From the NCBI GenBank assembly GCA_947311785.1, contig CAMZLW010000075.1, forward strand, positions 1 to 50,630: a stretch of 50,630 nt of DNA. Direction: 5' to 3'. Position numbers and translations under genes: made by a program. This document shows, piece after piece, positions 1 through 50,630 of this stretch (positions are counted from its first letter, which is position 1; the number at the start of each line of letters is the position of its first letter). The notes under the pieces are model-generated. The model saw only the letters and a program-made list of their open reading frames with translations, had not been told where the DNA came from and ran no database searches. Source of the stretch: an uncultured Ignavibacteriales bacterium. GTDB lineage: Bacteria; Bacteroidota; Ignavibacteria; Ignavibacteriales; Melioribacteraceae.

Positions 1-1
1 A

Positions 2-97
2 AAAGAGTTGATTAGAAAACAAACTCTTCCGAAAAGAAAACCCTCTAGAAAATATTCACGGAGAACAAAGAAAGGTAAATATCGGAAATATACGTAA
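2..97 (+). CDS. C-terminal end of an unidentified basic protein (partial)
   Basis: An open frame enters from the left edge and stops with TAA at 95-97, giving 31 codons very rich in Lys and Arg (ending KKGKYRKYT). No stop interrupts it and the composition suits a basic protein tail, but nothing identifies the family. It faces the lhgO-like gene tail to tail. It could be a chance open frame, so confidence is low. Confidence 0.35.
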   Translation, partial: KELIRKQTLPKRKPSRKYSRRTKKGKYRKYT

Positions 98-117
98 TTG
101 CTTATGTTAGTGCCATT

Positions 118-148
118 ACACCCAAAGGGAGAGGGGCTGGGGTGAGTT
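118..148. repeat. G-rich tract, possible half of a dispersed intergenic repeat
   Basis: The stretch GGGAGAGGGGCTGGGGTGAG stands out in this AT-rich DNA. Similar G-rich strings are familiar as one arm of intergenic inverted repeats in many bacteria. The complementary arm is absent here, so only a half-element or a coincidence can be claimed. The rest of 98-224 shows nothing recognisable. Confidence 0.3.
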
Positions 149-224
149 TTTAGATTACCGCCATTTATAAATTAACATAACACTAGTTGATATTCATAAG
201 TCAATAAAAATTGCAAATAGAACT

Positions 225-1433
225 TTATCTTTTTTGTGAATTAATTTGTAGTTTAACCTTTTCTGCAATATACTCTCCAATAGCCAACGAGGCTGTGGCT
301 GCAGGTGAAGGAGCATTTAAGATATGAATAACATTTTCTTTTTCTATTAAATAGAAATCATCAATGAGACCACCAGTTTTATCGCACGCTTGGGCTCTAA
401 CCCCAGCACCACCTTGGGTTAAATCAGTTTCACTAATTTGAGGAATTAATTTTTGCAATGCTTTCACAAATGCCTTTTTACTGAACGAGCGATAGAATTC
501 TCCCATTCCAGTTCGCCAATATTTTTTTGCCACTTTTAAAAATCCAAGCCATGTAATAGAATGAATAGTATCCTTTAAATTAAAACTTATTCGCGAGTAT
601 CCTTCTCTTTTAAAAGAGAAAACAGCGTTAGGACCAGCTTCTACACCACCATCAATTAGGTTTGTAAAGTGAACTCCGAGAAATGGAAAGTTTGGGTCGG
701 GTACTGGATAGATAAGTGTTTTAACAAGGTGCTTTGCTGAGTCTTTAAGTTTGTAATACTCACCTCTAAATGGAATAATACGAACGTCTAAATTGTTTTC
801 AGTTAGTGACGCAACTCTATCGGACTGCAATCCTGCACAACTAATTACAAAATCGGTCTTGTAATTATTGGATTTTGTTTTAACTGTATGAATTGAATTG
901 CTTGTTTCAATTCCAACTACTTCTTCACCAAAAATAATTCTAACTCCTTGCACAAGGAGAACTTCTTTCATTTTTTCAGAAACAATTTTGTAATCTATTA
1001 TTCCAGTTTGCGGAACGTGAATGCCAGCAACACCTTTTACATTTGGTTCATGTTCTTTTAGTTCTGCCTCATTTAACATTTTGAGATTTTGTAAACCATT
1101 ATCAACCCCACGCTGGTATAGGGTTTTAAGATATTCTATTTCACTTTTCTCTGTGGCTACAACAACTTTGCCACAAAGATTATATTTAATATTCTGTTTG
1201 TCGCAGAATTCCAAAAGCATTTTATAACCGCTAATACAGTTCTTTGCTTTTAAACTTCCAGGCTTGTAGTAAATACCCGAGTGTATTACACCGCTATTAT
1301 TTCCCGTTTGATGCTTTGCAACACAATCCTCTTTTTCAAGAATTGTGATATTCACTTTAGGAAATTTCCCTTTTAGTTTTAGTGCTGTAGCTAGCCCAAC
1401 TATACCTGCACCAATTATTGCAAAGTTATACAT
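225..1433 (-). CDS. lhgO: FAD-dependent oxidoreductase, L-2-hydroxyglutarate oxidase (LhgO) family
   Basis: The family oxidises L-2-hydroxyglutarate to 2-oxoglutarate with FAD, usually passing electrons to the membrane quinone pool. The N-terminus starts with a Rossmann fold (G8-A-G-I-V-G13), followed by the family stretch GNNSGVIHSGIYY and a C-terminal FAD-binding block (GGAGVRAQ, then LNAPSPAATASLAIGE). An ATG at 1457 would add eight residues and overlap the upstream gene. I chose the ATG at 1433 because the protein then begins directly at the first beta strand, at about 402 aa, normal for the family. It is the last gene of the polysaccharide operon, an odd place for a metabolite-repair enzyme; a sugar-linked substrate is possible but unproven. 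Confidence 0.85.
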   Translation of the reverse strand: MYNFAIIGAGIVGLATALKLKGKFPKVNITILEKEDCVAKHQTGNNSGVIHSGIYYKPGSLKAKNCISGYKMLLEFCDKQNIKYNLCGKVVVATEKSEIEYLKTLYQRGVDNGLQNLKMLNEAELKEHEPNVKGVAGIHVPQTGIIDYKIVSEKMKEVLLVQGVRIIFGEEVVGIETSNSIHTVKTKSNNYKTDFVISCAGLQSDRVASLTENNLDVRIIPFRGEYYKLKDSAKHLVKTLIYPVPDPNFPFLGVHFTNLIDGGVEAGPNAVFSFKREGYSRISFNLKDTIHSITWLGFLKVAKKYWRTGMGEFYRSFSKKAFVKALQKLIPQISETDLTQGGAGVRAQACDKTGGLIDDFYLIEKENVIHILNAPSPAATASLAIGEYIAEKVKLQINSQKR

Positions 1434-1446
1434 AGTTATCTTTTTA

Positions 1447-2382
1447 TTACAGCTCATTCAAAAAATAATCAATGGTAATTTTTAGCCCCTCGGCACGGTC
1501 AACTTTTGGCTCCCAATTAATTATTTCTTTTGCACGGGTAATATCTGGTTTTCGCACTTTGGGGTCATCAATTGGTAGCTCTTTATAAATAATATCGCTC
1601 TTACTATTAATTGCTTTCTTTACTTCTTCGGCAAATTCTTTAATTGTAATTTCAACTGGATTGCCCATGTTTACTGGGTTTGGTTCATCCGACATTAGAA
1701 GACGGAATATTCCCTCTACCAAATCAGAAACAAAACAAAAACTTCTTGTTTGCAAACCATCTCCAAAAACTGTAATTGGCTTACCTTCAATTGCTTGCGA
1801 AACAAATGCCGGTAATGCTCTTCCATCATTAAGTCGCATGCGTGGACCGTAGGTATTAAAAATTCTTACAATTCTTGTTTCAACTCCGTGATAGCGATGG
1901 TACGCCATAGTCATTGCTTCGGCAAATCGTTTTGCTTCATCGTAAACTCCGCGTGGACCAACGGGGTTTACGTTGCCCCAATAACCTTCTGTTTGTGGAT
2001 GGATTTCAGGGTCGCCATAAACTTCGGATGTTGATGCAAGCAAAAAACGAGCATTCTTTTTTAGTGCTAGCCCTAAAGCCTTGTGTGTTCCGAGCGAACC
2101 AACTTTTAATGTTTGGATAGGCATTTCGAGATAATCAATTGGGCTGGCTGGTGATGCAAAATGCAAGACATAATCTACATTACCAGGCACGTGAATAAAG
2201 TTTGTTACATCGTGTTTTATAAATTTAAAACTATCGTTACCAATTAAGTGTTCTATGTTTTTTAATGACCCTGTAGAAAAATTATCGATACAAACTACAT
2301 CGATATTGTTTTCAATCATTTTTTCGCAAAGATGTGAGCCAAGAAACCCCGCTCCGCCTGTAATTACTGCAACTTTATTCAT
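1447..2382 (-). CDS. uxs: UDP-glucuronate decarboxylase (UDP-xylose synthase), extended SDR
   Basis: The 311-residue protein is a complete extended short-chain dehydrogenase. It has the NAD motif G9-G-A-G12-F-L-G15, the active-site stretch T118-S-E120 followed by VYGD, and the catalytic pair Y147/K151 in YDEAK. Sequence such as [19 protein letters not shown] is typical of UDP-glucuronate decarboxylases, which convert UDP-glucuronate to UDP-xylose in the cytoplasm. Its product would feed the glycosyltransferases encoded just upstream. The 3' end lies against the oxidoreductase gene. A diverged copy of its last 23 codons sits directly upstream (2390-2461). dTDP-glucose dehydratase is less likely on sequence style. 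Confidence 0.85.
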
Positions 2383-2389
2383 TATAATC

Positions 2390-2461
2390 CTATAAAAAAT
2401 AATCTGTCATTGTTTTTAGCCACTTGGTACAACCAATTTTGGGGTTGTCAATAAGTATTTT
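2390..2461 (-). pseudogene. Remnant 3' end of a second SDR (UXS-like) gene
   Basis: Read on the minus strand, this gap encodes [17 protein letters not shown] and a TAG stop. It aligns without gaps to the end of the neighbouring UXS ([17 protein letters not shown]), sharing PK, LK and DYFL. The DNA also resembles 1455-1520, including shared AAAAAATAATC and TTTTTAGCC blocks. There is no start and no upstream part of an SDR gene, since the glycosyltransferase gene ends at 2485. I read it as the tail left after deletion or recombination of a paralogous SDR gene. Confidence 0.5.
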
Positions 2462-2484
2462 TGAAATAATTTTACCTTTACTAC

Positions 2485-3288
2485 TTATTTTTTTTTTGAA
2501 ATTTTCCAGTTGTACTTTTTAAAAAGATATAAAATTGCAAAAAAATGTTTAACTGTAATTTTAGAGAAAATATTCTTTTTAGTAATGCGTTGTTCATGAT
2601 GAAATATTTTAGTTTTAGGATAGTAAAAAACTTTATAATTATTTTGCCACATTTTATAACACATATCTAAATCTTCAGGTCCGTAAAAAATTTGGTCATC
2701 ATACAATCCAGTTTTAACTAATGCTTCTCTTCTAATAAACTGACAAGCACCAATAACATAATCAACATCCATTATTTCTTTGTGGTCATAATCAATCATT
2801 AAATGGTTTTTAAGATTTTTAGAGTTCTTAACAGTATTCAAAAAATCAATTCTTCGCAAAAAAAGAGTAGATAGTTTTGGAAATCTTTTACACGAATACT
2901 GTAAACTACCATCACTATCAACTAATTTTGAACCAACAAGCCCCACATCTAAATTATTTTCCATAAAATAGAATAGTTTATAAATTGTATCTTCAAATAG
3001 TTCCATATCTACGTCTAAGATTAAGGCATATTTTCCATTTGCGAGTTTTAACCCTTGGTTGCGAGCAGGAGCTACTCCCATGTTTTCACTATTCTTCACC
3101 AACATTATTTCTGGATAATCTAATTCAATCATTTCAGTAGTTCCATCATTAGAATAGTTTTCTACCAAAATAATTTCGTAAGTAACACCTTTAGTAAATT
3201 TAATTATTGTGTCTAAACATACCTTAAGCATATCCTTCATCTTCCATGTAATTAAAACAATGGAAACATCTACTTTTCTTTCTTCCAT
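2485..3288 (-). CDS. Glycosyltransferase family 2
   Basis: The 267-residue protein has a GT-A fold. It begins with a beta strand (VSIVLITWKMKDML), carries VENYSNDGT where nucleotide-sugar binding is expected, and has the metal-binding D92-V-D94. The later stretch YGPEDLDMCYKMW is the usual acceptor-side ED motif of rhamnosyltransferase-like GT2 enzymes. There is no membrane segment, so it probably works at the cytoplasmic face on the lipid-linked repeat unit. Donor and linkage cannot be read from sequence. It is the last of three transferases in the operon, 12 bp after the GT4 gene. Confidence 0.85.
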   Translation of the reverse strand: MEERKVDVSIVLITWKMKDMLKVCLDTIIKFTKGVTYEIILVENYSNDGTTEMIELDYPEIMLVKNSENMGVAPARNQGLKLANGKYALILDVDMELFEDTIYKLFYFMENNLDVGLVGSKLVDSDGSLQYSCKRFPKLSTLFLRRIDFLNTVKNSKNLKNHLMIDYDHKEIMDVDYVIGACQFIRREALVKTGLYDDQIFYGPEDLDMCYKMWQNNYKVFYYPKTKIFHHEQRITKKNIFSKITVKHFFAILYLFKKYNWKISKKK

Positions 3289-3299
3289 ATTATCCCATA

Positions 3300-4409
3300 T
3301 TAAATTGAGTTAAAAACACTCACAATTTCTTTTGCAGTTTTGTTTAGAGAAAATTTATTTGCTTGAATTAACGATTTCTTTTTTATTTGCGAACAAAATG
3401 TTTTATCACTTATAATCTTAACTATGCTCCTACTCATAGATTTGTAATCCATTGGGTCATGTAATATACCACCTTCACCAACAACTTCAATTAGCGAAGT
3501 ATTATTTGAACTTATAACAGGAAGGGCACATTGCATTGCTTCGAGTGGCGGATAGCCAAACCCTTCGTATAAAGATGGGAAGATAAAGACATCCGAAATA
3601 TTGTACAATTTTTTTAAAAGTTTATCATCTACGTTAGATAAATGTTTAATATTTTCATTTTTATTAACTTGTGCTAAAATTTTTTCTCCACCGTACCCAA
3701 CTTTACCTACTAAAACAAAAATAAAATCTGTAAAATTCTTTTTCAATTCATTTGCTACTTTAATAATACCTAATATATTTTTTCTGTTTTCAATTTTACC
3801 AACATATAAAATTATGTGTTCCTTGAGCTTTAACTTCCTCTTCAAAGCATTTTTTTCATCTACATCAATATTTTCCTTAACAAACTCAGGGTTTGCCGAT
3901 TGGTAAATAACTTTTATTTTGTTTTCGTCAATTTTATAGTGTTTTAAAATATCCTTCTTTGAATATTCTGAAATAGTAATAATTACATCGCTAATTCTGA
4001 TAGAGAAAAAAGCAAAAAATTGCAAATATTTTCTATAAATAAAGGGTAAAAAATTGGGGTCCGCCTTAAAAATTACATCATGAACAACTGAAATATATTT
4101 ACAAGAACTTATTTTTATTAAAGGAACAATTTGGTTTATCGAAAATAGAATATCAATATTGTGTTTTTTTAAATATATGGGTAAAAAAAAGTTGCTCCAC
4201 AAAGGAGAAAATATTTTTGATGGTAAAAAATTCTTAACTGTGGAAATATTTATGTAAAAATCTGATTCAAAGCTTATAGGCTCGTATGTAAATATATAAT
4301 ACTTGTTTTTTTTATCAACTTTAGGAATTTCTTTTAGCAATAATTCTAAAGACCGTCCTATTCCTGTAATTTTTCGCTCTAATAATCTTGCATCTATACC
4401 AATATTCAT
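3300..4409 (-). CDS. Glycosyltransferase family 4 (GT-B fold)
   Basis: This 369-residue protein shows the standard two-domain GT-B layout. The N-terminus (MNIGIDARLLERKITGIGR) is typical of mannosyltransferase-like family 4 enzymes. The C-terminal nucleotide-sugar domain carries GKIENRKN (205-211) and the EX7E motif E282-GFGYPPL-E290. It would transfer a sugar with retention of configuration onto the growing polysaccharide unit at the inner membrane. It lies 35 bp downstream of the GT2 gene in the same operon. Sugar specificity is unknown. Confidence 0.87.
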   Translation of the reverse strand: MNIGIDARLLERKITGIGRSLELLLKEIPKVDKKNKYYIFTYEPISFESDFYINISTVKNFLPSKIFSPLWSNFFLPIYLKKHNIDILFSINQIVPLIKISSCKYISVVHDVIFKADPNFLPFIYRKYLQFFAFFSIRISDVIITISEYSKKDILKHYKIDENKIKVIYQSANPEFVKENIDVDEKNALKRKLKLKEHIILYVGKIENRKNILGIIKVANELKKNFTDFIFVLVGKVGYGGEKILAQVNKNENIKHLSNVDDKLLKKLYNISDVFIFPSLYEGFGYPPLEAMQCALPVISSNNTSLIEVVGEGGILHDPMDYKSMSRSIVKIISDKTFCSQIKKKSLIQANKFSLNKTAKEIVSVFNSI

Positions 4410-4444
4410 ATATTATTATAAGTTTTTAGTTTAAAAATAAGTTC

Positions 4445-5389
4445 TTACTTTTTTATTCCACCAATTATTAAGCTTAAAAATGCTTTAAGTTTTTGTTTAG
4501 ATTTATTTGGATTAAGTGGAAAAAGTACGGTCCAAATAATTATTTGAGAATACAATTGCAATTTAAGAAGTAATTGCATTATAAACTTATTAAATGATTT
4601 GTAATTTTTAGAAAGAAAAATAAACTTGCTTTTGTATGTCCTTTTTGTAAAGAGTGAATAATCTTTCTTGCCAGAAACACTACCGATATGAGTAATAGAT
4701 AAGTTTGGGACATACAATATTTTATAATTTTTATTAGCTACTCTTTTACATAAATCAAGTTCTTCAAAAAACATAAAATAATCTTCATCAAAACCATTTA
4801 TACTTTCAAATGTATCTGACTTTATAAATAAGCATGCTCCTAAAATCCAATTAACATTTAATTTTTGTTTTTTAGTAAATTTTGCTAGTGTATAAATTAT
4901 GAAACCTTCCACAAAAATATTCATTCCTAATAGTGCAAATATTTCAAAAAAAACATTAGGAAAATAACCAGCTGAAAAATCGAAAAAAGGTTTACGAGTT
5001 TGTTGCTTGGGTCCAATTATGCCTATTGATTCATCTTTGGAAAATAGTTTAAGAATTGGTGTAAATATATCCTCGGTTATAATAGTATCAGGGTTTAAGA
5101 AACAAATATATTTACCACTTGCTTTTGCGTAACCGTAATTGCAACCTTTTCCAAAACCAAGGTTTTTTTCTAAATAATAGAAACTTATATTTTTTTTCTG
5201 AAATTTATTTTCAACTTCTTTTAAACCTTTTTCGGGCGAATTATTATCTACAATAATTATTTCGTAATTTAAATTATCTAAATTTTTTGTAACAGAAATT
5301 AAACTATTAAGACAAACTTCAATTTCCTTTGAAAGATTATAGTTAATGGTTATAATGGAAAGTTGTATTTGTGAATTTTCAGCTATCAT
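4445..5389 (-). CDS. Glycosyltransferase family 2, rhamnosyltransferase-like
   Basis: The 314-residue protein matches the WbbL/rhamnosyltransferase style of GT2 enzymes. It starts with LSIITINYN, has IIVDNNSPEKG, the conserved NLGFGKGCNYG block (76-86), NPD at 99-101 in place of DxD, and FFEELDLCKR in the acceptor region. A hydrophobic C-terminal stretch may anchor it to the membrane. Its start overlaps the flippase stop by 4 bp (ATGA), suggesting translational coupling. Rhamnose as substrate is only suggested by family. Confidence 0.85.
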   Translation of the reverse strand: MIAENSQIQLSIITINYNLSKEIEVCLNSLISVTKNLDNLNYEIIIVDNNSPEKGLKEVENKFQKKNISFYYLEKNLGFGKGCNYGYAKASGKYICFLNPDTIITEDIFTPILKLFSKDESIGIIGPKQQTRKPFFDFSAGYFPNVFFEIFALLGMNIFVEGFIIYTLAKFTKKQKLNVNWILGACLFIKSDTFESINGFDEDYFMFFEELDLCKRVANKNYKILYVPNLSITHIGSVSGKKDYSLFTKRTYKSKFIFLSKNYKSFNKFIMQLLLKLQLYSQIIIWTVLFPLNPNKSKQKLKAFLSLIIGGIKK

Positions 5390-6906
5390 TGGATTTTAAT
5401 TTGTTTTTTGGAGAAGTAATTTAACATTGATCGAATATATTCCTTCTCATCTTTAAGAAGAAAATAATTCCATATAGCAAATAAGTAAAATAATAAAACT
5501 GATATGCTAAAAACTATTTTTATTGAAATACTACCAATAAAAATGGGCGAAACTAACATAATTAAAAGAGAAAACACAATTAGATAATTTCTATTAAAAT
5601 TTAATTTAATTTTTGATGACGTAATTTTAGATAAAATAAAAAACAATATACTAGTATCAATAACTACACGTATCATCCAAACTAAGGCAACTCCCGATAT
5701 ACCATTGTAAATTGCCATATACCACATTGCGATTAAAAATATTGGTAGTTCAACTAATTGAACTTTTGCAGTTATATCAGGTCTTCCTATTCCCTCAATA
5801 AATGCATAAGGAATATAAGCCAAACTATTAAAGAAAATTCCAACAGCAAGAATTCTTAAAATGACTGAACTTTTATTTGCAAACTCAGTACCTAACCAAA
5901 TCTCTAATCCTTCATTTGCAAAAACTAACAGTATAAAAATTATAGGAATAAAAACAATTAAAATATATTTAACAGCTTTTATAGACATTTTTTTTGCAAA
6001 GTTAGGGTCGCTAACATAACTAGCTGAAAATGCGGGGAAGAGAACTCCTGCAATTGCACCCGGAATTATTAGTAATTTAGAAACAACTTCGTAAGGTGTA
6101 GCATAATATGTAATTGCCTCGGCTGAAATTAAAGCTCCAATTAAAAACCTATCAGAATAAATAAAAAATGGAACAATTATATTAGAAAGAGTTAACCAAC
6201 CACCAAATTTAATAATAGGTTTTAGAAGTTCAGTTCTAAAATCAATTCGTTTTAGATTTTTATTTAGCTTAAATATCTGCGTAAAATATAATAACCAAAT
6301 TACAACTCTAATTATTGCTAAAAAGATTACTATCAAAAAAAGATTTTTTGTAAAAAAAAGAGAAACTAATGGAACTAAAAAAGAAGAGGTTCCAAGAATA
6401 ATTCTTATTACACTAATAATTCCAAACTTTTGGTATGCTTCTAGCACACCTCTTATACCAGCCGTTGTTGTAACTATAGGAATTGTTAATATCAAAACAT
6501 AAAAAGTATTTGTGGCTTCTTCTTGAAGAGAGGTTGAAATTTTAAAAACAGATTGTGCTAAATATGGAACACTAAATAATAACACAATTGTAATAAATAT
6601 GCTGAAGATTAGCATCAAAAAAAATGAAGTCCAAAAAACTGAGGGAATCTCATTGGTTTTATTCCCACCTATTTTTTCTGAAATCATTTTGGTTAATGCT
6701 CTTCCAATTCCCAAATCGAAGAAGCTAAAATAACCAATAATTATCCAAGCTAAATTTAGGATTCCAAATTTTTCAACACCTAAATTTTTAATTAATATTG
6801 GGAAAACAATTATTGCAAGCAGTAAAGGAAGCCCATACCCAAAGAGGTTGAAAATGGTATTTTTAGCAATCCTTTTACCACTGTATAAACCGTCTTCTTT
6901 ATTCAT
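5386..6906 (-). CDS. wzx: Polysaccharide flippase, Wzx-like (MOP superfamily)
   Basis: About 506 residues with some 12-14 hydrophobic segments and the N-terminal pattern NTIFNLFGYGLPLLLAIIVFPILI plus LGVEKFG, typical of polysaccharide-biosynthesis flippases. Such proteins move undecaprenyl-diphosphate-linked repeat units across the inner membrane. The start is taken as ATG 6906, which overlaps the polymerase stop codon by one base (TGATG); a GTG one codon earlier is also possible. It sits between the polymerase and the transferases, as expected for a Wzx/Wzy pathway. Confidence 0.85.
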   Translation of the reverse strand: MNKEDGLYSGKRIAKNTIFNLFGYGLPLLLAIIVFPILIKNLGVEKFGILNLAWIIIGYFSFFDLGIGRALTKMISEKIGGNKTNEIPSVFWTSFFLMLIFSIFITIVLLFSVPYLAQSVFKISTSLQEEATNTFYVLILTIPIVTTTAGIRGVLEAYQKFGIISVIRIILGTSSFLVPLVSLFFTKNLFLIVIFLAIIRVVIWLLYFTQIFKLNKNLKRIDFRTELLKPIIKFGGWLTLSNIIVPFFIYSDRFLIGALISAEAITYYATPYEVVSKLLIIPGAIAGVLFPAFSASYVSDPNFAKKMSIKAVKYILIVFIPIIFILLVFANEGLEIWLGTEFANKSSVILRILAVGIFFNSLAYIPYAFIEGIGRPDITAKVQLVELPIFLIAMWYMAIYNGISGVALVWMIRVVIDTSILFFILSKITSSKIKLNFNRNYLIVFSLLIMLVSPIFIGSISIKIVFSISVLLFYLFAIWNYFLLKDEKEYIRSMLNYFSKKQIKIQ

Positions 6907-8234
6907 CACTTTATTCTTTGATTTGAGGAACTATTACGAATAGCAATTTTCTCTATCATTGGTAGAAACACAAGGATAAAAAAAAGACTAATGTACCATT
7001 GGTTTAACTTTGTTGCTAGTGTTAAAAAAGAGAATCCAATTATTAAAAAGAAATAGATAAGAATTGCAAATATGTATATTTGCCTTTTTTCATAAAACTT
7101 GAACCATAACCAAGTAATTATAAGTCCTAAGAAGTATGGACCTAAAAAAACACCTGCAGTTCCAAAATCAGCATGTAATTCTCGTAAATAAGTTCCCGTG
7201 TTAGTCCACATTGGTATAAAATATCCTTTTGAGAAAAAAACTGGTTTTTCAATTATTCCTAATCTAGATAAGAAAACATGAAATATAAAGAAAGTGTTTT
7301 CACCAAAATTTACTTGTTCCTTTTCTTTTTCAAGATATTTACTAAATACACCCACATCACTACTAAGATAAAGATATATTGAAGGAGAAATAATCATATT
7401 ATCACTTAACTCTCTTAGTTCTTTTGTTGCTCCTTGATAGTTTTCGTGTGAACCTCTTCCAAGTCGAATAAACGAAGCCGCAATTATTAGAAATACTAGA
7501 AGTAGAACTGATGAAATAATAGCATTGCCTCTAAAGAATTTGAATCTTTGTAAAGAATCACTATTAAGAAGATGTCGAAATAGAAAAAAGGAAAATAAAA
7601 ATTCTAGTAGAGTTAGTAGCAACTCGGCTCTACCAAAATAAGTTAGTTCTTTAAGAACAATGCCAATAAATGGTAGAAATGCTAGTAACGAAAATTTTCT
7701 TTTGTACGCAGTATAAATGCCAGACAAAAAGACAGCAACATAAACAAAAGCAGGAAGAATTGGAATAAAATCTTTTATTTCACCATCGACATTCATTCTA
7801 TATATTACAGCAGCATTTATAAGAACTGATTTAATACTTCCAAACATCCCAACAAGAACATACCAACGATGAAGTGCAACAAAAATACCAACAATGCTAA
7901 AAAAAATGACGGCATACTTTAAAGTACTTCCTCCATCACTAACAATAGGTAGTGATATTTTAGTTTTGGGGATTTCGGATTTCCAATTTGGTATTAAATA
8001 TTTAGCACTTAAAACGGTTAAAGTTCCAAGAATATATGAAAGAAATGAACCGATAATAAAAAACCATGCAATTGGAACAACATCAGGGTAAGGTAAATAT
8101 TTCAATTCATAAAAAAAAGTCAATCCACCCATAATTATAGAATAAAGAGTTAGATGATTGACCCAGTTTTTAAATATTATTTTGCCTAAGAAAACTCCAA
8201 GTAATGCGACAAAGCCTACTAACAATAAACTCAT
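6906..8234 (-). CDS. O-antigen/exopolysaccharide polymerase-like membrane protein (Wzy-like)
   Basis: The 442-residue protein has about ten or more membrane segments and a large polar loop around residues 265-350, the topology of Wzy polymerases. Wzy sequences diverge strongly, so the call rests on topology and on its position between wzz and wzx. The polar loop includes RLGRGSHENYQG and LHADFGTAG; the latter resembles conserved stretches in oligosaccharide repeat-unit polymerases. It would join repeat units in the periplasm. It starts 3 bp after the wzz-like gene. An O-antigen ligase is the main alternative. Confidence 0.7.
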   Translation of the reverse strand: MSLLLVGFVALLGVFLGKIIFKNWVNHLTLYSIIMGGLTFFYELKYLPYPDVVPIAWFFIIGSFLSYILGTLTVLSAKYLIPNWKSEIPKTKISLPIVSDGGSTLKYAVIFFSIVGIFVALHRWYVLVGMFGSIKSVLINAAVIYRMNVDGEIKDFIPILPAFVYVAVFLSGIYTAYKRKFSLLAFLPFIGIVLKELTYFGRAELLLTLLEFLFSFFLFRHLLNSDSLQRFKFFRGNAIISSVLLLVFLIIAASFIRLGRGSHENYQGATKELRELSDNMIISPSIYLYLSSDVGVFSKYLEKEKEQVNFGENTFFIFHVFLSRLGIIEKPVFFSKGYFIPMWTNTGTYLRELHADFGTAGVFLGPYFLGLIITWLWFKFYEKRQIYIFAILIYFFLIIGFSFLTLATKLNQWYISLFFILVFLPMIEKIAIRNSSSNQRIK

Positions 8235-8237
8235 AAT

Positions 8238-9458
8238 CTACCCTTTTTCAAACTTGAGTTTATATAATCTAATAATTCTTTTAGCAAAATTATTTTGTTT
8301 TTCTTGTATTATATTATTTTGTTTTTCTCTTGTAATAGCTCGTTCACTAGAAAAGACAAATGGAATTAGAAAAAAACTAACTAAGAACAAAGCTCCTAAA
8401 ATTATTACCGACTTTTTAGGAGCATATTTTAATTGTGCTGGAACTGCTTTATCTATAATTAATAAGGTTGGCATATTTTTTTGTTCTTCAACTTTAGCTT
8501 GTTCAAACATTGGCAAAGTAAATTCCATAATCTTACTTTGTATTTCAACTTCTCTAAACAGTCTGTAATATGCAATTACAATATCTGGCATATTTTTAAA
8601 TGGAATTAAAATATTTGAGATTGAAGAAAGTTTGTTCGAATATTTTAATTCAGAAACCTTTTTTCTAAAAATTTCAACTTCTGAAAGTAGTTTAATATAC
8701 TGTGGTGAATTTTTACCACTAGTAGCTTTTAACATATGTAACATAACTTCACGCTTGGTAAGTTCAGCTTCAATTTCGGCAGCGGCTTTAAACGCAATTT
8801 CTAATTGCTCTGGAACAGCAAAAATTCCATATTTTTTTTGGAATACATACATAGAGTCTTCAGCAGTACGCAAATCTCTTACATTTTTATTATATCTATC
8901 TTCAACAAATTTTCTATTTTCTTTTGCACTTCTAACTGCCAATTCTATATTCATACTATCAGCTAATTCAACAAAATAATTAGCAATATCAGCACTCAAT
9001 TGTGGATTTTCATTAACAACACTTATTTCAATTAACCCATATTCATTTGGGTCAAATACTAAATCACCACCCATCATCTTCATAAGTTTATCAAAGTTTC
9101 TATCTTCTACTTCATAATATTCGTAAAGGTTAAATTTATTTACAACCTTTTCAATAATGCTTCTACTCTCTAATAATCCAAGTATTAAATCTTCATTGGT
9201 GGAAGAAACTCCAAACAATTTTGCACCAAGCGATAATGCAGAATTACCCCCCATCAAACTACTTAGCCCGCCCATTGAGTTTTCTGGAGCTAAAATAACT
9301 TTTGCAGTAGCTCTAAATGTTTCTGGTATTAAGAAAGATATAGTTGTAGAGATAACTGTTACTGCAAGTAAATTAATAATCAAAAACTTTTTCCATTTAT
9401 AAAGTACACTTAAATAATCTGTAAATGATAATTCTCTTTTTTCTTTGATTTCTTTCAT
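8238..9458 (-). CDS. wzz: Chain-length determinant protein (Wzz/GumC-like), no kinase domain
   Basis: The 406-residue protein has a membrane segment near residues 27-45, the Wzz-type sequence FRATAKVILAP just after it, a long periplasmic helical domain (about 60-340), and a second membrane segment near 350-372 preceded by PAQLKYAPKKS. It has no Walker A or B motif and no Tyr-rich tail, so it is a co-polymerase without the fused BY-kinase of Wzc. It would set polymer length together with the polymerase and the SLBB exporter. It follows the gene-remnant region 9510-10164. Confidence 0.85.
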   Translation of the reverse strand: MKEIKEKRELSFTDYLSVLYKWKKFLIINLLAVTVISTTISFLIPETFRATAKVILAPENSMGGLSSLMGGNSALSLGAKLFGVSSTNEDLILGLLESRSIIEKVVNKFNLYEYYEVEDRNFDKLMKMMGGDLVFDPNEYGLIEISVVNENPQLSADIANYFVELADSMNIELAVRSAKENRKFVEDRYNKNVRDLRTAEDSMYVFQKKYGIFAVPEQLEIAFKAAAEIEAELTKREVMLHMLKATSGKNSPQYIKLLSEVEIFRKKVSELKYSNKLSSISNILIPFKNMPDIVIAYYRLFREVEIQSKIMEFTLPMFEQAKVEEQKNMPTLLIIDKAVPAQLKYAPKKSVIILGALFLVSFFLIPFVFSSERAITREKQNNIIQEKQNNFAKRIIRLYKLKFEKG

Positions 9459-9509
9459 GTATTTTTCTCATATTACTTTAATGATATAATAATTCTAACA
9501 ATCTATTTA

Positions 9510-9575
9510 CTACTTAAACGCCAAATAAGCTGTTGTAGCTACTACCACAATACGTGCGGTGCGGGTTAAATAAAA
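9510..9575 (-). pseudogene. Remnant 3' end of a second SLBB export gene
   Basis: On the minus strand this stretch encodes FYLTRTARI, nine variable residues' worth of sequence shortened by three, then YLAFK and TAG. The intact export gene (10168-11583) ends the same way, FYLTRTARI-x(10)-YLAFK, so the copy is three codons shorter and carries several conservative changes. Homology covers both DNA and frame but stops within a few bases on each side. Because the differences mostly keep the protein sense, it looks like the tail of a once-functional related gene rather than a fresh duplication. Confidence 0.7.
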
Positions 9576-9582
9576 ACACTTA

Positions 9583-10164
9583 TTAACTATTCAAAGAGCC
9601 TATTATTTTCCAATAACCACCTTTATTTGGTCCAATTCTTTTCAATACGCTCTTTTTTTTCAATTTATCTAAATTATATTTAACTCCATCCTCGGTAATA
9701 TACCCCAAATGTTCTGCAATTTCCTTCCGAGTTATTTTAGGATTATCTGTAATTAGCTCTAAAATTTCTTGGGTAGTTTCTTGGGTAGTTTCTTCAATTC
9801 TTCCAAAATTACTACAATCTTTTTCTTTTTCAAAAACTATTGCAAATCCAGTACCCATGTCTTTATAATATGGTGCAGGAAGTCCTGAATCTTTGCAATA
9901 TTTAATAATATTAGAAATACCTCTTCCCCAAACTTCAATATATCCAGCTCTAAAAAATACTTTAGCTATATCAGGATTAGCAGGTTCGGATGTATGTTTA
10001 TCCATTAAGGTTGCAATTGTCCAATTTTCAGGTAATTCTCCATTGTTGTATATCATCATCCAATTACTGTAAACACTAATTTGAATTGCAAATCCGCAAA
10101 TCCATTTCAGGTATTCGTCCTTCCAGATTCTTTTATACTCTATATTTTGGTTTTCATTATTCAT
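9583..10164 (-). pseudogene. AlbA_2-type ATP-binding transcriptional regulator with internal deletion
   Basis: The frame is open for 193 codons but joins two distant parts of a family that is normally about 450-500 residues. Residues 1-26 (NIEYKRIWKDEYLKWICGFA) are the start of the AlbA_2 DNA-binding domain. From about residue 27 (IQISVY, then NNGELPENWT and FFRAGYIEVWGRGI) it continues as the C-terminal half of the HATPase_c_4 domain, followed by a winged helix (TRKEIAEHLG). The rest of AlbA_2 and most of the ATP-binding domain are missing; the junction is near 10086. A repeat TTQE-TTQE occurs near residue 130. It sits inside the polysaccharide operon between two copies of the SLBB gene's 3' end. 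Confidence 0.75.
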
Positions 10165-10167
10165 TTA

Positions 10168-11583
10168 CTATTTAAACGCCAAATAAACTGTTGCGGCAGC
10201 TGCAACAATTGCTGCAATACGTGCGGTGCGTGTTAAATAAAAATCGAAAGTACGGGGCAATTCTTTTGGCACCCAAATTAAATCGCCAGATTCAATTGTA
10301 TATTGATAGTCTGCATCAGTCATATCAATATACGCCCTAGTTTTACCTTTTATAAGATATACTTCACTCTTAGCCGCATTACCAATTCCACCCGCTTTAT
10401 TTAGGTAATACGAGTAATCCATTCCTTCGGTAAACTCAATAAAGCCTGGGTTCATAACCTGTCCGTAAACATTAACTAAGCCAGTAATTTCGGGTATGTA
10501 AATTATATCTCCATCTTTTACAATAAATTTACTATTGTCGGAACTATCATTTAACACTTCATTAAAATTAACTGTAACTAACGATTTTGCAAGACGCAAT
10601 TGGTTATCGTATTTAAGACTTGCAGAATCTTCAGGCTCAATGTTTGCCATTCTATTCATCATCAGAATATCTGTTTCTACCGAAAATGCTTCTAAATTAA
10701 AAGTTCTTCTTCTATCTTGGTAAGGTTGCTCTTTTCTATTTCGTGTTTTATTCTGAATAGAACCACGTATTAACTCTGAATTTAGTAAATCGGCATTTGC
10801 TTTAAAACCTCCAGCTTTTTCTATTACTTCTTTAATAGTGGTATTATTTTTTGTAATATAAATGTAGCCTGGTTTATTTACCTCGCCGCCAATAAGTACT
10901 TTGTAATCACGTTTTTGCGTTTCGTTGGAAACTACTCTTATTCTATCCCCTCGTTTTAATTCAGGGTTTTCTTCGAGAGTTGTTGCAATTATTTCGTCAT
11001 TCATTCCGTCGTAACTTAAACGAGTAATTTCTATCCTATCAATATTTTCGTATGCAGGATTTATTCCACGTGCAAATAGGATTGCACATTTTAATTTATC
11101 TCCTTCTACATATTGAAATTGTGTTGGCTTATTTACAGCACCTTCAACTTCAATAAAATTACGATGCCAATCTAATTGGGGAAAAATTAGAACATCTCCA
11201 TTTAACAAATATGGATTCTCGTTATAGTCTGCAGTTAATCTAAATTTTTGTAAATCTATAATTTGCCCAGAACCATCCATGTGCTTTAGTAAAATTCCGC
11301 GCTCAGCATACTCATCAATTTCGTCTTTCAATAATTTAAGTGAATAAGCATCTTTTGTAGTAGATAATAGGGCAATTTTATATTTATTATAAATACGAGT
11401 TACAAACTCATCCACACGCTCTATGGCAGAAGCTGGGAAAGTTCCGTTTGTAATAAAATCGCCACCAACAGTAACTGAAATTTTATTTAATGCCAACATC
11501 GAAGCATTTTGCATATTGCTCATATCTTGAGCAAAAAATGTTACTGAAAGTAAAATTGACAAAAATATTATTTTAAATTTCAT
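10168..11583 (-). CDS. Polysaccharide export protein with SLBB domains (Wza-like)
   Basis: The 471-residue protein has a signal peptide (MKFKIIFLSILLSVTFFAQ) and at least three SLBB-type segments (FIEVEGAVNKPTQF; VLIGGEVNKPGYI; VNVYGQVMNPGFI). It ends with a hydrophobic stretch (near 450-468) that could cross the outer membrane like the Wza C-terminal helix. There is no lipobox cysteine, unlike classical Wza. It would form the export channel for the polymer. An upstream in-frame ATG at 11607 lies before the predicted transcription start, whereas ATG 11583 has AAAGGAAG at good spacing, so 11583 is the start. First gene of the polysaccharide operon. Confidence 0.85.
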   Translation of the reverse strand: MKFKIIFLSILLSVTFFAQDMSNMQNASMLALNKISVTVGGDFITNGTFPASAIERVDEFVTRIYNKYKIALLSTTKDAYSLKLLKDEIDEYAERGILLKHMDGSGQIIDLQKFRLTADYNENPYLLNGDVLIFPQLDWHRNFIEVEGAVNKPTQFQYVEGDKLKCAILFARGINPAYENIDRIEITRLSYDGMNDEIIATTLEENPELKRGDRIRVVSNETQKRDYKVLIGGEVNKPGYIYITKNNTTIKEVIEKAGGFKANADLLNSELIRGSIQNKTRNRKEQPYQDRRRTFNLEAFSVETDILMMNRMANIEPEDSASLKYDNQLRLAKSLVTVNFNEVLNDSSDNSKFIVKDGDIIYIPEITGLVNVYGQVMNPGFIEFTEGMDYSYYLNKAGGIGNAAKSEVYLIKGKTRAYIDMTDADYQYTIESGDLIWVPKELPRTFDFYLTRTARIAAIVAAAATVYLAFK

Positions 11584-11607
11584 TTTTCTTCCTTTTGTGA
11601 AAAACAA

Positions 11608-11637
11608 ATTATACAGAGTAACTCATAGAAAACTCAA
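11608..11637 (-). promoter_or_regulatory. Sigma70-like promoter of the polysaccharide operon
   Basis: On the minus strand TTGAGT (11637-11632) and TATAAT (11613-11608) are separated by 18 bases. The predicted transcription start near 11601 leaves a leader of about 18 bases before the SLBB gene's ATG, including its Shine-Dalgarno site. The region 11638-11749 shows no gene. Confidence 0.6.
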
Positions 11638-11749
11638 TAACTTATTATTCGCTTTAATTCATTTGTTAATTTAGTTACATTATAATTTATGGCTAAGTTC
11701 TTAACCGTAAATGTTTTAACAATGTTATATATAATAGTTTAAACTTTTA

Positions 11750-12505
11750 TCAATACGCAAAAAAGCCTAAATAAATTCCAGTTTGGATAAAGAACGCATC
11801 TCCGTTTAATGAACTTGGAACATTGTTTAGAGTTTTATTGTTTTCAATTGTCCAACTTTCACTCATGGTAAACTGGTAACCACTTCCAACTCTGATAGCA
11901 AAAAAACGAGTTAAGGGAATATCAATATTAATTGTTGGAGTTAAAGTGAAATAATTATTTTCCATTTTACGGCTTATATTTTCTGTTTCCCCATTACCAT
12001 TAAACTCATCCCAAGTCTCTTGCCAAGAGAAGTTGCCTTTATTTTGGAATTGTTCAACAGTTAGTGTTCCTCCGCCAATCATAGCCCCAAGCGAAACACC
12101 AACTCTTTTAATAAATGGAAGTGTATATTCAATAGTAAAAGCACCGCCACCTAATCCATACTTAACTTCTTTATCAAAACCATCTGTGCTTGATAGAACC
12201 GATTGAGTTCCACCAAATCCCATTCCACCAATGCGTAAATCGTCAACAATCATTAAGTAAACATATCCACTTCCGCCCCACGTTAGAAGTCCACCACTAA
12301 GTTTTTCAGAAATTCCAAAGTTAGGAAGTTGCCTATTAATTTCGTCGTAATTAGGAAACATCCATGTAGCTGTTAATCCACCAGCCAAACCAAATTTACT
12401 CATCCAACCAACTTGGCTTTTCATCTGGGCAAACGAAACCGATGCACTAAGAAATAGCAATATAAAAATGATTTTTAATATTTGATTTTTCACTACAAAA
12501 CTCAT
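11750..12505 (-). CDS. Predicted outer-membrane beta-barrel protein of unknown function
   Basis: The 251-residue protein has a signal peptide ending near SVSFAQ (27), then many alternating polar/hydrophobic strands with glycine-rich turns (LGGGAFTIEYTLPF, VGVSLGAMIGGGTL). It ends in a strand closing with an aromatic residue (GIYLGFFAY), a mark of outer-membrane barrels. No known family is recognised. It lies upstream of the polysaccharide operon on the same strand, but that operon has its own promoter, so a functional link is only possible. Confidence 0.65.
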   Translation of the reverse strand: MSFVVKNQILKIIFILLFLSASVSFAQMKSQVGWMSKFGLAGGLTATWMFPNYDEINRQLPNFGISEKLSGGLLTWGGSGYVYLMIVDDLRIGGMGFGGTQSVLSSTDGFDKEVKYGLGGGAFTIEYTLPFIKRVGVSLGAMIGGGTLTVEQFQNKGNFSWQETWDEFNGNGETENISRKMENNYFTLTPTINIDIPLTRFFAIRVGSGYQFTMSESWTIENNKTLNNVPSSLNGDAFFIQTGIYLGFFAY

Positions 12506-12574
12506 TATTTAACAACACGTAAGTTATTAAAATATAAGATAATTCGCTTAATCAATAGTGTGAATTATTTGGAA

Positions 12575-13759
12575 CTATGGAAGGCATATTTTTCCTAAAA
12601 TAGTAGGTTTTGTGGCTCCAGTTGTGCGTGGAATATTGGATGGATTTCCGCTAATGGTTTCGTTAGCTAATACAGCAAAACAGATTGCCTCTTTTGCATC
12701 GGATGAAACACCAATTTCGTCAATTACTTTTACATCAATTCCTTCAAAATAGTGTGCAAGAGATTCGTAAAGAAATTTATTTTTTGCACCGCCACCACTA
12801 ATAAATAATTCATCTAGCTTAGTTTCATTCTCAATAAATTTTTCGTAATTACGAAACACGGAATAAGCAGTAAATTTTGTTACTGTGTGTAGCCAATCTT
12901 CACTAACTACATCTGTAAATTCTTCAAAAAGTGGGAGTAGAAATTCCATTCCGTAATACTCTCTACCAGTTGATTTTGGTGGCTCTGTTTCAATAAAATT
13001 ATCTTTTGTAATTAGAGCAATAAGTAAATCTTCGTTTAGCTTACCAGAGCAAGCAATAGCACCGTTATCGTCAAAATCCTTTTCATAAAAACGCTGCATT
13101 AAAATGTCAATCATCATATTGCCAGGTCCAGTATCAAAAGCAAGAACATTGTTTTGCCCCTTATCTTTATTAAGGATTGTGATGTTTGAAATTCCTCCAA
13201 TATTTAATAAACCCCTATTTTTTTTATTTGAGTGAAATAATAAGAAATCAAAATATGGAACAAGCGGAGCCCCTTGTCCGCCAAGGGCAACATCACTTGG
13301 ACGAAAATCTCCGACTGTGATTTTTCCAACTAACTTTGCCAACACTGATGGGTCGCCAATCTGTAAAGTAGATGAAACACTATAACCTAAGTATTCAGTG
13401 GGGTTTGGCAGATGGTGAATTGTTTGTCCGTGCGAGCCAATTAAATCTATCTTTTCAATATCAAAATTAATTTCGTTGCATAAAGTTTCAATAGCTTCGG
13501 CATAAATTTGTGGAATGAGAAAATTAAGTTGCGAAATATCTTCTACACTGCTTGTCTCTTTTACCGAGTTTCGCAGAACAAGTGATTTTAATCCAGTAGG
13601 GAAAGGGTATTCGATAAACCCAAGTAAATTAACCCTTGTGTCAATCCAATTATTTTCTACCTCTACAAGTGCAACGTCAACGCCATCTAAGGAAGTTCCA
13701 GACATAAGCCCAATTACATATTTTACATCTTTGTTTGAAAGCTCAAATAATGTTTTCAT
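12575..13759 (-). CDS. anmK: Anhydro-N-acetylmuramic acid kinase
   Basis: AnmK opens and phosphorylates 1,6-anhydro-MurNAc to MurNAc-6-phosphate during peptidoglycan recycling in the cytoplasm. The 394-residue protein has the N-terminal phosphate loop GLMSGTSLDGVDVAL (18-32), IGSHGQTIHHLP, the DFRPSDVALGGQGAPLVP block, FDTGPGNMMID and a C-terminal GGGAKN loop, all in order and at the usual length. The ATG is preceded by GAGGAG. A TATAAT at 13793-13788 may be its -10 element, without a clear -35. It is divergent from nfo. Confidence 0.95.
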   Translation of the reverse strand: MKTLFELSNKDVKYVIGLMSGTSLDGVDVALVEVENNWIDTRVNLLGFIEYPFPTGLKSLVLRNSVKETSSVEDISQLNFLIPQIYAEAIETLCNEINFDIEKIDLIGSHGQTIHHLPNPTEYLGYSVSSTLQIGDPSVLAKLVGKITVGDFRPSDVALGGQGAPLVPYFDFLLFHSNKKNRGLLNIGGISNITILNKDKGQNNVLAFDTGPGNMMIDILMQRFYEKDFDDNGAIACSGKLNEDLLIALITKDNFIETEPPKSTGREYYGMEFLLPLFEEFTDVVSEDWLHTVTKFTAYSVFRNYEKFIENETKLDELFISGGGAKNKFLYESLAHYFEGIDVKVIDEIGVSSDAKEAICFAVLANETISGNPSNIPRTTGATKPTILGKICLP

Positions 13760-13850
13760 TTCTCCTCTATAAATTATTACAAAATTTATTATAAGATAAC
13801 AATTTCATTTCTTATTATTGCAAATAAATTTTATTGGATAAAAAAGAAAT

Positions 13851-14702
13851 ATGAATCAATTACTCGGAGCACATACTTCCACTGCTGGTGGAGTTTCAAA
13901 AGCTATTCTGTTAGCAGAGAAACTTGGATTTAATGCAATCCAGATTTTCTCTAAAAACAATAACAGATGGGATGCAAAACCACTTGACTTAAATGAAGTT
14001 GAAAAGTTCAAATCACTTTGGGAAAAATCCAATATTGGATTTATTGTTGTGCACGATTCGTATCTAATAAATCTTTGTGCAGCCAACAAAACAAATTTAG
14101 AAAAATCTCGCAACGCCTTTATTAACGAGCTTGAACGGTGCAATACTCTTGGAGTAAAACATTTAAACTTTCATCCAGGTGCCCACGTTGGGCAGGGCGA
14201 AAGTGATGGATTAAAAATAATTGCAGAATCGTTAAACATTGCTCACGATAAAACTAAAAACTTTAATGTAAGCAGCATGATTGAACTCACTGCTGGGCAA
14301 GGAACAAATCTTGGTTATAAATTTGAACACATTGCAAAAATAATTGAACTTGTTGACAGTCCAGAACGCATCACTGCTTGCATAGATACAGCACACATTT
14401 TTGCTGCTGGATATAATATAAAAAATGAAACAGAATATGAAAAAGTAATTACAGAATTTGATTTAATTATTGGTTTGGATAAACTACAATGCTTTCATAT
14501 TAACGATAGTAAAAAAGAACTCGGAAGCCGTGTTGACCGCCACGAGCATATTGGACAAGGCTACATTGGGCTTGAAGGATTTAGCAATATAATGAACGAC
14601 AAACGACTTACACACATCCCAAAAATTTTAGAAACTCCAAAAGGGAAAGAGCAATTGGAGGATTTAGAAAATTTAGACATTCTTAAAAGTTTAACAAGAT
14701 GA
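13851..14702 (+). CDS. nfo: Endonuclease IV (AP endonuclease)
   Basis: Nfo cleaves DNA 5' of abasic sites using three zinc ions in a TIM barrel. The 283-residue protein carries the family signatures with their metal ligands: GAHTSTAGG at the N-terminus, HPGAHVGQG, ELTAGQGTNLG, CIDTAHIFAAGY, and HINDSKKELGSRVDRHEHIGQG. Length is normal. Its stop overlaps the start of the next gene by 4 bp (ATGA), so the two are probably translated together although the functions look unrelated. Confidence 0.95.
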   Translation: MNQLLGAHTSTAGGVSKAILLAEKLGFNAIQIFSKNNNRWDAKPLDLNEVEKFKSLWEKSNIGFIVVHDSYLINLCAANKTNLEKSRNAFINELERCNTLGVKHLNFHPGAHVGQGESDGLKIIAESLNIAHDKTKNFNVSSMIELTAGQGTNLGYKFEHIAKIIELVDSPERITACIDTAHIFAAGYNIKNETEYEKVITEFDLIIGLDKLQCFHINDSKKELGSRVDRHEHIGQGYIGLEGFSNIMNDKRLTHIPKILETPKGKEQLEDLENLDILKSLTR

Positions 14703-15922
14703 AGCAATTTAAATTTACCTATATTTTATTTACCACAATTCTTTTGCTCTCAATATTTTTTAGAGTTAAAATTATTCATGAACTCCCTCTAGGAATTACA
14801 GCAAACGAATATGGCTTAACAGGTTTTGACGATGAACCCGCACATTTTAATTATACAAAATTTGTATTGCTAAAAAATGAATTGCCAATTCTGAAAGATA
14901 AAATAACCGATCCAAATGCTTTAATAATAAATGAGTTTGAGTACCATCAACCTCCACTTTATTATATACTTGTTGCTTCTACCGTAAATGCTTTATCAAT
15001 CAATAGCAACAAAAACATTCTCCTTTTAGGTAGGTATATTAATCTTATCCTATCACTTTTTTCAGTAATTATTTTTTACAAGATTTTTTTACTCTTCAAA
15101 TGGAGTACTAGAAAAATACTTACAGCAATATCAATTTTTCTTTTGCTTGGAAGTTCTGTTTATCAATTTTCAGTTTTCGGAAATGATGGTTTATCTTGGT
15201 TTCTTATATGGTTACTCTTCCTTCTTATTTTAAAAGGAATACCCAAAAATTGGATTAGAGTTATTGTCACTCTCACATTATTACACTATACCAAATCAAG
15301 TGTGCTTGTACTTTATCCTGTTATTTTATTTGCAATGTACAATTCAATTATTAAAAATGGACTTTCAAAATCACTAATTTCAAAATATGTTTCTATACTT
15401 TTATTACCAGTGGTTTTTGCATTCCCTTGGTACTTACACAATTACAATGCATATGGAAGTTATTTTTCTGTGAGTACAATCACTGGGGATTCGTGGTACT
15501 TTGTTAGCTCTCTTAAAGAATCGTTGCTTAAACTATTGCACATGCCCTATCTATTCCTATTTAGAATGCACTTTGACCCACCAAAACTATTACTCTCTTG
15601 GTTTAATTATATTCCAAACTTGTGGTTGTTGGTTTCGGTTGGTTATTGGATGTTTAATGTTAAAGGTCTAGTAAAGGAAACTCAAAGAGTTCAAATGATT
15701 AACCTATTGTTGTTTTCAATGGTAGGAGCATATCTTTACTACGCACTTCCTACCGGATATACAGAAGGGAGATTGCTCTATCCTGGGTTGCCCGCAATAC
15801 TATATTTTATGACGGAAATTTTATTTCAAAAAAGAATAAGAATAAAATTATTTGAAGGATGGCAGTTGTTATTTATTTTGTTACTATTTCTACCATCATA
15901 TATTATTGGATTTTATCTGTAA
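14699..15922 (+). CDS. Polytopic membrane glycosyltransferase (GT-C type, GT39/83-like)
   Basis: The 407-residue protein has around ten membrane segments. The first periplasmic loop contains GFDDEPAHFNY and later EYHQPPLYY. An acidic pair followed by a Q/H-PPLYY stretch is typical of GT-C enzymes that use polyprenyl-phosphate sugars (PMT/ArnT superfamily). The acceptor is unknown: lipid A, a glycolipid or protein are all possible. It is translationally coupled to nfo and convergent with dnaB, 2 bp away. Confidence 0.7.
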   Translation: MKQFKFTYILFTTILLLSIFFRVKIIHELPLGITANEYGLTGFDDEPAHFNYTKFVLLKNELPILKDKITDPNALIINEFEYHQPPLYYILVASTVNALSINSNKNILLLGRYINLILSLFSVIIFYKIFLLFKWSTRKILTAISIFLLLGSSVYQFSVFGNDGLSWFLIWLLFLLILKGIPKNWIRVIVTLTLLHYTKSSVLVLYPVILFAMYNSIIKNGLSKSLISKYVSILLLPVVFAFPWYLHNYNAYGSYFSVSTITGDSWYFVSSLKESLLKLLHMPYLFLFRMHFDPPKLLLSWFNYIPNLWLLVSVGYWMFNVKGLVKETQRVQMINLLLFSMVGAYLYYALPTGYTEGRLLYPGLPAILYFMTEILFQKRIRIKLFEGWQLLFILLLFLPSYIIGFYL

Positions 15923-15924
15923 GC

Positions 15925-17385
15925 CTATATTGGCATATCTTCTGGTGGCGGTGGCATTTCATCGTTATTCTGCGGAACGTTTACGTCATCGTGAAATAAA
16001 TCTAAGTTTTCAAAACGTGCATACTCTTTAATAAATCTCAGTTTCACATCTCCAACAGGACCGTTACGCTGCTTGCTAATAATAATTTCGGCAACACCTT
16101 CGGTAGAATTTCCATCTTGAAATTGTGTTATTCCATAATACTCTGGACGGTATAAAAATATAACAACATCAGCATCCTGCTCTATTGCTCCCGATTCTCT
16201 AAGGTGAGATAGCATTGGCTTTTTATCAGTAGTTGATTCAACAGCTCTATTAAGCTGCGATAATGCAATTACAGGAACATTTAAATCTTTTGCAAGAGCT
16301 TTAAGCGAACGAGAAATAATTGATATTTCTCTCTCTCTACTTTCAACTTTACCTCCAGCAGTCATTAGTTGAAGATAATCAACAACAATAAGCCCAATGC
16401 CTTTTTCTTTGTGTAGCCTACGTGCTTTTGCTCGCATTTCTAAAACAGAAAGCCCTGGAGTATCGTCAATATATATAGGGGCAGAACTTAACTTGTGAAC
16501 TGTACGACTTATTTTTGCTCCGTCAGCCGCTCTAAAATTACCTGTTCGCAAACTGTGTGCATCCATACGAGCTTCTGCAGAAATTAGTCTTGTAGCAAGC
16601 TGAACAGTTGCCATTTCCAAACTAAAGAAAGCAACAGGAACATTATAATCTATTGCTGCATTACGCATAAACGACAGTGCAAATGCAGTTTTACCCATTG
16701 ATGGACGGGCAGCAATAATTATTAAATCCGATTTTTGATATCCACCAAGTATATCATCAAGTTGGAAGTAACCAGTTTGAACAGAAACAGTTCCAAGCTT
16801 GTTTTCGTGAATTGATTCTATCATTTCCCACGCATCCTTTACCGCTGTTTTCATTGAGGTAAATGATTCTTTAGTTCCCTCCTGCGAAATACTAAACATT
16901 TTTTGTTCGGCTTCATCAAGTAAATCGAACACATCTTCTTTTGCATCAAAGGCAGATGTTGCAACTTCAAGAGATGTTGTAATAAGTTTTCGCAAAATCC
17001 ACTTTTCTAAAACAATACGTGCGTGGTAATCAACATTTGCTGCAGAGGAAACATCTTGTGCAAGTTTACTAATGTAAGCAGCCCCGCCAACATCATCGGT
17101 CTTGCCAAGCTTTTTTAACTCTTCATAAAGTGTAACGGTATCAAGGGGTTCGTTCGCTTCGTATAAAGATTGGATTGCACGGAAAATTATTTGGTGCTTG
17201 GGGTCAAAAAAAGAATCGGGTTTAAGAACTTCAAAAACTTTTGGAATAGCTTCATTATCCAAAAGCATTGCACCAAGAATTTCTTTTTCAACTTCAACTA
17301 CCGCTGGGGGTTGCTTCGAAGCAGACCGAACATTTTCGATATTGAAATTCTCTTTTTTAACTTCTTCTCTTTTCTTAAACTCCAT
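15925..17385 (-). CDS. dnaB: Replicative DNA helicase
   Basis: DnaB is the hexameric helicase at the replication fork. The 486-residue protein has the N-terminal DnaB domain (about 25-130, with PPAVVEVEKEILGAML), the linker, and the RecA-like domain with Walker A ARPSMGKT (226-233), Walker B near IGLIVVDYLQLM, and the later HLRESGAIEQDAD and SKQRNGPVG blocks. There is no intein. The acidic/proline C-terminus (NNDEMPPPPEDMPI) is a variable tail. Its ATG follows the stop of the uracil-DNA glycosylase gene with no gap, so the two form one transcription unit. Confidence 0.96.
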   Translation of the reverse strand: MEFKKREEVKKENFNIENVRSASKQPPAVVEVEKEILGAMLLDNEAIPKVFEVLKPDSFFDPKHQIIFRAIQSLYEANEPLDTVTLYEELKKLGKTDDVGGAAYISKLAQDVSSAANVDYHARIVLEKWILRKLITTSLEVATSAFDAKEDVFDLLDEAEQKMFSISQEGTKESFTSMKTAVKDAWEMIESIHENKLGTVSVQTGYFQLDDILGGYQKSDLIIIAARPSMGKTAFALSFMRNAAIDYNVPVAFFSLEMATVQLATRLISAEARMDAHSLRTGNFRAADGAKISRTVHKLSSAPIYIDDTPGLSVLEMRAKARRLHKEKGIGLIVVDYLQLMTAGGKVESREREISIISRSLKALAKDLNVPVIALSQLNRAVESTTDKKPMLSHLRESGAIEQDADVVIFLYRPEYYGITQFQDGNSTEGVAEIIISKQRNGPVGDVKLRFIKEYARFENLDLFHDDVNVPQNNDEMPPPPEDMPI

Positions 17386-18132
17386 TTACTTGCTCACCAA
17401 CTCATCATATAATTTTCGTAGTTTTTGAACATCTTCCCAAGTTGGTTTTTTCCAATTAGGGTTTCGCAATAAAGCTGCTGGATGATAAGTTACCATTGTT
17501 TTAATTCCATTCAACTCGTGAACACTTCCTCTCATTTTAGTTAAAGATTCGGTGTTGTTAAACATAACATTTGCAGCTACTTTACCAAGGCACAAAATAA
17601 CTTTTGGCTTTATCAAATCTATCTGCTTATACAAATAAGGTTTGCAAACTTCTCTTTCAGCAGGCTTAGGATCACGATTATTTGGAGGACGGCATTTAAG
17701 AATATTTGCAATGTAGATATCATCTCTTTCAAAATTTATTGCTTTTAAAATATCAGTTAAAAGTTTACCAGCTCTACCAACAAACGGAATTCCTTGCTTA
17801 TCCTCTTCGGCTCCTGGAGCTTCACCAATAAGCAATAAATCTGCATTAGGATTTCCAACACCAAAAACAAATTTGTTTCTTGTTTCACCAAGCCCACACA
17901 TTTGGCAAGCATTAATTTCATTATTAAAATCATCAAGATTATTAATATGCTCAAACTGCGATATTGAGTAAACTCCGTTCACTTTTTCTTTTTTGCTCAC
18001 TGGTGCTTTCAAAGTACTTTCAACTTCCTTTTTAATTTTAATTTCGCCTAACTTAATTGGTGCATATAAATCATCGCCAAAAATTTCTTTTTGATTATCT
18101 AATATCTCTATAATTTCATTTTTTAAGTTCAA
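17386..18132 (-). CDS. Uracil-DNA glycosylase, family 4 (Fe-S)
   Basis: The enzyme removes uracil from DNA. The 248-residue protein has the four cysteines of the 4Fe-4S cluster (C76, C79, C147, C163), the active-site stretch GEAPG (103-107) followed by [12 protein letters not shown], and the HPAALL motif (217-222). The first 70 residues are a variable extension also seen in the family's phage-polymerase-related members. The start is TTG at 18132, immediately after a stop codon and without a good Shine-Dalgarno site; no in-frame ATG precedes the domain. It lies upstream of dnaB. Confidence 0.9.
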
Positions 18133-18157
18133 GGCTTACACTACAAGTAAAATTGTT

Positions 18158-18451
18158 TTACTCAGAATCTTTGTACCGATATGGTAACTCGTTATTAATA
18201 AGCTCGTTTAATGCACGAAGATGTGGTTTTTCTAACTTTTCAAATTGAAGAGAAATTTTCTCTTGATCTGGATTTCCTCGCTCTTCAAATTCATCTTCTA
18301 TTGCAGGAATTATTGTGCTAACAAGTTGATTAAATTCTAATCTATTGTCATCATTAATTTTACGAGCTTTTTTACTAGCAACAACAACTGCTTCATAAAT
18401 ATTCTTAGTGTTTGCTTCAATAGTTCTTAAATCGATTGTTTGAATTGCCAT
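18158..18451 (-). CDS. rpoZ: DNA-directed RNA polymerase omega subunit
   Basis: The 97-residue protein has the Rpb6/omega pattern: IEANTKNIYEAVVVASKKARKIN followed by a helical region, consistent with the FCB-type omega subunit that helps assemble RNA polymerase. It starts one base downstream of the gmk stop and has a strong site AAGGAGGAATAA before the ATG. The order yicC-gmk-rpoZ is common in bacteria and supports the call. Confidence 0.85.
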   Translation of the reverse strand: MAIQTIDLRTIEANTKNIYEAVVVASKKARKINDDNRLEFNQLVSTIIPAIEDEFEERGNPDQEKISLQFEKLEKPHLRALNELINNELPYRYKDSE

Positions 18452-19015
18452 TTATTCCTCCTTGGATAATTCATTTTTTAATATATCAAAAACTTTCTCT
18501 TTTGCACTTTCTAAATCGTCGTTTATTACTTCATATTGAAAATGCTTTTTAAACTCTATTTCCATTTTTGCCCTCTCAAATCTCTTTATCAAATCTTCTT
18601 CTGTTTCGGTCTTCCTATTTATCAATCTGTTTTTCAGTTCCTCAATACTTGGTGGAAGGATAAAAATTGAGATAGCCTCTGGATAGACTTCTTTTATTTT
18701 CATTGCACCTTTTACATCAACTTCCAAAAGAACAGAATTACCTTTTTCCGTTTCCGAATTTACAAAACTTTTTAATGTTCCATAATAGTATCCGTAAAAC
18801 GATTCCCACTCAACAAATTCATTTGCATCTATTTTTTGCTTGAACTCACTTTCACTTAAAAAAAAATAATCAACACCATCAACTTCAAAATCTCTACGCT
18901 TACGTGTTGTTGCCGAAATTGAGAATACAATTTTAGGAATTTTTTCTAAAACACTTCTTACAATAGTTGTTTTACCAGCACCACTTGGGGCAGAAACTAC
19001 AATTATTTTACTCAT
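18452..19015 (-). CDS. gmk: Guanylate kinase
   Basis: Gmk makes GDP from GMP and ATP. The 187-residue protein begins IIVVSAPSGAGKTT (Walker A), followed by SISATTRKRRDFEVDGVDYFF with the GMP-binding residues, the FVEWESFYGYYYGT stretch and EVDVKGAMKIK. Length is normal. It is in an operon with yicC upstream (12 bp) and rpoZ downstream. Confidence 0.96.
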   Translation of the reverse strand: MSKIIVVSAPSGAGKTTIVRSVLEKIPKIVFSISATTRKRRDFEVDGVDYFFLSESEFKQKIDANEFVEWESFYGYYYGTLKSFVNSETEKGNSVLLEVDVKGAMKIKEVYPEAISIFILPPSIEELKNRLINRKTETEEDLIKRFERAKMEIEFKKHFQYEVINDDLESAKEKVFDILKNELSKEE

Positions 19016-19027
19016 ACATTTTATAAC

Positions 19028-19903
19028 TTATTCAATATTCTGAATCTGTTCCCTAATTTTTTCCAGTTCTTCTTTAATTAAAATTCCGCTATTTGAAATT
19101 TCGAGAGATACCGATTTATTATTTATTGTATTTGCTTCTCTATTCATTTCTTGAACTACAAAATTTAGTTTTTTCCCAACTTCAACTCCACTATCCAAAG
19201 TTTGTCTAAACTGATTTATATGACTTTTAAGCCTCACTGTTTCTTCAGTAATATCATATTTTTCCGAAAGCATTGCTAATTCCATTTTTAACCTATCGTC
19301 GTATTCTGCTAAATTTTCAACAAGGTCTTTTGCTCTCTCTTTCAATTTTTGGAAATAAATTTTAACCGATTCTTTTCCTAACACAACAATTTCATCAACA
19401 ACACTTTCAATTTTATTAACTCTATTTTGAAGATCCAGAACAAGTTGTTCGCCTTCCTCGCCTCTCATTACTTTCAACTTGTTTATAGAATCTAAAAGTG
19501 CTTTTTTAGTTAATTCAAATTCTTCATCGCTATATTCCGATGAATCACTAAACAAAACATTATGAAATGAAAGAATATCCGAAAGTTGAATTTCCTCTTT
19601 CAATTCAGAATCAGCCTTAATATTTCTTAATAGTTTAGCAATTCCAACAAGACTATTCTTGTCGTAGTTAGGAATTCCATTTTCAGCTCCATCTTTTTTA
19701 AGAAAAATATTTAATGATATTTTACCACGATTGATATTTTTCTTAATGAGATTCCTAATTTCTATCTCTTTATTATTTAAACTTCTTGGCAATCGCACAG
19801 CAATATCCAAGAATCTGCTATTAATACTTTTTATTTCAACTTCAATAGTGAACTTATCTGATTGCAGACTTGCACTACCAAATCCTGTCATACTTTCTAT
19901 CAT
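19028..19903 (-). CDS. yicC: YicC family endoribonuclease
   Basis: YicC-type proteins are endoribonucleases linked to small-RNA decay and stationary-phase fitness. The N-terminus MIESMTGFG is the family signature, followed by EIKSINSRFLDI and, near the C-terminus, FVVQEMNREANTINNKS, also diagnostic. A longer frame opens with TTG at 19915, but GAGG lies six bases before the ATG at 19903, which also fits the usual N-terminus, so I use 19903 (291 aa). First gene of yicC-gmk-rpoZ. Confidence 0.92.
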   Translation of the reverse strand: MIESMTGFGSASLQSDKFTIEVEIKSINSRFLDIAVRLPRSLNNKEIEIRNLIKKNINRGKISLNIFLKKDGAENGIPNYDKNSLVGIAKLLRNIKADSELKEEIQLSDILSFHNVLFSDSSEYSDEEFELTKKALLDSINKLKVMRGEEGEQLVLDLQNRVNKIESVVDEIVVLGKESVKIYFQKLKERAKDLVENLAEYDDRLKMELAMLSEKYDITEETVRLKSHINQFRQTLDSGVEVGKKLNFVVQEMNREANTINNKSVSLEISNSGILIKEELEKIREQIQNIE

Positions 19904-19970
19904 TAACATCCTCAAAAATTGGAATCTTAAATATAATTAATAATGATAACTTATTGAAGTTAAATATATT

Positions 19971-20000
19971 TAGACAATTTCTGTAAAAATATCATATTTT
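19971..20000 (+). promoter_or_regulatory. Candidate promoter of the cNMP-GAF-HATPase gene
   Basis: TAGACA (19971-19976) and TATTTT (19995-20000) are 18 bases apart. The spacer starts ATTTCTGTAAAAA, close to the mraZ promoter spacer (TTTTCCTGTAAAAA), which has the same length and the same -10. Predicted start near 20007, about 45 bases before the ATG. Confidence 0.4.
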
Positions 20001-20051
20001 AACAATGTAAGAGAAAAAAGATATTATTTGCTACAAAAAAAAGGTGAAATT

Positions 20052-21842
20052 ATGGATGCACTTGCTGTTGAAGATCTTAGATTAAATAAGTTTTTTAAGA
20101 ACATCGATTTCGATTCGCTACTATTTAACAGAATTGATGGTAACATTTGCATGCTTCAGCAAGGGGAATTGTTATATCGCGAAGGAGAAATGAATCATTC
20201 TATTTTTCTTATTGTTCGAGGAGAAATCAATTCTATTCCAAGTCAATTTAATTCAAACAATAATTCTGTTATTTATTCCGAAAATGATTTTTTTGGAGCA
20301 AGTGAATATTTATCAAATTTACCACGTGGGGAATCTGCAATTGCAATACGCGATACATATTTAATTGAACTTCCTAAAGATGCAATTGCCGATTTGATTA
20401 AACAAAGCGACGAAATATTATCAACAATTTATAACGTACAAAAAGAAAGCAACAATATTCTTGAACAAATCCCCAATGAAACAATTATCACTGAAAACGC
20501 GAATGAAGTGAGTGCAGTTGAACAAGAACTAGACTCTGAAAGCATTTCCAATAAAAATGAAGAGATAACTAAAGATAAAATTAATGTACAGCCTACAGTA
20601 ATTGAAAATATTACTACACCAGATGAGGAGAAAAAAGAGATAGAGGAAGAGACTCCCAAATCATATCATACGGGAATGACTTTTGAGCAATTAGATAGGA
20701 TAAATAAAGCTGCTCATTTAGTAAACTCAAATGTAAAAATAGACGATGTTCTACGAAATATAATTGACGTATCGGTTTCAATTTGTGAAGCAGATAGAGG
20801 TACACTTTACTTGGTTGATAAAAGTAGAAACGAACTTTGGTCAAAAATTTTGCAAGGTAACGAGCCAAGAAAAATAACATTAAAAATTGGTGATGGCTTT
20901 GCAGGATGGGCAGCAGCAAATAAAGATGTTGTTAACGTTGAGGACGCTAGTTTGGATGAAAGATTTAACGATGCTTTTGATAGAAGTAGTGGATATACAA
21001 CAAAAAGTGTTTTGTGCTTTCCTGTAAAAAACAAAAATGATGTAGTAGTTAGTGTTATTCAATTGCTAAATAGTAAAAACGGTTCATTCACAAAACTAGA
21101 CGAAAATTTTCTTTATGCACTTTCAACTAATGTAGCTCTAGCCCTACAAAACGCTGACTTAGTTGAGCAATTATTAAAAACAGAACGCATCTCCTCTCTT
21201 GGTAAAATGGCAAACTTTTTAATTGAAGATATTAAAAAACCAATTTTGGTTAGCAAAAGATACGCCGAACATTTAAAGAAAAAAGAACTTTCGGCTGATG
21301 TAGTTAATGTTATTGATATGCTTCTTGACCAGCTTAATAATATTGCCGATTTAGTTCAGTCAACTTCCAATTATTCAGAGGGGAAATCTATTCTTCAAAG
21401 TGATAGCGTCAATCTTAATGAAGCCTTGGAGGAATTTGTTGACCGTGTGGATTCCTATGTACAATCAATGCAATGCAAAATAATTAAAAGTTACGATACT
21501 GATATTGAAATTACTCTTGACACAAAAGAGTTTTATCAAGGATTTAAGCACTTAATTAAAAATGCTTGTGAAGCTATGCCCAATGGTGGTGAAATTGCAC
21601 TTTCAACAAAAAACAATGGAAATCAAATTTCAATTATTATCAAGGATGAAGGAACAGGAATACCCGCTGGATTTAGTGAGAAAATTTTCGAGCCATTTAT
21701 GTCGTATGGTAAAAAATCTGGAACTGGTCTTGGACTTTCTGTTACAAAAAAAATAGTTGAAGAACACAACGGCAGTATTTCTGCAAGTAACAATGTTGAT
21801 AGAGGAAGTACAATTGTAATTACACTTCCTCTTACTAAATAA
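20052..21842 (+). CDS. Sensor protein: cNMP-binding, GAF and HATPase domains, kinase core without the phospho-acceptor His
   Basis: From ATG 20052 (preceded by AAAGGTGAAATT) the protein has 596 residues. Domains in order: a cyclic-nucleotide-binding fold (about 25-130), an acidic linker, a GAF domain (about 210-370), a HisKA-like helix pair and a HATPase_c domain with NACEAMPNGG, DEGTGIP and GTGLGLS. In the helix that normally reads GxxxAxxxxHExxNP, this protein reads GKMANFLIEDIKKP: glutamate (codon at 21225-21227) replaces the histidine. Classical autophosphorylation is therefore unlikely, while ATP binding looks intact. No response regulator is adjacent. It heads a plus-strand run with miaA (3 bp downstream). 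Ligands are unknown. Confidence 0.85.
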   Translation: MDALAVEDLRLNKFFKNIDFDSLLFNRIDGNICMLQQGELLYREGEMNHSIFLIVRGEINSIPSQFNSNNNSVIYSENDFFGASEYLSNLPRGESAIAIRDTYLIELPKDAIADLIKQSDEILSTIYNVQKESNNILEQIPNETIITENANEVSAVEQELDSESISNKNEEITKDKINVQPTVIENITTPDEEKKEIEEETPKSYHTGMTFEQLDRINKAAHLVNSNVKIDDVLRNIIDVSVSICEADRGTLYLVDKSRNELWSKILQGNEPRKITLKIGDGFAGWAAANKDVVNVEDASLDERFNDAFDRSSGYTTKSVLCFPVKNKNDVVVSVIQLLNSKNGSFTKLDENFLYALSTNVALALQNADLVEQLLKTERISSLGKMANFLIEDIKKPILVSKRYAEHLKKKELSADVVNVIDMLLDQLNNIADLVQSTSNYSEGKSILQSDSVNLNEALEEFVDRVDSYVQSMQCKIIKSYDTDIEITLDTKEFYQGFKHLIKNACEAMPNGGEIALSTKNNGNQISIIIKDEGTGIPAGFSEKIFEPFMSYGKKSGTGLGLSVTKKIVEEHNGSISASNNVDRGSTIVITLPLTK

Positions 21843-21845
21843 AAT

Positions 21846-22751
21846 ATGGCAAAAAAATTAATAGTCGTTTTAGGTCCTACTGCTGTTGGGAAAACAAAAT
21901 TTGCAGTGCAACTTGCCAATAAATTTAATGGCGAAATTATATCTGCCGATTCACGCCAAGTTTATAAATTGATGGATATTGGGACAGGCAAAGACCTTAA
22001 CGAATACACAATTAACGGCAAACAAATTCCCTATCATTTAATCAATATTATTTCGCCAGATAAAGAATATGATTTATACTCATTTCAAAAAGATTTTAAT
22101 ACTATTTTTACTAACATTTTAAGTAAGGGTAAAACTCCGTTTCTTGTTGGTGGAACTGGACTTTATATACATTCAATTCTTAAAAATTATCAATTAGTTG
22201 ATGTTGATTTTAATTCTGCTAGAGGTAAAGAACTATCAACTTTTAATACAAGCAAACTACTCGATATCCTCAAGTTATTAGAGAACAAACTTCACAACAC
22301 AACCGATACTCTTGATAGAGAGAGGATTATTAAAGCCATTTTAATTGCAGAAAACAAATCGGATAGAACTACACCAAAAATCAGTTTTGACCCTTTAGTT
22401 ATTGGGGTTGGTGCAGATAGAAACATAATTAAAGATAGAATTACTATCAGATTAAAACAACGATTAGAAAATGGAATGATTGAAGAAGTTGAAAACTTAT
22501 TAGCGAGTGGAATTTCTTTTGAGAAGTTAAACTACTTTGGATTGGAGTATAGATTTATTGGTAAATATTTACAAAAAGAACTTAGCTATAACGATATGTA
22601 TCAAAAGTTAAATAGTGCAATTCATAAATTTTCAAAACGGCAAATGACTTGGTTTAGAAAAATGGCAAAAGAGGATGTTAATATTAATTGGTTGGAATTT
22701 AAGGAACTTGAAAAAGCAAAATTATTAATTAATAATTTTCTGAGCAACTAA
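21846..22751 (+). CDS. miaA: tRNA dimethylallyltransferase
   Basis: MiaA adds dimethylallyl to A37 of tRNAs that read codons starting with U. The 301-residue protein has the P-loop GPTAVGKT near the N-terminus, then ISADSRQVYKLMDIGTGK, YHLINIISPDKEYDLYSFQ, FLVGGTGLYI, and the C-terminal KRQMTWFRK stretch. Length is normal. It lies 3 bp after the sensor gene and 2 bp before a glycosyltransferase gene, so the three are probably cotranscribed. Confidence 0.96.
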   Translation: MAKKLIVVLGPTAVGKTKFAVQLANKFNGEIISADSRQVYKLMDIGTGKDLNEYTINGKQIPYHLINIISPDKEYDLYSFQKDFNTIFTNILSKGKTPFLVGGTGLYIHSILKNYQLVDVDFNSARGKELSTFNTSKLLDILKLLENKLHNTTDTLDRERIIKAILIAENKSDRTTPKISFDPLVIGVGADRNIIKDRITIRLKQRLENGMIEEVENLLASGISFEKLNYFGLEYRFIGKYLQKELSYNDMYQKLNSAIHKFSKRQMTWFRKMAKEDVNINWLEFKELEKAKLLINNFLSN

Positions 22752-22753
22752 TT

Positions 22754-24067
22754 ATGGATAACCAAATACCCAAGTATGTTAAAAAATATTTAGATAAGTT
22801 TTCATATTCTAAATGGAATAATTATTTATCCTTAAGTAAAAAGTTCAAAACAATTATTGTTATTCCAGCCATCTCTGAATTTGAAAACATAAAATTATTG
22901 GTTAAATCATTAGAGAAAAATGATACTGCATATTTTGATGAAACTCTAATCCTCTTTGTAATTAACAACCTAAAAAGCACACCACAAATAATAAAAGATG
23001 ACAATAGAAAAACACTTATTTATTTAGAACAATTATCAAACAAAAAAGTATCTGAAATTAATTCAAATTTAAATATCTATTTTATTGATGCATCATCATT
23101 AGGTCTTGAGCTTGATGAAAAAGATGGAGGCGTTGGATTAGCCCGTAAAATAGGGATGGATTTAGCTTTATTACTTTTCGATTACAAGGCAAATAGCAAA
23201 AACATAATTATTTGTCTTGATGGAGATTGCACAGTTGAGAAATATTATATTTCAACAATTAGAAACTATTTCAACAACAATTCTATCTCAGCTGGGTATG
23301 TGAATTTTAACCATACTACAACTGCCGATAAAGAGAACGAACGTGCAATAATTAATTACGAAATATTTCTCCGCTATTACGTATTAGGTTTAACTTATGC
23401 AAATTCTCCTTATGCTTACCACTCAATTGGCTCAACAATGGTTTGCGATGTAGAAAGTTATATAAAAGTTCAAGGGATGAATAAACGAAAAGCCGCCGAA
23501 GATTTTTACTTTATGGAAAAATTATCGAAGATTACTAAGATACATAAAATTGATGGAACTGCTGTTCTCCCCTCCAGCCGTGGCTCTTGGCGTGTACCTT
23601 TTGGAACTGGGCAACGTGTTAATAGATTTTTAGATGGTGTACAAGACGAATATATTCTGTACTCCCCAAACTCTTTCGAGGTTCTAAAAAGGTGGGTGGA
23701 GGTTTTTCATTCTAATAGCCAGTTATCGGCAGAGGATTATTTACAGAAAGCTAAAGAGATAAATGCTTCGTTGTTTAATTTTTTAATTAATAATAACTTC
23801 CAAAATAGTTGGAAAAAAATTCTTAACAATTCTTCATCCAACGAGCAAATCCAAAAGCAAAAGTATATTTGGTTTGATGGATTTAAAACACTAAAGCTAA
23901 TTCATTACTTAAGAGATACTGAGTTTTCATCATTCAATATGTTTGATGCGTTGGATGAATTGTTTTTAAAAATGAATATTGATTTTAAACATAAAAACGA
24001 AGCTAAAACAATTCCTCCAACAAAAATCCAAATAGAATATTTAAAAATGCTAAGAAAAATTGCATAA
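22754..24067 (+). CDS. Glycosyltransferase family 2-like protein
   Basis: The 437-residue protein has a GT-A-like core: KTIIVIPAISEFENIKLLVKSLE at about 32-54, a glycine-rich GGVGLARKIGMDLAL, and ICLDGDCTVEKYY with a DGD metal site. A later acceptor-side region includes AEDFYFMEKL and a basic SRGSWRVPFGTG loop. There is no clear membrane segment. Substrate is unknown. It follows miaA by 2 bp; the same layout could be lineage-specific. The 71 bp after it contain the prfA promoter region. Confidence 0.7.
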   Translation: MDNQIPKYVKKYLDKFSYSKWNNYLSLSKKFKTIIVIPAISEFENIKLLVKSLEKNDTAYFDETLILFVINNLKSTPQIIKDDNRKTLIYLEQLSNKKVSEINSNLNIYFIDASSLGLELDEKDGGVGLARKIGMDLALLLFDYKANSKNIIICLDGDCTVEKYYISTIRNYFNNNSISAGYVNFNHTTTADKENERAIINYEIFLRYYVLGLTYANSPYAYHSIGSTMVCDVESYIKVQGMNKRKAAEDFYFMEKLSKITKIHKIDGTAVLPSSRGSWRVPFGTGQRVNRFLDGVQDEYILYSPNSFEVLKRWVEVFHSNSQLSAEDYLQKAKEINASLFNFLINNNFQNSWKKILNNSSSNEQIQKQKYIWFDGFKTLKLIHYLRDTEFSSFNMFDALDELFLKMNIDFKHKNEAKTIPPTKIQIEYLKMLRKIA

Positions 24068-24106
24068 ACCCAGATTCTATTTTTAGTAAATAACAAACTA
24101 CTTATC

Positions 24107-24117
24107 TATATTTGCAG
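24107..24117 (+). promoter_or_regulatory. TATATTTGCAG element upstream of prfA
   Basis: The 11-mer TATATTTGCAG, followed by ATTAAAAT, lies 21 bases before the prfA start. The same 11-mer followed by TTAAAAT precedes glyS (27529-27539). It resembles the TAnnTTTG -7 element of Bacteroidota promoters, but no good -33/-35 partner is visible. Confidence 0.4.
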
Positions 24118-24138
24118 ATTAAAATAAGTTGAGTTAAG

Positions 24139-25206
24139 ATGGATTTTATAGGAAAGTTACAAGAACTAAAAGAGAAATTTGAACGGATAAATGAGCAGTT
24201 ATCCGACCCTGATGTTTTATCTGATCAAAAAAGAATAACAAAATTAAGCAAAGAGAGAAGTGAGTTAACAGAAATTGTTGATAGATACGATGAGTACAAT
24301 ACAACAATATCCAACATTAGTGGGAATGAAGAAATAATTGCCGCTAAAGAGGATAAGGAACTTGTTGAGTTTGCCGAACTTGAATTAGATGAGTTAAAAC
24401 AAACTAAAGAAAAGTTGGAAGAAATTATTAAAGTTTTGTTAATTCCTAAAGACCCAAATGACGACAAAGATATTATTTTGGAAGTAAGAGCTGGGGCTGG
24501 TGGAGACGAAGCAGGATTGTTTGCTGCAGATTTGTTACGTATGTACACTCGTTTTGTAGAGATAAAAGGTTGGCGACACGAGCTTATGGATTTAAGTGAA
24601 GTTGGTGTTGGTGGCGTTAAAGAAGCAGTTATGGCTATACGTGGCGAAGGTATTTACGGAATATTGAAATACGAAAGTGGCGTTCATAGAGTTCAACGAG
24701 TTCCAGAAACGGAAAGCAGTGGCAGAGTTCATACATCTGCGGCATCGGTTGTGGTTATGCCAGAAGTTGAAGATGTTGAAATTGACCTTGATATGAATGA
24801 TGTTAGAGTTGATACTTACAGAGCAAGTGGGGCTGGTGGGCAACATGTTAACAAAACAGATTCTGCAATTAGATTAACTCACATTCCAACTGGCACAGTT
24901 GTGCAATGCCAAGATGAAAGATCGCAAATGAAGAACCGACAAAAAGCTTTGTCCGTTTTGAAAACAAGATTATACGATTTGGAATTAACCAAACAAACAA
25001 GCGAAATTTCTGAGCAACGAAAATCGTTAGTTAAAAGTGGCGATAGAAGTGATAAGATAAGAACATATAACTATCCCCAAAATCGTGTAACCGACCATCG
25101 AATTGGATTAACATTGTATAATTTATCCAACATTGTGGAAGGAGATTTAGACGAACTTATTGAAAAATTGCAAATTGCTGATAGAACTGAAAAATTAAAG
25201 AATTAA
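24139..25206 (+). CDS. prfA: Peptide chain release factor 1
   Basis: RF1 ends translation at UAA and UAG. The 355-residue protein has the GGQ peptidyl-hydrolysis motif (233-235, in [10 protein letters not shown]) and the codon-reading PxT tripeptide as P189-E-T191, which separates RF1 from RF2 (SPF). The long helical N-terminal domain is intact. It stands alone rather than beside prmC. Its stop is directly next to the stop of the convergent small membrane gene. Confidence 0.96.
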
Positions 25207-25485
25207 TTAGCTCTCTTGTTCTTTGAAATTTTCTAAAAATCTAATCAAAAATAGTAGTACAAAACCTATAAAGGATAGCTCAATATCTGTAATTTCAATT
25301 GTGAAATAATCGTAACTTCCTATTGAGTAACTGAAGAGTTTAACTATTATTAAAATTGTGATGAAAATTGAAAATCCGAATAACCCAGATTTAATTGGTT
25401 CTACTAAATGGTTTTTAGCAGAAAAAGAAGTTTGTTTAATTTTTGCCTTACCAGTACTAATGCCACTAACTGAAATTTCTTTCAT
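25207..25485 (-). CDS. Small membrane protein of unknown function
   Basis: The longest frame starts at 25545, but the ATG at 25485 is preceded by GAGGGAAAA at ideal spacing, giving 92 residues (MKEISVSGIS...). It has two predicted membrane segments (near 38-56 and 70-86) and a short acidic end. No family is recognised. It is convergent with prfA, with the two stop codons touching and no room for a separate terminator. Confidence 0.6.
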   Translation of the reverse strand: MKEISVSGISTGKAKIKQTSFSAKNHLVEPIKSGLFGFSIFITILIIVKLFSYSIGSYDYFTIEITDIELSFIGFVLLFLIRFLENFKEQES

Positions 25486-25596
25486 TTTTCCCTCGAAAAT
25501 ATTTTTAAACCAGCCATTAAAATTAAAAATATTACTTACTAACATTTTTAATGATTGAAACTTAAAAATATTAGATCTGATTTACAAACCATTTTT

Positions 25597-25624
25597 TTTA
25601 TTAGTGATATACATCACTAATAAA
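25597..25624. promoter_or_regulatory. Perfect 12-bp dyad with a GTGAT-N4-ATCAC core
   Basis: TTTATTAGTGAT (25597-25608) and ATCACTAATAAA (25613-25624) are exact inverted copies around ATAC. The core matches the CRP-family operator style. Neither side has the T-run of an intrinsic terminator in the right place, so an operator is more likely. It lies between the small membrane gene (minus) and the M14 peptidase gene (plus). A similar core occurs at 48123-48142. Confidence 0.5.
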
Positions 25625-25668
25625 GATTCACTAACTTTGAATAAATATTATTAACTATTGGATAAAAA

Positions 25669-27498
25669 ATGAAATTCCACATAATACTTTTCTTATTTCT
25701 AACATCCGTAAGCTTTTCTCAAATTAAATTTGATGCTGATTTTGAAAGTGGGAACCTTGCATCTGTATCAACCTCGGATTCAACTTATTTTGAAATAACT
25801 ACCATTGAAGATATTGGCGGAAGATGGTTCTACTATAGAATTAGTGGAGTGAAAGATAGACTAATAAAAGTAAAAGTTACAAACAGCGATGTGAACCGTC
25901 CAATGTATTCGTACGACAATAATAATTTTGAACGCTTCACAGAATCTGAAGCTCCCTCAAAAAATTATTTTGAAAAAATATTTAGTGAGGACACAGTCTA
26001 TGTTGCATACTATACACCTTATACATATAGTTATCTTCAAGGAAGAATTGGGGATTGGCAAAATAGTGAGTTTGTAAAAATTGACACATTGGGTTTTACC
26101 GAACACAATTTTCCTCTACAGGAAATTGTATTAACCGATACTTCTGTTCCTGACAGTAATAAATTTCGTGTTTGGATTCATGCACGCACACACCCTGGCG
26201 AAACACCTAGCTCTTGGCACTTTGATGGAATTATGCAAGAGCTGCTTAAAGATGATGAAGTAATTGATTACTACAGAAAAAATATTATTTTTTACTTGTA
26301 TCCTTTCAATAATCCCGAGGGGGTTTACTACGGTCGTTCGCGAACAAATTATTATGGAGTTGACCAGGAACGCCAATGGAATAAAAGTGATGCAGAAACT
26401 GCATCTGCTGTGCTTCTATTAAAAAATAGAATGAAAGAAATAAACTCGGATAAAGTATTGTCAGTTGCTCTAAATTTACACTCACAAGCATCTTCTCGTC
26501 CCACATTCTGGATTCACAAAGCTGGCTCAACTTCTAATTATTTTTACAGACGAGAATATCAATTTTCAAATCTTGCAATTTCAGACTTACCTTATTTTAT
26601 TCAATCCGATTATGACGAATCAAATTTAAGAAGTTATTTTCCAGAAGGATTTATGTGGGATAATTATGGCGATAAAATTCTTGCCTTAACTTACGAAACT
26701 CCTTACGACCACTACTCAAATGGCGAATGGGTTACAAATGAAAATCTTTTTGAATTTGGCTCAACAACAGTTTATGGAATTGCAGAGTATCTTGAACTCT
26801 CTACCCCCAAAAGGACTATAATTGATAACAAAGATGCAACAAAAGATTTTTGGGAAACCTCTGAACTTGGAGTTGATTTTTATGGTGATAATTTTAATTA
26901 CATCACTGCTGGCACTGGCGAAAACAAAATTTCGTATAATTCAGGTGATATTGGAATTGGTGTTTTTGATGTTTATGCTTGGTGGACTGCACACTCAGAA
27001 AATGCTTCCAACACTAAATTTGAGCTAATCACAACACGTAATACAACGGTTGTAGAAAAATCACAAAAGAAAAACGGCGGACAATGGAATTTACTAACCC
27101 AAGTTCCTGTTCGTAACGCAACTGGTATAACCGTTGTAATATCCGATGATGCAAACGGCACAGTAGTTGCCGATGCAATTCGTATTGTTTATCGTGGACC
27201 TATAGTTTCTGTTGATGATGAATTAATTGTAACTAATTTTGAACTCTTCCAAAATTATCCAAACCCATTTAATCCTTCCACAACTATTAGATTTAAACTG
27301 AACAAATCAGAAAACATAAAACTACGAATTTTTAATTCGATTGGTGAGTTAGTTGAAACTCTTGTTGATGGCGATTTAAATATTGGAACACACGAAGTAA
27401 TTTTTAATTCTTCAAATAATTTATCAAGCGGAATTTATTATTACCAACTTTCATCAGAAACGTTTTCGCAAACCAAGGGAATGATTCTGTTAAAATAA
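25669..27498 (+). CDS. Secreted M14-type zinc carboxypeptidase with type IX secretion sorting domain
   Basis: The 609-residue protein has a signal peptide (cleavage near SFSQ, 18). A jelly-roll-like region precedes the M14 peptidase domain, with zinc ligands H175-P-G-E178 and H271 and the catalytic glutamate E343 in TYETP. Residues about 390-515 resemble the golvesin/xanthan-lyase C-terminal domain (WWTAHSENASNTKF, ADAIRIVY). The last ~85 residues are a T9SS sorting domain (FELFQNYPNPFNPSTTIRF, ending SQTKGMILLK). It should be exported by Sec, passed across the outer membrane by T9SS, and act on extracellular peptides or glycopeptides. No T9SS machinery genes are in the window. Confidence 0.88.
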   Translation: MKFHIILFLFLTSVSFSQIKFDADFESGNLASVSTSDSTYFEITTIEDIGGRWFYYRISGVKDRLIKVKVTNSDVNRPMYSYDNNNFERFTESEAPSKNYFEKIFSEDTVYVAYYTPYTYSYLQGRIGDWQNSEFVKIDTLGFTEHNFPLQEIVLTDTSVPDSNKFRVWIHARTHPGETPSSWHFDGIMQELLKDDEVIDYYRKNIIFYLYPFNNPEGVYYGRSRTNYYGVDQERQWNKSDAETASAVLLLKNRMKEINSDKVLSVALNLHSQASSRPTFWIHKAGSTSNYFYRREYQFSNLAISDLPYFIQSDYDESNLRSYFPEGFMWDNYGDKILALTYETPYDHYSNGEWVTNENLFEFGSTTVYGIAEYLELSTPKRTIIDNKDATKDFWETSELGVDFYGDNFNYITAGTGENKISYNSGDIGIGVFDVYAWWTAHSENASNTKFELITTRNTTVVEKSQKKNGGQWNLLTQVPVRNATGITVVISDDANGTVVADAIRIVYRGPIVSVDDELIVTNFELFQNYPNPFNPSTTIRFKLNKSENIKLRIFNSIGELVETLVDGDLNIGTHEVIFNSSNNLSSGIYYYQLSSETFSQTKGMILLK

Positions 27499-27528
27499 TT
27501 TTTGTTAATAATTTTATCTAACGATGTT

Positions 27529-27539
27529 TATATTTGCAG
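27529..27539 (+). promoter_or_regulatory. TATATTTGCAG element upstream of glyS
   Basis: This is the same 11-mer as at 24107-24117 upstream of prfA, again followed by an AT-rich TTAAAAT. A TTTG at 27501-27504 lies 24 bases upstream, longer than the spacing usual for Bacteroidota promoters. It probably marks the -10/-7 region of the glyS promoter. Confidence 0.4.
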
Positions 27540-27580
27540 TTAAAATTATTGAATTATACTTATAAGCATTGAGGTTTATC

Positions 27581-29059
27581 ATCGCACAGAAAGAGAAAAG
27601 CGTTATAGAAAAAATAGTTTCGTTAGCTAAACGAAAAGGATTTGTATTTCAATCGAGCGAAATTTATGGTGGGTTAAATGGATGTTGGGATTACGGTCCA
27701 CTTGGTGTTGAGCTACTTAAAAACATAAAAGAAGAGTGGTGGAAAGCAATGACCTACCGCGATGATGTTGAAGGCTTAGACGCTTCAATACTTATGCACC
27801 CCAAAGTCTGGGAGGCTTCTGGACACATTGCAAATTTTTCTGACCCAATGATTGACTGTAAACAATGCAAAACAAGATACCGCGTTGATACACTTGGCGA
27901 CTCGATTGCAGAGAAAAAGAAAAAGAAGATAATTGCAAAATTTGAAGAAAATCTATCAGCCGAGAAAAAAGATGTTTTAAAAAGTATCTATGAAATACAC
28001 ACAGAGTTAGATGCACAATTTGAAGCAATTCTTGAAAACAAAGAAATTGCCTTTGATTTACTAAGCGAAATTAACTGCTCTAAATGTGGAACAAAAGGTC
28101 AATTTACAGAGCCACGTAATTTTAATTTAATGTTCAAAACATTTGTTGGTCCAGTAGAAAGTGAAGATAACACTGTGTTCTTACGTCCAGAGACTGCACA
28201 AGGAATTTTTGTTAACTTCCAAAATGTTCAAAGTTCAAGCCGTCAAAAACTTCCTTTTGGAATTGCACAAATTGGTAAAGCATTCCGAAATGAAATTAAT
28301 ACTAAAAATTTTCTATTCAGAACACGAGAGTTTGAGCAGATGGAAATGCAATATTTTGTAAATCCAACAACAGATAAAAAACATTACGACGAGTGGAAAG
28401 AACGACGCATAAATTGGTATAAAAATCTTGGAATGGATTTAGAGAACCTACGCTTTCACGATCACCCAGCAGATAAGTTAGCCCACTATGCAAAAGAAGC
28501 TACAGATATTGAATATAAATTTGAATTTGGATGGGGAGAGATTGAAGGAATTCATAACAGAACAGATTTTGATTTAAGTAGGCATCAAGAGTTCTCTGGC
28601 AAATCGCAACAATATTTTGACGAAGAATTAAAAGAGAAATATATTCCATATATTATTGAAACCTCCGCTGGTGCTAGCCGTTCGTTCATGGCATTTTTGG
28701 TAAATGCTTATCACGAAGAAGAAGTAAATGGTGAGCAACGCGTTGTGTTAAAATTCCATCCAAAATTAGCACCAATAAAAGCTGCAATTTTTCCATTAGT
28801 AAACAAAGATGGAATGCCTGAAATAGCAAAAGAGATTCAAGATGAGTTAAGTTCACATTTACGAGTCTTTTTGGATTCTAAAGGTGCGGTTGGCAGAAGA
28901 TACAGACGCCAAGACGAAAATGGAACTCCGTTTTGCATTACTGTTGATAACCAAACTCTTGAAGATAGAACTGTTACTGTGCGTGAACGCGACACAATGG
29001 AGCAAGAAAGAGTTAGCATCAATTCACTATTGATGTATTTAATTAATAAGTTTAAATAA
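27581..29059 (+). CDS. glyS: Glycyl-tRNA synthetase (homodimeric type), non-ATG start
   Basis: The class II enzyme charges tRNA-Gly. The protein begins with KIVSLAKRKGFVFQSSEIYGG and LNGCWDYGPLG and has four cysteines in two CxxC pairs (CKQC, CSKC), the class II motif 2 FRTREFEQMEMQ, and a C-terminal anticodon-binding domain, all typical of the ~500-residue alpha2 form. No in-frame ATG precedes the conserved region. The frame can open at TTG 27569, which lacks a Shine-Dalgarno site, or at ATC 27581, which follows GAGG (27571-27574) by six bases and would give (M)AQKEK. I place the start at 27581; a sequencing error in an original ATG is the alternative. Confidence 0.9.
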   Translation: MAQKEKSVIEKIVSLAKRKGFVFQSSEIYGGLNGCWDYGPLGVELLKNIKEEWWKAMTYRDDVEGLDASILMHPKVWEASGHIANFSDPMIDCKQCKTRYRVDTLGDSIAEKKKKKIIAKFEENLSAEKKDVLKSIYEIHTELDAQFEAILENKEIAFDLLSEINCSKCGTKGQFTEPRNFNLMFKTFVGPVESEDNTVFLRPETAQGIFVNFQNVQSSSRQKLPFGIAQIGKAFRNEINTKNFLFRTREFEQMEMQYFVNPTTDKKHYDEWKERRINWYKNLGMDLENLRFHDHPADKLAHYAKEATDIEYKFEFGWGEIEGIHNRTDFDLSRHQEFSGKSQQYFDEELKEKYIPYIIETSAGASRSFMAFLVNAYHEEEVNGEQRVVLKFHPKLAPIKAAIFPLVNKDGMPEIAKEIQDELSSHLRVFLDSKGAVGRRYRRQDENGTPFCITVDNQTLEDRTVTVRERDTMEQERVSINSLLMYLINKFK

Positions 29060-29073
29060 AAATTTTATCATGC

Positions 29074-29144
29074 GTCATTCCCAAATGCTCTTATTGGGAA
29101 TCTTTTAATATGGGAGATTCCCGATAGAACCATGTGGGAATGAC
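29074..29144. repeat. 71-bp palindromic intergenic element
   Basis: Two 30-base arms (29074-29103 and 29115-29144) are imperfect inverted copies, matching at 25 of 30 positions, around an 11-base centre. Each arm also folds on itself (ATTCCCAA/TTGGGAAT in the left arm). The ends GTCATTCCC/GGGAATGAC resemble a widespread class of small non-coding repeat elements. It is inserted directly before gmhA and supplies two in-frame false starts (GTG 29134, ATG 29140). Confidence 0.65.
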
Positions 29145-29166
29145 AGAAAAAATAAAATGTGAGCAA

Positions 29167-29730
29167 ATGAAAAATAAAATTTTAAGCGAACTTAACGCAC
29201 ACAAAGAGACAGTTGAAAGAGTAATTAACTCACTGCAACCTAACATCGAACAAGCATGTAAATTAGCAGTTGATACTATTAACTCTGGAAGTAAAATTTT
29301 ACTTTTCGGAAATGGTGGAAGTGCAGCAGATGCACAACACATTGCTGCAGAACTCTCTGGAAGATATAAAATTGAAAGACGAGGATTACCTGCAATTGCT
29401 TTAACAACCGATACTTCTGCCTTAACTGCAATTGGAAATGACTATGGATACAACAGAATATTTGACAGACAAGTTGAAGCCCTTGCAAATAAAGGCGATT
29501 TATTAATTGGAATTTCTACTTCTGGAAATAGCAAAAATGTTTTGCACGCTTTTAATAAGGGAAAAGAAATTAGATGTAAAATTATTGGCTTAACTGGTAA
29601 AGATGGCGGTGAGTTTTTAGATAATTGTGATTTAAGTATTGTTGTTCCATCCAACGATACCGCACGTATTCAGGAAATGCACATTTTAATTGGGCATATT
29701 ATTTGTCAAGCTATTGAAGATAATCTTTAG
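29167..29730 (+). CDS. gmhA: Phosphoheptose isomerase
   Basis: GmhA converts sedoheptulose 7-phosphate to D-glycero-D-manno-heptose 7-phosphate, the first step of ADP-heptose synthesis for lipopolysaccharide. The SIS domain is clear: [20 protein letters not shown], then [26 protein letters not shown] and a C-terminal [15 protein letters not shown] helix. A longer frame opens at 29134, but those codons lie in the palindromic element; ATG 29167 follows GAG and gives the usual ~187 residues (MKNKILSEL). The stop overlaps the convergent acetyltransferase stop. Confidence 0.93.
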
Positions 29731-30443
29731 TCATCCAACAAAAGCCCCATACGCAAAACATCGTGAGGAACGCCGTCAACAATGGCTTCGTTTCGCAGAA
29801 TGCCTTCAACTTTAAAACCCATTTCTTCATTGATTTTAATGTTATGAATATTAGTGTCAATTGTGTTTAAATAAATTTTCTTCAAATTTAATTTTTGGAA
29901 ACCGTATTTAATCCAGTACTGTGTAGCTTCTTTGCCATATCCATGTGCCCTATGCTCAGGGTTGCCAATCAACTTTCGCAACTCTGCTTTTCTGTGAACT
30001 TTATCAATGTTTAAAAATGCAACAACTCCAATTGGAGTTTTATCCTTAAGTGTAATAATTCCAAACTTATTATGCTTTGAATTAATTAAATTTTCTACAA
30101 TGCTATCTTGTGAGTTTGTCATAGAAAGCAGAAAGTAACGTCCAAATTTATCATTCTGCCATTTATCAATAAATCTATTATCAGTATCTATATTGGCTTC
30201 TCTGATTAAAATTCTTTTTGCTTCAATTGGTAAGTCAAAATTTTCTTTATCAGAAAATTTAGGGCTATCATTTTTTAATGGTTTTGCATCGATATGGTTA
30301 TTTTTAGTATTAATTGCATAGTCTAAAAGAACATTAACATACTTCAAGTAATCTTCGTATTTAAAACCGTACTCTTGCGATTCCTTAAAAAAATTTCTTG
30401 TTAATGTTTCTATAGTTGTATCTGGAATTTTACTTTTTTCCAT
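29727..30443 (-). CDS. GNAT-family N-acetyltransferase with an N-terminal extension
   Basis: The C-terminal ~160 residues form a RimJ/RimL-type GNAT domain: the acetyl-CoA loop is RAHGYGKEA, followed by [33 protein letters not shown]. The first ~80 residues ([22 protein letters not shown] onward) are helical and not part of the GNAT fold; I do not recognise them. The substrate could be a protein N-terminus, an amino sugar or a small amine. The gene is convergent with gmhA with a 4-bp overlap and lies beyond the dcw terminator, so it needs its own promoter. Confidence 0.75.
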
Positions 30444-30498
30444 AAGTAGTTACATTTTTTAATTAAAAAAATTTTGCTAAAAGACTTTATTAAAATAT

Positions 30499-30571
30499 AT
30501 AAAAAGGCTGTATCAATTTCATAGCATTTGCTCCCTATTTACCACAACAAGGTGAAAGTTGATACAGCCTA
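30499..30571 (-). terminator. Hairpin terminator of the division/cell wall operon
   Basis: AGGCTGTATCAATTTCA (30505-30521) pairs with TGAAAGTTGATACAGCCT (30553-30570) apart from one bulged base, with a 31-base loop. On the minus strand the stem is followed by TTTTT. It lies 32 bases beyond the ftsZ stop. The arms also resemble the terminal repeats of some insertion sequences, so the hairpin may have come from a mobile element. Confidence 0.7.
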
Positions 30572-30602
30572 TAATATATCTTAAGTAAATTTTAACTAAG
30601 TT

Positions 30603-31865
30603 CTAATCCATCATCATTCTAAGAAAATCTGAACTATCCTCATCATCGTTAGATTTATTTTCGTTTTTGGGCTTAGAAATTCTACTTTCAAAATTAAAAT
30701 TATTCTCTTCTTTATTTTCATCTGCAAATAGGTTTAAATTTCCACCCATTCTCTTAATTGTTGGAATATCAAAATCTGCATTTTCATCCAATTTAAAATC
30801 AGTATCAAATACTGTAAAAGGGTCAAATGATTTTTCATCCTCAATTGGTGGAGCGGGTGTATTTCGGTCATTTGGTTTTGTAGTTTCTCCAAAACCACGT
30901 TCGGCATTAAACCCTGTAGCAATAACAGTATATGAAACATACTCGTTCATCTCTTCTTTCTGAACTAATCCGAAAATAATATTGGCTTCTTCCCCAGCGG
31001 CATCGTATATAACTTGGTTACCATCATTTATCTCTTTCATTGTAAGATTAGATGATGCAGTTACATTTAGTAAAATATTTTTAGCACCTTTAATACTAAC
31101 TCCTTCAAGCAATGGTGATGAAATGGCTTTCTGTGCAGCTTCTTCTGCTCTGTTTTCGCCACTAGCTATTCCACATCCCATAAGTGCTTCGCCACTATGG
31201 TTCATTACTGAACGCACATCAGCAAAATCAACATTAATTTGACCTTCAATTGTAATGATATCGGCAATGCCACGTGTAGCTTCGTGAAGCACTTCGTTAG
31301 GTTTATCAAAAGCTTTAAATGCACCTGCAGAATCGTCAAGCACATTCAAAATTCTTTCGTTAGGAATTACAATTAAAGAATCTACATACTGCCTCATTTC
31401 GCTAATTCCAGCTTCGGCATTAAGCATTCTTCTTTTACCTTCCCACTTAAATGGTTTGGTTACAATTCCAATAACTAAAGCCCCAATGCTTTGAGCAATT
31501 GAAGCAACTATTGGAGCAGCACCAGTTCCAGTACCACCCCCCATTCCAGTAGTGATAAACACCATATCACTACCTTCTAAAATTTTAGTTATTTTTTCTC
31601 TATCTTCTTCAAGAGCTTTTCGTCCTACGTTGGGGTCTGCCCCCGCACCAAGACCTTTTGTTAAGTTAGTTCCTATTTGAACTTTGTGGTCGGCGTTGCT
31701 AGTTGCTAATACTTGGGCATCTGTGTTAATGGCTGCATATTCAACCCCAGATAGTCCACGTTTCATCATACTTTCAATAGCATTACAGCCTCCGCCTCCA
31801 ACCCCTATAACCTTTAACTTGGCAGATAAAGTAGGTTGTAAATCCAGTGTGGCAAATTTAGACAT
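30603..31865 (-). CDS. ftsZ: Cell division GTPase FtsZ
   Basis: FtsZ forms the cytokinetic ring. The 420-residue protein has the tubulin signature GGGTGTG (109-115), NTDAQ and the T7-loop region NVDFADVRSVM. After the globular part (to about 320) comes a long acidic, low-complexity linker and a C-terminal peptide SSDFLRMMMD, which should bind FtsA; its MMMD ending is unusual compared with the common FLRRR form. A strong AAGGAGGA site precedes the ATG. Last gene of the dcw operon. Confidence 0.97.
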   Translation of the reverse strand: MSKFATLDLQPTLSAKLKVIGVGGGGCNAIESMMKRGLSGVEYAAINTDAQVLATSNADHKVQIGTNLTKGLGAGADPNVGRKALEEDREKITKILEGSDMVFITTGMGGGTGTGAAPIVASIAQSIGALVIGIVTKPFKWEGKRRMLNAEAGISEMRQYVDSLIVIPNERILNVLDDSAGAFKAFDKPNEVLHEATRGIADIITIEGQINVDFADVRSVMNHSGEALMGCGIASGENRAEEAAQKAISSPLLEGVSIKGAKNILLNVTASSNLTMKEINDGNQVIYDAAGEEANIIFGLVQKEEMNEYVSYTVIATGFNAERGFGETTKPNDRNTPAPPIEDEKSFDPFTVFDTDFKLDENADFDIPTIKRMGGNLNLFADENKEENNFNFESRISKPKNENKSNDDEDSSDFLRMMMD

Positions 31866-31888
31866 AATTCCTCCTTGTTGTGGTATTG

Positions 31889-33133
31889 TTATAATTCATC
31901 AAAAAACTCAGCTACTTTTTTAAAAAATCCCTTAATACTGAAACTCCCTTTTTTTGCTTTGTCGCTTGTTCCTCCCCAAGTATCACTTGAGGTAGAGCCA
32001 GGCACTCCTTTTATCAATCCAGAAACAGTAGCAAATTCTGGACTTCCAATTTCATCCGATAAACCATCACCAAATTCTAACGGAACACCAATTCGGCAAG
32101 GTAACCCTAAAATACTTTGGGCAAGTTCTGTGCAACCTCTAAGTAGAGAGCCACCGCCAGTTAGTACAACCCCAGCTTTAATTTTATTTTTTAATCCCGA
32201 CTGGCGTAACTCGTTATCGATTAATGCAAAAAGTTCTTTCATCCTTACACTAATTATTTGAGTTAAAAGAGTTGTTGGAATTTTTACATTTGGTCTTGCT
32301 CCAGTTCCTTTAATATAAATGGTCTCATCTTTTATAATTGCTTCTTGCGTAGCATACCCGTAATCTTTTTTAAGTTGCTCTGCATCAGCTGTAACAATTC
32401 CCAACGATTCTCTAATATCGTTTGTTACTTGATTACCAGCAACACCAAATACTTTTGTGTGCTTAATACTGTTGTCATGAAATATTGCAATGTCTGTTGT
32501 TCCTCCACCAATATCAATTAGCAAAACACCTAAATCTTTTTCATTATCTTCAAGCACAGAAACACTTGATGCTATTGGCTGTAGGATGTAATCTTTAACA
32601 ACGTATCCAGCTTTTTCAACCGAACGTTTAATATTTTGGATAGCAGGAATTGCCGCTAATACAACATGATTAACAGCTTCAAGCCGTGAACCACACATCC
32701 CAATTGGGTTATCGATACCACCCTGATGGTCAACTGAAAACTCTTCAGGAATAATGTGAAGTATTTGTCTATCTGCCGGAATTTTTATTGTTCTAACATC
32801 AGCTTTTAATCTGTTTAAATCACTCTGTGTAATTTCATCGTCTTCGCCATTTATAGTAACAAAATTACGATGCCGTAAACTTGTAATATGTTCACCTGCA
32901 ACACCTACATTTAATTCTTTAACCTCAATACCAGCTTGATTTTTTGCAACTTCAAGTGCATCTAATATTGCTTGGCTGGTTTTTGCTATATTAGCAACCA
33001 ATCCTTTATTAAGGCTATTTGATGGAGCAACACCAAACCCTAGTACCTTAAGGTTTGTTTCTGTTTGCTCTGCAATTACAGCACAGACTTTGGTTGTTCC
33101 TAAATCTAAACCAACTATTATGTTATTTTTCAT
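31889..33133 (-). CDS. ftsA: Cell division protein FtsA
   Basis: FtsA is the actin-like protein that ties FtsZ to the membrane. The 414-residue protein has the ATPase phosphate loop GLDLGTTKVCAVIAE, a second loop DIGGGTTDIAIF, VVLTGGGSLL, and a C-terminal amphipathic end (FSIKGFFKKVAEFFDEL) that fits the membrane-targeting helix. Its ATG overlaps the ftsQ stop (ATGA). Order ftsQ-ftsA-ftsZ is the standard one. Confidence 0.96.
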   Translation of the reverse strand: MKNNIIVGLDLGTTKVCAVIAEQTETNLKVLGFGVAPSNSLNKGLVANIAKTSQAILDALEVAKNQAGIEVKELNVGVAGEHITSLRHRNFVTINGEDDEITQSDLNRLKADVRTIKIPADRQILHIIPEEFSVDHQGGIDNPIGMCGSRLEAVNHVVLAAIPAIQNIKRSVEKAGYVVKDYILQPIASSVSVLEDNEKDLGVLLIDIGGGTTDIAIFHDNSIKHTKVFGVAGNQVTNDIRESLGIVTADAEQLKKDYGYATQEAIIKDETIYIKGTGARPNVKIPTTLLTQIISVRMKELFALIDNELRQSGLKNKIKAGVVLTGGGSLLRGCTELAQSILGLPCRIGVPLEFGDGLSDEIGSPEFATVSGLIKGVPGSTSSDTWGGTSDKAKKGSFSIKGFFKKVAEFFDEL

Positions 33134-33903
33134 GAGGTACTTTCCTGCTTACTAGCACTAGAGTTTGATTTTCCTACATATACATATTTTGAATATCTTA
33201 AATCGATATATGTTAAGGAATTTTTAATTTTGTTGTAATCTAATTTTTTCATCATTCTTTCAAATAGTAAAATTTTTTCTACTTCTTTGTTTCGTCCAAT
33301 AACAACGGGAACATCCATGTTTGAAAATTGAAGAACAATGTCTTTTCCGTTTCTAAGATTTACTTCCGATAAATTATTATATAGTTTTGCACTAATAATT
33401 TTTATAGCAGAAATAATTTTTAAGCCAACCACTAAATCTTTATTACAATTAACATTATCAAACTCAACTATAGTACTGGCATTATTTGGGGAATTAACTA
33501 TTGGATAATCAATTTTTTCCGTGTGTAACAATTTTGGAATTATTATTGATTCATCTGTTATTAGATATTCCTTTTCATTAGTCATCAAAAGAGATTCGAA
33601 GTTTTTTTCAATAATTGTAATTGTTAATGTGTTTTTATTTAGTAACAAATCAACTCGCTTTATATACGGATGCTTTTCAAAACGATCTTTTATAATTTTT
33701 GAATTAAGAACTCCATACTCTTCATCGTTATCTAAATTAGTGAATCTTAAATATTCATCCGAAGAAAGATGATAATTTCCAGAAAGTTCAATAATTTTTA
33801 TTTCTTCTTTTTTATTATTCTCAATAAAAATAGATAGAGCAAATAGAACCCCAAGCACAACGCTTAACAGAACAACACTTCGTATTTTAACTTTGTTATT
33901 CAA
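33130..33903 (-). CDS. ftsQ: Cell division protein FtsQ/DivIB
   Basis: A single-pass protein of 257 residues with a membrane helix at about 8-25 and a periplasmic POTRA domain (IKIIELSGNYHLSSDEYLRF, then KHPYIKRVDLLL). FtsQ scaffolds FtsL and FtsB at the septum. Overall sequence is poorly conserved, so the call relies on domain layout and on position between murC and ftsA. The start is TTG at 33903, directly after the murC stop with no gap. Confidence 0.85.
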   Translation of the reverse strand: MNNKVKIRSVVLLSVVLGVLFALSIFIENNKKEEIKIIELSGNYHLSSDEYLRFTNLDNDEEYGVLNSKIIKDRFEKHPYIKRVDLLLNKNTLTITIIEKNFESLLMTNEKEYLITDESIIIPKLLHTEKIDYPIVNSPNNASTIVEFDNVNCNKDLVVGLKIISAIKIISAKLYNNLSEVNLRNGKDIVLQFSNMDVPVVIGRNKEVEKILLFERMMKKLDYNKIKNSLTYIDLRYSKYVYVGKSNSSASKQESTS

Positions 33904-35289
33904 TTAATTCTCTTTCTCTACTTTATAGTTTTCAATAAATAACTCACCATATTTCCAAATATCACCAGCACCAAGTGTAACAACTATATCGTCATCTTCC
34001 ACAATGTTCATAAGTGTTTCAGTAATATCTTCTTTGTTTTCAATATAGATAACGTTTTTGTGTCCAAAACTCTTTGCTGCGTTTGCAATTAATTCACCAG
34101 ATATTCCTTCAATTTTTTCTTCCCTAGCTGGGTAAACATCTGTACAAATAAAAACATCCGAGTTTAAAAATGCTCTACCAAATTCAGTATAAAAATCTCT
34201 GGTGCGCGAATAAAGATGAGGTTGAAAAACTGCGACTAATCTTCGTTTCCATCCTTCTCTTATTCCAGAAAGAGTAGCATTTATTTCTGTTGGATGATGT
34301 GCATAATCATCAACCACTAAAATTTTATTATTATACTTTGTTTCAAATCTTCTATAAACTCCACTAAATGATTCTAGTGCCTTTTTAATAACAGAAAACT
34401 CCACACCTAATTCCATTGCAACTGCAACAGCAACAAGAGAATTATTAACATTGTGTTTGCCAGGTATATTTAATGTAATACTTCCTAGCTCTTCTCCTTT
34501 ATAATCAACAGTATAGGTAGATGTAAACTCACTGTATTTAATATCAATTGCTCTTACATCCGCTTGTTGAGTTGTACCATACGATAATATTTTTTTCTTA
34601 ATTAGTGGTCTAATATCCTGAAGAGCTGGTTCATCAAGGCACAATATTACAAATCCAAAAAACGGTACTTTATTTGCAAACTGAACAAACGCACCTTTTA
34701 TGTCATCCAAATCTTTATATGTATCTAAGTGATCCGTTTCTAAAGTTGTAATTGCTGCAATGCTAGGAGTTAAGCTTAAAAATGTTCTATCAAATTCATC
34801 GGCTTCTACAACAATATAATTGCTGTGTCCTAAGCGTGCATTGGTTCCACCAAGACTGCTAAGTTTACCACCAACAATAATTGTTGGGTCAATTCCAGCT
34901 TCGGTTAATACAAGTCCTACCATAGATGTTGTTGTAGTTTTTCCATGTGTTCCTGCTATACCAATGCCATATTTCATTCGCATTGTTTCTGCAAGCATTT
35001 CAGAACGTTTAATAACAGGAATATCTTTTGCTATTGCAGCACTAACTTCTGAGTTGGATATACTTACTGCGGAAGAATATACAAGCACATCAACATCATC
35101 TTGGATACTATCTGAATGCCCTATTGATACTGGTATTCCAATGCTTTCCAATCTTTCTGTTGTTGCAGAGGCACTCATATCAGAACCAGAAATTTTGAAA
35201 CCACGGCTTAACATTATTTCCGCAATGCCACTCATTCCAATTCCGCCAATTCCAACAAAATGTATTTTTTTAATTACGTTCTGAATCAT
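33904..35289 (-). CDS. murC: UDP-N-acetylmuramate-L-alanine ligase
   Basis: MurC adds L-alanine to UDP-MurNAc in the cytoplasm. The 461-residue protein begins HFVGIGGIGMSGIAEIM, has the ATP loop GTHGKTTTT (113-121), VEADEFDRTFL, NNSLVAVAVA and the C-terminal DDYAHHPTEI and FQPHLYSRT blocks, all diagnostic for MurC among Mur ligases. An AAGGAA site lies eight bases before the ATG. It is 12 bp after murG. Confidence 0.97.
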   Translation of the reverse strand: MIQNVIKKIHFVGIGGIGMSGIAEIMLSRGFKISGSDMSASATTERLESIGIPVSIGHSDSIQDDVDVLVYSSAVSISNSEVSAAIAKDIPVIKRSEMLAETMRMKYGIGIAGTHGKTTTTSMVGLVLTEAGIDPTIIVGGKLSSLGGTNARLGHSNYIVVEADEFDRTFLSLTPSIAAITTLETDHLDTYKDLDDIKGAFVQFANKVPFFGFVILCLDEPALQDIRPLIKKKILSYGTTQQADVRAIDIKYSEFTSTYTVDYKGEELGSITLNIPGKHNVNNSLVAVAVAMELGVEFSVIKKALESFSGVYRRFETKYNNKILVVDDYAHHPTEINATLSGIREGWKRRLVAVFQPHLYSRTRDFYTEFGRAFLNSDVFICTDVYPAREEKIEGISGELIANAAKSFGHKNVIYIENKEDITETLMNIVEDDDIVVTLGAGDIWKYGELFIENYKVEKEN

Positions 35290-35301
35290 TCAAATATTTC
35301 C

Positions 35302-36411
35302 TTAAATGGTACTTGCCATTTTTATAATTTCATTAGCTATTTGATTTACTGCATTTGGTTTATCAAATATTTTTATATTACTACTTAGTTCTGCTAATCT
35401 TTTATCATCTGATATTAAATTTTTAACTGCTTCAATAATTTCATCATCAAATTTGCTATCACGTATTAGTTCCGCAGCATTAACATCTTTTAATACTTTT
35501 GCATTTTTGTATTGGTGGTCTTCCGCAACATTTGGCGAAGGAACAAATACAACTGGCAAGCCAAGATGTGCAACCTCAGCTATTGTTGTTGCACCAGCAC
35601 GTGCAATAATTAAATCTGCCACAGAATAAGCTTTTGCAATGTCATCAAAATATTTTACTACTTTAACATTTTCTGATTCTGAAGAAGAATATTCATCATA
35701 ATATATTTCTCCAGTTTGCCAAAGAATTTGAATTCCCAGATTTACAAGTTCATCCAATTTGTTTTTAATAACTTCGTTAATTGATTTAGCACCAAGACTT
35801 CCCCCAATAATAACAAGGGTTTTCTTAGATTCTACTAATCTGAATTGTTTTTTAGTTTCCTCTTTATCACTTAAAGAGATATCAATTCGTATCGGATTTC
35901 CGGCAACATCCAATTTAGAATTATCTCTAAAATATTTTTTAGATTCTTCAAAACTCAAAAATATTTTTTGAACTCTCTTTTCCAATAATCTATTAGTAAT
36001 GCCTGGATAACTATTTTGCTCTAGAAGAACTCCTTTTGCACCCATAAAAGTTGCTCCCCAAATTGCTGGGCCAGATACATATGCACCAGTACCAACAGCT
36101 ACTTGAGGTTTATACTTAATATTAATTAGTAACGATTGCATCATTGCAACAAAAAGTTTAATTGGAAAAAGTATATTTTGAAAATTTAGTTTTCGTGAAA
36201 ATCCACTAATCCAAATTGACTTAAAATTAAATCCCTTTTGTGGAACTACCTTAGATTCAATCTTAGTTTTTGTTCCAATAAAAAGAATTTCAGAATTTGG
36301 TTGCAACTCATTTATTTTCTGTGCCACTGCAATTGCTGGATATAAATGTCCACCAGTTCCACCACCAGCAAATAGATAACGATATTTAATATCTCTATTA
36401 GTCAATTGCAC
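35302..36411 (-). CDS. murG: UDP-GlcNAc:lipid I GlcNAc transferase MurG
   Basis: MurG makes lipid II from lipid I at the inner face of the membrane. The 369-residue GT-B protein has GGGTGGH (16-22) near the N-terminus, EQNSYPGITNRLLEK, GGSLGAKSIN, and ARAGATTIAEVAHLGLPVVFVPSP in the donor-binding domain. No ATG precedes the conserved start; GTG 36411 or TTG 36405 must be used, within the end of ftsW (14-bp overlap). Confidence 0.96.
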   Translation of the reverse strand: MQLTNRDIKYRYLFAGGGTGGHLYPAIAVAQKINELQPNSEILFIGTKTKIESKVVPQKGFNFKSIWISGFSRKLNFQNILFPIKLFVAMMQSLLINIKYKPQVAVGTGAYVSGPAIWGATFMGAKGVLLEQNSYPGITNRLLEKRVQKIFLSFEESKKYFRDNSKLDVAGNPIRIDISLSDKEETKKQFRLVESKKTLVIIGGSLGAKSINEVIKNKLDELVNLGIQILWQTGEIYYDEYSSSESENVKVVKYFDDIAKAYSVADLIIARAGATTIAEVAHLGLPVVFVPSPNVAEDHQYKNAKVLKDVNAAELIRDSKFDDEIIEAVKNLISDDKRLAELSSNIKIFDKPNAVNQIANEIIKMASTI

Positions 36412-37510
36412 TTATCCTAACATGTTTCTTCTTGTTGCCTTGATTTGCAATATTTATAAGTATCCCAATAGAAATACTAAAAAGTATAATTGACGTTCCA
36501 CCAAAACTTATAAATGGTAAAGTTATACCGGTAGTAGGCATTAGTCCTGTTACAACTGCTGCATTTATAAATGCACTAATAATTATATTAAACGAAATTG
36601 CAAACGCAAGCAGTTGTCCAAATTCACTATCCGATTTTTTTGCAATTCTAATTCCAATAACAAAAAGTGCAAAGTAAAGCGAAAGGACAAATACAGTTCC
36701 AAGAAATCCGAACTGCTCTCCAAGAATTGAAAAGATAAAATCGCCATAGGATTCTGGTAAAAACAAATCGCTCTGTCTGCTAGCACCAACGCCAACACCA
36801 AACAGTCCTCCACTGCCAAGCCCAATCTTGGCTTGCAATACTTGAATGTTTGGTTCGCTATTACCTTTTATACTTTCAACAAATCCAAAAATTCTTTGAC
36901 GAGAATGCGAGAATAACATCATCAAACCAAAGCCTGTTACTAACGATAATCCAAGCGTTGAGGCTATATGTTTAAATTTACTTCCACCAATATATAGCAG
37001 TGTAAAACTTGTAACTACAATAATCATAGCTGTGCTTAGGTTAGGCTGCAAAACTACAAGACCAGCAATTGAAAAAATCCAAACTAATGTGTATGAAAAT
37101 CCATTTTTAAAATCTTCTATCAACTTCCCTTTTCGTTCTATCATTCCTGCGAGATGCATAAAAAGGACTAACTTTGCAAATTCGGATGGTTGGAATCTAA
37201 AAAGTCCTAAGTTAATCCAACGTGCTGCACCTTTAACTTTTGGTGCAAAGAGTAGCGTTAAAATTAACAACAGAATTACACCCAAAATCACTTTTTTGCT
37301 ATACTTATTATAATATTGATAAGGAATAATTGAAGCTACAATTCCGATAAAAATAGCTGCTACCATTTTACCTATATGAGCTTTAAACAAGAAATAGATA
37401 TTATCAAATCGTACTTCGCTGTACGTACTACTGGCTGTAAAGACTAGCACAGCCCCTAAAACCATTAGCGATAAAACGATTGCTATTAAAAATCTTACAA
37501 GTATTTTCAT
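36398..37510 (-). CDS. ftsW: Septal peptidoglycan polymerase FtsW (SEDS family)
   Basis: SEDS proteins polymerise glycan strands from lipid II. The 370-residue protein has ten membrane segments, the family stretches KGAARWINLGLFRFQPSEFAKL, QPNLSTAMI, LGSGGLFGVGVGASRQ and TGITLPFISFGGTSI. FtsW rather than RodA is chosen because of its place between murD and murG. It pairs with the FtsI transpeptidase encoded upstream. Its ATG overlaps the murD stop (ATGA). Confidence 0.94.
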   Translation of the reverse strand: MKILVRFLIAIVLSLMVLGAVLVFTASSTYSEVRFDNIYFLFKAHIGKMVAAIFIGIVASIIPYQYYNKYSKKVILGVILLLILTLLFAPKVKGAARWINLGLFRFQPSEFAKLVLFMHLAGMIERKGKLIEDFKNGFSYTLVWIFSIAGLVVLQPNLSTAMIIVVTSFTLLYIGGSKFKHIASTLGLSLVTGFGLMMLFSHSRQRIFGFVESIKGNSEPNIQVLQAKIGLGSGGLFGVGVGASRQSDLFLPESYGDFIFSILGEQFGFLGTVFVLSLYFALFVIGIRIAKKSDSEFGQLLAFAISFNIIISAFINAAVVTGLMPTTGITLPFISFGGTSIILFSISIGILINIANQGNKKKHVRISAID

Positions 37511-38847
37511 TGTGATAACTTCATAACTAATTGCTTAAACTCATTTCCTCTTTCTTCATAATTTTTGAACATATCAAAACTTGCACATGCTGGTGAAAGA
37601 AGAACTACCTCTTCATCCACTGCATCTTCAAACGCTGTATTAACAGCCTCTTCGAAAGAATTCATTTTTTTTGTTTCAACTATTCCTTCAAAAAATCTTA
37701 AAATAATTTCTGACGAAGAACCAATTGCATAAATCTTTTTTACATTATCTGAAACTAATTCTTTAATACTGTTGTAGTCATTACCTTTATCTTTTCCACC
37801 AAGTATTAATCTTATTGGATTTTGAAAACTACGAAGTGCATACCAAACTGAATTGACATTTGTAGCTTTGGAATCGTTTATGAATTGAACTCCATTTAAT
37901 ATTCTTACTAATTCTAACCTATGTTCAACGCCTTTAAATGTTGAAAAGGCTTCTGCAATTTTTTTATTTTCGATACCAATCAATTTTGCAACTGCCATTA
38001 CTGCCATTGCATTATATTGGTTATGTTCGCCTTTTATTTGTAATACTTTTGTTGCACAAATAATTTCATTTTTATTTTCAGTATTAAAATTGAAATTATT
38101 ATTTTCAACAAACACCCCTTCTTCTAGAGATTTCAATGAAAATTTAATCTGTTTTCCATTTGCCAATTTCGATTTTGATAAATATTCATCATCAATATTG
38201 TAGATAATAAAATCATCACTATTTTGGTTTGCATTTATTTTCAATTTAGATTCTGCATACTTGTCAAAATTATTATCATATCTATCAAGATGATCTGGAG
38301 TAATGTTTAACACCACAGCATATTTTGGTTTAAATGAATCTATAAAATCTAGTTGAAAACTTGATACTTCAAGAGCTACATACTCATCTTCCTTTACATC
38401 CAAAACAATTTCAGAAAATGCGACACCAATATTTCCTGCAGAATATGTTTTTATATCACAATAATTAAGTGTATGATTACACAATGTTGTTGTTGTTGTT
38501 TTGCCGTTACTTCCTGTAATTGCAATAACACTTCCTTTGCAAAACCACGATGCAAATTCAATTTCACTAATAATTTTCAAGCCACTATCTTTTGCTTTGC
38601 TAATTACAGAAGCATCGGAAGGTATGCCAGGACTGGTTATTATGAAATTGCAATTAAAAACCTTTTCAGTATGACCACCAAGTTCATAAGCTATTCCTAG
38701 TTCATCCAACTCTGGCACACTACTTAACACGCTGGAATAATCACTTACAAATGGAATTGCTCCCATCTGTTTTGCTAATTTTGCTGCAGCAATTCCACTA
38801 CGAACAGCACCAAGAATAGTTATATGTTTTCCTGTAATATTTGTCAT
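37507..38847 (-). CDS. murD: UDP-MurNAc-L-Ala:D-glutamate ligase
   Basis: MurD adds D-glutamate. The 446-residue protein starts with the Rossmann-like ITILGAVRSGIAAAKLA, then has the ATP loop ITGSNGKTTTT, LEVSSFQLD, TPDHLDRYDN, NDSKATNVNSVWYAL and ILGGKDKGNDY, and LLSPACASFDMF near the end, all typical of MurD. It overlaps mraY (ATGA) and ftsW (ATGA), as expected of a coupled operon. Confidence 0.97.
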   Translation of the reverse strand: MTNITGKHITILGAVRSGIAAAKLAKQMGAIPFVSDYSSVLSSVPELDELGIAYELGGHTEKVFNCNFIITSPGIPSDASVISKAKDSGLKIISEIEFASWFCKGSVIAITGSNGKTTTTTLCNHTLNYCDIKTYSAGNIGVAFSEIVLDVKEDEYVALEVSSFQLDFIDSFKPKYAVVLNITPDHLDRYDNNFDKYAESKLKINANQNSDDFIIYNIDDEYLSKSKLANGKQIKFSLKSLEEGVFVENNNFNFNTENKNEIICATKVLQIKGEHNQYNAMAVMAVAKLIGIENKKIAEAFSTFKGVEHRLELVRILNGVQFINDSKATNVNSVWYALRSFQNPIRLILGGKDKGNDYNSIKELVSDNVKKIYAIGSSSEIILRFFEGIVETKKMNSFEEAVNTAFEDAVDEEVVLLSPACASFDMFKNYEERGNEFKQLVMKLSQ

Positions 38848-39953
38848 CTTACCTTGAATGAGGCTAAACTAACAATTACTAAAATTATTGTAATAATATA
38901 AAATCGCATTACAATTTTGGGTTCTGCCCAACCTAATAATTCGTAGTGATGATGAATTGGCGACATCTTAAAAATTCGTTTTCCTTCACCATATTTCTTT
39001 TTTGTATATTTAAAATATCCTCTTTGCAAAATTACAGACATTGTTTCTATAAAGAATATTCCACCTAATAGAGGAAGGAGTAATTCTTTTTTTACTAGTA
39101 TTGCTATAATTCCAAAGACTCCACCAAGTGCAAGAGACCCTGTATCGCCCATAAATATTTGGGCTGGATAAAAATTAAACCACAAGAACCCAAGACCTGC
39201 ACCAATAATTGCAGCAATAAAAACTGTTAATTCTCCTGAACCAGGTAAATAAACTATGTTCAAATAATCTGCCCAAATAACATTTCCTGAAACATAACTT
39301 ATTATTGCTAGTGCCAGCATTACAAATGTTACTGTCCCCATTGCCAATCCATCTAAGCCATCTGTAAGATTTACTGCATTTGAAGTTGCAGTAACAATAA
39401 ATATTACAACAGGAATATATAAGTATTGAAAATCCCAATTAAGATTTTTGAAAAATGGCAAAGTGGTTTGTGTATTATACTCTGCAAATTCTGGAAGAAA
39501 ATAGATTGCACTCCCAACTACTAATCCTACAAAAATTTGTCCAAGTAGTTTGTACCTAGCAATTAATCCTTTAGGATATTTTTTAACAACTTTCAAATAG
39601 TCGTCTGCAAATCCTACAAAGCCTAGGAATAGCAAGCCAAAAAGGGAAAGTAAAATATATGTGCTAGCCATATCGCTCCACAAAAGGACAGGGATAACAA
39701 TTGCAAGAAGTATAATAATTCCACCCATTGTTGGAGTTCCTGCTTTTTGCATATGTCCTTTAGGACCTTCATCCCTAATAGTTTCACCAATTTGAAGTTT
39801 TTTCAATTTCTTAATAACTATTGGGCCTAAATAAAATGCAATGGCAAGTGCTGTTATAGCAGAAACTGCAGAGCGTACAGATAAATATTTAAACATTCCA
39901 AATCCGGGAATATCAAATAGGCTATTTAGATAATCAAATAAGTAGTAAAACAT
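38844..39953 (-). CDS. mraY: Phospho-MurNAc-pentapeptide transferase MraY
   Basis: MraY attaches phospho-MurNAc-pentapeptide to undecaprenyl phosphate, giving lipid I. The 369-residue protein has about ten membrane segments, DEGPKGHMQKAGTPTMGG, the catalytic FADDYLKV (D117/D118), NAVNLTDGLDGLA, GDTGSLALGG and the cytoplasmic PIHHHYELLGW motif. Length and order are normal. Confidence 0.97.
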   Translation of the reverse strand: MFYYLFDYLNSLFDIPGFGMFKYLSVRSAVSAITALAIAFYLGPIVIKKLKKLQIGETIRDEGPKGHMQKAGTPTMGGIIILLAIVIPVLLWSDMASTYILLSLFGLLFLGFVGFADDYLKVVKKYPKGLIARYKLLGQIFVGLVVGSAIYFLPEFAEYNTQTTLPFFKNLNWDFQYLYIPVVIFIVTATSNAVNLTDGLDGLAMGTVTFVMLALAIISYVSGNVIWADYLNIVYLPGSGELTVFIAAIIGAGLGFLWFNFYPAQIFMGDTGSLALGGVFGIIAILVKKELLLPLLGGIFFIETMSVILQRGYFKYTKKKYGEGKRIFKMSPIHHHYELLGWAEPKIVMRFYIITIILVIVSLASFKVR

Positions 39954-41332
39954 TATTTTGTTTTCTCCCTTATTTGTTCAACAAAATCTTCCATACGCAT
40001 ACCGCGTGAACCCTTTACTAGAACTACTTGATTTTCAAAATTATTTTTTTCAATAAATATTTTAAGCATTCTTCGTGTTGCAAAGTGTTTAGAATTAATA
40101 CTCTCATTATCCAGACTCTTTGCAAGACTCTCCATTAATCTACCAAGCATAAAAACATTAGTTATTTTACTTTTTAGAATTACTTTAGCCAGCTGTGAAT
40201 GAATCTTATAAGCAGATTCACCAAGCTCAAACATATCACCAATAATTAATGTTTTTGTAGAATGTGTTTTAACTCTCTTAAGCAGATCAATTGCAGCTTC
40301 CATAGAAGTTGGATTTGAATTGTATGTGTCGTCTATTAAAATAATATTTTCAAGTTCTTCAACAAAAAGTCTTCCCTTAACTTGCTTAACCTTACTAATT
40401 CCATTTCTAATTTGTTTTGGCGAAACGCCTAAGTGTAAAGCTATACCAACAGAAGCTAAAGTGTTTTTTGCATTTGATACACCATAAAGGGGAAGCTCTG
40501 TATCCACACGTTTTTGAAAATACTCAACAGAAAGTTTTGTGCGTCCATCCGATGTATAGCCTTCAACCTTACCTTTAATATTTGGCTTACCTTTAAATCC
40601 AAAAGTAATTTTCTTTTTAACCGAACGAGTTTCATATTTAAGAATTGGATCATCGTTGTTTACAAAAATAGTTCCATCATTTTTTAATGTTTCAGCAAAC
40701 AAAGCATTTTTCTCTTTGAACACGCCATCTCTATCAATTAGATACTCTAAGTGCGAGTCAGCAATATTTGTGATAATAGCATAATCTGGTTTGGCAATAC
40801 TTGCAGTATATTTTATTTCATCAAAGTGATTTGTTCCATGTTCTAAAACAATTTTTTCTGTATTTCTCTTAGTTGCAAAAATTGTTTTTGGAATTCCAAT
40901 ATGGTTATTATCGTTAGCTTCGGTTTTATGAACCTTAAATTTTTCACCTAAAATTGTTGAAAGAATTTCTTTAGTTGTTGTTTTTCCGTTACTACCAGTT
41001 ATTGATACTACTTCGCCTTTAAATTTTCTTCTATATATAGCAGCTAATTCTCCGTACGCATAAGTAGTGTTTGGCACCGTAACTATTGTACAATTTAAGT
41101 GCTTGAAATTTTTATATCTATTTTTATTAATTAAAATTGTAGATGCACCCTTTAATAATGCAGCTTCTATAAAATTATGCCCATCATATTTATCCCCTTT
41201 TAAGGCAACATAAATAGAATTATTTTTTATAGTTCTGCTATCAATTGATATTTTGGAAACAGACTTATAAACTGCCGTATTATAAAGAACAGAATCCGAT
41301 AAACTTAATATGTCTTTTAAATTAATTGTCAA
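39953..41332 (-). CDS. murF: UDP-MurNAc-tripeptide:D-Ala-D-Ala ligase
   Basis: MurF adds the D-alanyl-D-alanine dipeptide. The 459-residue protein has VALKGDKYDGHNFIEAAL in the substrate-binding domain, the ATP loop SITGSNGKTTTKEIL, NNHIGIPKTIF, EHGTNHFDEI, DDTYNSNPTSMEAAI and GDMFELGE. Its start is TTG at 41332, overlapping the murE stop as TTGA, so translation is probably coupled. The ddl gene that makes its dipeptide substrate is not in the window. Confidence 0.96.
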   Translation of the reverse strand: MTINLKDILSLSDSVLYNTAVYKSVSKISIDSRTIKNNSIYVALKGDKYDGHNFIEAALLKGASTILINKNRYKNFKHLNCTIVTVPNTTYAYGELAAIYRRKFKGEVVSITGSNGKTTTKEILSTILGEKFKVHKTEANDNNHIGIPKTIFATKRNTEKIVLEHGTNHFDEIKYTASIAKPDYAIITNIADSHLEYLIDRDGVFKEKNALFAETLKNDGTIFVNNDDPILKYETRSVKKKITFGFKGKPNIKGKVEGYTSDGRTKLSVEYFQKRVDTELPLYGVSNAKNTLASVGIALHLGVSPKQIRNGISKVKQVKGRLFVEELENIILIDDTYNSNPTSMEAAIDLLKRVKTHSTKTLIIGDMFELGESAYKIHSQLAKVILKSKITNVFMLGRLMESLAKSLDNESINSKHFATRRMLKIFIEKNNFENQVVLVKGSRGMRMEDFVEQIREKTK

Positions 41333-42801
41333 TTACAACTCTCTAAATACTTTAATGCAATTTCTTTATCGGAGAAATGATTTTTTACTCCATTAATTAT
41401 TTGATAATCCTCGTGTCCCTTGCCAGCTATGAGGATAACGGCATTTGGCTCAGAATTACAGATAGCATTTTTAATTGCACCTTCTCTATTTTCATCTACA
41501 TTTGTTCTTTCTCTTTTAATACCAACTAGTACATCTTTAATAATTTCTGATGGATTTTCAAATCGTGGGTTATCGGATGTAACATATATTTCGTCACTTA
41601 ACCTATCAGCAATTTCGCCCATAATTGGTCGCTTGCTTTTATCTCTGTTTCCACCACATCCAAATACTGTATGAATTGGTCTTTCCTTCTTTGCTATTTC
41701 CCTTACAGCCTCTAGTGCCTTTTGTAAACTATCAGCAGTATGCGAGTAATCTACAACTACTTTTTTATTGTTCTTACTCACTACTTCAAATCTTCCTGGC
41801 ACTTGTGGAGTAGAATTGATTCCTCGAAGAATTATATCATTTTGATAACCTTCGTTTACTCCAACAATAGCAGCACAAGAGGCATTGAAAGCATTGAATT
41901 CCCCTATTAAATCAGTGTTAAATTCAAATATATTTTCATAAATTTTTAAGTTGAAGGAAGTACCATCCATATTAAAATAAACATCACCAATTCTGCAAGA
42001 GGCTAAATCATTTTGTCCGTAGGATATTTTTTTTGAATTATTATTTAACAAAAGTTTTTCCCAACTTTTATCATCCGCATTGTAAATAACTGTTGCATCG
42101 TCCTTCAAATTATCAAATAATATTTTTTTTGCTTCCAAGTAGTTTTCAAAATTTTTATGAAAATCTAAATGGTCTGAAGTAATATTTGTAAATATGCCAT
42201 AATCAAAATCTAAACCGCTTACTCTATCTAGCACTAATGAATGCGACGAAACCTCCATTACACAATGCGTAATCCCCTCGGATACCATTTGTCGTAAATA
42301 TTTATTTATTGTGTTACTTTCTGGAGTAGTAAGTTGCGAATCCTCTTTAAACTCACCAACAATATTGGATATTGTTCCTAAAAGTCCTGTTTTATATCCA
42401 GCAGTTTCAAAAAGATTTTTCACAAAAAATGCTGTAGTGGTTTTTCCATTTGACCCAGTGATACCAACAAGTTTAAGTTCTTTGGATGGATTACCATAAA
42501 ACTGGCACGATAAATTAGCAAATGCTTTTCTGCTATTTTCAACAACAATTTTTATCACATTATTATTGCTAAATAATTCGTTTGGATATTTATTGTTTTC
42601 CACAACAATTGCAGAAGCACCATTACTAATTGCGTCTGAAATAAACTGATGCCCATCAACCGAATAACCAGTAACAGCAACAAACATAGAACCCTTTTTC
42701 ACTTCTCTAGAATTGTTTGTTATATCCAAAATTTCACTTGAGTCAGAAAAATCGGCAATGCTAATTACTTTTATATTTTGAATTAGTTTACTTAACTTCA
42801 T
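41329..42801 (-). CDS. murE: UDP-MurNAc-L-Ala-D-Glu:meso-diaminopimelate ligase
   Basis: The 490-residue ligase adds the third stem-peptide residue. It has GITGSNGKTTTAFF (113-126), TTPESNTI, EVSSHSLVLDRV, DYSHTADSL and GCGGNRDKSKRPIMG. The amino-acid selecting motif is D410-N-P-R413, the form found in meso-diaminopimelate ligases rather than lysine ligases, so the wall is predicted to be the usual Gram-negative mDAP type. Its ATG overlaps the ftsI stop by one base (TAATG). Confidence 0.96.
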   Translation of the reverse strand: MKLSKLIQNIKVISIADFSDSSEILDITNNSREVKKGSMFVAVTGYSVDGHQFISDAISNGASAIVVENNKYPNELFSNNNVIKIVVENSRKAFANLSCQFYGNPSKELKLVGITGSNGKTTTAFFVKNLFETAGYKTGLLGTISNIVGEFKEDSQLTTPESNTINKYLRQMVSEGITHCVMEVSSHSLVLDRVSGLDFDYGIFTNITSDHLDFHKNFENYLEAKKILFDNLKDDATVIYNADDKSWEKLLLNNNSKKISYGQNDLASCRIGDVYFNMDGTSFNLKIYENIFEFNTDLIGEFNAFNASCAAIVGVNEGYQNDIILRGINSTPQVPGRFEVVSKNNKKVVVDYSHTADSLQKALEAVREIAKKERPIHTVFGCGGNRDKSKRPIMGEIADRLSDEIYVTSDNPRFENPSEIIKDVLVGIKRERTNVDENREGAIKNAICNSEPNAVILIAGKGHEDYQIINGVKNHFSDKEIALKYLESCN

Positions 42802-44813
42802 TAGTTAATTCTCAATTTGCTATTTCTTTTTGTTGTTTTGCACTTAAGATTACAGATTAAAATATCCTTTAGTTTTGTACCCGCAGCTATACTTTGCGAA
42901 AACACTGTTCCACTTCCAACAATATTATATTTAACCCCTAACTCATTCAATATTTTTAGTGCATCTCTTTTTGTGAAATTAATTAGATTGGGCATTACTG
43001 AACGATCACCAACAAATTCAGTTATTTTTTCATTTTTGGTGTTTGAAACCTCGCTAGGCAAATTTGATGAAACAAATATTTCTTCATCTACATAATTATT
43101 TCTTGCATATTTAACGTTGTTATACTTTTTTCTAAAATCTATATCAATGTTTATGCTCTTATCCGCTTCTGCAATGCGTGAAGCAACCTTTTGAAATATA
43201 GGTGCTGCAACTCTTCCACCATACTTCCCAATTTTAGGAGCCTTCACAACAATTAGTGCAATATATTTAGGATTATCTGCAGGAAAAACTCCAACAAATG
43301 ACGCATTATAATTACCGCTTGAATATTTTCCATTTACAATCCGTTGCGAAGTTCCTGTTTTACCTGCAACTTTAATATTTGGTAACTGAGCATCAACGCC
43401 AGTTCCATTTTCTACAACATCTATCATCATTTTAACAATACGTTTGGAAGTCTTTTCTGAAATTACATTTCTAATTTTGTTTTTTGAAAATTCTTCTATT
43501 GTATTTCCATTTGCATTTTTTATAGATTGTACAATGTATGGCTGAAGTAAATTTCCACCATTAACTAATGCACAATACGCAGTTAACAATTGAATTGGAG
43601 TAACCCCAATTTCATATCCAAAAGAGATAAACTTTTTTGAGATTTTTGAATATTTTTTCGGCTTTTTCAACTGTCCAGCAGTTTCGCCAGGTAAATTAAT
43701 TGCAGTTAAATTTCCAAAACCATAATTACGCAGATATCTATAAAAAGTATTATCATCAATTCTATCACTAAGTTTTGCAATTCCTACATTGCTAGAATGT
43801 GTAATTATTTCACTTGAAGTTAGATACTTGTACTTGTGAGTGTCTTTTATAATAGCACCTCTAACTTTGTATTTACCATTTTCTGTGTTTATTTTTTCTC
43901 GTTCTTGCGTTAATTCTTCTTCAATAAGTATAGACATAATTAATGGCTTTATTGTAGAACCAGGCTCGTAAGTATCTGTTAATGCCCTGTTTCGTCTCTC
44001 TGAATCGGAAAATAGATTGTAATTTGCTGGATCGTAATCGGGCTGATTTGTCCAAGCAAGTATTTCACCAGTATTAGGATTCATAATAATTCCAACCGCC
44101 GATTCTCCTTTATATTTCTTAACTCCTTTATTTACTTCCTCTTCAAGAATTTTTTGGTAGTTTTTATTAATTGTTAACTCAATGCTATTTCCAGAAATTG
44201 GCTCAATAGAAAATTCATCTTTTATTGTAACTACTCTGCCACGAACATCATTTTCAATAAACTTTTTACCATCATGACCAGTTAGATATTTATCATATTT
44301 TTTTTCTATCCCAGATACACCCTTTAGCTTTTTATTAGCATAACCAAGAACGTGCGATGCTAAGCTTCCGTATGGATAAACCCTTGAGTAATCTTCAACC
44401 TGAAAATATCCACTAACAATAAAATCGCTCAAGAGCATAATTTTTTCTTTTGGTGCTTTCCTTTCTATACAAATATTTTTGTTTGCACTATTCAATTTTT
44501 TTAGATAATATTTTTCACTTTTTCCAAAAAGCGAAGCAAAACGCTTTGCAATTTTTACTTTCTCTTTTTTATTTGTCATTCTGGTATCAACAAATAGAGA
44601 TGCATCATTTTTAGTGTACGCAAGCAAAACACCATTTCTGTCTTTAATTACTCCACGCTCAGCTTTAATTTTAACCGATTTATTTTGTTGTCTATTTGCA
44701 ATTTTTGAATATTTTTGATGTTGTGTTATTTGAATAGTGAACAATCTCCCAATTAGCACAACAAGCACTATAAAAACAAGCACAGCAATTAAAATTACAC
44801 GGGAATTATTCAT
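42801..44813 (-). CDS. ftsI: Septal transpeptidase FtsI (class B PBP) with C-terminal PASTA domain
   Basis: The protein crosslinks septal peptidoglycan. Of its 670 residues, about 5-25 are the membrane anchor, followed by the dimerisation/pedestal domain and the transpeptidase domain with the active-site triad motifs S286-T-I-K289, S340-S-N342 and K485-T-G-T488. Residues about 607-663 form a PASTA domain (VMPNLINFTKRDALKILNELG), more often associated with Gram-positive PBPs though also seen in FCB bacteria. The start overlaps ftsL by 8 bp. Confidence 0.95.
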   Translation of the reverse strand: MNNSRVILIAVLVFIVLVVLIGRLFTIQITQHQKYSKIANRQQNKSVKIKAERGVIKDRNGVLLAYTKNDASLFVDTRMTNKKEKVKIAKRFASLFGKSEKYYLKKLNSANKNICIERKAPKEKIMLLSDFIVSGYFQVEDYSRVYPYGSLASHVLGYANKKLKGVSGIEKKYDKYLTGHDGKKFIENDVRGRVVTIKDEFSIEPISGNSIELTINKNYQKILEEEVNKGVKKYKGESAVGIIMNPNTGEILAWTNQPDYDPANYNLFSDSERRNRALTDTYEPGSTIKPLIMSILIEEELTQEREKINTENGKYKVRGAIIKDTHKYKYLTSSEIITHSSNVGIAKLSDRIDDNTFYRYLRNYGFGNLTAINLPGETAGQLKKPKKYSKISKKFISFGYEIGVTPIQLLTAYCALVNGGNLLQPYIVQSIKNANGNTIEEFSKNKIRNVISEKTSKRIVKMMIDVVENGTGVDAQLPNIKVAGKTGTSQRIVNGKYSSGNYNASFVGVFPADNPKYIALIVVKAPKIGKYGGRVAAPIFQKVASRIAEADKSINIDIDFRKKYNNVKYARNNYVDEEIFVSSNLPSEVSNTKNEKITEFVGDRSVMPNLINFTKRDALKILNELGVKYNIVGSGTVFSQSIAAGTKLKDILICNLKCKTTKRNSKLRIN

Positions 44814-45159
44814 ACTTACTATCTACAATCCTCTTTATCTGGTCTATTTTAAGTTTGCTAACAAAAATATTTTCGATGGAGCCATTAATGCGTACCATCC
44901 CTAATTTCGATTTTGCAATTTCAACTATTCTACTTTCAGCCGATAATTTTTGTACATCCACCAAACGTGCTTCAAGTTGATTTTGCATTATTTCAACTCT
45001 TTTTTCTTTTTGATATATTTTTTTTTGCAAAGTTTTTATTTCTGCCTTCAAAAAAAGAGATATAAAAATAACAACAACAATTGGGAGCAAAAACAAAAGC
45101 ACAAAATCAGCCGTAGAGCTATTACTTTTATCCTTTTTGGTTTTTCTTTTCTTTGTCAT
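44806..45159 (-). CDS. ftsL: Cell division protein FtsL-like
   Basis: A 117-residue bitopic protein: a basic cytoplasmic start (MTKKRKTKKDK), one membrane helix at about 18-38, then a coiled coil (LQKKIYQKEKRVEIMQNQLEARL) and a short C-terminal region. FtsL sequences barely conserve, but the layout and the position between rsmH and ftsI are standard. It would form the FtsQLB complex that activates FtsWI. Its ATG overlaps the rsmH stop (ATGA). Confidence 0.85.
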   Translation of the reverse strand: MTKKRKTKKDKSNSSTADFVLLFLLPIVVVIFISLFLKAEIKTLQKKIYQKEKRVEIMQNQLEARLVDVQKLSAESRIVEIAKSKLGMVRINGSIENIFVSKLKIDQIKRIVDSKYE

Positions 45160-46076
45160 ATTTTTTCTGCAACTCGAAGTTTTGCACTTCGTGATCTTTT
45201 ATTATTTTTTATCTCATCGCTACCAGGAATAATTGGCTTACGTGAAATAATTTTTAACTCTGGCTTAGTATTGCAAACACATACTGGATAATCTGGAGGA
45301 CAAATACATTCTTTTGTTTTTTCTTTAAAGAAATTTTTAACTATCCTATCTTCAAGAGAATGAAACGTTATAACTGCAATCCTTCCATTTTTATTAAGAA
45401 CCGATACTGCCTTTTCTAAAAAATCTTCTAACTCTCCAAGCTCATCATTTACATAAATTCTTAATGCTTGAAAAATTCTTGAAAGAGTTTTATTTAAAAA
45501 TCTTTCTGGAGTAATTTCTTCAATAATTTTCTTGAGTTGCCCTGTAGTTTTAATTCTGCTATTGGCTCTATACTCGCAAATAACTTTTGCTATTTTTCTG
45601 GAATTCTTCTCCTCGCCATAGCGAAAAAAAATCTCCATCAATTCTTTTTCATCCAAACTATTTATATAATAAGAAGCATTATCACCTTGCGATTTATCCA
45701 TTCGTAAATCAAGTGCTACATCTTCACGGAATGTAAAGCCTGCTTCCTTATTGTCTAACTGAAATGACGAAACGCCAAGATCAACAAAAATACCATCAAA
45801 TTTTTCAATGAACTCAATTTTTGAAACATCTAAAATGTTTGTAAAACTTGCATTAAACAGTTTTACTCTACTATCATCTTTAAATTTATTTTTGCAATAT
45901 TCGTACGCTATACTATCTTTATCTGTTCCAATAAATTTGGCATTATCGTTCAGATTTTCCAAAATGTATTTAGTGTGTCCTCCAAATCCGATAGTACCTT
46001 CAAAATAATTACCCGCTTTATCGGAAATAAGATTCTCGATACTTTCGTTTAATAATACGGGTATATGATGATTCAT
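45156..46076 (-). CDS. rsmH: 16S rRNA (cytosine1402-N4)-methyltransferase
   Basis: RsmH (MraW) methylates C1402 in the 16S rRNA decoding region using SAM. The 306-residue protein begins HIPVLLNE, has the SAM site GTIGFGGH (27-34), VDLGVSSFQLD, FRYGEEKNSRKIA, ALRIYVNDEL and ITFHSLEDRIVKNFF, ending with RSRSAKLRVAEK. It is 60 bp after mraZ, the usual position. Confidence 0.97.
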   Translation of the reverse strand: MNHHIPVLLNESIENLISDKAGNYFEGTIGFGGHTKYILENLNDNAKFIGTDKDSIAYEYCKNKFKDDSRVKLFNASFTNILDVSKIEFIEKFDGIFVDLGVSSFQLDNKEAGFTFREDVALDLRMDKSQGDNASYYINSLDEKELMEIFFRYGEEKNSRKIAKVICEYRANSRIKTTGQLKKIIEEITPERFLNKTLSRIFQALRIYVNDELGELEDFLEKAVSVLNKNGRIAVITFHSLEDRIVKNFFKEKTKECICPPDYPVCVCNTKPELKIISRKPIIPGSDEIKNNKRSRSAKLRVAEKI

Positions 46077-46136
46077 TTATAAATTATATTAAGTTGAAAT
46101 CATGTATTTTTTATTACTAAGACAGAATCTGACTTA

Positions 46137-46577
46137 TTACATCTTCATTACTTCTTTGGCTATTGTTTCGTATGGTTCCTCAATTTCCTTCATGTATTCA
46201 TCGTACAATTTAGGATTCCACACTTCGATGTATTTATTCATTCCAAGAATAACTACATCTTTTTCAATCTTTGCATGTTCAATTAATTTTTTTGGAACTA
46301 ACAATCTAGATTGGGTATCAAACTGGTCCTCAGCGGCTTCTTGCAAAAAGAGTCTCATAAACCTTGTGTCTTCAGGATCAAAACTATTTAATTTATCAAG
46401 CTTGTTTGCTACTAGCTCTCTCCAATAATCCATAGGATAGATATTAATGCATTGTAGCGAACCACGAGTAAGTACAAAAGTATCGTTAGCTTCAGACGAC
46501 ACAAATTTCCTTAACTTGGCAGGAATAGAAATTCTACCTTTTGCATCTATTGAATAATTAAAACTACCTAAAAACAT
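46137..46577 (-). CDS. mraZ: Transcriptional regulator MraZ
   Basis: MraZ is an AbrB-fold DNA-binding protein that controls its own dcw operon. The 146-residue protein contains two MraZ repeats, each with a DxKGR-type motif: SIDAKGRISIPAKLR (near 9-23) and DTQSRLLVPKKLIEHA (near 88-103). It is the first gene of the cluster, with candidate operator repeats just upstream. Confidence 0.95.
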   Translation of the reverse strand: MFLGSFNYSIDAKGRISIPAKLRKFVSSEANDTFVLTRGSLQCINIYPMDYWRELVANKLDKLNSFDPEDTRFMRLFLQEAAEDQFDTQSRLLVPKKLIEHAKIEKDVVILGMNKYIEVWNPKLYDEYMKEIEEPYETIAKEVMKM

Positions 46578-46612
46578 ATTTTTTTCAGTTTATTTTTGAC
46601 ATCTTGAGGGAA

Positions 46613-46632
46613 TTCTAAACACTTTTTCCCAC
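46613..46632 (-). promoter_or_regulatory. Candidate MraZ operator repeats
   Basis: On the minus strand GTGGGAAAAA and GTGTTTAGAA follow each other at a 10-base period, just downstream of the -10 element. MraZ proteins bind short direct repeats of a GTG/TGGG type spaced by about one helical turn. Only one repeat is a good GTGGGA, so this is a candidate. Two further AAGTGGGG copies lie on the plus strand at 46735-46742 and 46794-46801. Confidence 0.4.
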
Positions 46633-46640
46633 TACTACAC

Positions 46641-46670
46641 AAAATAACTCTTTTTACAGGAAAATGTCAA
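46641..46670 (-). promoter_or_regulatory. Sigma70-like promoter of the dcw operon (mraZ promoter)
   Basis: TTGACA (46670-46665) and TATTTT (46646-46641) are separated by 18 bases on the minus strand. The predicted start is near 46634, giving an mraZ leader of about 57 bases. The possible MraZ repeats begin right at the start site, a position suited to repression. The rest of 46671-46812 is AT-rich without a gene. Confidence 0.6.
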
Positions 46671-46812
46671 GTTATATTTATAGTTTTTTTTTGTTAAACC
46701 GTGATATATAATGAAGTTAGAGGATTAATAAACCAAGTGGGGTATTATAACATATAGTTATAAATAAATTGGTTAATTTATGGAGTAAAATAGAAGTGGG
46801 GACTTTAAACTG

Positions 46813-46885
46813 AGCCAACTAGCGGAGTCGAACCGCTGACCTACTCATTACGAATGAGTTGCTCTACCAACTGAGCTAAGTTGGC
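46813..46885 (-). tRNA. tRNA-Thr (anticodon CGT)
   Basis: The 73-base minus-strand sequence folds as a tRNA: acceptor arms GCCAACT/AGTTGGC, D-arm GCTC..GAGC, anticodon stem ACTCA/TGAGT with loop TTCGTAA, and T-arm with GGTTCGACTCC. The anticodon CGT reads ACG (threonine). The discriminator is T, and CCA is not encoded (the next bases are CAG). It begins one base beyond the T-run of the hairpin at 46887-46927. Confidence 0.96.
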
Positions 46886-46886
46886 C

Positions 46887-46927
46887 TAAAAACATAAATG
46901 AGTGCACAACAATGTACACTCATTTAT
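46887..46927 (-). terminator. Intrinsic terminator downstream of the COX24-like gene
   Basis: ATAAATGAGTG (46894-46904) and CACTCATTTAT (46917-46927) form a perfect 11-bp stem with a 12-base loop, followed on the minus strand by GTTTTTA. It should end the HU-TPR-COX24-like transcript, immediately before the tRNA-Thr gene. If read-through occurs, the tRNA could be made from the same transcript. Confidence 0.7.
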
Positions 46928-46954
46928 TGGTAAAATTGATTAAAAACTAAAAGA

Positions 46955-47047
46955 TTATACTTTCTTTTTATGTCTATTTTTTCTCAATCTTTTCTTTCTC
47001 TTATGAGTTGCCATTTTATGACGTTTTCTTTTCTTTCCACTAGGCAT
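46955..47047 (-). CDS. 30-residue basic protein, AURKAIP1/COX24 (mS38-like) family
   Basis: A small gene encodes MPSGKKRKRHKMATHKRKKR and ten more residues (ending KKKV), with a strong AAAGGAG site eight bases before the ATG. More than half the residues are Lys or Arg. Proteins of this kind, with KRKRHKMATHKRKKRLRKNRHKKK-like sequence, are widespread in FCB bacteria and annotated as AURKAIP1/COX24-domain proteins. The family includes mitochondrial ribosomal protein mS38, so a ribosomal small-subunit role is likely but inferred. It sits 13 bp after the TPR gene and before the terminator. Confidence 0.85.
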   Translation of the reverse strand: MPSGKKRKRHKMATHKRKKRLRKNRHKKKV

Positions 47048-47060
47048 AATGCTTTCTCCT

Positions 47061-47657
47061 TTAGTGATTATCTAATAAATTTTGTGCTTTAATTCCAATA
47101 TCGGAATTTGGATCTATATTAATTGCTTTCTTTAAGTACTCTTTCGATTTACTAATATCTCCATTTGCCGAACATACTATTCCTAAATTAAAATGTGCAA
47201 TTTGATGCTTAGGATTTAGAGTAATACCTTTCTCCATTGTTGAAATTGCCGAGTCGTAATTCCCTACTTGATAGTAACAAACTCCCATATCGATAATTAC
47301 ATCAACATTGTTAGGATTTTTTAGTAAATATTTTTTATAGTTTTCTATTGCTTTATCATAAAATCCAGAATCATTTAATAAATGAGCTAAATTTAATTGT
47401 GCATTTAAATCGTCTGGATTATTTTTAACATCTGCCTCTAAAGATTTAATTTCATTCAGAGTATTCATATCTGCACTATTGTGATTGTGTTCTACATTTG
47501 CAGAATTATTTTCAGCTTTTACTGCTACAACATTAGGTGAAACAAAAGTTCCGCCTGCATAAAGAATTACCATACCTACAAAAAACAGCAAAACAACTAA
47601 ATAAACAATTTTAGTAATGCTAATTTTTTTGAGATTATTTTCTTGCTCATTATTCAT
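47061..47657 (-). CDS. Membrane-anchored TPR protein
   Basis: The 198-residue protein has one membrane helix at about 16-36, a short Asn/His-rich linker (NVEHNHNSADMN), and then three to four tetratricopeptide repeats (LNAQLNLAHLLNDSGFYDKAIENYKKYL; VDVIIDMGVCYYQVGNYDSAI; HQIAHFNLGIVCSANGDISKSKEYLKKAI). TPRs mediate protein contacts; no enzymatic part is present. The gene starts on the base after the HU-like gene's stop, so the two are coupled. Partner unknown. Confidence 0.8.
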   Translation of the reverse strand: MNNEQENNLKKISITKIVYLVVLLFFVGMVILYAGGTFVSPNVVAVKAENNSANVEHNHNSADMNTLNEIKSLEADVKNNPDDLNAQLNLAHLLNDSGFYDKAIENYKKYLLKNPNNVDVIIDMGVCYYQVGNYDSAISTMEKGITLNPKHQIAHFNLGIVCSANGDISKSKEYLKKAINIDPNSDIGIKAQNLLDNH

Positions 47658-47960
47658 TTACGAGTTACTCTCTTTCAATTTCATTCCTTTATCAACAGCA
47701 CTTTTGAAGTCTTTTGAAAATTTAAATGTTGGAACATAATGTTCATCTACAAAAACTTTTTCACCAGTTCTTGGATTTCTTGCATATCTCGAATTTTTCT
47801 TTTTTACTCTGTAACTACCAAATCCTCTAATTTCAATTCCATTTCCGTCACGTAACGATTGAATTACTGTATTGAGGAATCCTTCTACAATTGCTTCTGT
47901 TTCTAGCTTTGTTAATCCAGTACCATCAGCCACTCTTTCCACGATATCAGCTTTGGTCAT
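47658..47960 (-). CDS. HU/IHF-family DNA-binding protein
   Basis: The 100-residue protein has the HU/IHF fold: MTKADIVERVADGTGLTKLETEAIV, then the beta-arm with GFGSYRVKKKNSRYARNPRTGE. The RNPRTGE segment includes the proline that intercalates into bent DNA. A nucleoid-shaping role is expected. It heads a three-gene operon with the TPR and COX24-like genes, and has AAGGA seven bases before the ATG. Confidence 0.93.
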   Translation of the reverse strand: MTKADIVERVADGTGLTKLETEAIVEGFLNTVIQSLRDGNGIEIRGFGSYRVKKKNSRYARNPRTGEKVFVDEHYVPTFKFSKDFKSAVDKGMKLKESNS

Positions 47961-47977
47961 ACCAATTCCTTAAACTT

Positions 47978-48006
47978 ATTATAGAAAATATATTAGAGCT
48001 ACGCAA
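47978..48006 (-). promoter_or_regulatory. Sigma70-like promoter of the HU operon
   Basis: On the minus strand TTGCGT (48006-48001) and TATAAT (47983-47978) are 17 bases apart, ideal spacing. The predicted start near 47971 leaves only about 10 bases before the ATG, just enough for the AAGGA site. Confidence 0.65.
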
Positions 48007-48122
48007 TTTATTAAAATGCCTTCAAATTTCAAAGCATTATTTGGGATAAGTTTTTATTTATAAATAGGTTAGAGCTTTAAACTAATACTAATTACAGTAA
48101 CTTCCTCACCAATACAGATAAT

Positions 48123-48142
48123 AGTGTGATAAAAATCACAGT
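48123..48142. promoter_or_regulatory. CRP-like operator upstream of the basic membrane protein gene
   Basis: AGTGTGATAAAAATCACAGT contains TGTGA-N6-TCACA, the exact E. coli CRP consensus half-sites at exact spacing. Its centre (between 48132 and 48133) lies about 61.5 bases before the predicted start (about 48194) of the promoter at 48159-48187, the classical class I activator distance. The cognate regulator is not in the window. Confidence 0.55.
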
Positions 48143-48158
48143 AATGAAAAAAAATGAT

Positions 48159-48187
48159 TTGAAAGAATTAAACAATAGTCATATATT
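48159..48187 (+). promoter_or_regulatory. Sigma70-like promoter of the basic membrane protein gene
   Basis: TTGAAA (48159-48164) and TATATT (48182-48187) are separated by 17 bases. The predicted start near 48194 lies about 20 bases before the ATG at 48214. Confidence 0.6.
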
Positions 48188-48213
48188 GGGTGCTTAATTA
48201 AAAAAGCAAATTG

Positions 48214-48639
48214 ATGGAATTATTACCTATAATATATTGGAGTTTATTAGGTGCTGGCGTTTTAGCTATAGTGGTAATAGTTATTTCTTTTATTACTTTT
48301 CAGTTTAAGAAGAAGTATGGTCTTATCCCTTCTGAAGAAGTAGTTGGAAAAGAGAGGAATAAAAAAGTACGAGTTACAAATCCTGATAAAAAGAAAAAAA
48401 CCGAAAAAAAACATCATCCAAAAGTTAAAACTCGTTCACGACAAAACAAAGATGTTAGGGCAAGCAAAGAAAAAAAAGTACAAACTTCAGATAGTGCCCT
48501 TTATAAAAGACCAACTCGCGATTCTAAAAGGAAAAGGATTGAAATAGTAAACCCAATAGACAACGATATTGATGCCACCCAAAGTAGCACTAAGTATAGA
48601 CCATTAAAAGTTAGTTCCAAACGCAACGATTGGAACTAA
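48214..48639 (+). CDS. Short single-pass membrane protein with a basic tail, unknown function
   Basis: The frame can open at TTG 48211, but ATG is the next codon; I use 48214 (141 aa). A membrane helix (about 4-29) is followed by a long, very basic, probably disordered tail (KKKKTEKKHHPKVKTRSRQNK and later SKRKRIEIV). No family is recognised. The tail could bind nucleic acid or acidic polymer at the inner face of the membrane. The stop codon lies inside a terminator stem. A CRP-like dyad and a good promoter precede it. Confidence 0.65.
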   Translation: MELLPIIYWSLLGAGVLAIVVIVISFITFQFKKKYGLIPSEEVVGKERNKKVRVTNPDKKKKTEKKHHPKVKTRSRQNKDVRASKEKKVQTSDSALYKRPTRDSKRKRIEIVNPIDNDIDATQSSTKYRPLKVSSKRNDWN

Positions 48640-48641
48640 CT
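48609..48641. terminator. Bidirectional terminator overlapping a stop codon
   Basis: AGTTAGTTCCAA (48609-48620) and TTGGAACTAACT (48630-48641) form a perfect 12-bp stem with a 9-base loop. TCTTTTAG follows on the plus strand and CTTTTAATGG on the minus strand. The TAA of the plus-strand gene (48637-48639) lies in the stem, and the convergent pepF gene ends at 48659, so one hairpin can serve both. Confidence 0.7.
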
Positions 48642-48658
48642 CTTTTAGATTAAACCCA

Positions 48659-50503
48659 TTAAATTAAAGACTCTAACAAATCTAACAACTCGTTCATTTT
48701 TTTAGTTACAGCAATAATTGGATCTGCTGTTGTCATATCAATTCCAGCCATTTTTAGTACGTCAATTGGATAAGCAGAGCTTCCTGAATGCAAGAAAGAT
48801 AGATACTTTTCTACCGAATTATTTTTACCCGATTTAATTTTTATTGATAATGATTCTGATGCAGCAAAACTTGTTGCATATTGATAAACATAAAAATTGT
48901 AATAAAAATGAGGAACTCTTGCCCATGTATATTTTTCCTCTTCATCCAACTCCATTTCGTTGCCCCAAAACTGAAGATGCAATTCACTATACAAATTTGA
49001 AAGCAAATCTGGAGTTAATGCTTCTCCATTCTGATTTTTTTCGTGTACAATTTGTTCAAACTTTGCAAAAAGTGTTTGTCTGTAAAATGTTGTTACAATG
49101 TTGTTTATGTGCTTTTCAATTAACGATAATTTTTCTTCCTTGCTCTCAGATTTTTCTATTAAATAATCCAACAGCAATGCTTCGTTAACAGTTGATGCAA
49201 CTTCGGCTACAAAAATGGAATAATTAGCATACGGATATGGCTGACTTTCACCAGTGTAATACGAGTGCATATTATGCCCCATCTCGTGAGTGAGTGTAAA
49301 AACATCGTTTAATTCATCACTCCAATTTAGAAGCACGTAAGGGTGAACTCCAAATGTTGTTCCCGAAGAATATGCCCCACTTCTTTTTGCTTTTGTTTCA
49401 TAAACATCAACCCAATTATTATCAAATGCAAATTTAACATCGTTGATGTAACTTTTGCCTAATGGAGTTAATGAATCTAACACCATTTTCATCCCATCCT
49501 CGTATGAGTATTTTTTCTTGACTGAAGGAAACAGAGTAACATAAGCATCGTATGCATGAAATGAATCTAGTTTAAGAAGTTTCTTTTTTAACTTAGCCCA
49601 TCTATGCAATGGGGCTAAGTTTTCTGTAACAGTATTAACAAGATTATCGTACACAGATAAAGGAATGTTGTTTGCATCTAATGCAGCTTCTCTGCTAGAA
49701 ATATAATTCCGAGTTGTAGCATTAAAGAAATCGGATTTAATATTGCCCCCAAACAATGCTCCAAGAGTATTTTTATGCTCTATGTATGGTGTGTAATAAT
49801 TTTTATAAAACCGTTTTCGATACTCTCTATCTAAGGAATACATTGCAGAACTATATCTACCATGGGTAATTTCAATGTCGTTTCCTTGCTCATCTTTTAT
49901 GGTAGGAAATTTCATATCTGCATTTGTTAACAATCCAAAAACAGATGAGGCAACCTGCAAAGCCGGAGATACGTTTGCCATCATTCTTTCTTGCTCGGAA
50001 CTTAACGTATGGTTTTTAGTCCGTAGCAAGTCATCAATAAGATGTTTGTATATTTCAAGTTCTTTATTCTCAGAAATAAATCCAAATAATTTATCTTCAG
50101 GAATTTCTAAAATTTCTGGTTTAATAAAAGAAGACGCCGCAGAAAGTTTTGCAGCAAGTGTCATTAACCTATCGTACATTCCTTGATAATTTTCGTTACT
50201 CAAATCTATATCTTTAGCCAACATTGCGTAGAGGTGTAGCTTGTCTAGAACAATTCCAATTTCTTCATCATATTTCAAACATCTTAATAAATTATCGGAG
50301 GACTCAGCCAATATGCCAGTAAATTTTGAAAGTTTTTCAGTTTTTCCATTTAACTCTTCAAATGCTTTTTCCCAGCTTTCATCCGAAGAATAAATATCAG
50401 TTAAATTCCACTTGAAACTATCTCCAATTTCGTTCCTTATAAGAAGCCCTGAATTACTATCTTCAGTTTCAAATAATTTTATCTTTTTAATTTCACTTAA
50501 CAT
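48659..50503 (-). CDS. pepF: Oligoendopeptidase F (M3 metallopeptidase)
   Basis: The 614-residue cytoplasmic zinc peptidase cleaves peptides of moderate length. The N-terminal PepF domain (about 110-190) precedes the M3 catalytic domain with the HExxH motif H406-E-M-G-H410 and the third zinc ligand E434 in FVAEVASTVNEALL. YTWARVPHFYYNFYVYQYA near the C-terminus is also typical. No signal peptide is seen. Length is normal. It is convergent with the basic membrane protein gene and shares its terminator; the start has GGGGGT upstream. Confidence 0.95.
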   Translation of the reverse strand: MLSEIKKIKLFETEDSNSGLLIRNEIGDSFKWNLTDIYSSDESWEKAFEELNGKTEKLSKFTGILAESSDNLLRCLKYDEEIGIVLDKLHLYAMLAKDIDLSNENYQGMYDRLMTLAAKLSAASSFIKPEILEIPEDKLFGFISENKELEIYKHLIDDLLRTKNHTLSSEQERMMANVSPALQVASSVFGLLTNADMKFPTIKDEQGNDIEITHGRYSSAMYSLDREYRKRFYKNYYTPYIEHKNTLGALFGGNIKSDFFNATTRNYISSREAALDANNIPLSVYDNLVNTVTENLAPLHRWAKLKKKLLKLDSFHAYDAYVTLFPSVKKKYSYEDGMKMVLDSLTPLGKSYINDVKFAFDNNWVDVYETKAKRSGAYSSGTTFGVHPYVLLNWSDELNDVFTLTHEMGHNMHSYYTGESQPYPYANYSIFVAEVASTVNEALLLDYLIEKSESKEEKLSLIEKHINNIVTTFYRQTLFAKFEQIVHEKNQNGEALTPDLLSNLYSELHLQFWGNEMELDEEEKYTWARVPHFYYNFYVYQYATSFAASESLSIKIKSGKNNSVEKYLSFLHSGSSAYPIDVLKMAGIDMTTADPIIAVTKKMNELLDLLESLI

Positions 50504-50630
50504 ATTACCCCCAATCAGTAGGATTATTTTATACTTAAAAAACTAAAACAAAAAAGGAGAAAAGAGGTGTAAGATGCTTATTTTTAGATAGTTAAAAAGA
50601 AAAATATTGCAAACAAACACCACTTTTCAG
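50504..50630. other. Leader region of pepF; nothing else recognised
   Basis: These 127 bases upstream of pepF contain AT-rich sequence with a possible -10 (TATAAA on the minus strand), but no convincing promoter pair. A plus-strand AAGGAGAAAAGAGG looks like a ribosome site but leads only to a five-codon frame. The window ends here. Confidence 0.4.

Follow-up and report, generated by a model that had tools for sequence, protein, structure and literature searches.

Two gene-end scars beside a capsule assembly block in an uncultured Ignavibacteriales bacterium probably reflect separate events and not the edges of the imported cassette

The locus considered here, a window of 50,630 nucleotides from an uncultured Ignavibacteriales bacterium, carries a polysaccharide assembly block (wzz, wzy, wzx and three glycosyltransferase genes) with a diverged gene end at either side. 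We consider it rather probable that these two scars stem from two separate events and that neither is an edge of the foreign cassette: the one upstream of wzz would be a one-sided junction formed with an AlbA-type gene, the cassette would have been joined to the resident DNA by a separate crossover within wzz, and the one behind the last glycosyltransferase would be an old relic of a UDP-glucuronate decarboxylase-type (UXS-like) gene.

Results

The intact SLBB polysaccharide-export gene (10168..11607, minus strand, as are the AlbA remnant, the scars, wzz, the assembly block and the UXS gene of the window below; Pfam SLBB/SLBB_2) has orthologues at 70–79% identity in congeners G001–G004, with 70% in G004. 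A second, diverged 3' end of this gene, hereafter scar 1, lies upstream of wzz at 9510..9576, as the preliminary description of the locus had claimed, and its template is the last 25 codons of SLBB. In the alignment 60 of 67 bases are identical, with in-frame deletions of 6 nt and 3 nt; the reading frame is kept, and the translation FYLTRTARIVVVATTAYLAFK aligns to the SLBB end FYLTRTARIAAIVAAAATVYLAFK, both running to a stop codon. It reaches a local score of 75, whereas none of 2000 dinucleotide shuffles exceeds 29. Set against chance matching, the alternative raised for both tails, each scar scores above the maximum of 2000 shuffles. The differences fall 1/2/4 at codon positions 1/2/3, a distribution over only 67 nt from which import and in situ duplication are indistinguishable for scar 1 alone. 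An assembly duplication is an unlikely source of the scars, because the copies have diverged and AlbA occupies the same site in independent assemblies.

Compared with the SLBB tails of other genomes, scar 1 is of resident type, matching the window's own tail best (score 91) and that of G001 next (79). In genomes that carry the related wzz-wzy pair, the SLBB tails available for comparison are unlike scar 1, with scores of at most 28.

Between SLBB and scar 1 lies the remnant of an SLFN_AlbA_2/HATPase_c_4/winged-HTH gene (9583..10164), a 193-aa ORF identified by Pfam and homologue comparison. The intact homologue of each tail had been placed directly outside the block; this holds for UXS, whose start is 8 nt from scar 2 (described below), but not for SLBB, where the AlbA remnant intervenes. 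The ORF retains amino acids 4–26, 280–386 and 483–537 of a 539-aa homologue, and the AlbA_2 domain is deleted. Because the full-length G004 homologue has AlbA_2, HATPase_c_4 and wHTH domains (Pfam), whereas the window ORF has HATPase_c_4 and HTH only, it is a deletion remnant and not a complete member of the SLFN_AlbA_2/HATPase_c_4 family. Middle-deleted AlbA_2 genes are seen in four genomes of the genus (window 9583–10164, L054 7325–8055, L055 1120–1404 and L098 3179–3454), each keeping its first 26–43 residues and then jumping to residue 280–394.

The same site can be followed through the relatives. In G002 and G004 a full-length 539-aa AlbA starts 4 nt past the SLBB stop, with wzz coming after a further 150 bp or so, and G003 has a broken, internally deleted AlbA copy there. 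In G029 SLBB is followed directly by wzz, which gives an empty site; G001 has the same arrangement, free of AlbA at that position, although an AlbA remnant lies on the opposite side of its SLBB gene. Since AlbA stands at the same site in several relatives, scar 1 sits behind a gene that is common to them. A duplicate of the SLBB tail was not found behind AlbA in G002, G003 or G004 (18 tests, of which only the one with G002's own tail reached P 0.017). Scar 1 is therefore specific to the window's lineage, although the AlbA gene at the site is shared. The ends of AlbA have no convincing terminal inverted repeats. Three congeners share a conserved spacer of about 150 bp that separates AlbA from wzz (L052 3796–3944, L053 4199–4345 and L054 8056–8203), and in two of the three it contains an inverted repeat, GGATTAATATAAATCC, upstream of wzz.

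Past scar 1, the wzz leader (9459..9509) is similar to that of congeners in which AlbA precedes wzz; against shuffles, its intergenic alignment gives P 0.002 with G004, 0.01 with G003 and 0.22 with G002. The first 50 codons of wzz (9309..9458) are of congener type, with 74/74/70% identity to G004/G002/G029 and 30–50% to the other wzz class; the congener values are on a par with the 70% that SLBB shares with G004. Beyond codon 50, identity to the congener type falls to about 39% on average, and identity to the other class rises from 41% to 53%. The excursion statistic reaches its maximum at codon 50, a value that none of 5000 permutations attains. In the tree of the C-terminal part, the window groups with the other class (support 91/97, and 95/98 in a reduced set), and a clade of the window with the three closest congener-type sequences is rejected (P 5e-5); in the reduced set, a grouping of the window with all type-1 rows is not rejected (P 0.29). 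The N-terminal tree, built on 50 columns, is weak (P 0.048 for the type-2 grouping and 0.065 for the type-1 grouping).

Because codons 1–50 are of congener type and the remainder belongs to another class that is linked to the same wzy type, we infer that the true left edge of the cassette is inside wzz, near 9300–9330. Scar 1, the leader and the start of wzz then lie on the resident side, since wzz codons 1–50 are congener-like and the SLBB tails of the other-class genomes are unlike scar 1.

Downstream of this breakpoint, codons 51–406 of wzz, together with wzy, wzx and three glycosyltransferase genes, form an AT-rich block (2485..9308) delimited by identity and GC content. No counterpart of its wzy was found at the congener loci compared, and this wzy is 60–63% identical to that of order-level relatives carrying the same wzz class; several genomes of that class, from other families, have a wzy 50–63% identical to the window's directly after wzz. 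GC content drops from 33–38% to 25–30% in the block, a comparison of base composition made within the window. The lack of a congener match for wzy and the lower GC bear out the earlier view that the assembly block is foreign relative to the genus. Its right edge is probably between 2461 and 2485, near the change in GC.

The second scar lies at about 2393..2461, 8 nt upstream of the start of the intact UXS-like SDR gene (1447..2382; Pfam GDP_Man_Dehyd/Epimerase), which has relatives at 81–84% in G003 and G001:C18. This scar is a decayed UXS 3' tail: it matches the window's own UXS tail in frame over 67 ungapped nt, 46 of them identical, with a score of 50 against a maximum of 42 (0/2000 shuffles reach it). 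The diverged SDR gene end that had been described after the last glycosyltransferase is thus real. At the protein level it is weak, with a profile E of 3.4 in a six-frame search of the window, third-ranked after UXS and one other, and the profile match falls at the right C-terminal place. Among 59 SDR tails the best match is the window's own UXS, and no UXS tail of a relative is closer. A tail of GMD, fucose synthase, RmlB, CapD or another epimerase was considered and set aside, there being no such profile among the matches listed.

The differences in scar 2 are spread evenly over codon positions 1/2/3 (8/6/7), and on this basis it appears to be the remnant of an old, decayed copy. The same evenness, unlike the pattern of scar 1, makes a single event behind both scars unlikely. 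Nor does scar 2 appear to be the right edge of the block. Such an edge would carry the start of the right-hand gene, as a cut inside UXS would leave its 5' end, whereas what scar 2 preserves, upstream of the intact gene, is a 3' tail. Neither tail looks to be of donor ancestry, scar 1 being nearest to the window's own SLBB and G001 and scar 2 to the window's own UXS.

Duplicated flanks also occur at other AlbA-type genes. The sample comprised the relatives, 80 loci in public genomes and the order, and a repeat was defined as a flank-to-flank direct repeat with a local score of at least 40. Such repeats surround 21 of 124 AlbA ORFs and 11 of 330 other ORFs (Fisher P 3e-6), and a wider AlbA scan of the order gave one further case in 15. 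About ten of the AlbA cases may be dispersed repeats or integron-like arrays (e.g. L165, L178, L151 and L174); when these and the window are removed, 10/113 AlbA ORFs compare with 11/330 others (P 0.036), and the controls still include RhuM and toxin-antitoxin genes. On the Marinilabilia rubra contig of L165, positions 124–3664 read repeat-AlbA-repeat-AlbA-repeat, possibly an integron cassette array.

The most clear-cut cases are those in which a gene end is duplicated: at AlbA in L084 (glycosyltransferase, 3'), L129/L127 (cas1, 5'), L103, L071 and L077 (5' in each) and L130 (3'), and at PDC-S01 (AAA_14/DUF4143) genes in L058 (LhgO, 5' end) and L217 (UXS, 3' end, 468 bp). In L127/L129 (2826–4480) the AlbA_2 gene stands before cas1, a gene named here from its sequence, and the first approximately 38 cas1 codons are duplicated upstream of AlbA_2. 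In L217 (1870–5174, in G001) the PDC-S01 gene lies between a UXS gene and a second UXS 3' end of 156 codons at 92% identity, and its neighbours include more ATPase fragments, an AlbA gene with a duplicated gene start and an MNT/HEPN-like pair. The PDC-S01 gene of L058 (12345–13921) is found between a 53-codon scar and an intact gene for an LhgO-like oxidoreductase; the window's own cluster ends in this gene too (225–1457).

In seven coding cases outside the window, the differences between copies fall 38/13/78 at codon positions 1/2/3. Second positions thus account for 13 of 129, below the share of about 26% assumed for in situ duplication with decay of one copy (P 1e-5). Because second-position differences are rarer than in situ decay would give, the copies in these seven cases are probably alleles that were joined after diverging and that met by recombination between strains. 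An origin of the copies from different strains is supported in L217, L077 and L130; the window's repeat has only 67 nt. We suggest tentatively, as an idea that may well prove wrong, that solitary AlbA_2/HATPase_c_4 and PDC-S01 genes of Bacteroidota and Ignavibacteria spread independently of a transposase or integrase, entering repeatedly beside gene ends with 50–470 bp of duplicated target, and that the duplicates are imported alleles. A literature search found no published work on the mobility of AlbA or DUF4143 genes.

Discussion

We propose that a piece of DNA bearing an SLBB 3' end and AlbA recombined by homology on one side with the resident SLBB, while its other side was attached, in the absence of homology, 22 codons short of where the resident SLBB copy ends. 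The product would have had the order SLBB-AlbA-(old SLBB tail)-wzz, and the middle of AlbA would have been lost later. Independently, the capsule assembly genes would have been replaced, with the left crossover inside wzz near codon 50. Scar 2 would be older: what neutral decay has left of the 3' end of an earlier UXS copy, which belonged to the same lineage and stood upstream of today's UXS. The order of these events, the one-sided mechanism and the former presence of a full second UXS gene are what we infer from the arrangement of the present sequence.

Other histories would yield much of the same locus. AlbA may have inserted by a transposition-like process that copied about 67 bp of target, with the spare copy decaying in place; the repeat-gene-repeat geometry is that of certain restriction-modification genes (PMC3874152, PMC1643837), and AlbA ends without convincing terminal inverted repeats suit such a process. 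Scar 1, however, keeps its frame, and second codon positions are spared in the other coding cases, as they are between functional alleles, so that we regard this history as unlikely. A mirror image of our proposal, in which SLBB-AlbA was resident and acquired, directly behind AlbA, a short piece (SLBB tail, leader and wzz start) of a close relative that had no AlbA, with the cassette swapped separately, gives the same final gene order, and scar 1 resembles G001, where that site is free of AlbA, almost as closely as it does the window's own tail. Among the genomes compared it is indistinguishable from the one-sided AlbA junction, and it needs a non-homologous join midway through an otherwise homologous region; we hold it to be quite improbable.

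The preliminary description held that everything from wzz to the last glycosyltransferase arrived in one step, bringing along the ends of the genes that had flanked it, so that both tails remain as scars. The AT-richness of the block, the dissimilarity of wzy and most of wzz to the congener loci compared, and the position of scar 1 against the wzz leader all agree with this. The mosaic structure of wzz and the orientation of scar 2 nonetheless largely refute it. Scar 1 is of resident type, scar 2 is the wrong gene end with a different decay pattern, and AlbA is left unexplained, so that the scars do not serve as the block's own ends and a single arrival now seems very improbable. Nor can they be kept as base-level boundaries of a serotype switch, scar 1 being the AlbA junction and scar 2 an older UXS relic. 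The one-sided AlbA junction with a separate crossover in wzz remains the reading that we prefer.

Serotype change by recombination around an O-antigen or capsule cluster is a familiar process, in which a low-GC wzx-wzy-transferase block is swapped between lineages. The window resembles it in having such a variable, low-GC block swapped, and differs in that the left breakpoint is inside wzz and the scars are not the junctions of the swap. To take the scars as serotype-switch boundaries would mislead, the real left boundary being the crossover inside wzz.

For scar 1, two known kinds of event offer likenesses. Insertion with long target duplication, known from restriction-modification genes (Nobusato et al., 2000; Furuta et al., 2010, as cited in PMC3874152 and PMC1643837), involves, in these accounts, a single mobile gene or unit, direct target repeats on the order of 100 bp, a target gene that stays functional and an empty site in relatives. 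Here, too, the SLBB tail is present on both sides of AlbA, and the site is uninterrupted in G029. Unlike those cases, the cargo is AlbA_2/HATPase_c_4 (elsewhere PDC-S01) and not a restriction-modification system, and at the other coding loci the paired copies resemble alleles that have diverged. Homology-facilitated illegitimate recombination (de Vries and Wackernagel, 2002; Prudhomme, 2002, as cited in PMC2884548), of which T6SS arrays are an instance (PMC5361080), is described there with one end homologous and the other not, and with displaced 3' gene ends behind the incoming gene; in the window, the junction of AlbA with scar 1 is non-homologous. Scar 1 fits either insertion with long target duplication or such one-sided recombination, and its explanation is thus of a known kind, to which the wider AlbA/PDC-S01 pattern is added. 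If that pattern is borne out, long target duplication extends beyond restriction-modification genes, and comparing differences by codon position is a means to ask whether flank repeats were made in place or imported.

Follow-up and report, generated by a model that had tools for sequence, protein, structure and literature searches.

The dyad and the predicted promoter of the 48214 gene

The window, a stretch of 50,630 bases from a genome of the Melioribacteraceae (Ignavibacteriales), contains a gene starting at 48214 that is divergent from a gene for an HU-type DNA-binding protein and is followed by an M3 peptidase gene. A scan of named genomes gave two relatives of the peptidase, 82 and 78% identical, from MAGs of the Ignavibacteriales and the Melioribacteraceae. 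The 48214 gene codes for a small membrane protein. For the 48214 protein we found no family above the curated cut-off, and since every profile match was sub-threshold, including a weak one to DUF4834, no family name was retained. The intergenic region shared by HU and the 48214 gene has conserved blocks next to each of the two genes, and it holds the following features.

47658..47960, minus strand: divergent HU-type DNA-binding protein gene (PF00216, E 1.3e-28), whose start lies 164 bases from the dyad
48125..48140, no strand: CRP-type dyad TGTGATAAAAATCACA, the sole exact match in the window
48158..48161, plus strand: TTTG, -33 element of a Bacteroidota-type promoter; TTTG-N20-TATATTTG aligns at the equivalent place in three congeners
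48182..48189, plus strand: TATATTGG, -7 box (TAnnTTTG with one mismatch, -12 to -5), by sequence match, with the box position from PMC9723704
48194, plus strand: predicted transcription start, placed from the box position
48214..48639, plus strand: gene encoding a basic 141-aa protein whose single hydrophobic stretch is N-terminal (sequence reading and family searches)

Elsewhere in the window a very basic ORF of 30 residues (MPSGKKRKRHKMATHKRKKRLRKNRHKKKV; 46955-47047, minus strand) was seen by eye between a tRNA-like stretch and a TPR gene. It looks like a small ribosomal-type protein and falls below the usual ORF cut-offs.

The first-pass annotation had described an exact CRP-consensus site, TGTGA-N6-TCACA, in front of the 48214 gene, and this observation is confirmed. 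TGTGATAAAAATCACA matches both half-sites and the 6-base spacer (10/10), is centred at 48132.5 and occurs once in the window, where dinucleotide shuffles lead one to expect 0.04; at least one exact match appeared in 4 of 100 such shuffles.

Downstream of the dyad TTGAAA (48159-48164), N17 and TATATT (48182-48187) form the top promoter-like match between 47900 and 48800, with 10/12 positions. The same stretch can be read as TTTG (48158-48161)-N20-TATATTGG (48182-48189), one mismatch away from the Bacteroidota pattern TTTG-N20-TAnnTTTG and overlapping the TTGAAA and TATATT bases. Because the host belongs to the Melioribacteraceae, the Bacteroidota pattern is the proper yardstick for its promoters, and the window promoter is better read as Bacteroidota-type than as E. 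coli-type. The good promoter reported earlier thus stands as the best match and as a conserved element, but not as one of E. coli type.

Work on Flavobacterium psychrophilum puts TAnnTTTG, the sigma-A box, at -12 to -5 and gives a median leader of 24 nt (PMC9723704). With 48182 taken as -12 the predicted start falls at 48194, giving the 48214 gene (ATG at 48214) a predicted leader of 20 nt and placing the centre of the dyad at -61.5. This spacing, which had also been claimed before, holds under the E. coli-type and Bacteroidota-type promoter models alike. Class I CRP layouts of the E. coli lac type have a dyad centred at -61.5. The predicted start therefore puts the window dyad at a class I position, for which the centre is expected near -61.5 or whole turns further away.

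Conservation and distribution of the motif

Relatives of the 48214 protein were found in 18 of the 58 genomes searched, the window's own included. Three congeners, G001, G002 and G004, have the gene, and there the promoter TTTG-N20-TATATTTG lies 56-59 bases before the gene start, as it does in the window. The dyad is absent from all three, the best matches there being 7, 7 and 6 of 10. In the full set of 19 upstream stretches besides the window's own, which come from 17 genomes, two of them with two copies, and include one stretch of only 60 bases, we found no exact dyad. A single stretch, L011 from another genus, holds a 9-of-10 dyad; its chance under mononucleotide shuffling is 0.003 for L011 alone, which is weak given that 19 stretches were examined. 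A dyad missing where gene and promoter persist is what the first-pass annotation had named as a refuting outcome, and the three congeners show just that. Such conservation before orthologues supports an operator and does not define one. It seems that the window dyad was either gained recently or survives as a remnant in its own lineage alone.

The behaviour of the motif across the genus is different from that of a control, the reversed pattern, which is likewise an inverted repeat of equal composition. Exact TGTGA-N6-TCACA sites number 8, 7, 5, 8 and 3 in the five genus genomes (31 in all), as against 1, 3, 2, 2 and 1 for the control (9); the window's own genome has 8 against 1. With genes called as mechanical ORFs, so that coding and non-coding labels are approximate, 23/31 sites and 0/9 controls are non-coding when ORFs of at least 60 aa are counted (19/27 sites without the repeated dnaA dyad described below, Fisher 0.0003), and 24/31 and 1/9 when ORFs of at least 100 aa are counted (20/27, Fisher 0.0015). 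This excess together with the mostly intergenic placement, unlike that of the control, suggests that the motif serves as an operator in the genus. Across 38 genomes of the family, two of them from the genus, hand sums gave 121 exact sites against 52 for the control. Subtracting the 15 sites of G000 and G002 leaves 106 in other genera, of which we read 68, picked by tool or from a printed list and hence not at random; setting aside the dnaA dyad leaves 61 of these, 36 of them non-coding.

The non-coding sites also share a spacer preference, which extends the consensus to TGTGATTTAAATCACA. Scored against this extended consensus, the spacer of the window dyad ranks at the 54th percentile among 54 other non-coding sites. 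Spacers scoring as high were found at 2 of 33 coding sites and in about 9% of random AT-rich spacers.

Five of the eight exact sites in the window's own genome are intergenic and three lie inside coding sequence. Two of the intergenic sites are the window site, before the 48214 gene, and the one before dnaA. The other three are L029:182-197, before a small membrane-protein pair, L030:431-446, before an MlaE-type permease gene, and L031:3230-3245, before a small lipoprotein-like gene that stands behind pgk. By eye the membrane-protein pair is GldL/GldM-like, and its single NCBIfam match is a sub-threshold one to SLATT.

Two further groups of dyads were noted. Exact dyads lie inside multihaem cytochrome-type genes (CxxCH repeats) at L032, L043, L062, L162 and L174, with spacers unlike those of intergenic sites, and are probably codon-driven chance matches. 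In four of the five genus genomes a 16-base dyad, TGTGAAACGTTTCACA, lies in the gap between dnaA and its divergent neighbour, with an identical spacer each time (L027:1981-1996, i.e. G000:C17:1981-1996, in the window's own). It also lies near dnaA in further genera, and was recorded at L039, L041, L060, L113, L125, L128, L134, L136 and L177. Its halves resemble parS halves in swapped order. It may have nothing to do with CRP and belong instead to the origin or to the control of dnaA.

A second promoter in the genus keeps a spacing near -61.5. Exact dyads lie at -61.5, -62.5 and -60.5 from a similar promoter of an MBL-fold/RNase Z-like gene in G003, G002 and G001, and a 9-of-10 dyad precedes the same promoter block in G004, so that the arrangement is kept in all four congeners that have the gene (L080, L081, L082 and L083). 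The gene itself was not found in the window's own genome. Among 30 MBL-type loci, two of which gave no start and were left unscored, none outside the genus had an exact dyad and one stretch from another genus (L086) had a 9-of-10 match. In NCBIfam the MBL-fold protein matches RNase Z with 85 bits, and its match to a cyclic nucleotide-degrading phosphodiesterase is weak (51 bits, cut-off 400); a cAMP feedback loop through this gene is conceivable.

We found no preference for -61.5 across the family. When promoter scores were averaged over 65 site-gene pairs, the offset -61.5 came 28th of 120, so a class I distance is not a general rule here. The columns downstream of the dyads gave no clear signal. 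A rise in score at -24.5 to -30.5 was set aside as at least partly an artefact, since the TGTG of the dyad itself scores as a -33 element.

A candidate regulator and known CRP-type systems

Two proteins of the window's own genome exceed the HTH_Crp_2 cut-off. One, encoded beside a GAPDH gene (G000:C142:19919-20599), is a GlxR/CRP-type regulator with the recognition helix SRETISR; the other, C107, has the helix SRQTVNSIL. The C142 regulator has a match of at least 61% identity in 37 of 39 genomes searched, its own included, with 86-89% in three congeners and only weak matches in G003 and G016. It aligns with Crp/Fnr-family chains of solved structure at E ~2e-34, and its recognition helix shares SRET with theirs. 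We take the top chains to be GlxR of Corynebacterium glutamicum and CRP-Mt of Mycobacterium tuberculosis. The GE...RS motif of a cyclic-nucleotide pocket is present in all 12 distinct orthologues read, and the genome also encodes a class III nucleotide cyclase. The search for a cognate regulator, which the first-pass annotation had proposed, has thus yielded a conserved candidate at the level of genes.

Orthologues of the C142 regulator gene have an exact dyad immediately ahead of them in six other genera (G006, G009, G017, G026, G030 and G033; dyads L120, L131, L151, L161, L169 and L170), and in G011 a 9-of-10 dyad has this position. In each of the six a GAPDH gene runs the other way from the same region, which leaves both the regulator gene and GAPDH as possible targets. 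Judged from this placement, autoregulation is likely in the six genera. In the window's own genome no clear dyad precedes the regulator gene, the best match being 6 of 10, and autoregulation was not found in the window's own genus.

GlxR and CRP-Mt are tabulated as binding TGTGA-N6-TCACA-like sites in the available part of a review (PMC5449483). The host of the window belongs to another phylum and has a Bacteroidota-type promoter. The window resembles the class I promoters of E. coli CRP (lac type, -61.5) in the sequence of its dyad and in its centre at -61.5, but differs from them in its promoter, TTTG-N20-TATATTGG rather than TTGACA/TATAAT, and in that the site is not conserved with the gene. 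Closer to the host, within the same broad group, Bacteroides Crp (BT4338) is a Crp-family regulator with a predicted autoregulatory palindrome, and the motif TATGTTnTAnAACATA given for it in the part of the paper available differs from TGTGA-N6-TCACA (PMC3878776). In the host's own class, CRP/FNR homologues of Ignavibacteria MAGs have been called MalR- or Flp-like and their regulon predicted in silico; according to the portion of that paper at hand, Ignavibacteria were searched with the Bacteroides MalR matrix, and the term TGTGA is absent from its main text (PMC8510549). E. coli-like CRP sites have been predicted before dehalogenase genes of marine dehalogenators, Melioribacteraceae bins among them (PMC12090745, as far as its accessible text goes). 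In the partly accessible open-licence literature we found no paper on an Ignavibacteria or Melioribacter CRP-type regulon as such.

A possible class I operator and its alternatives

All in all, we read the dyad as most likely a true CRP-type operator that is specific to its lineage, and class I activation as its likeliest mode. The dyad would be bound by the C142 regulator, whose ligand is most likely cAMP or a nucleotide like it. From -61.5, upstream of the Bacteroidota-type promoter, the regulator would reach the C-terminal domain of the RNA polymerase alpha subunit and thereby increase transcription of the 48214 gene. We hold this complete reading, with a lineage-specific site, to be somewhat more probable than its negation. 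It builds on the sequence, on the predicted promoter and its conservation, on the genus-wide intergenic enrichment and on the regulator and cyclase genes; binding at the dyad, cAMP as the ligand and the activating effect are what we infer from these. The class I activator site of the first-pass annotation therefore survives as a credible operator with a fitting phase and spacer, an enriched motif, a conserved promoter and an encoded regulator and cyclase, and is weakened by the missing dyad in congeners and related stretches and by the lack of a family-wide -61.5 preference.

The dyad could instead be a neutral palindrome that arose by chance in an AT-rich intergenic stretch, its phase at -61.5 being a coincidence. 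We consider this unlikely, though far from negligible. The window shuffle rate scaled to 2.85 Mb predicts about two exact sites per genome, three of the eight own-genome sites do lie in coding sequence, and -61.5 is no general rule; the three congeners keep gene and promoter without the dyad, and none of the 19 related stretches has it exactly. Against chance stand the genus-wide excess over the control, the intergenic placement and a spacer that is typical of the non-coding set and matched by only two coding sites.

Somewhat less probable still is that the dyad is the operator of another Crp/Fnr-family protein, such as C107, or works by a route other than class I, be it repression or assistance to another factor. 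A second Crp-type protein is encoded, outside the genus the dyads just ahead of regulator genes point to repression of some promoters, and the absence of a general -61.5 rule would fit here too. The SRET helix that the C142 protein has in common with its top structural matches, and the six orthologues with a dyad before their own gene, speak for C142 instead, and a site at -61.5 leaves the promoter uncovered. The dyad does lie inside the region shared with HU, yet a role as the HU operator, or as a hairpin or terminator, is very improbable. A distance of 164 bases is beyond the usual CRP activating positions, and the HU reading was rejected as too distant; the conserved blocks adjoin the two genes, and the hairpin reading was dropped as no terminator-like site was found.

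With class I activation by the C142 regulator as the preferred reading, a wider scheme can be drawn, although we regard it as speculative and improbable as a whole. A GlxR-type cyclic-nucleotide regulon of the Melioribacteraceae would use the operator TGTGATTTAAATCACA with Bacteroidota-type promoters, with autoregulation in several genera. Within the window's genus it would activate, from about -61.5, an MBL-fold gene that perhaps degrades cyclic nucleotides, closing a feedback loop. The 48214 gene, beside HU, would have joined the regulon only lately.

By itself the window site is an ordinary switch of a known sort. If the preferred reading is true, it would add one more promoter to a CRP-type regulon of the Ignavibacteria and would be a case of operator turnover between congeners. 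The wider result outweighs the site: for a group in which predictions of CRP/FNR regulons have used Bacteroides matrices, it supplies a motif and a likely regulator.
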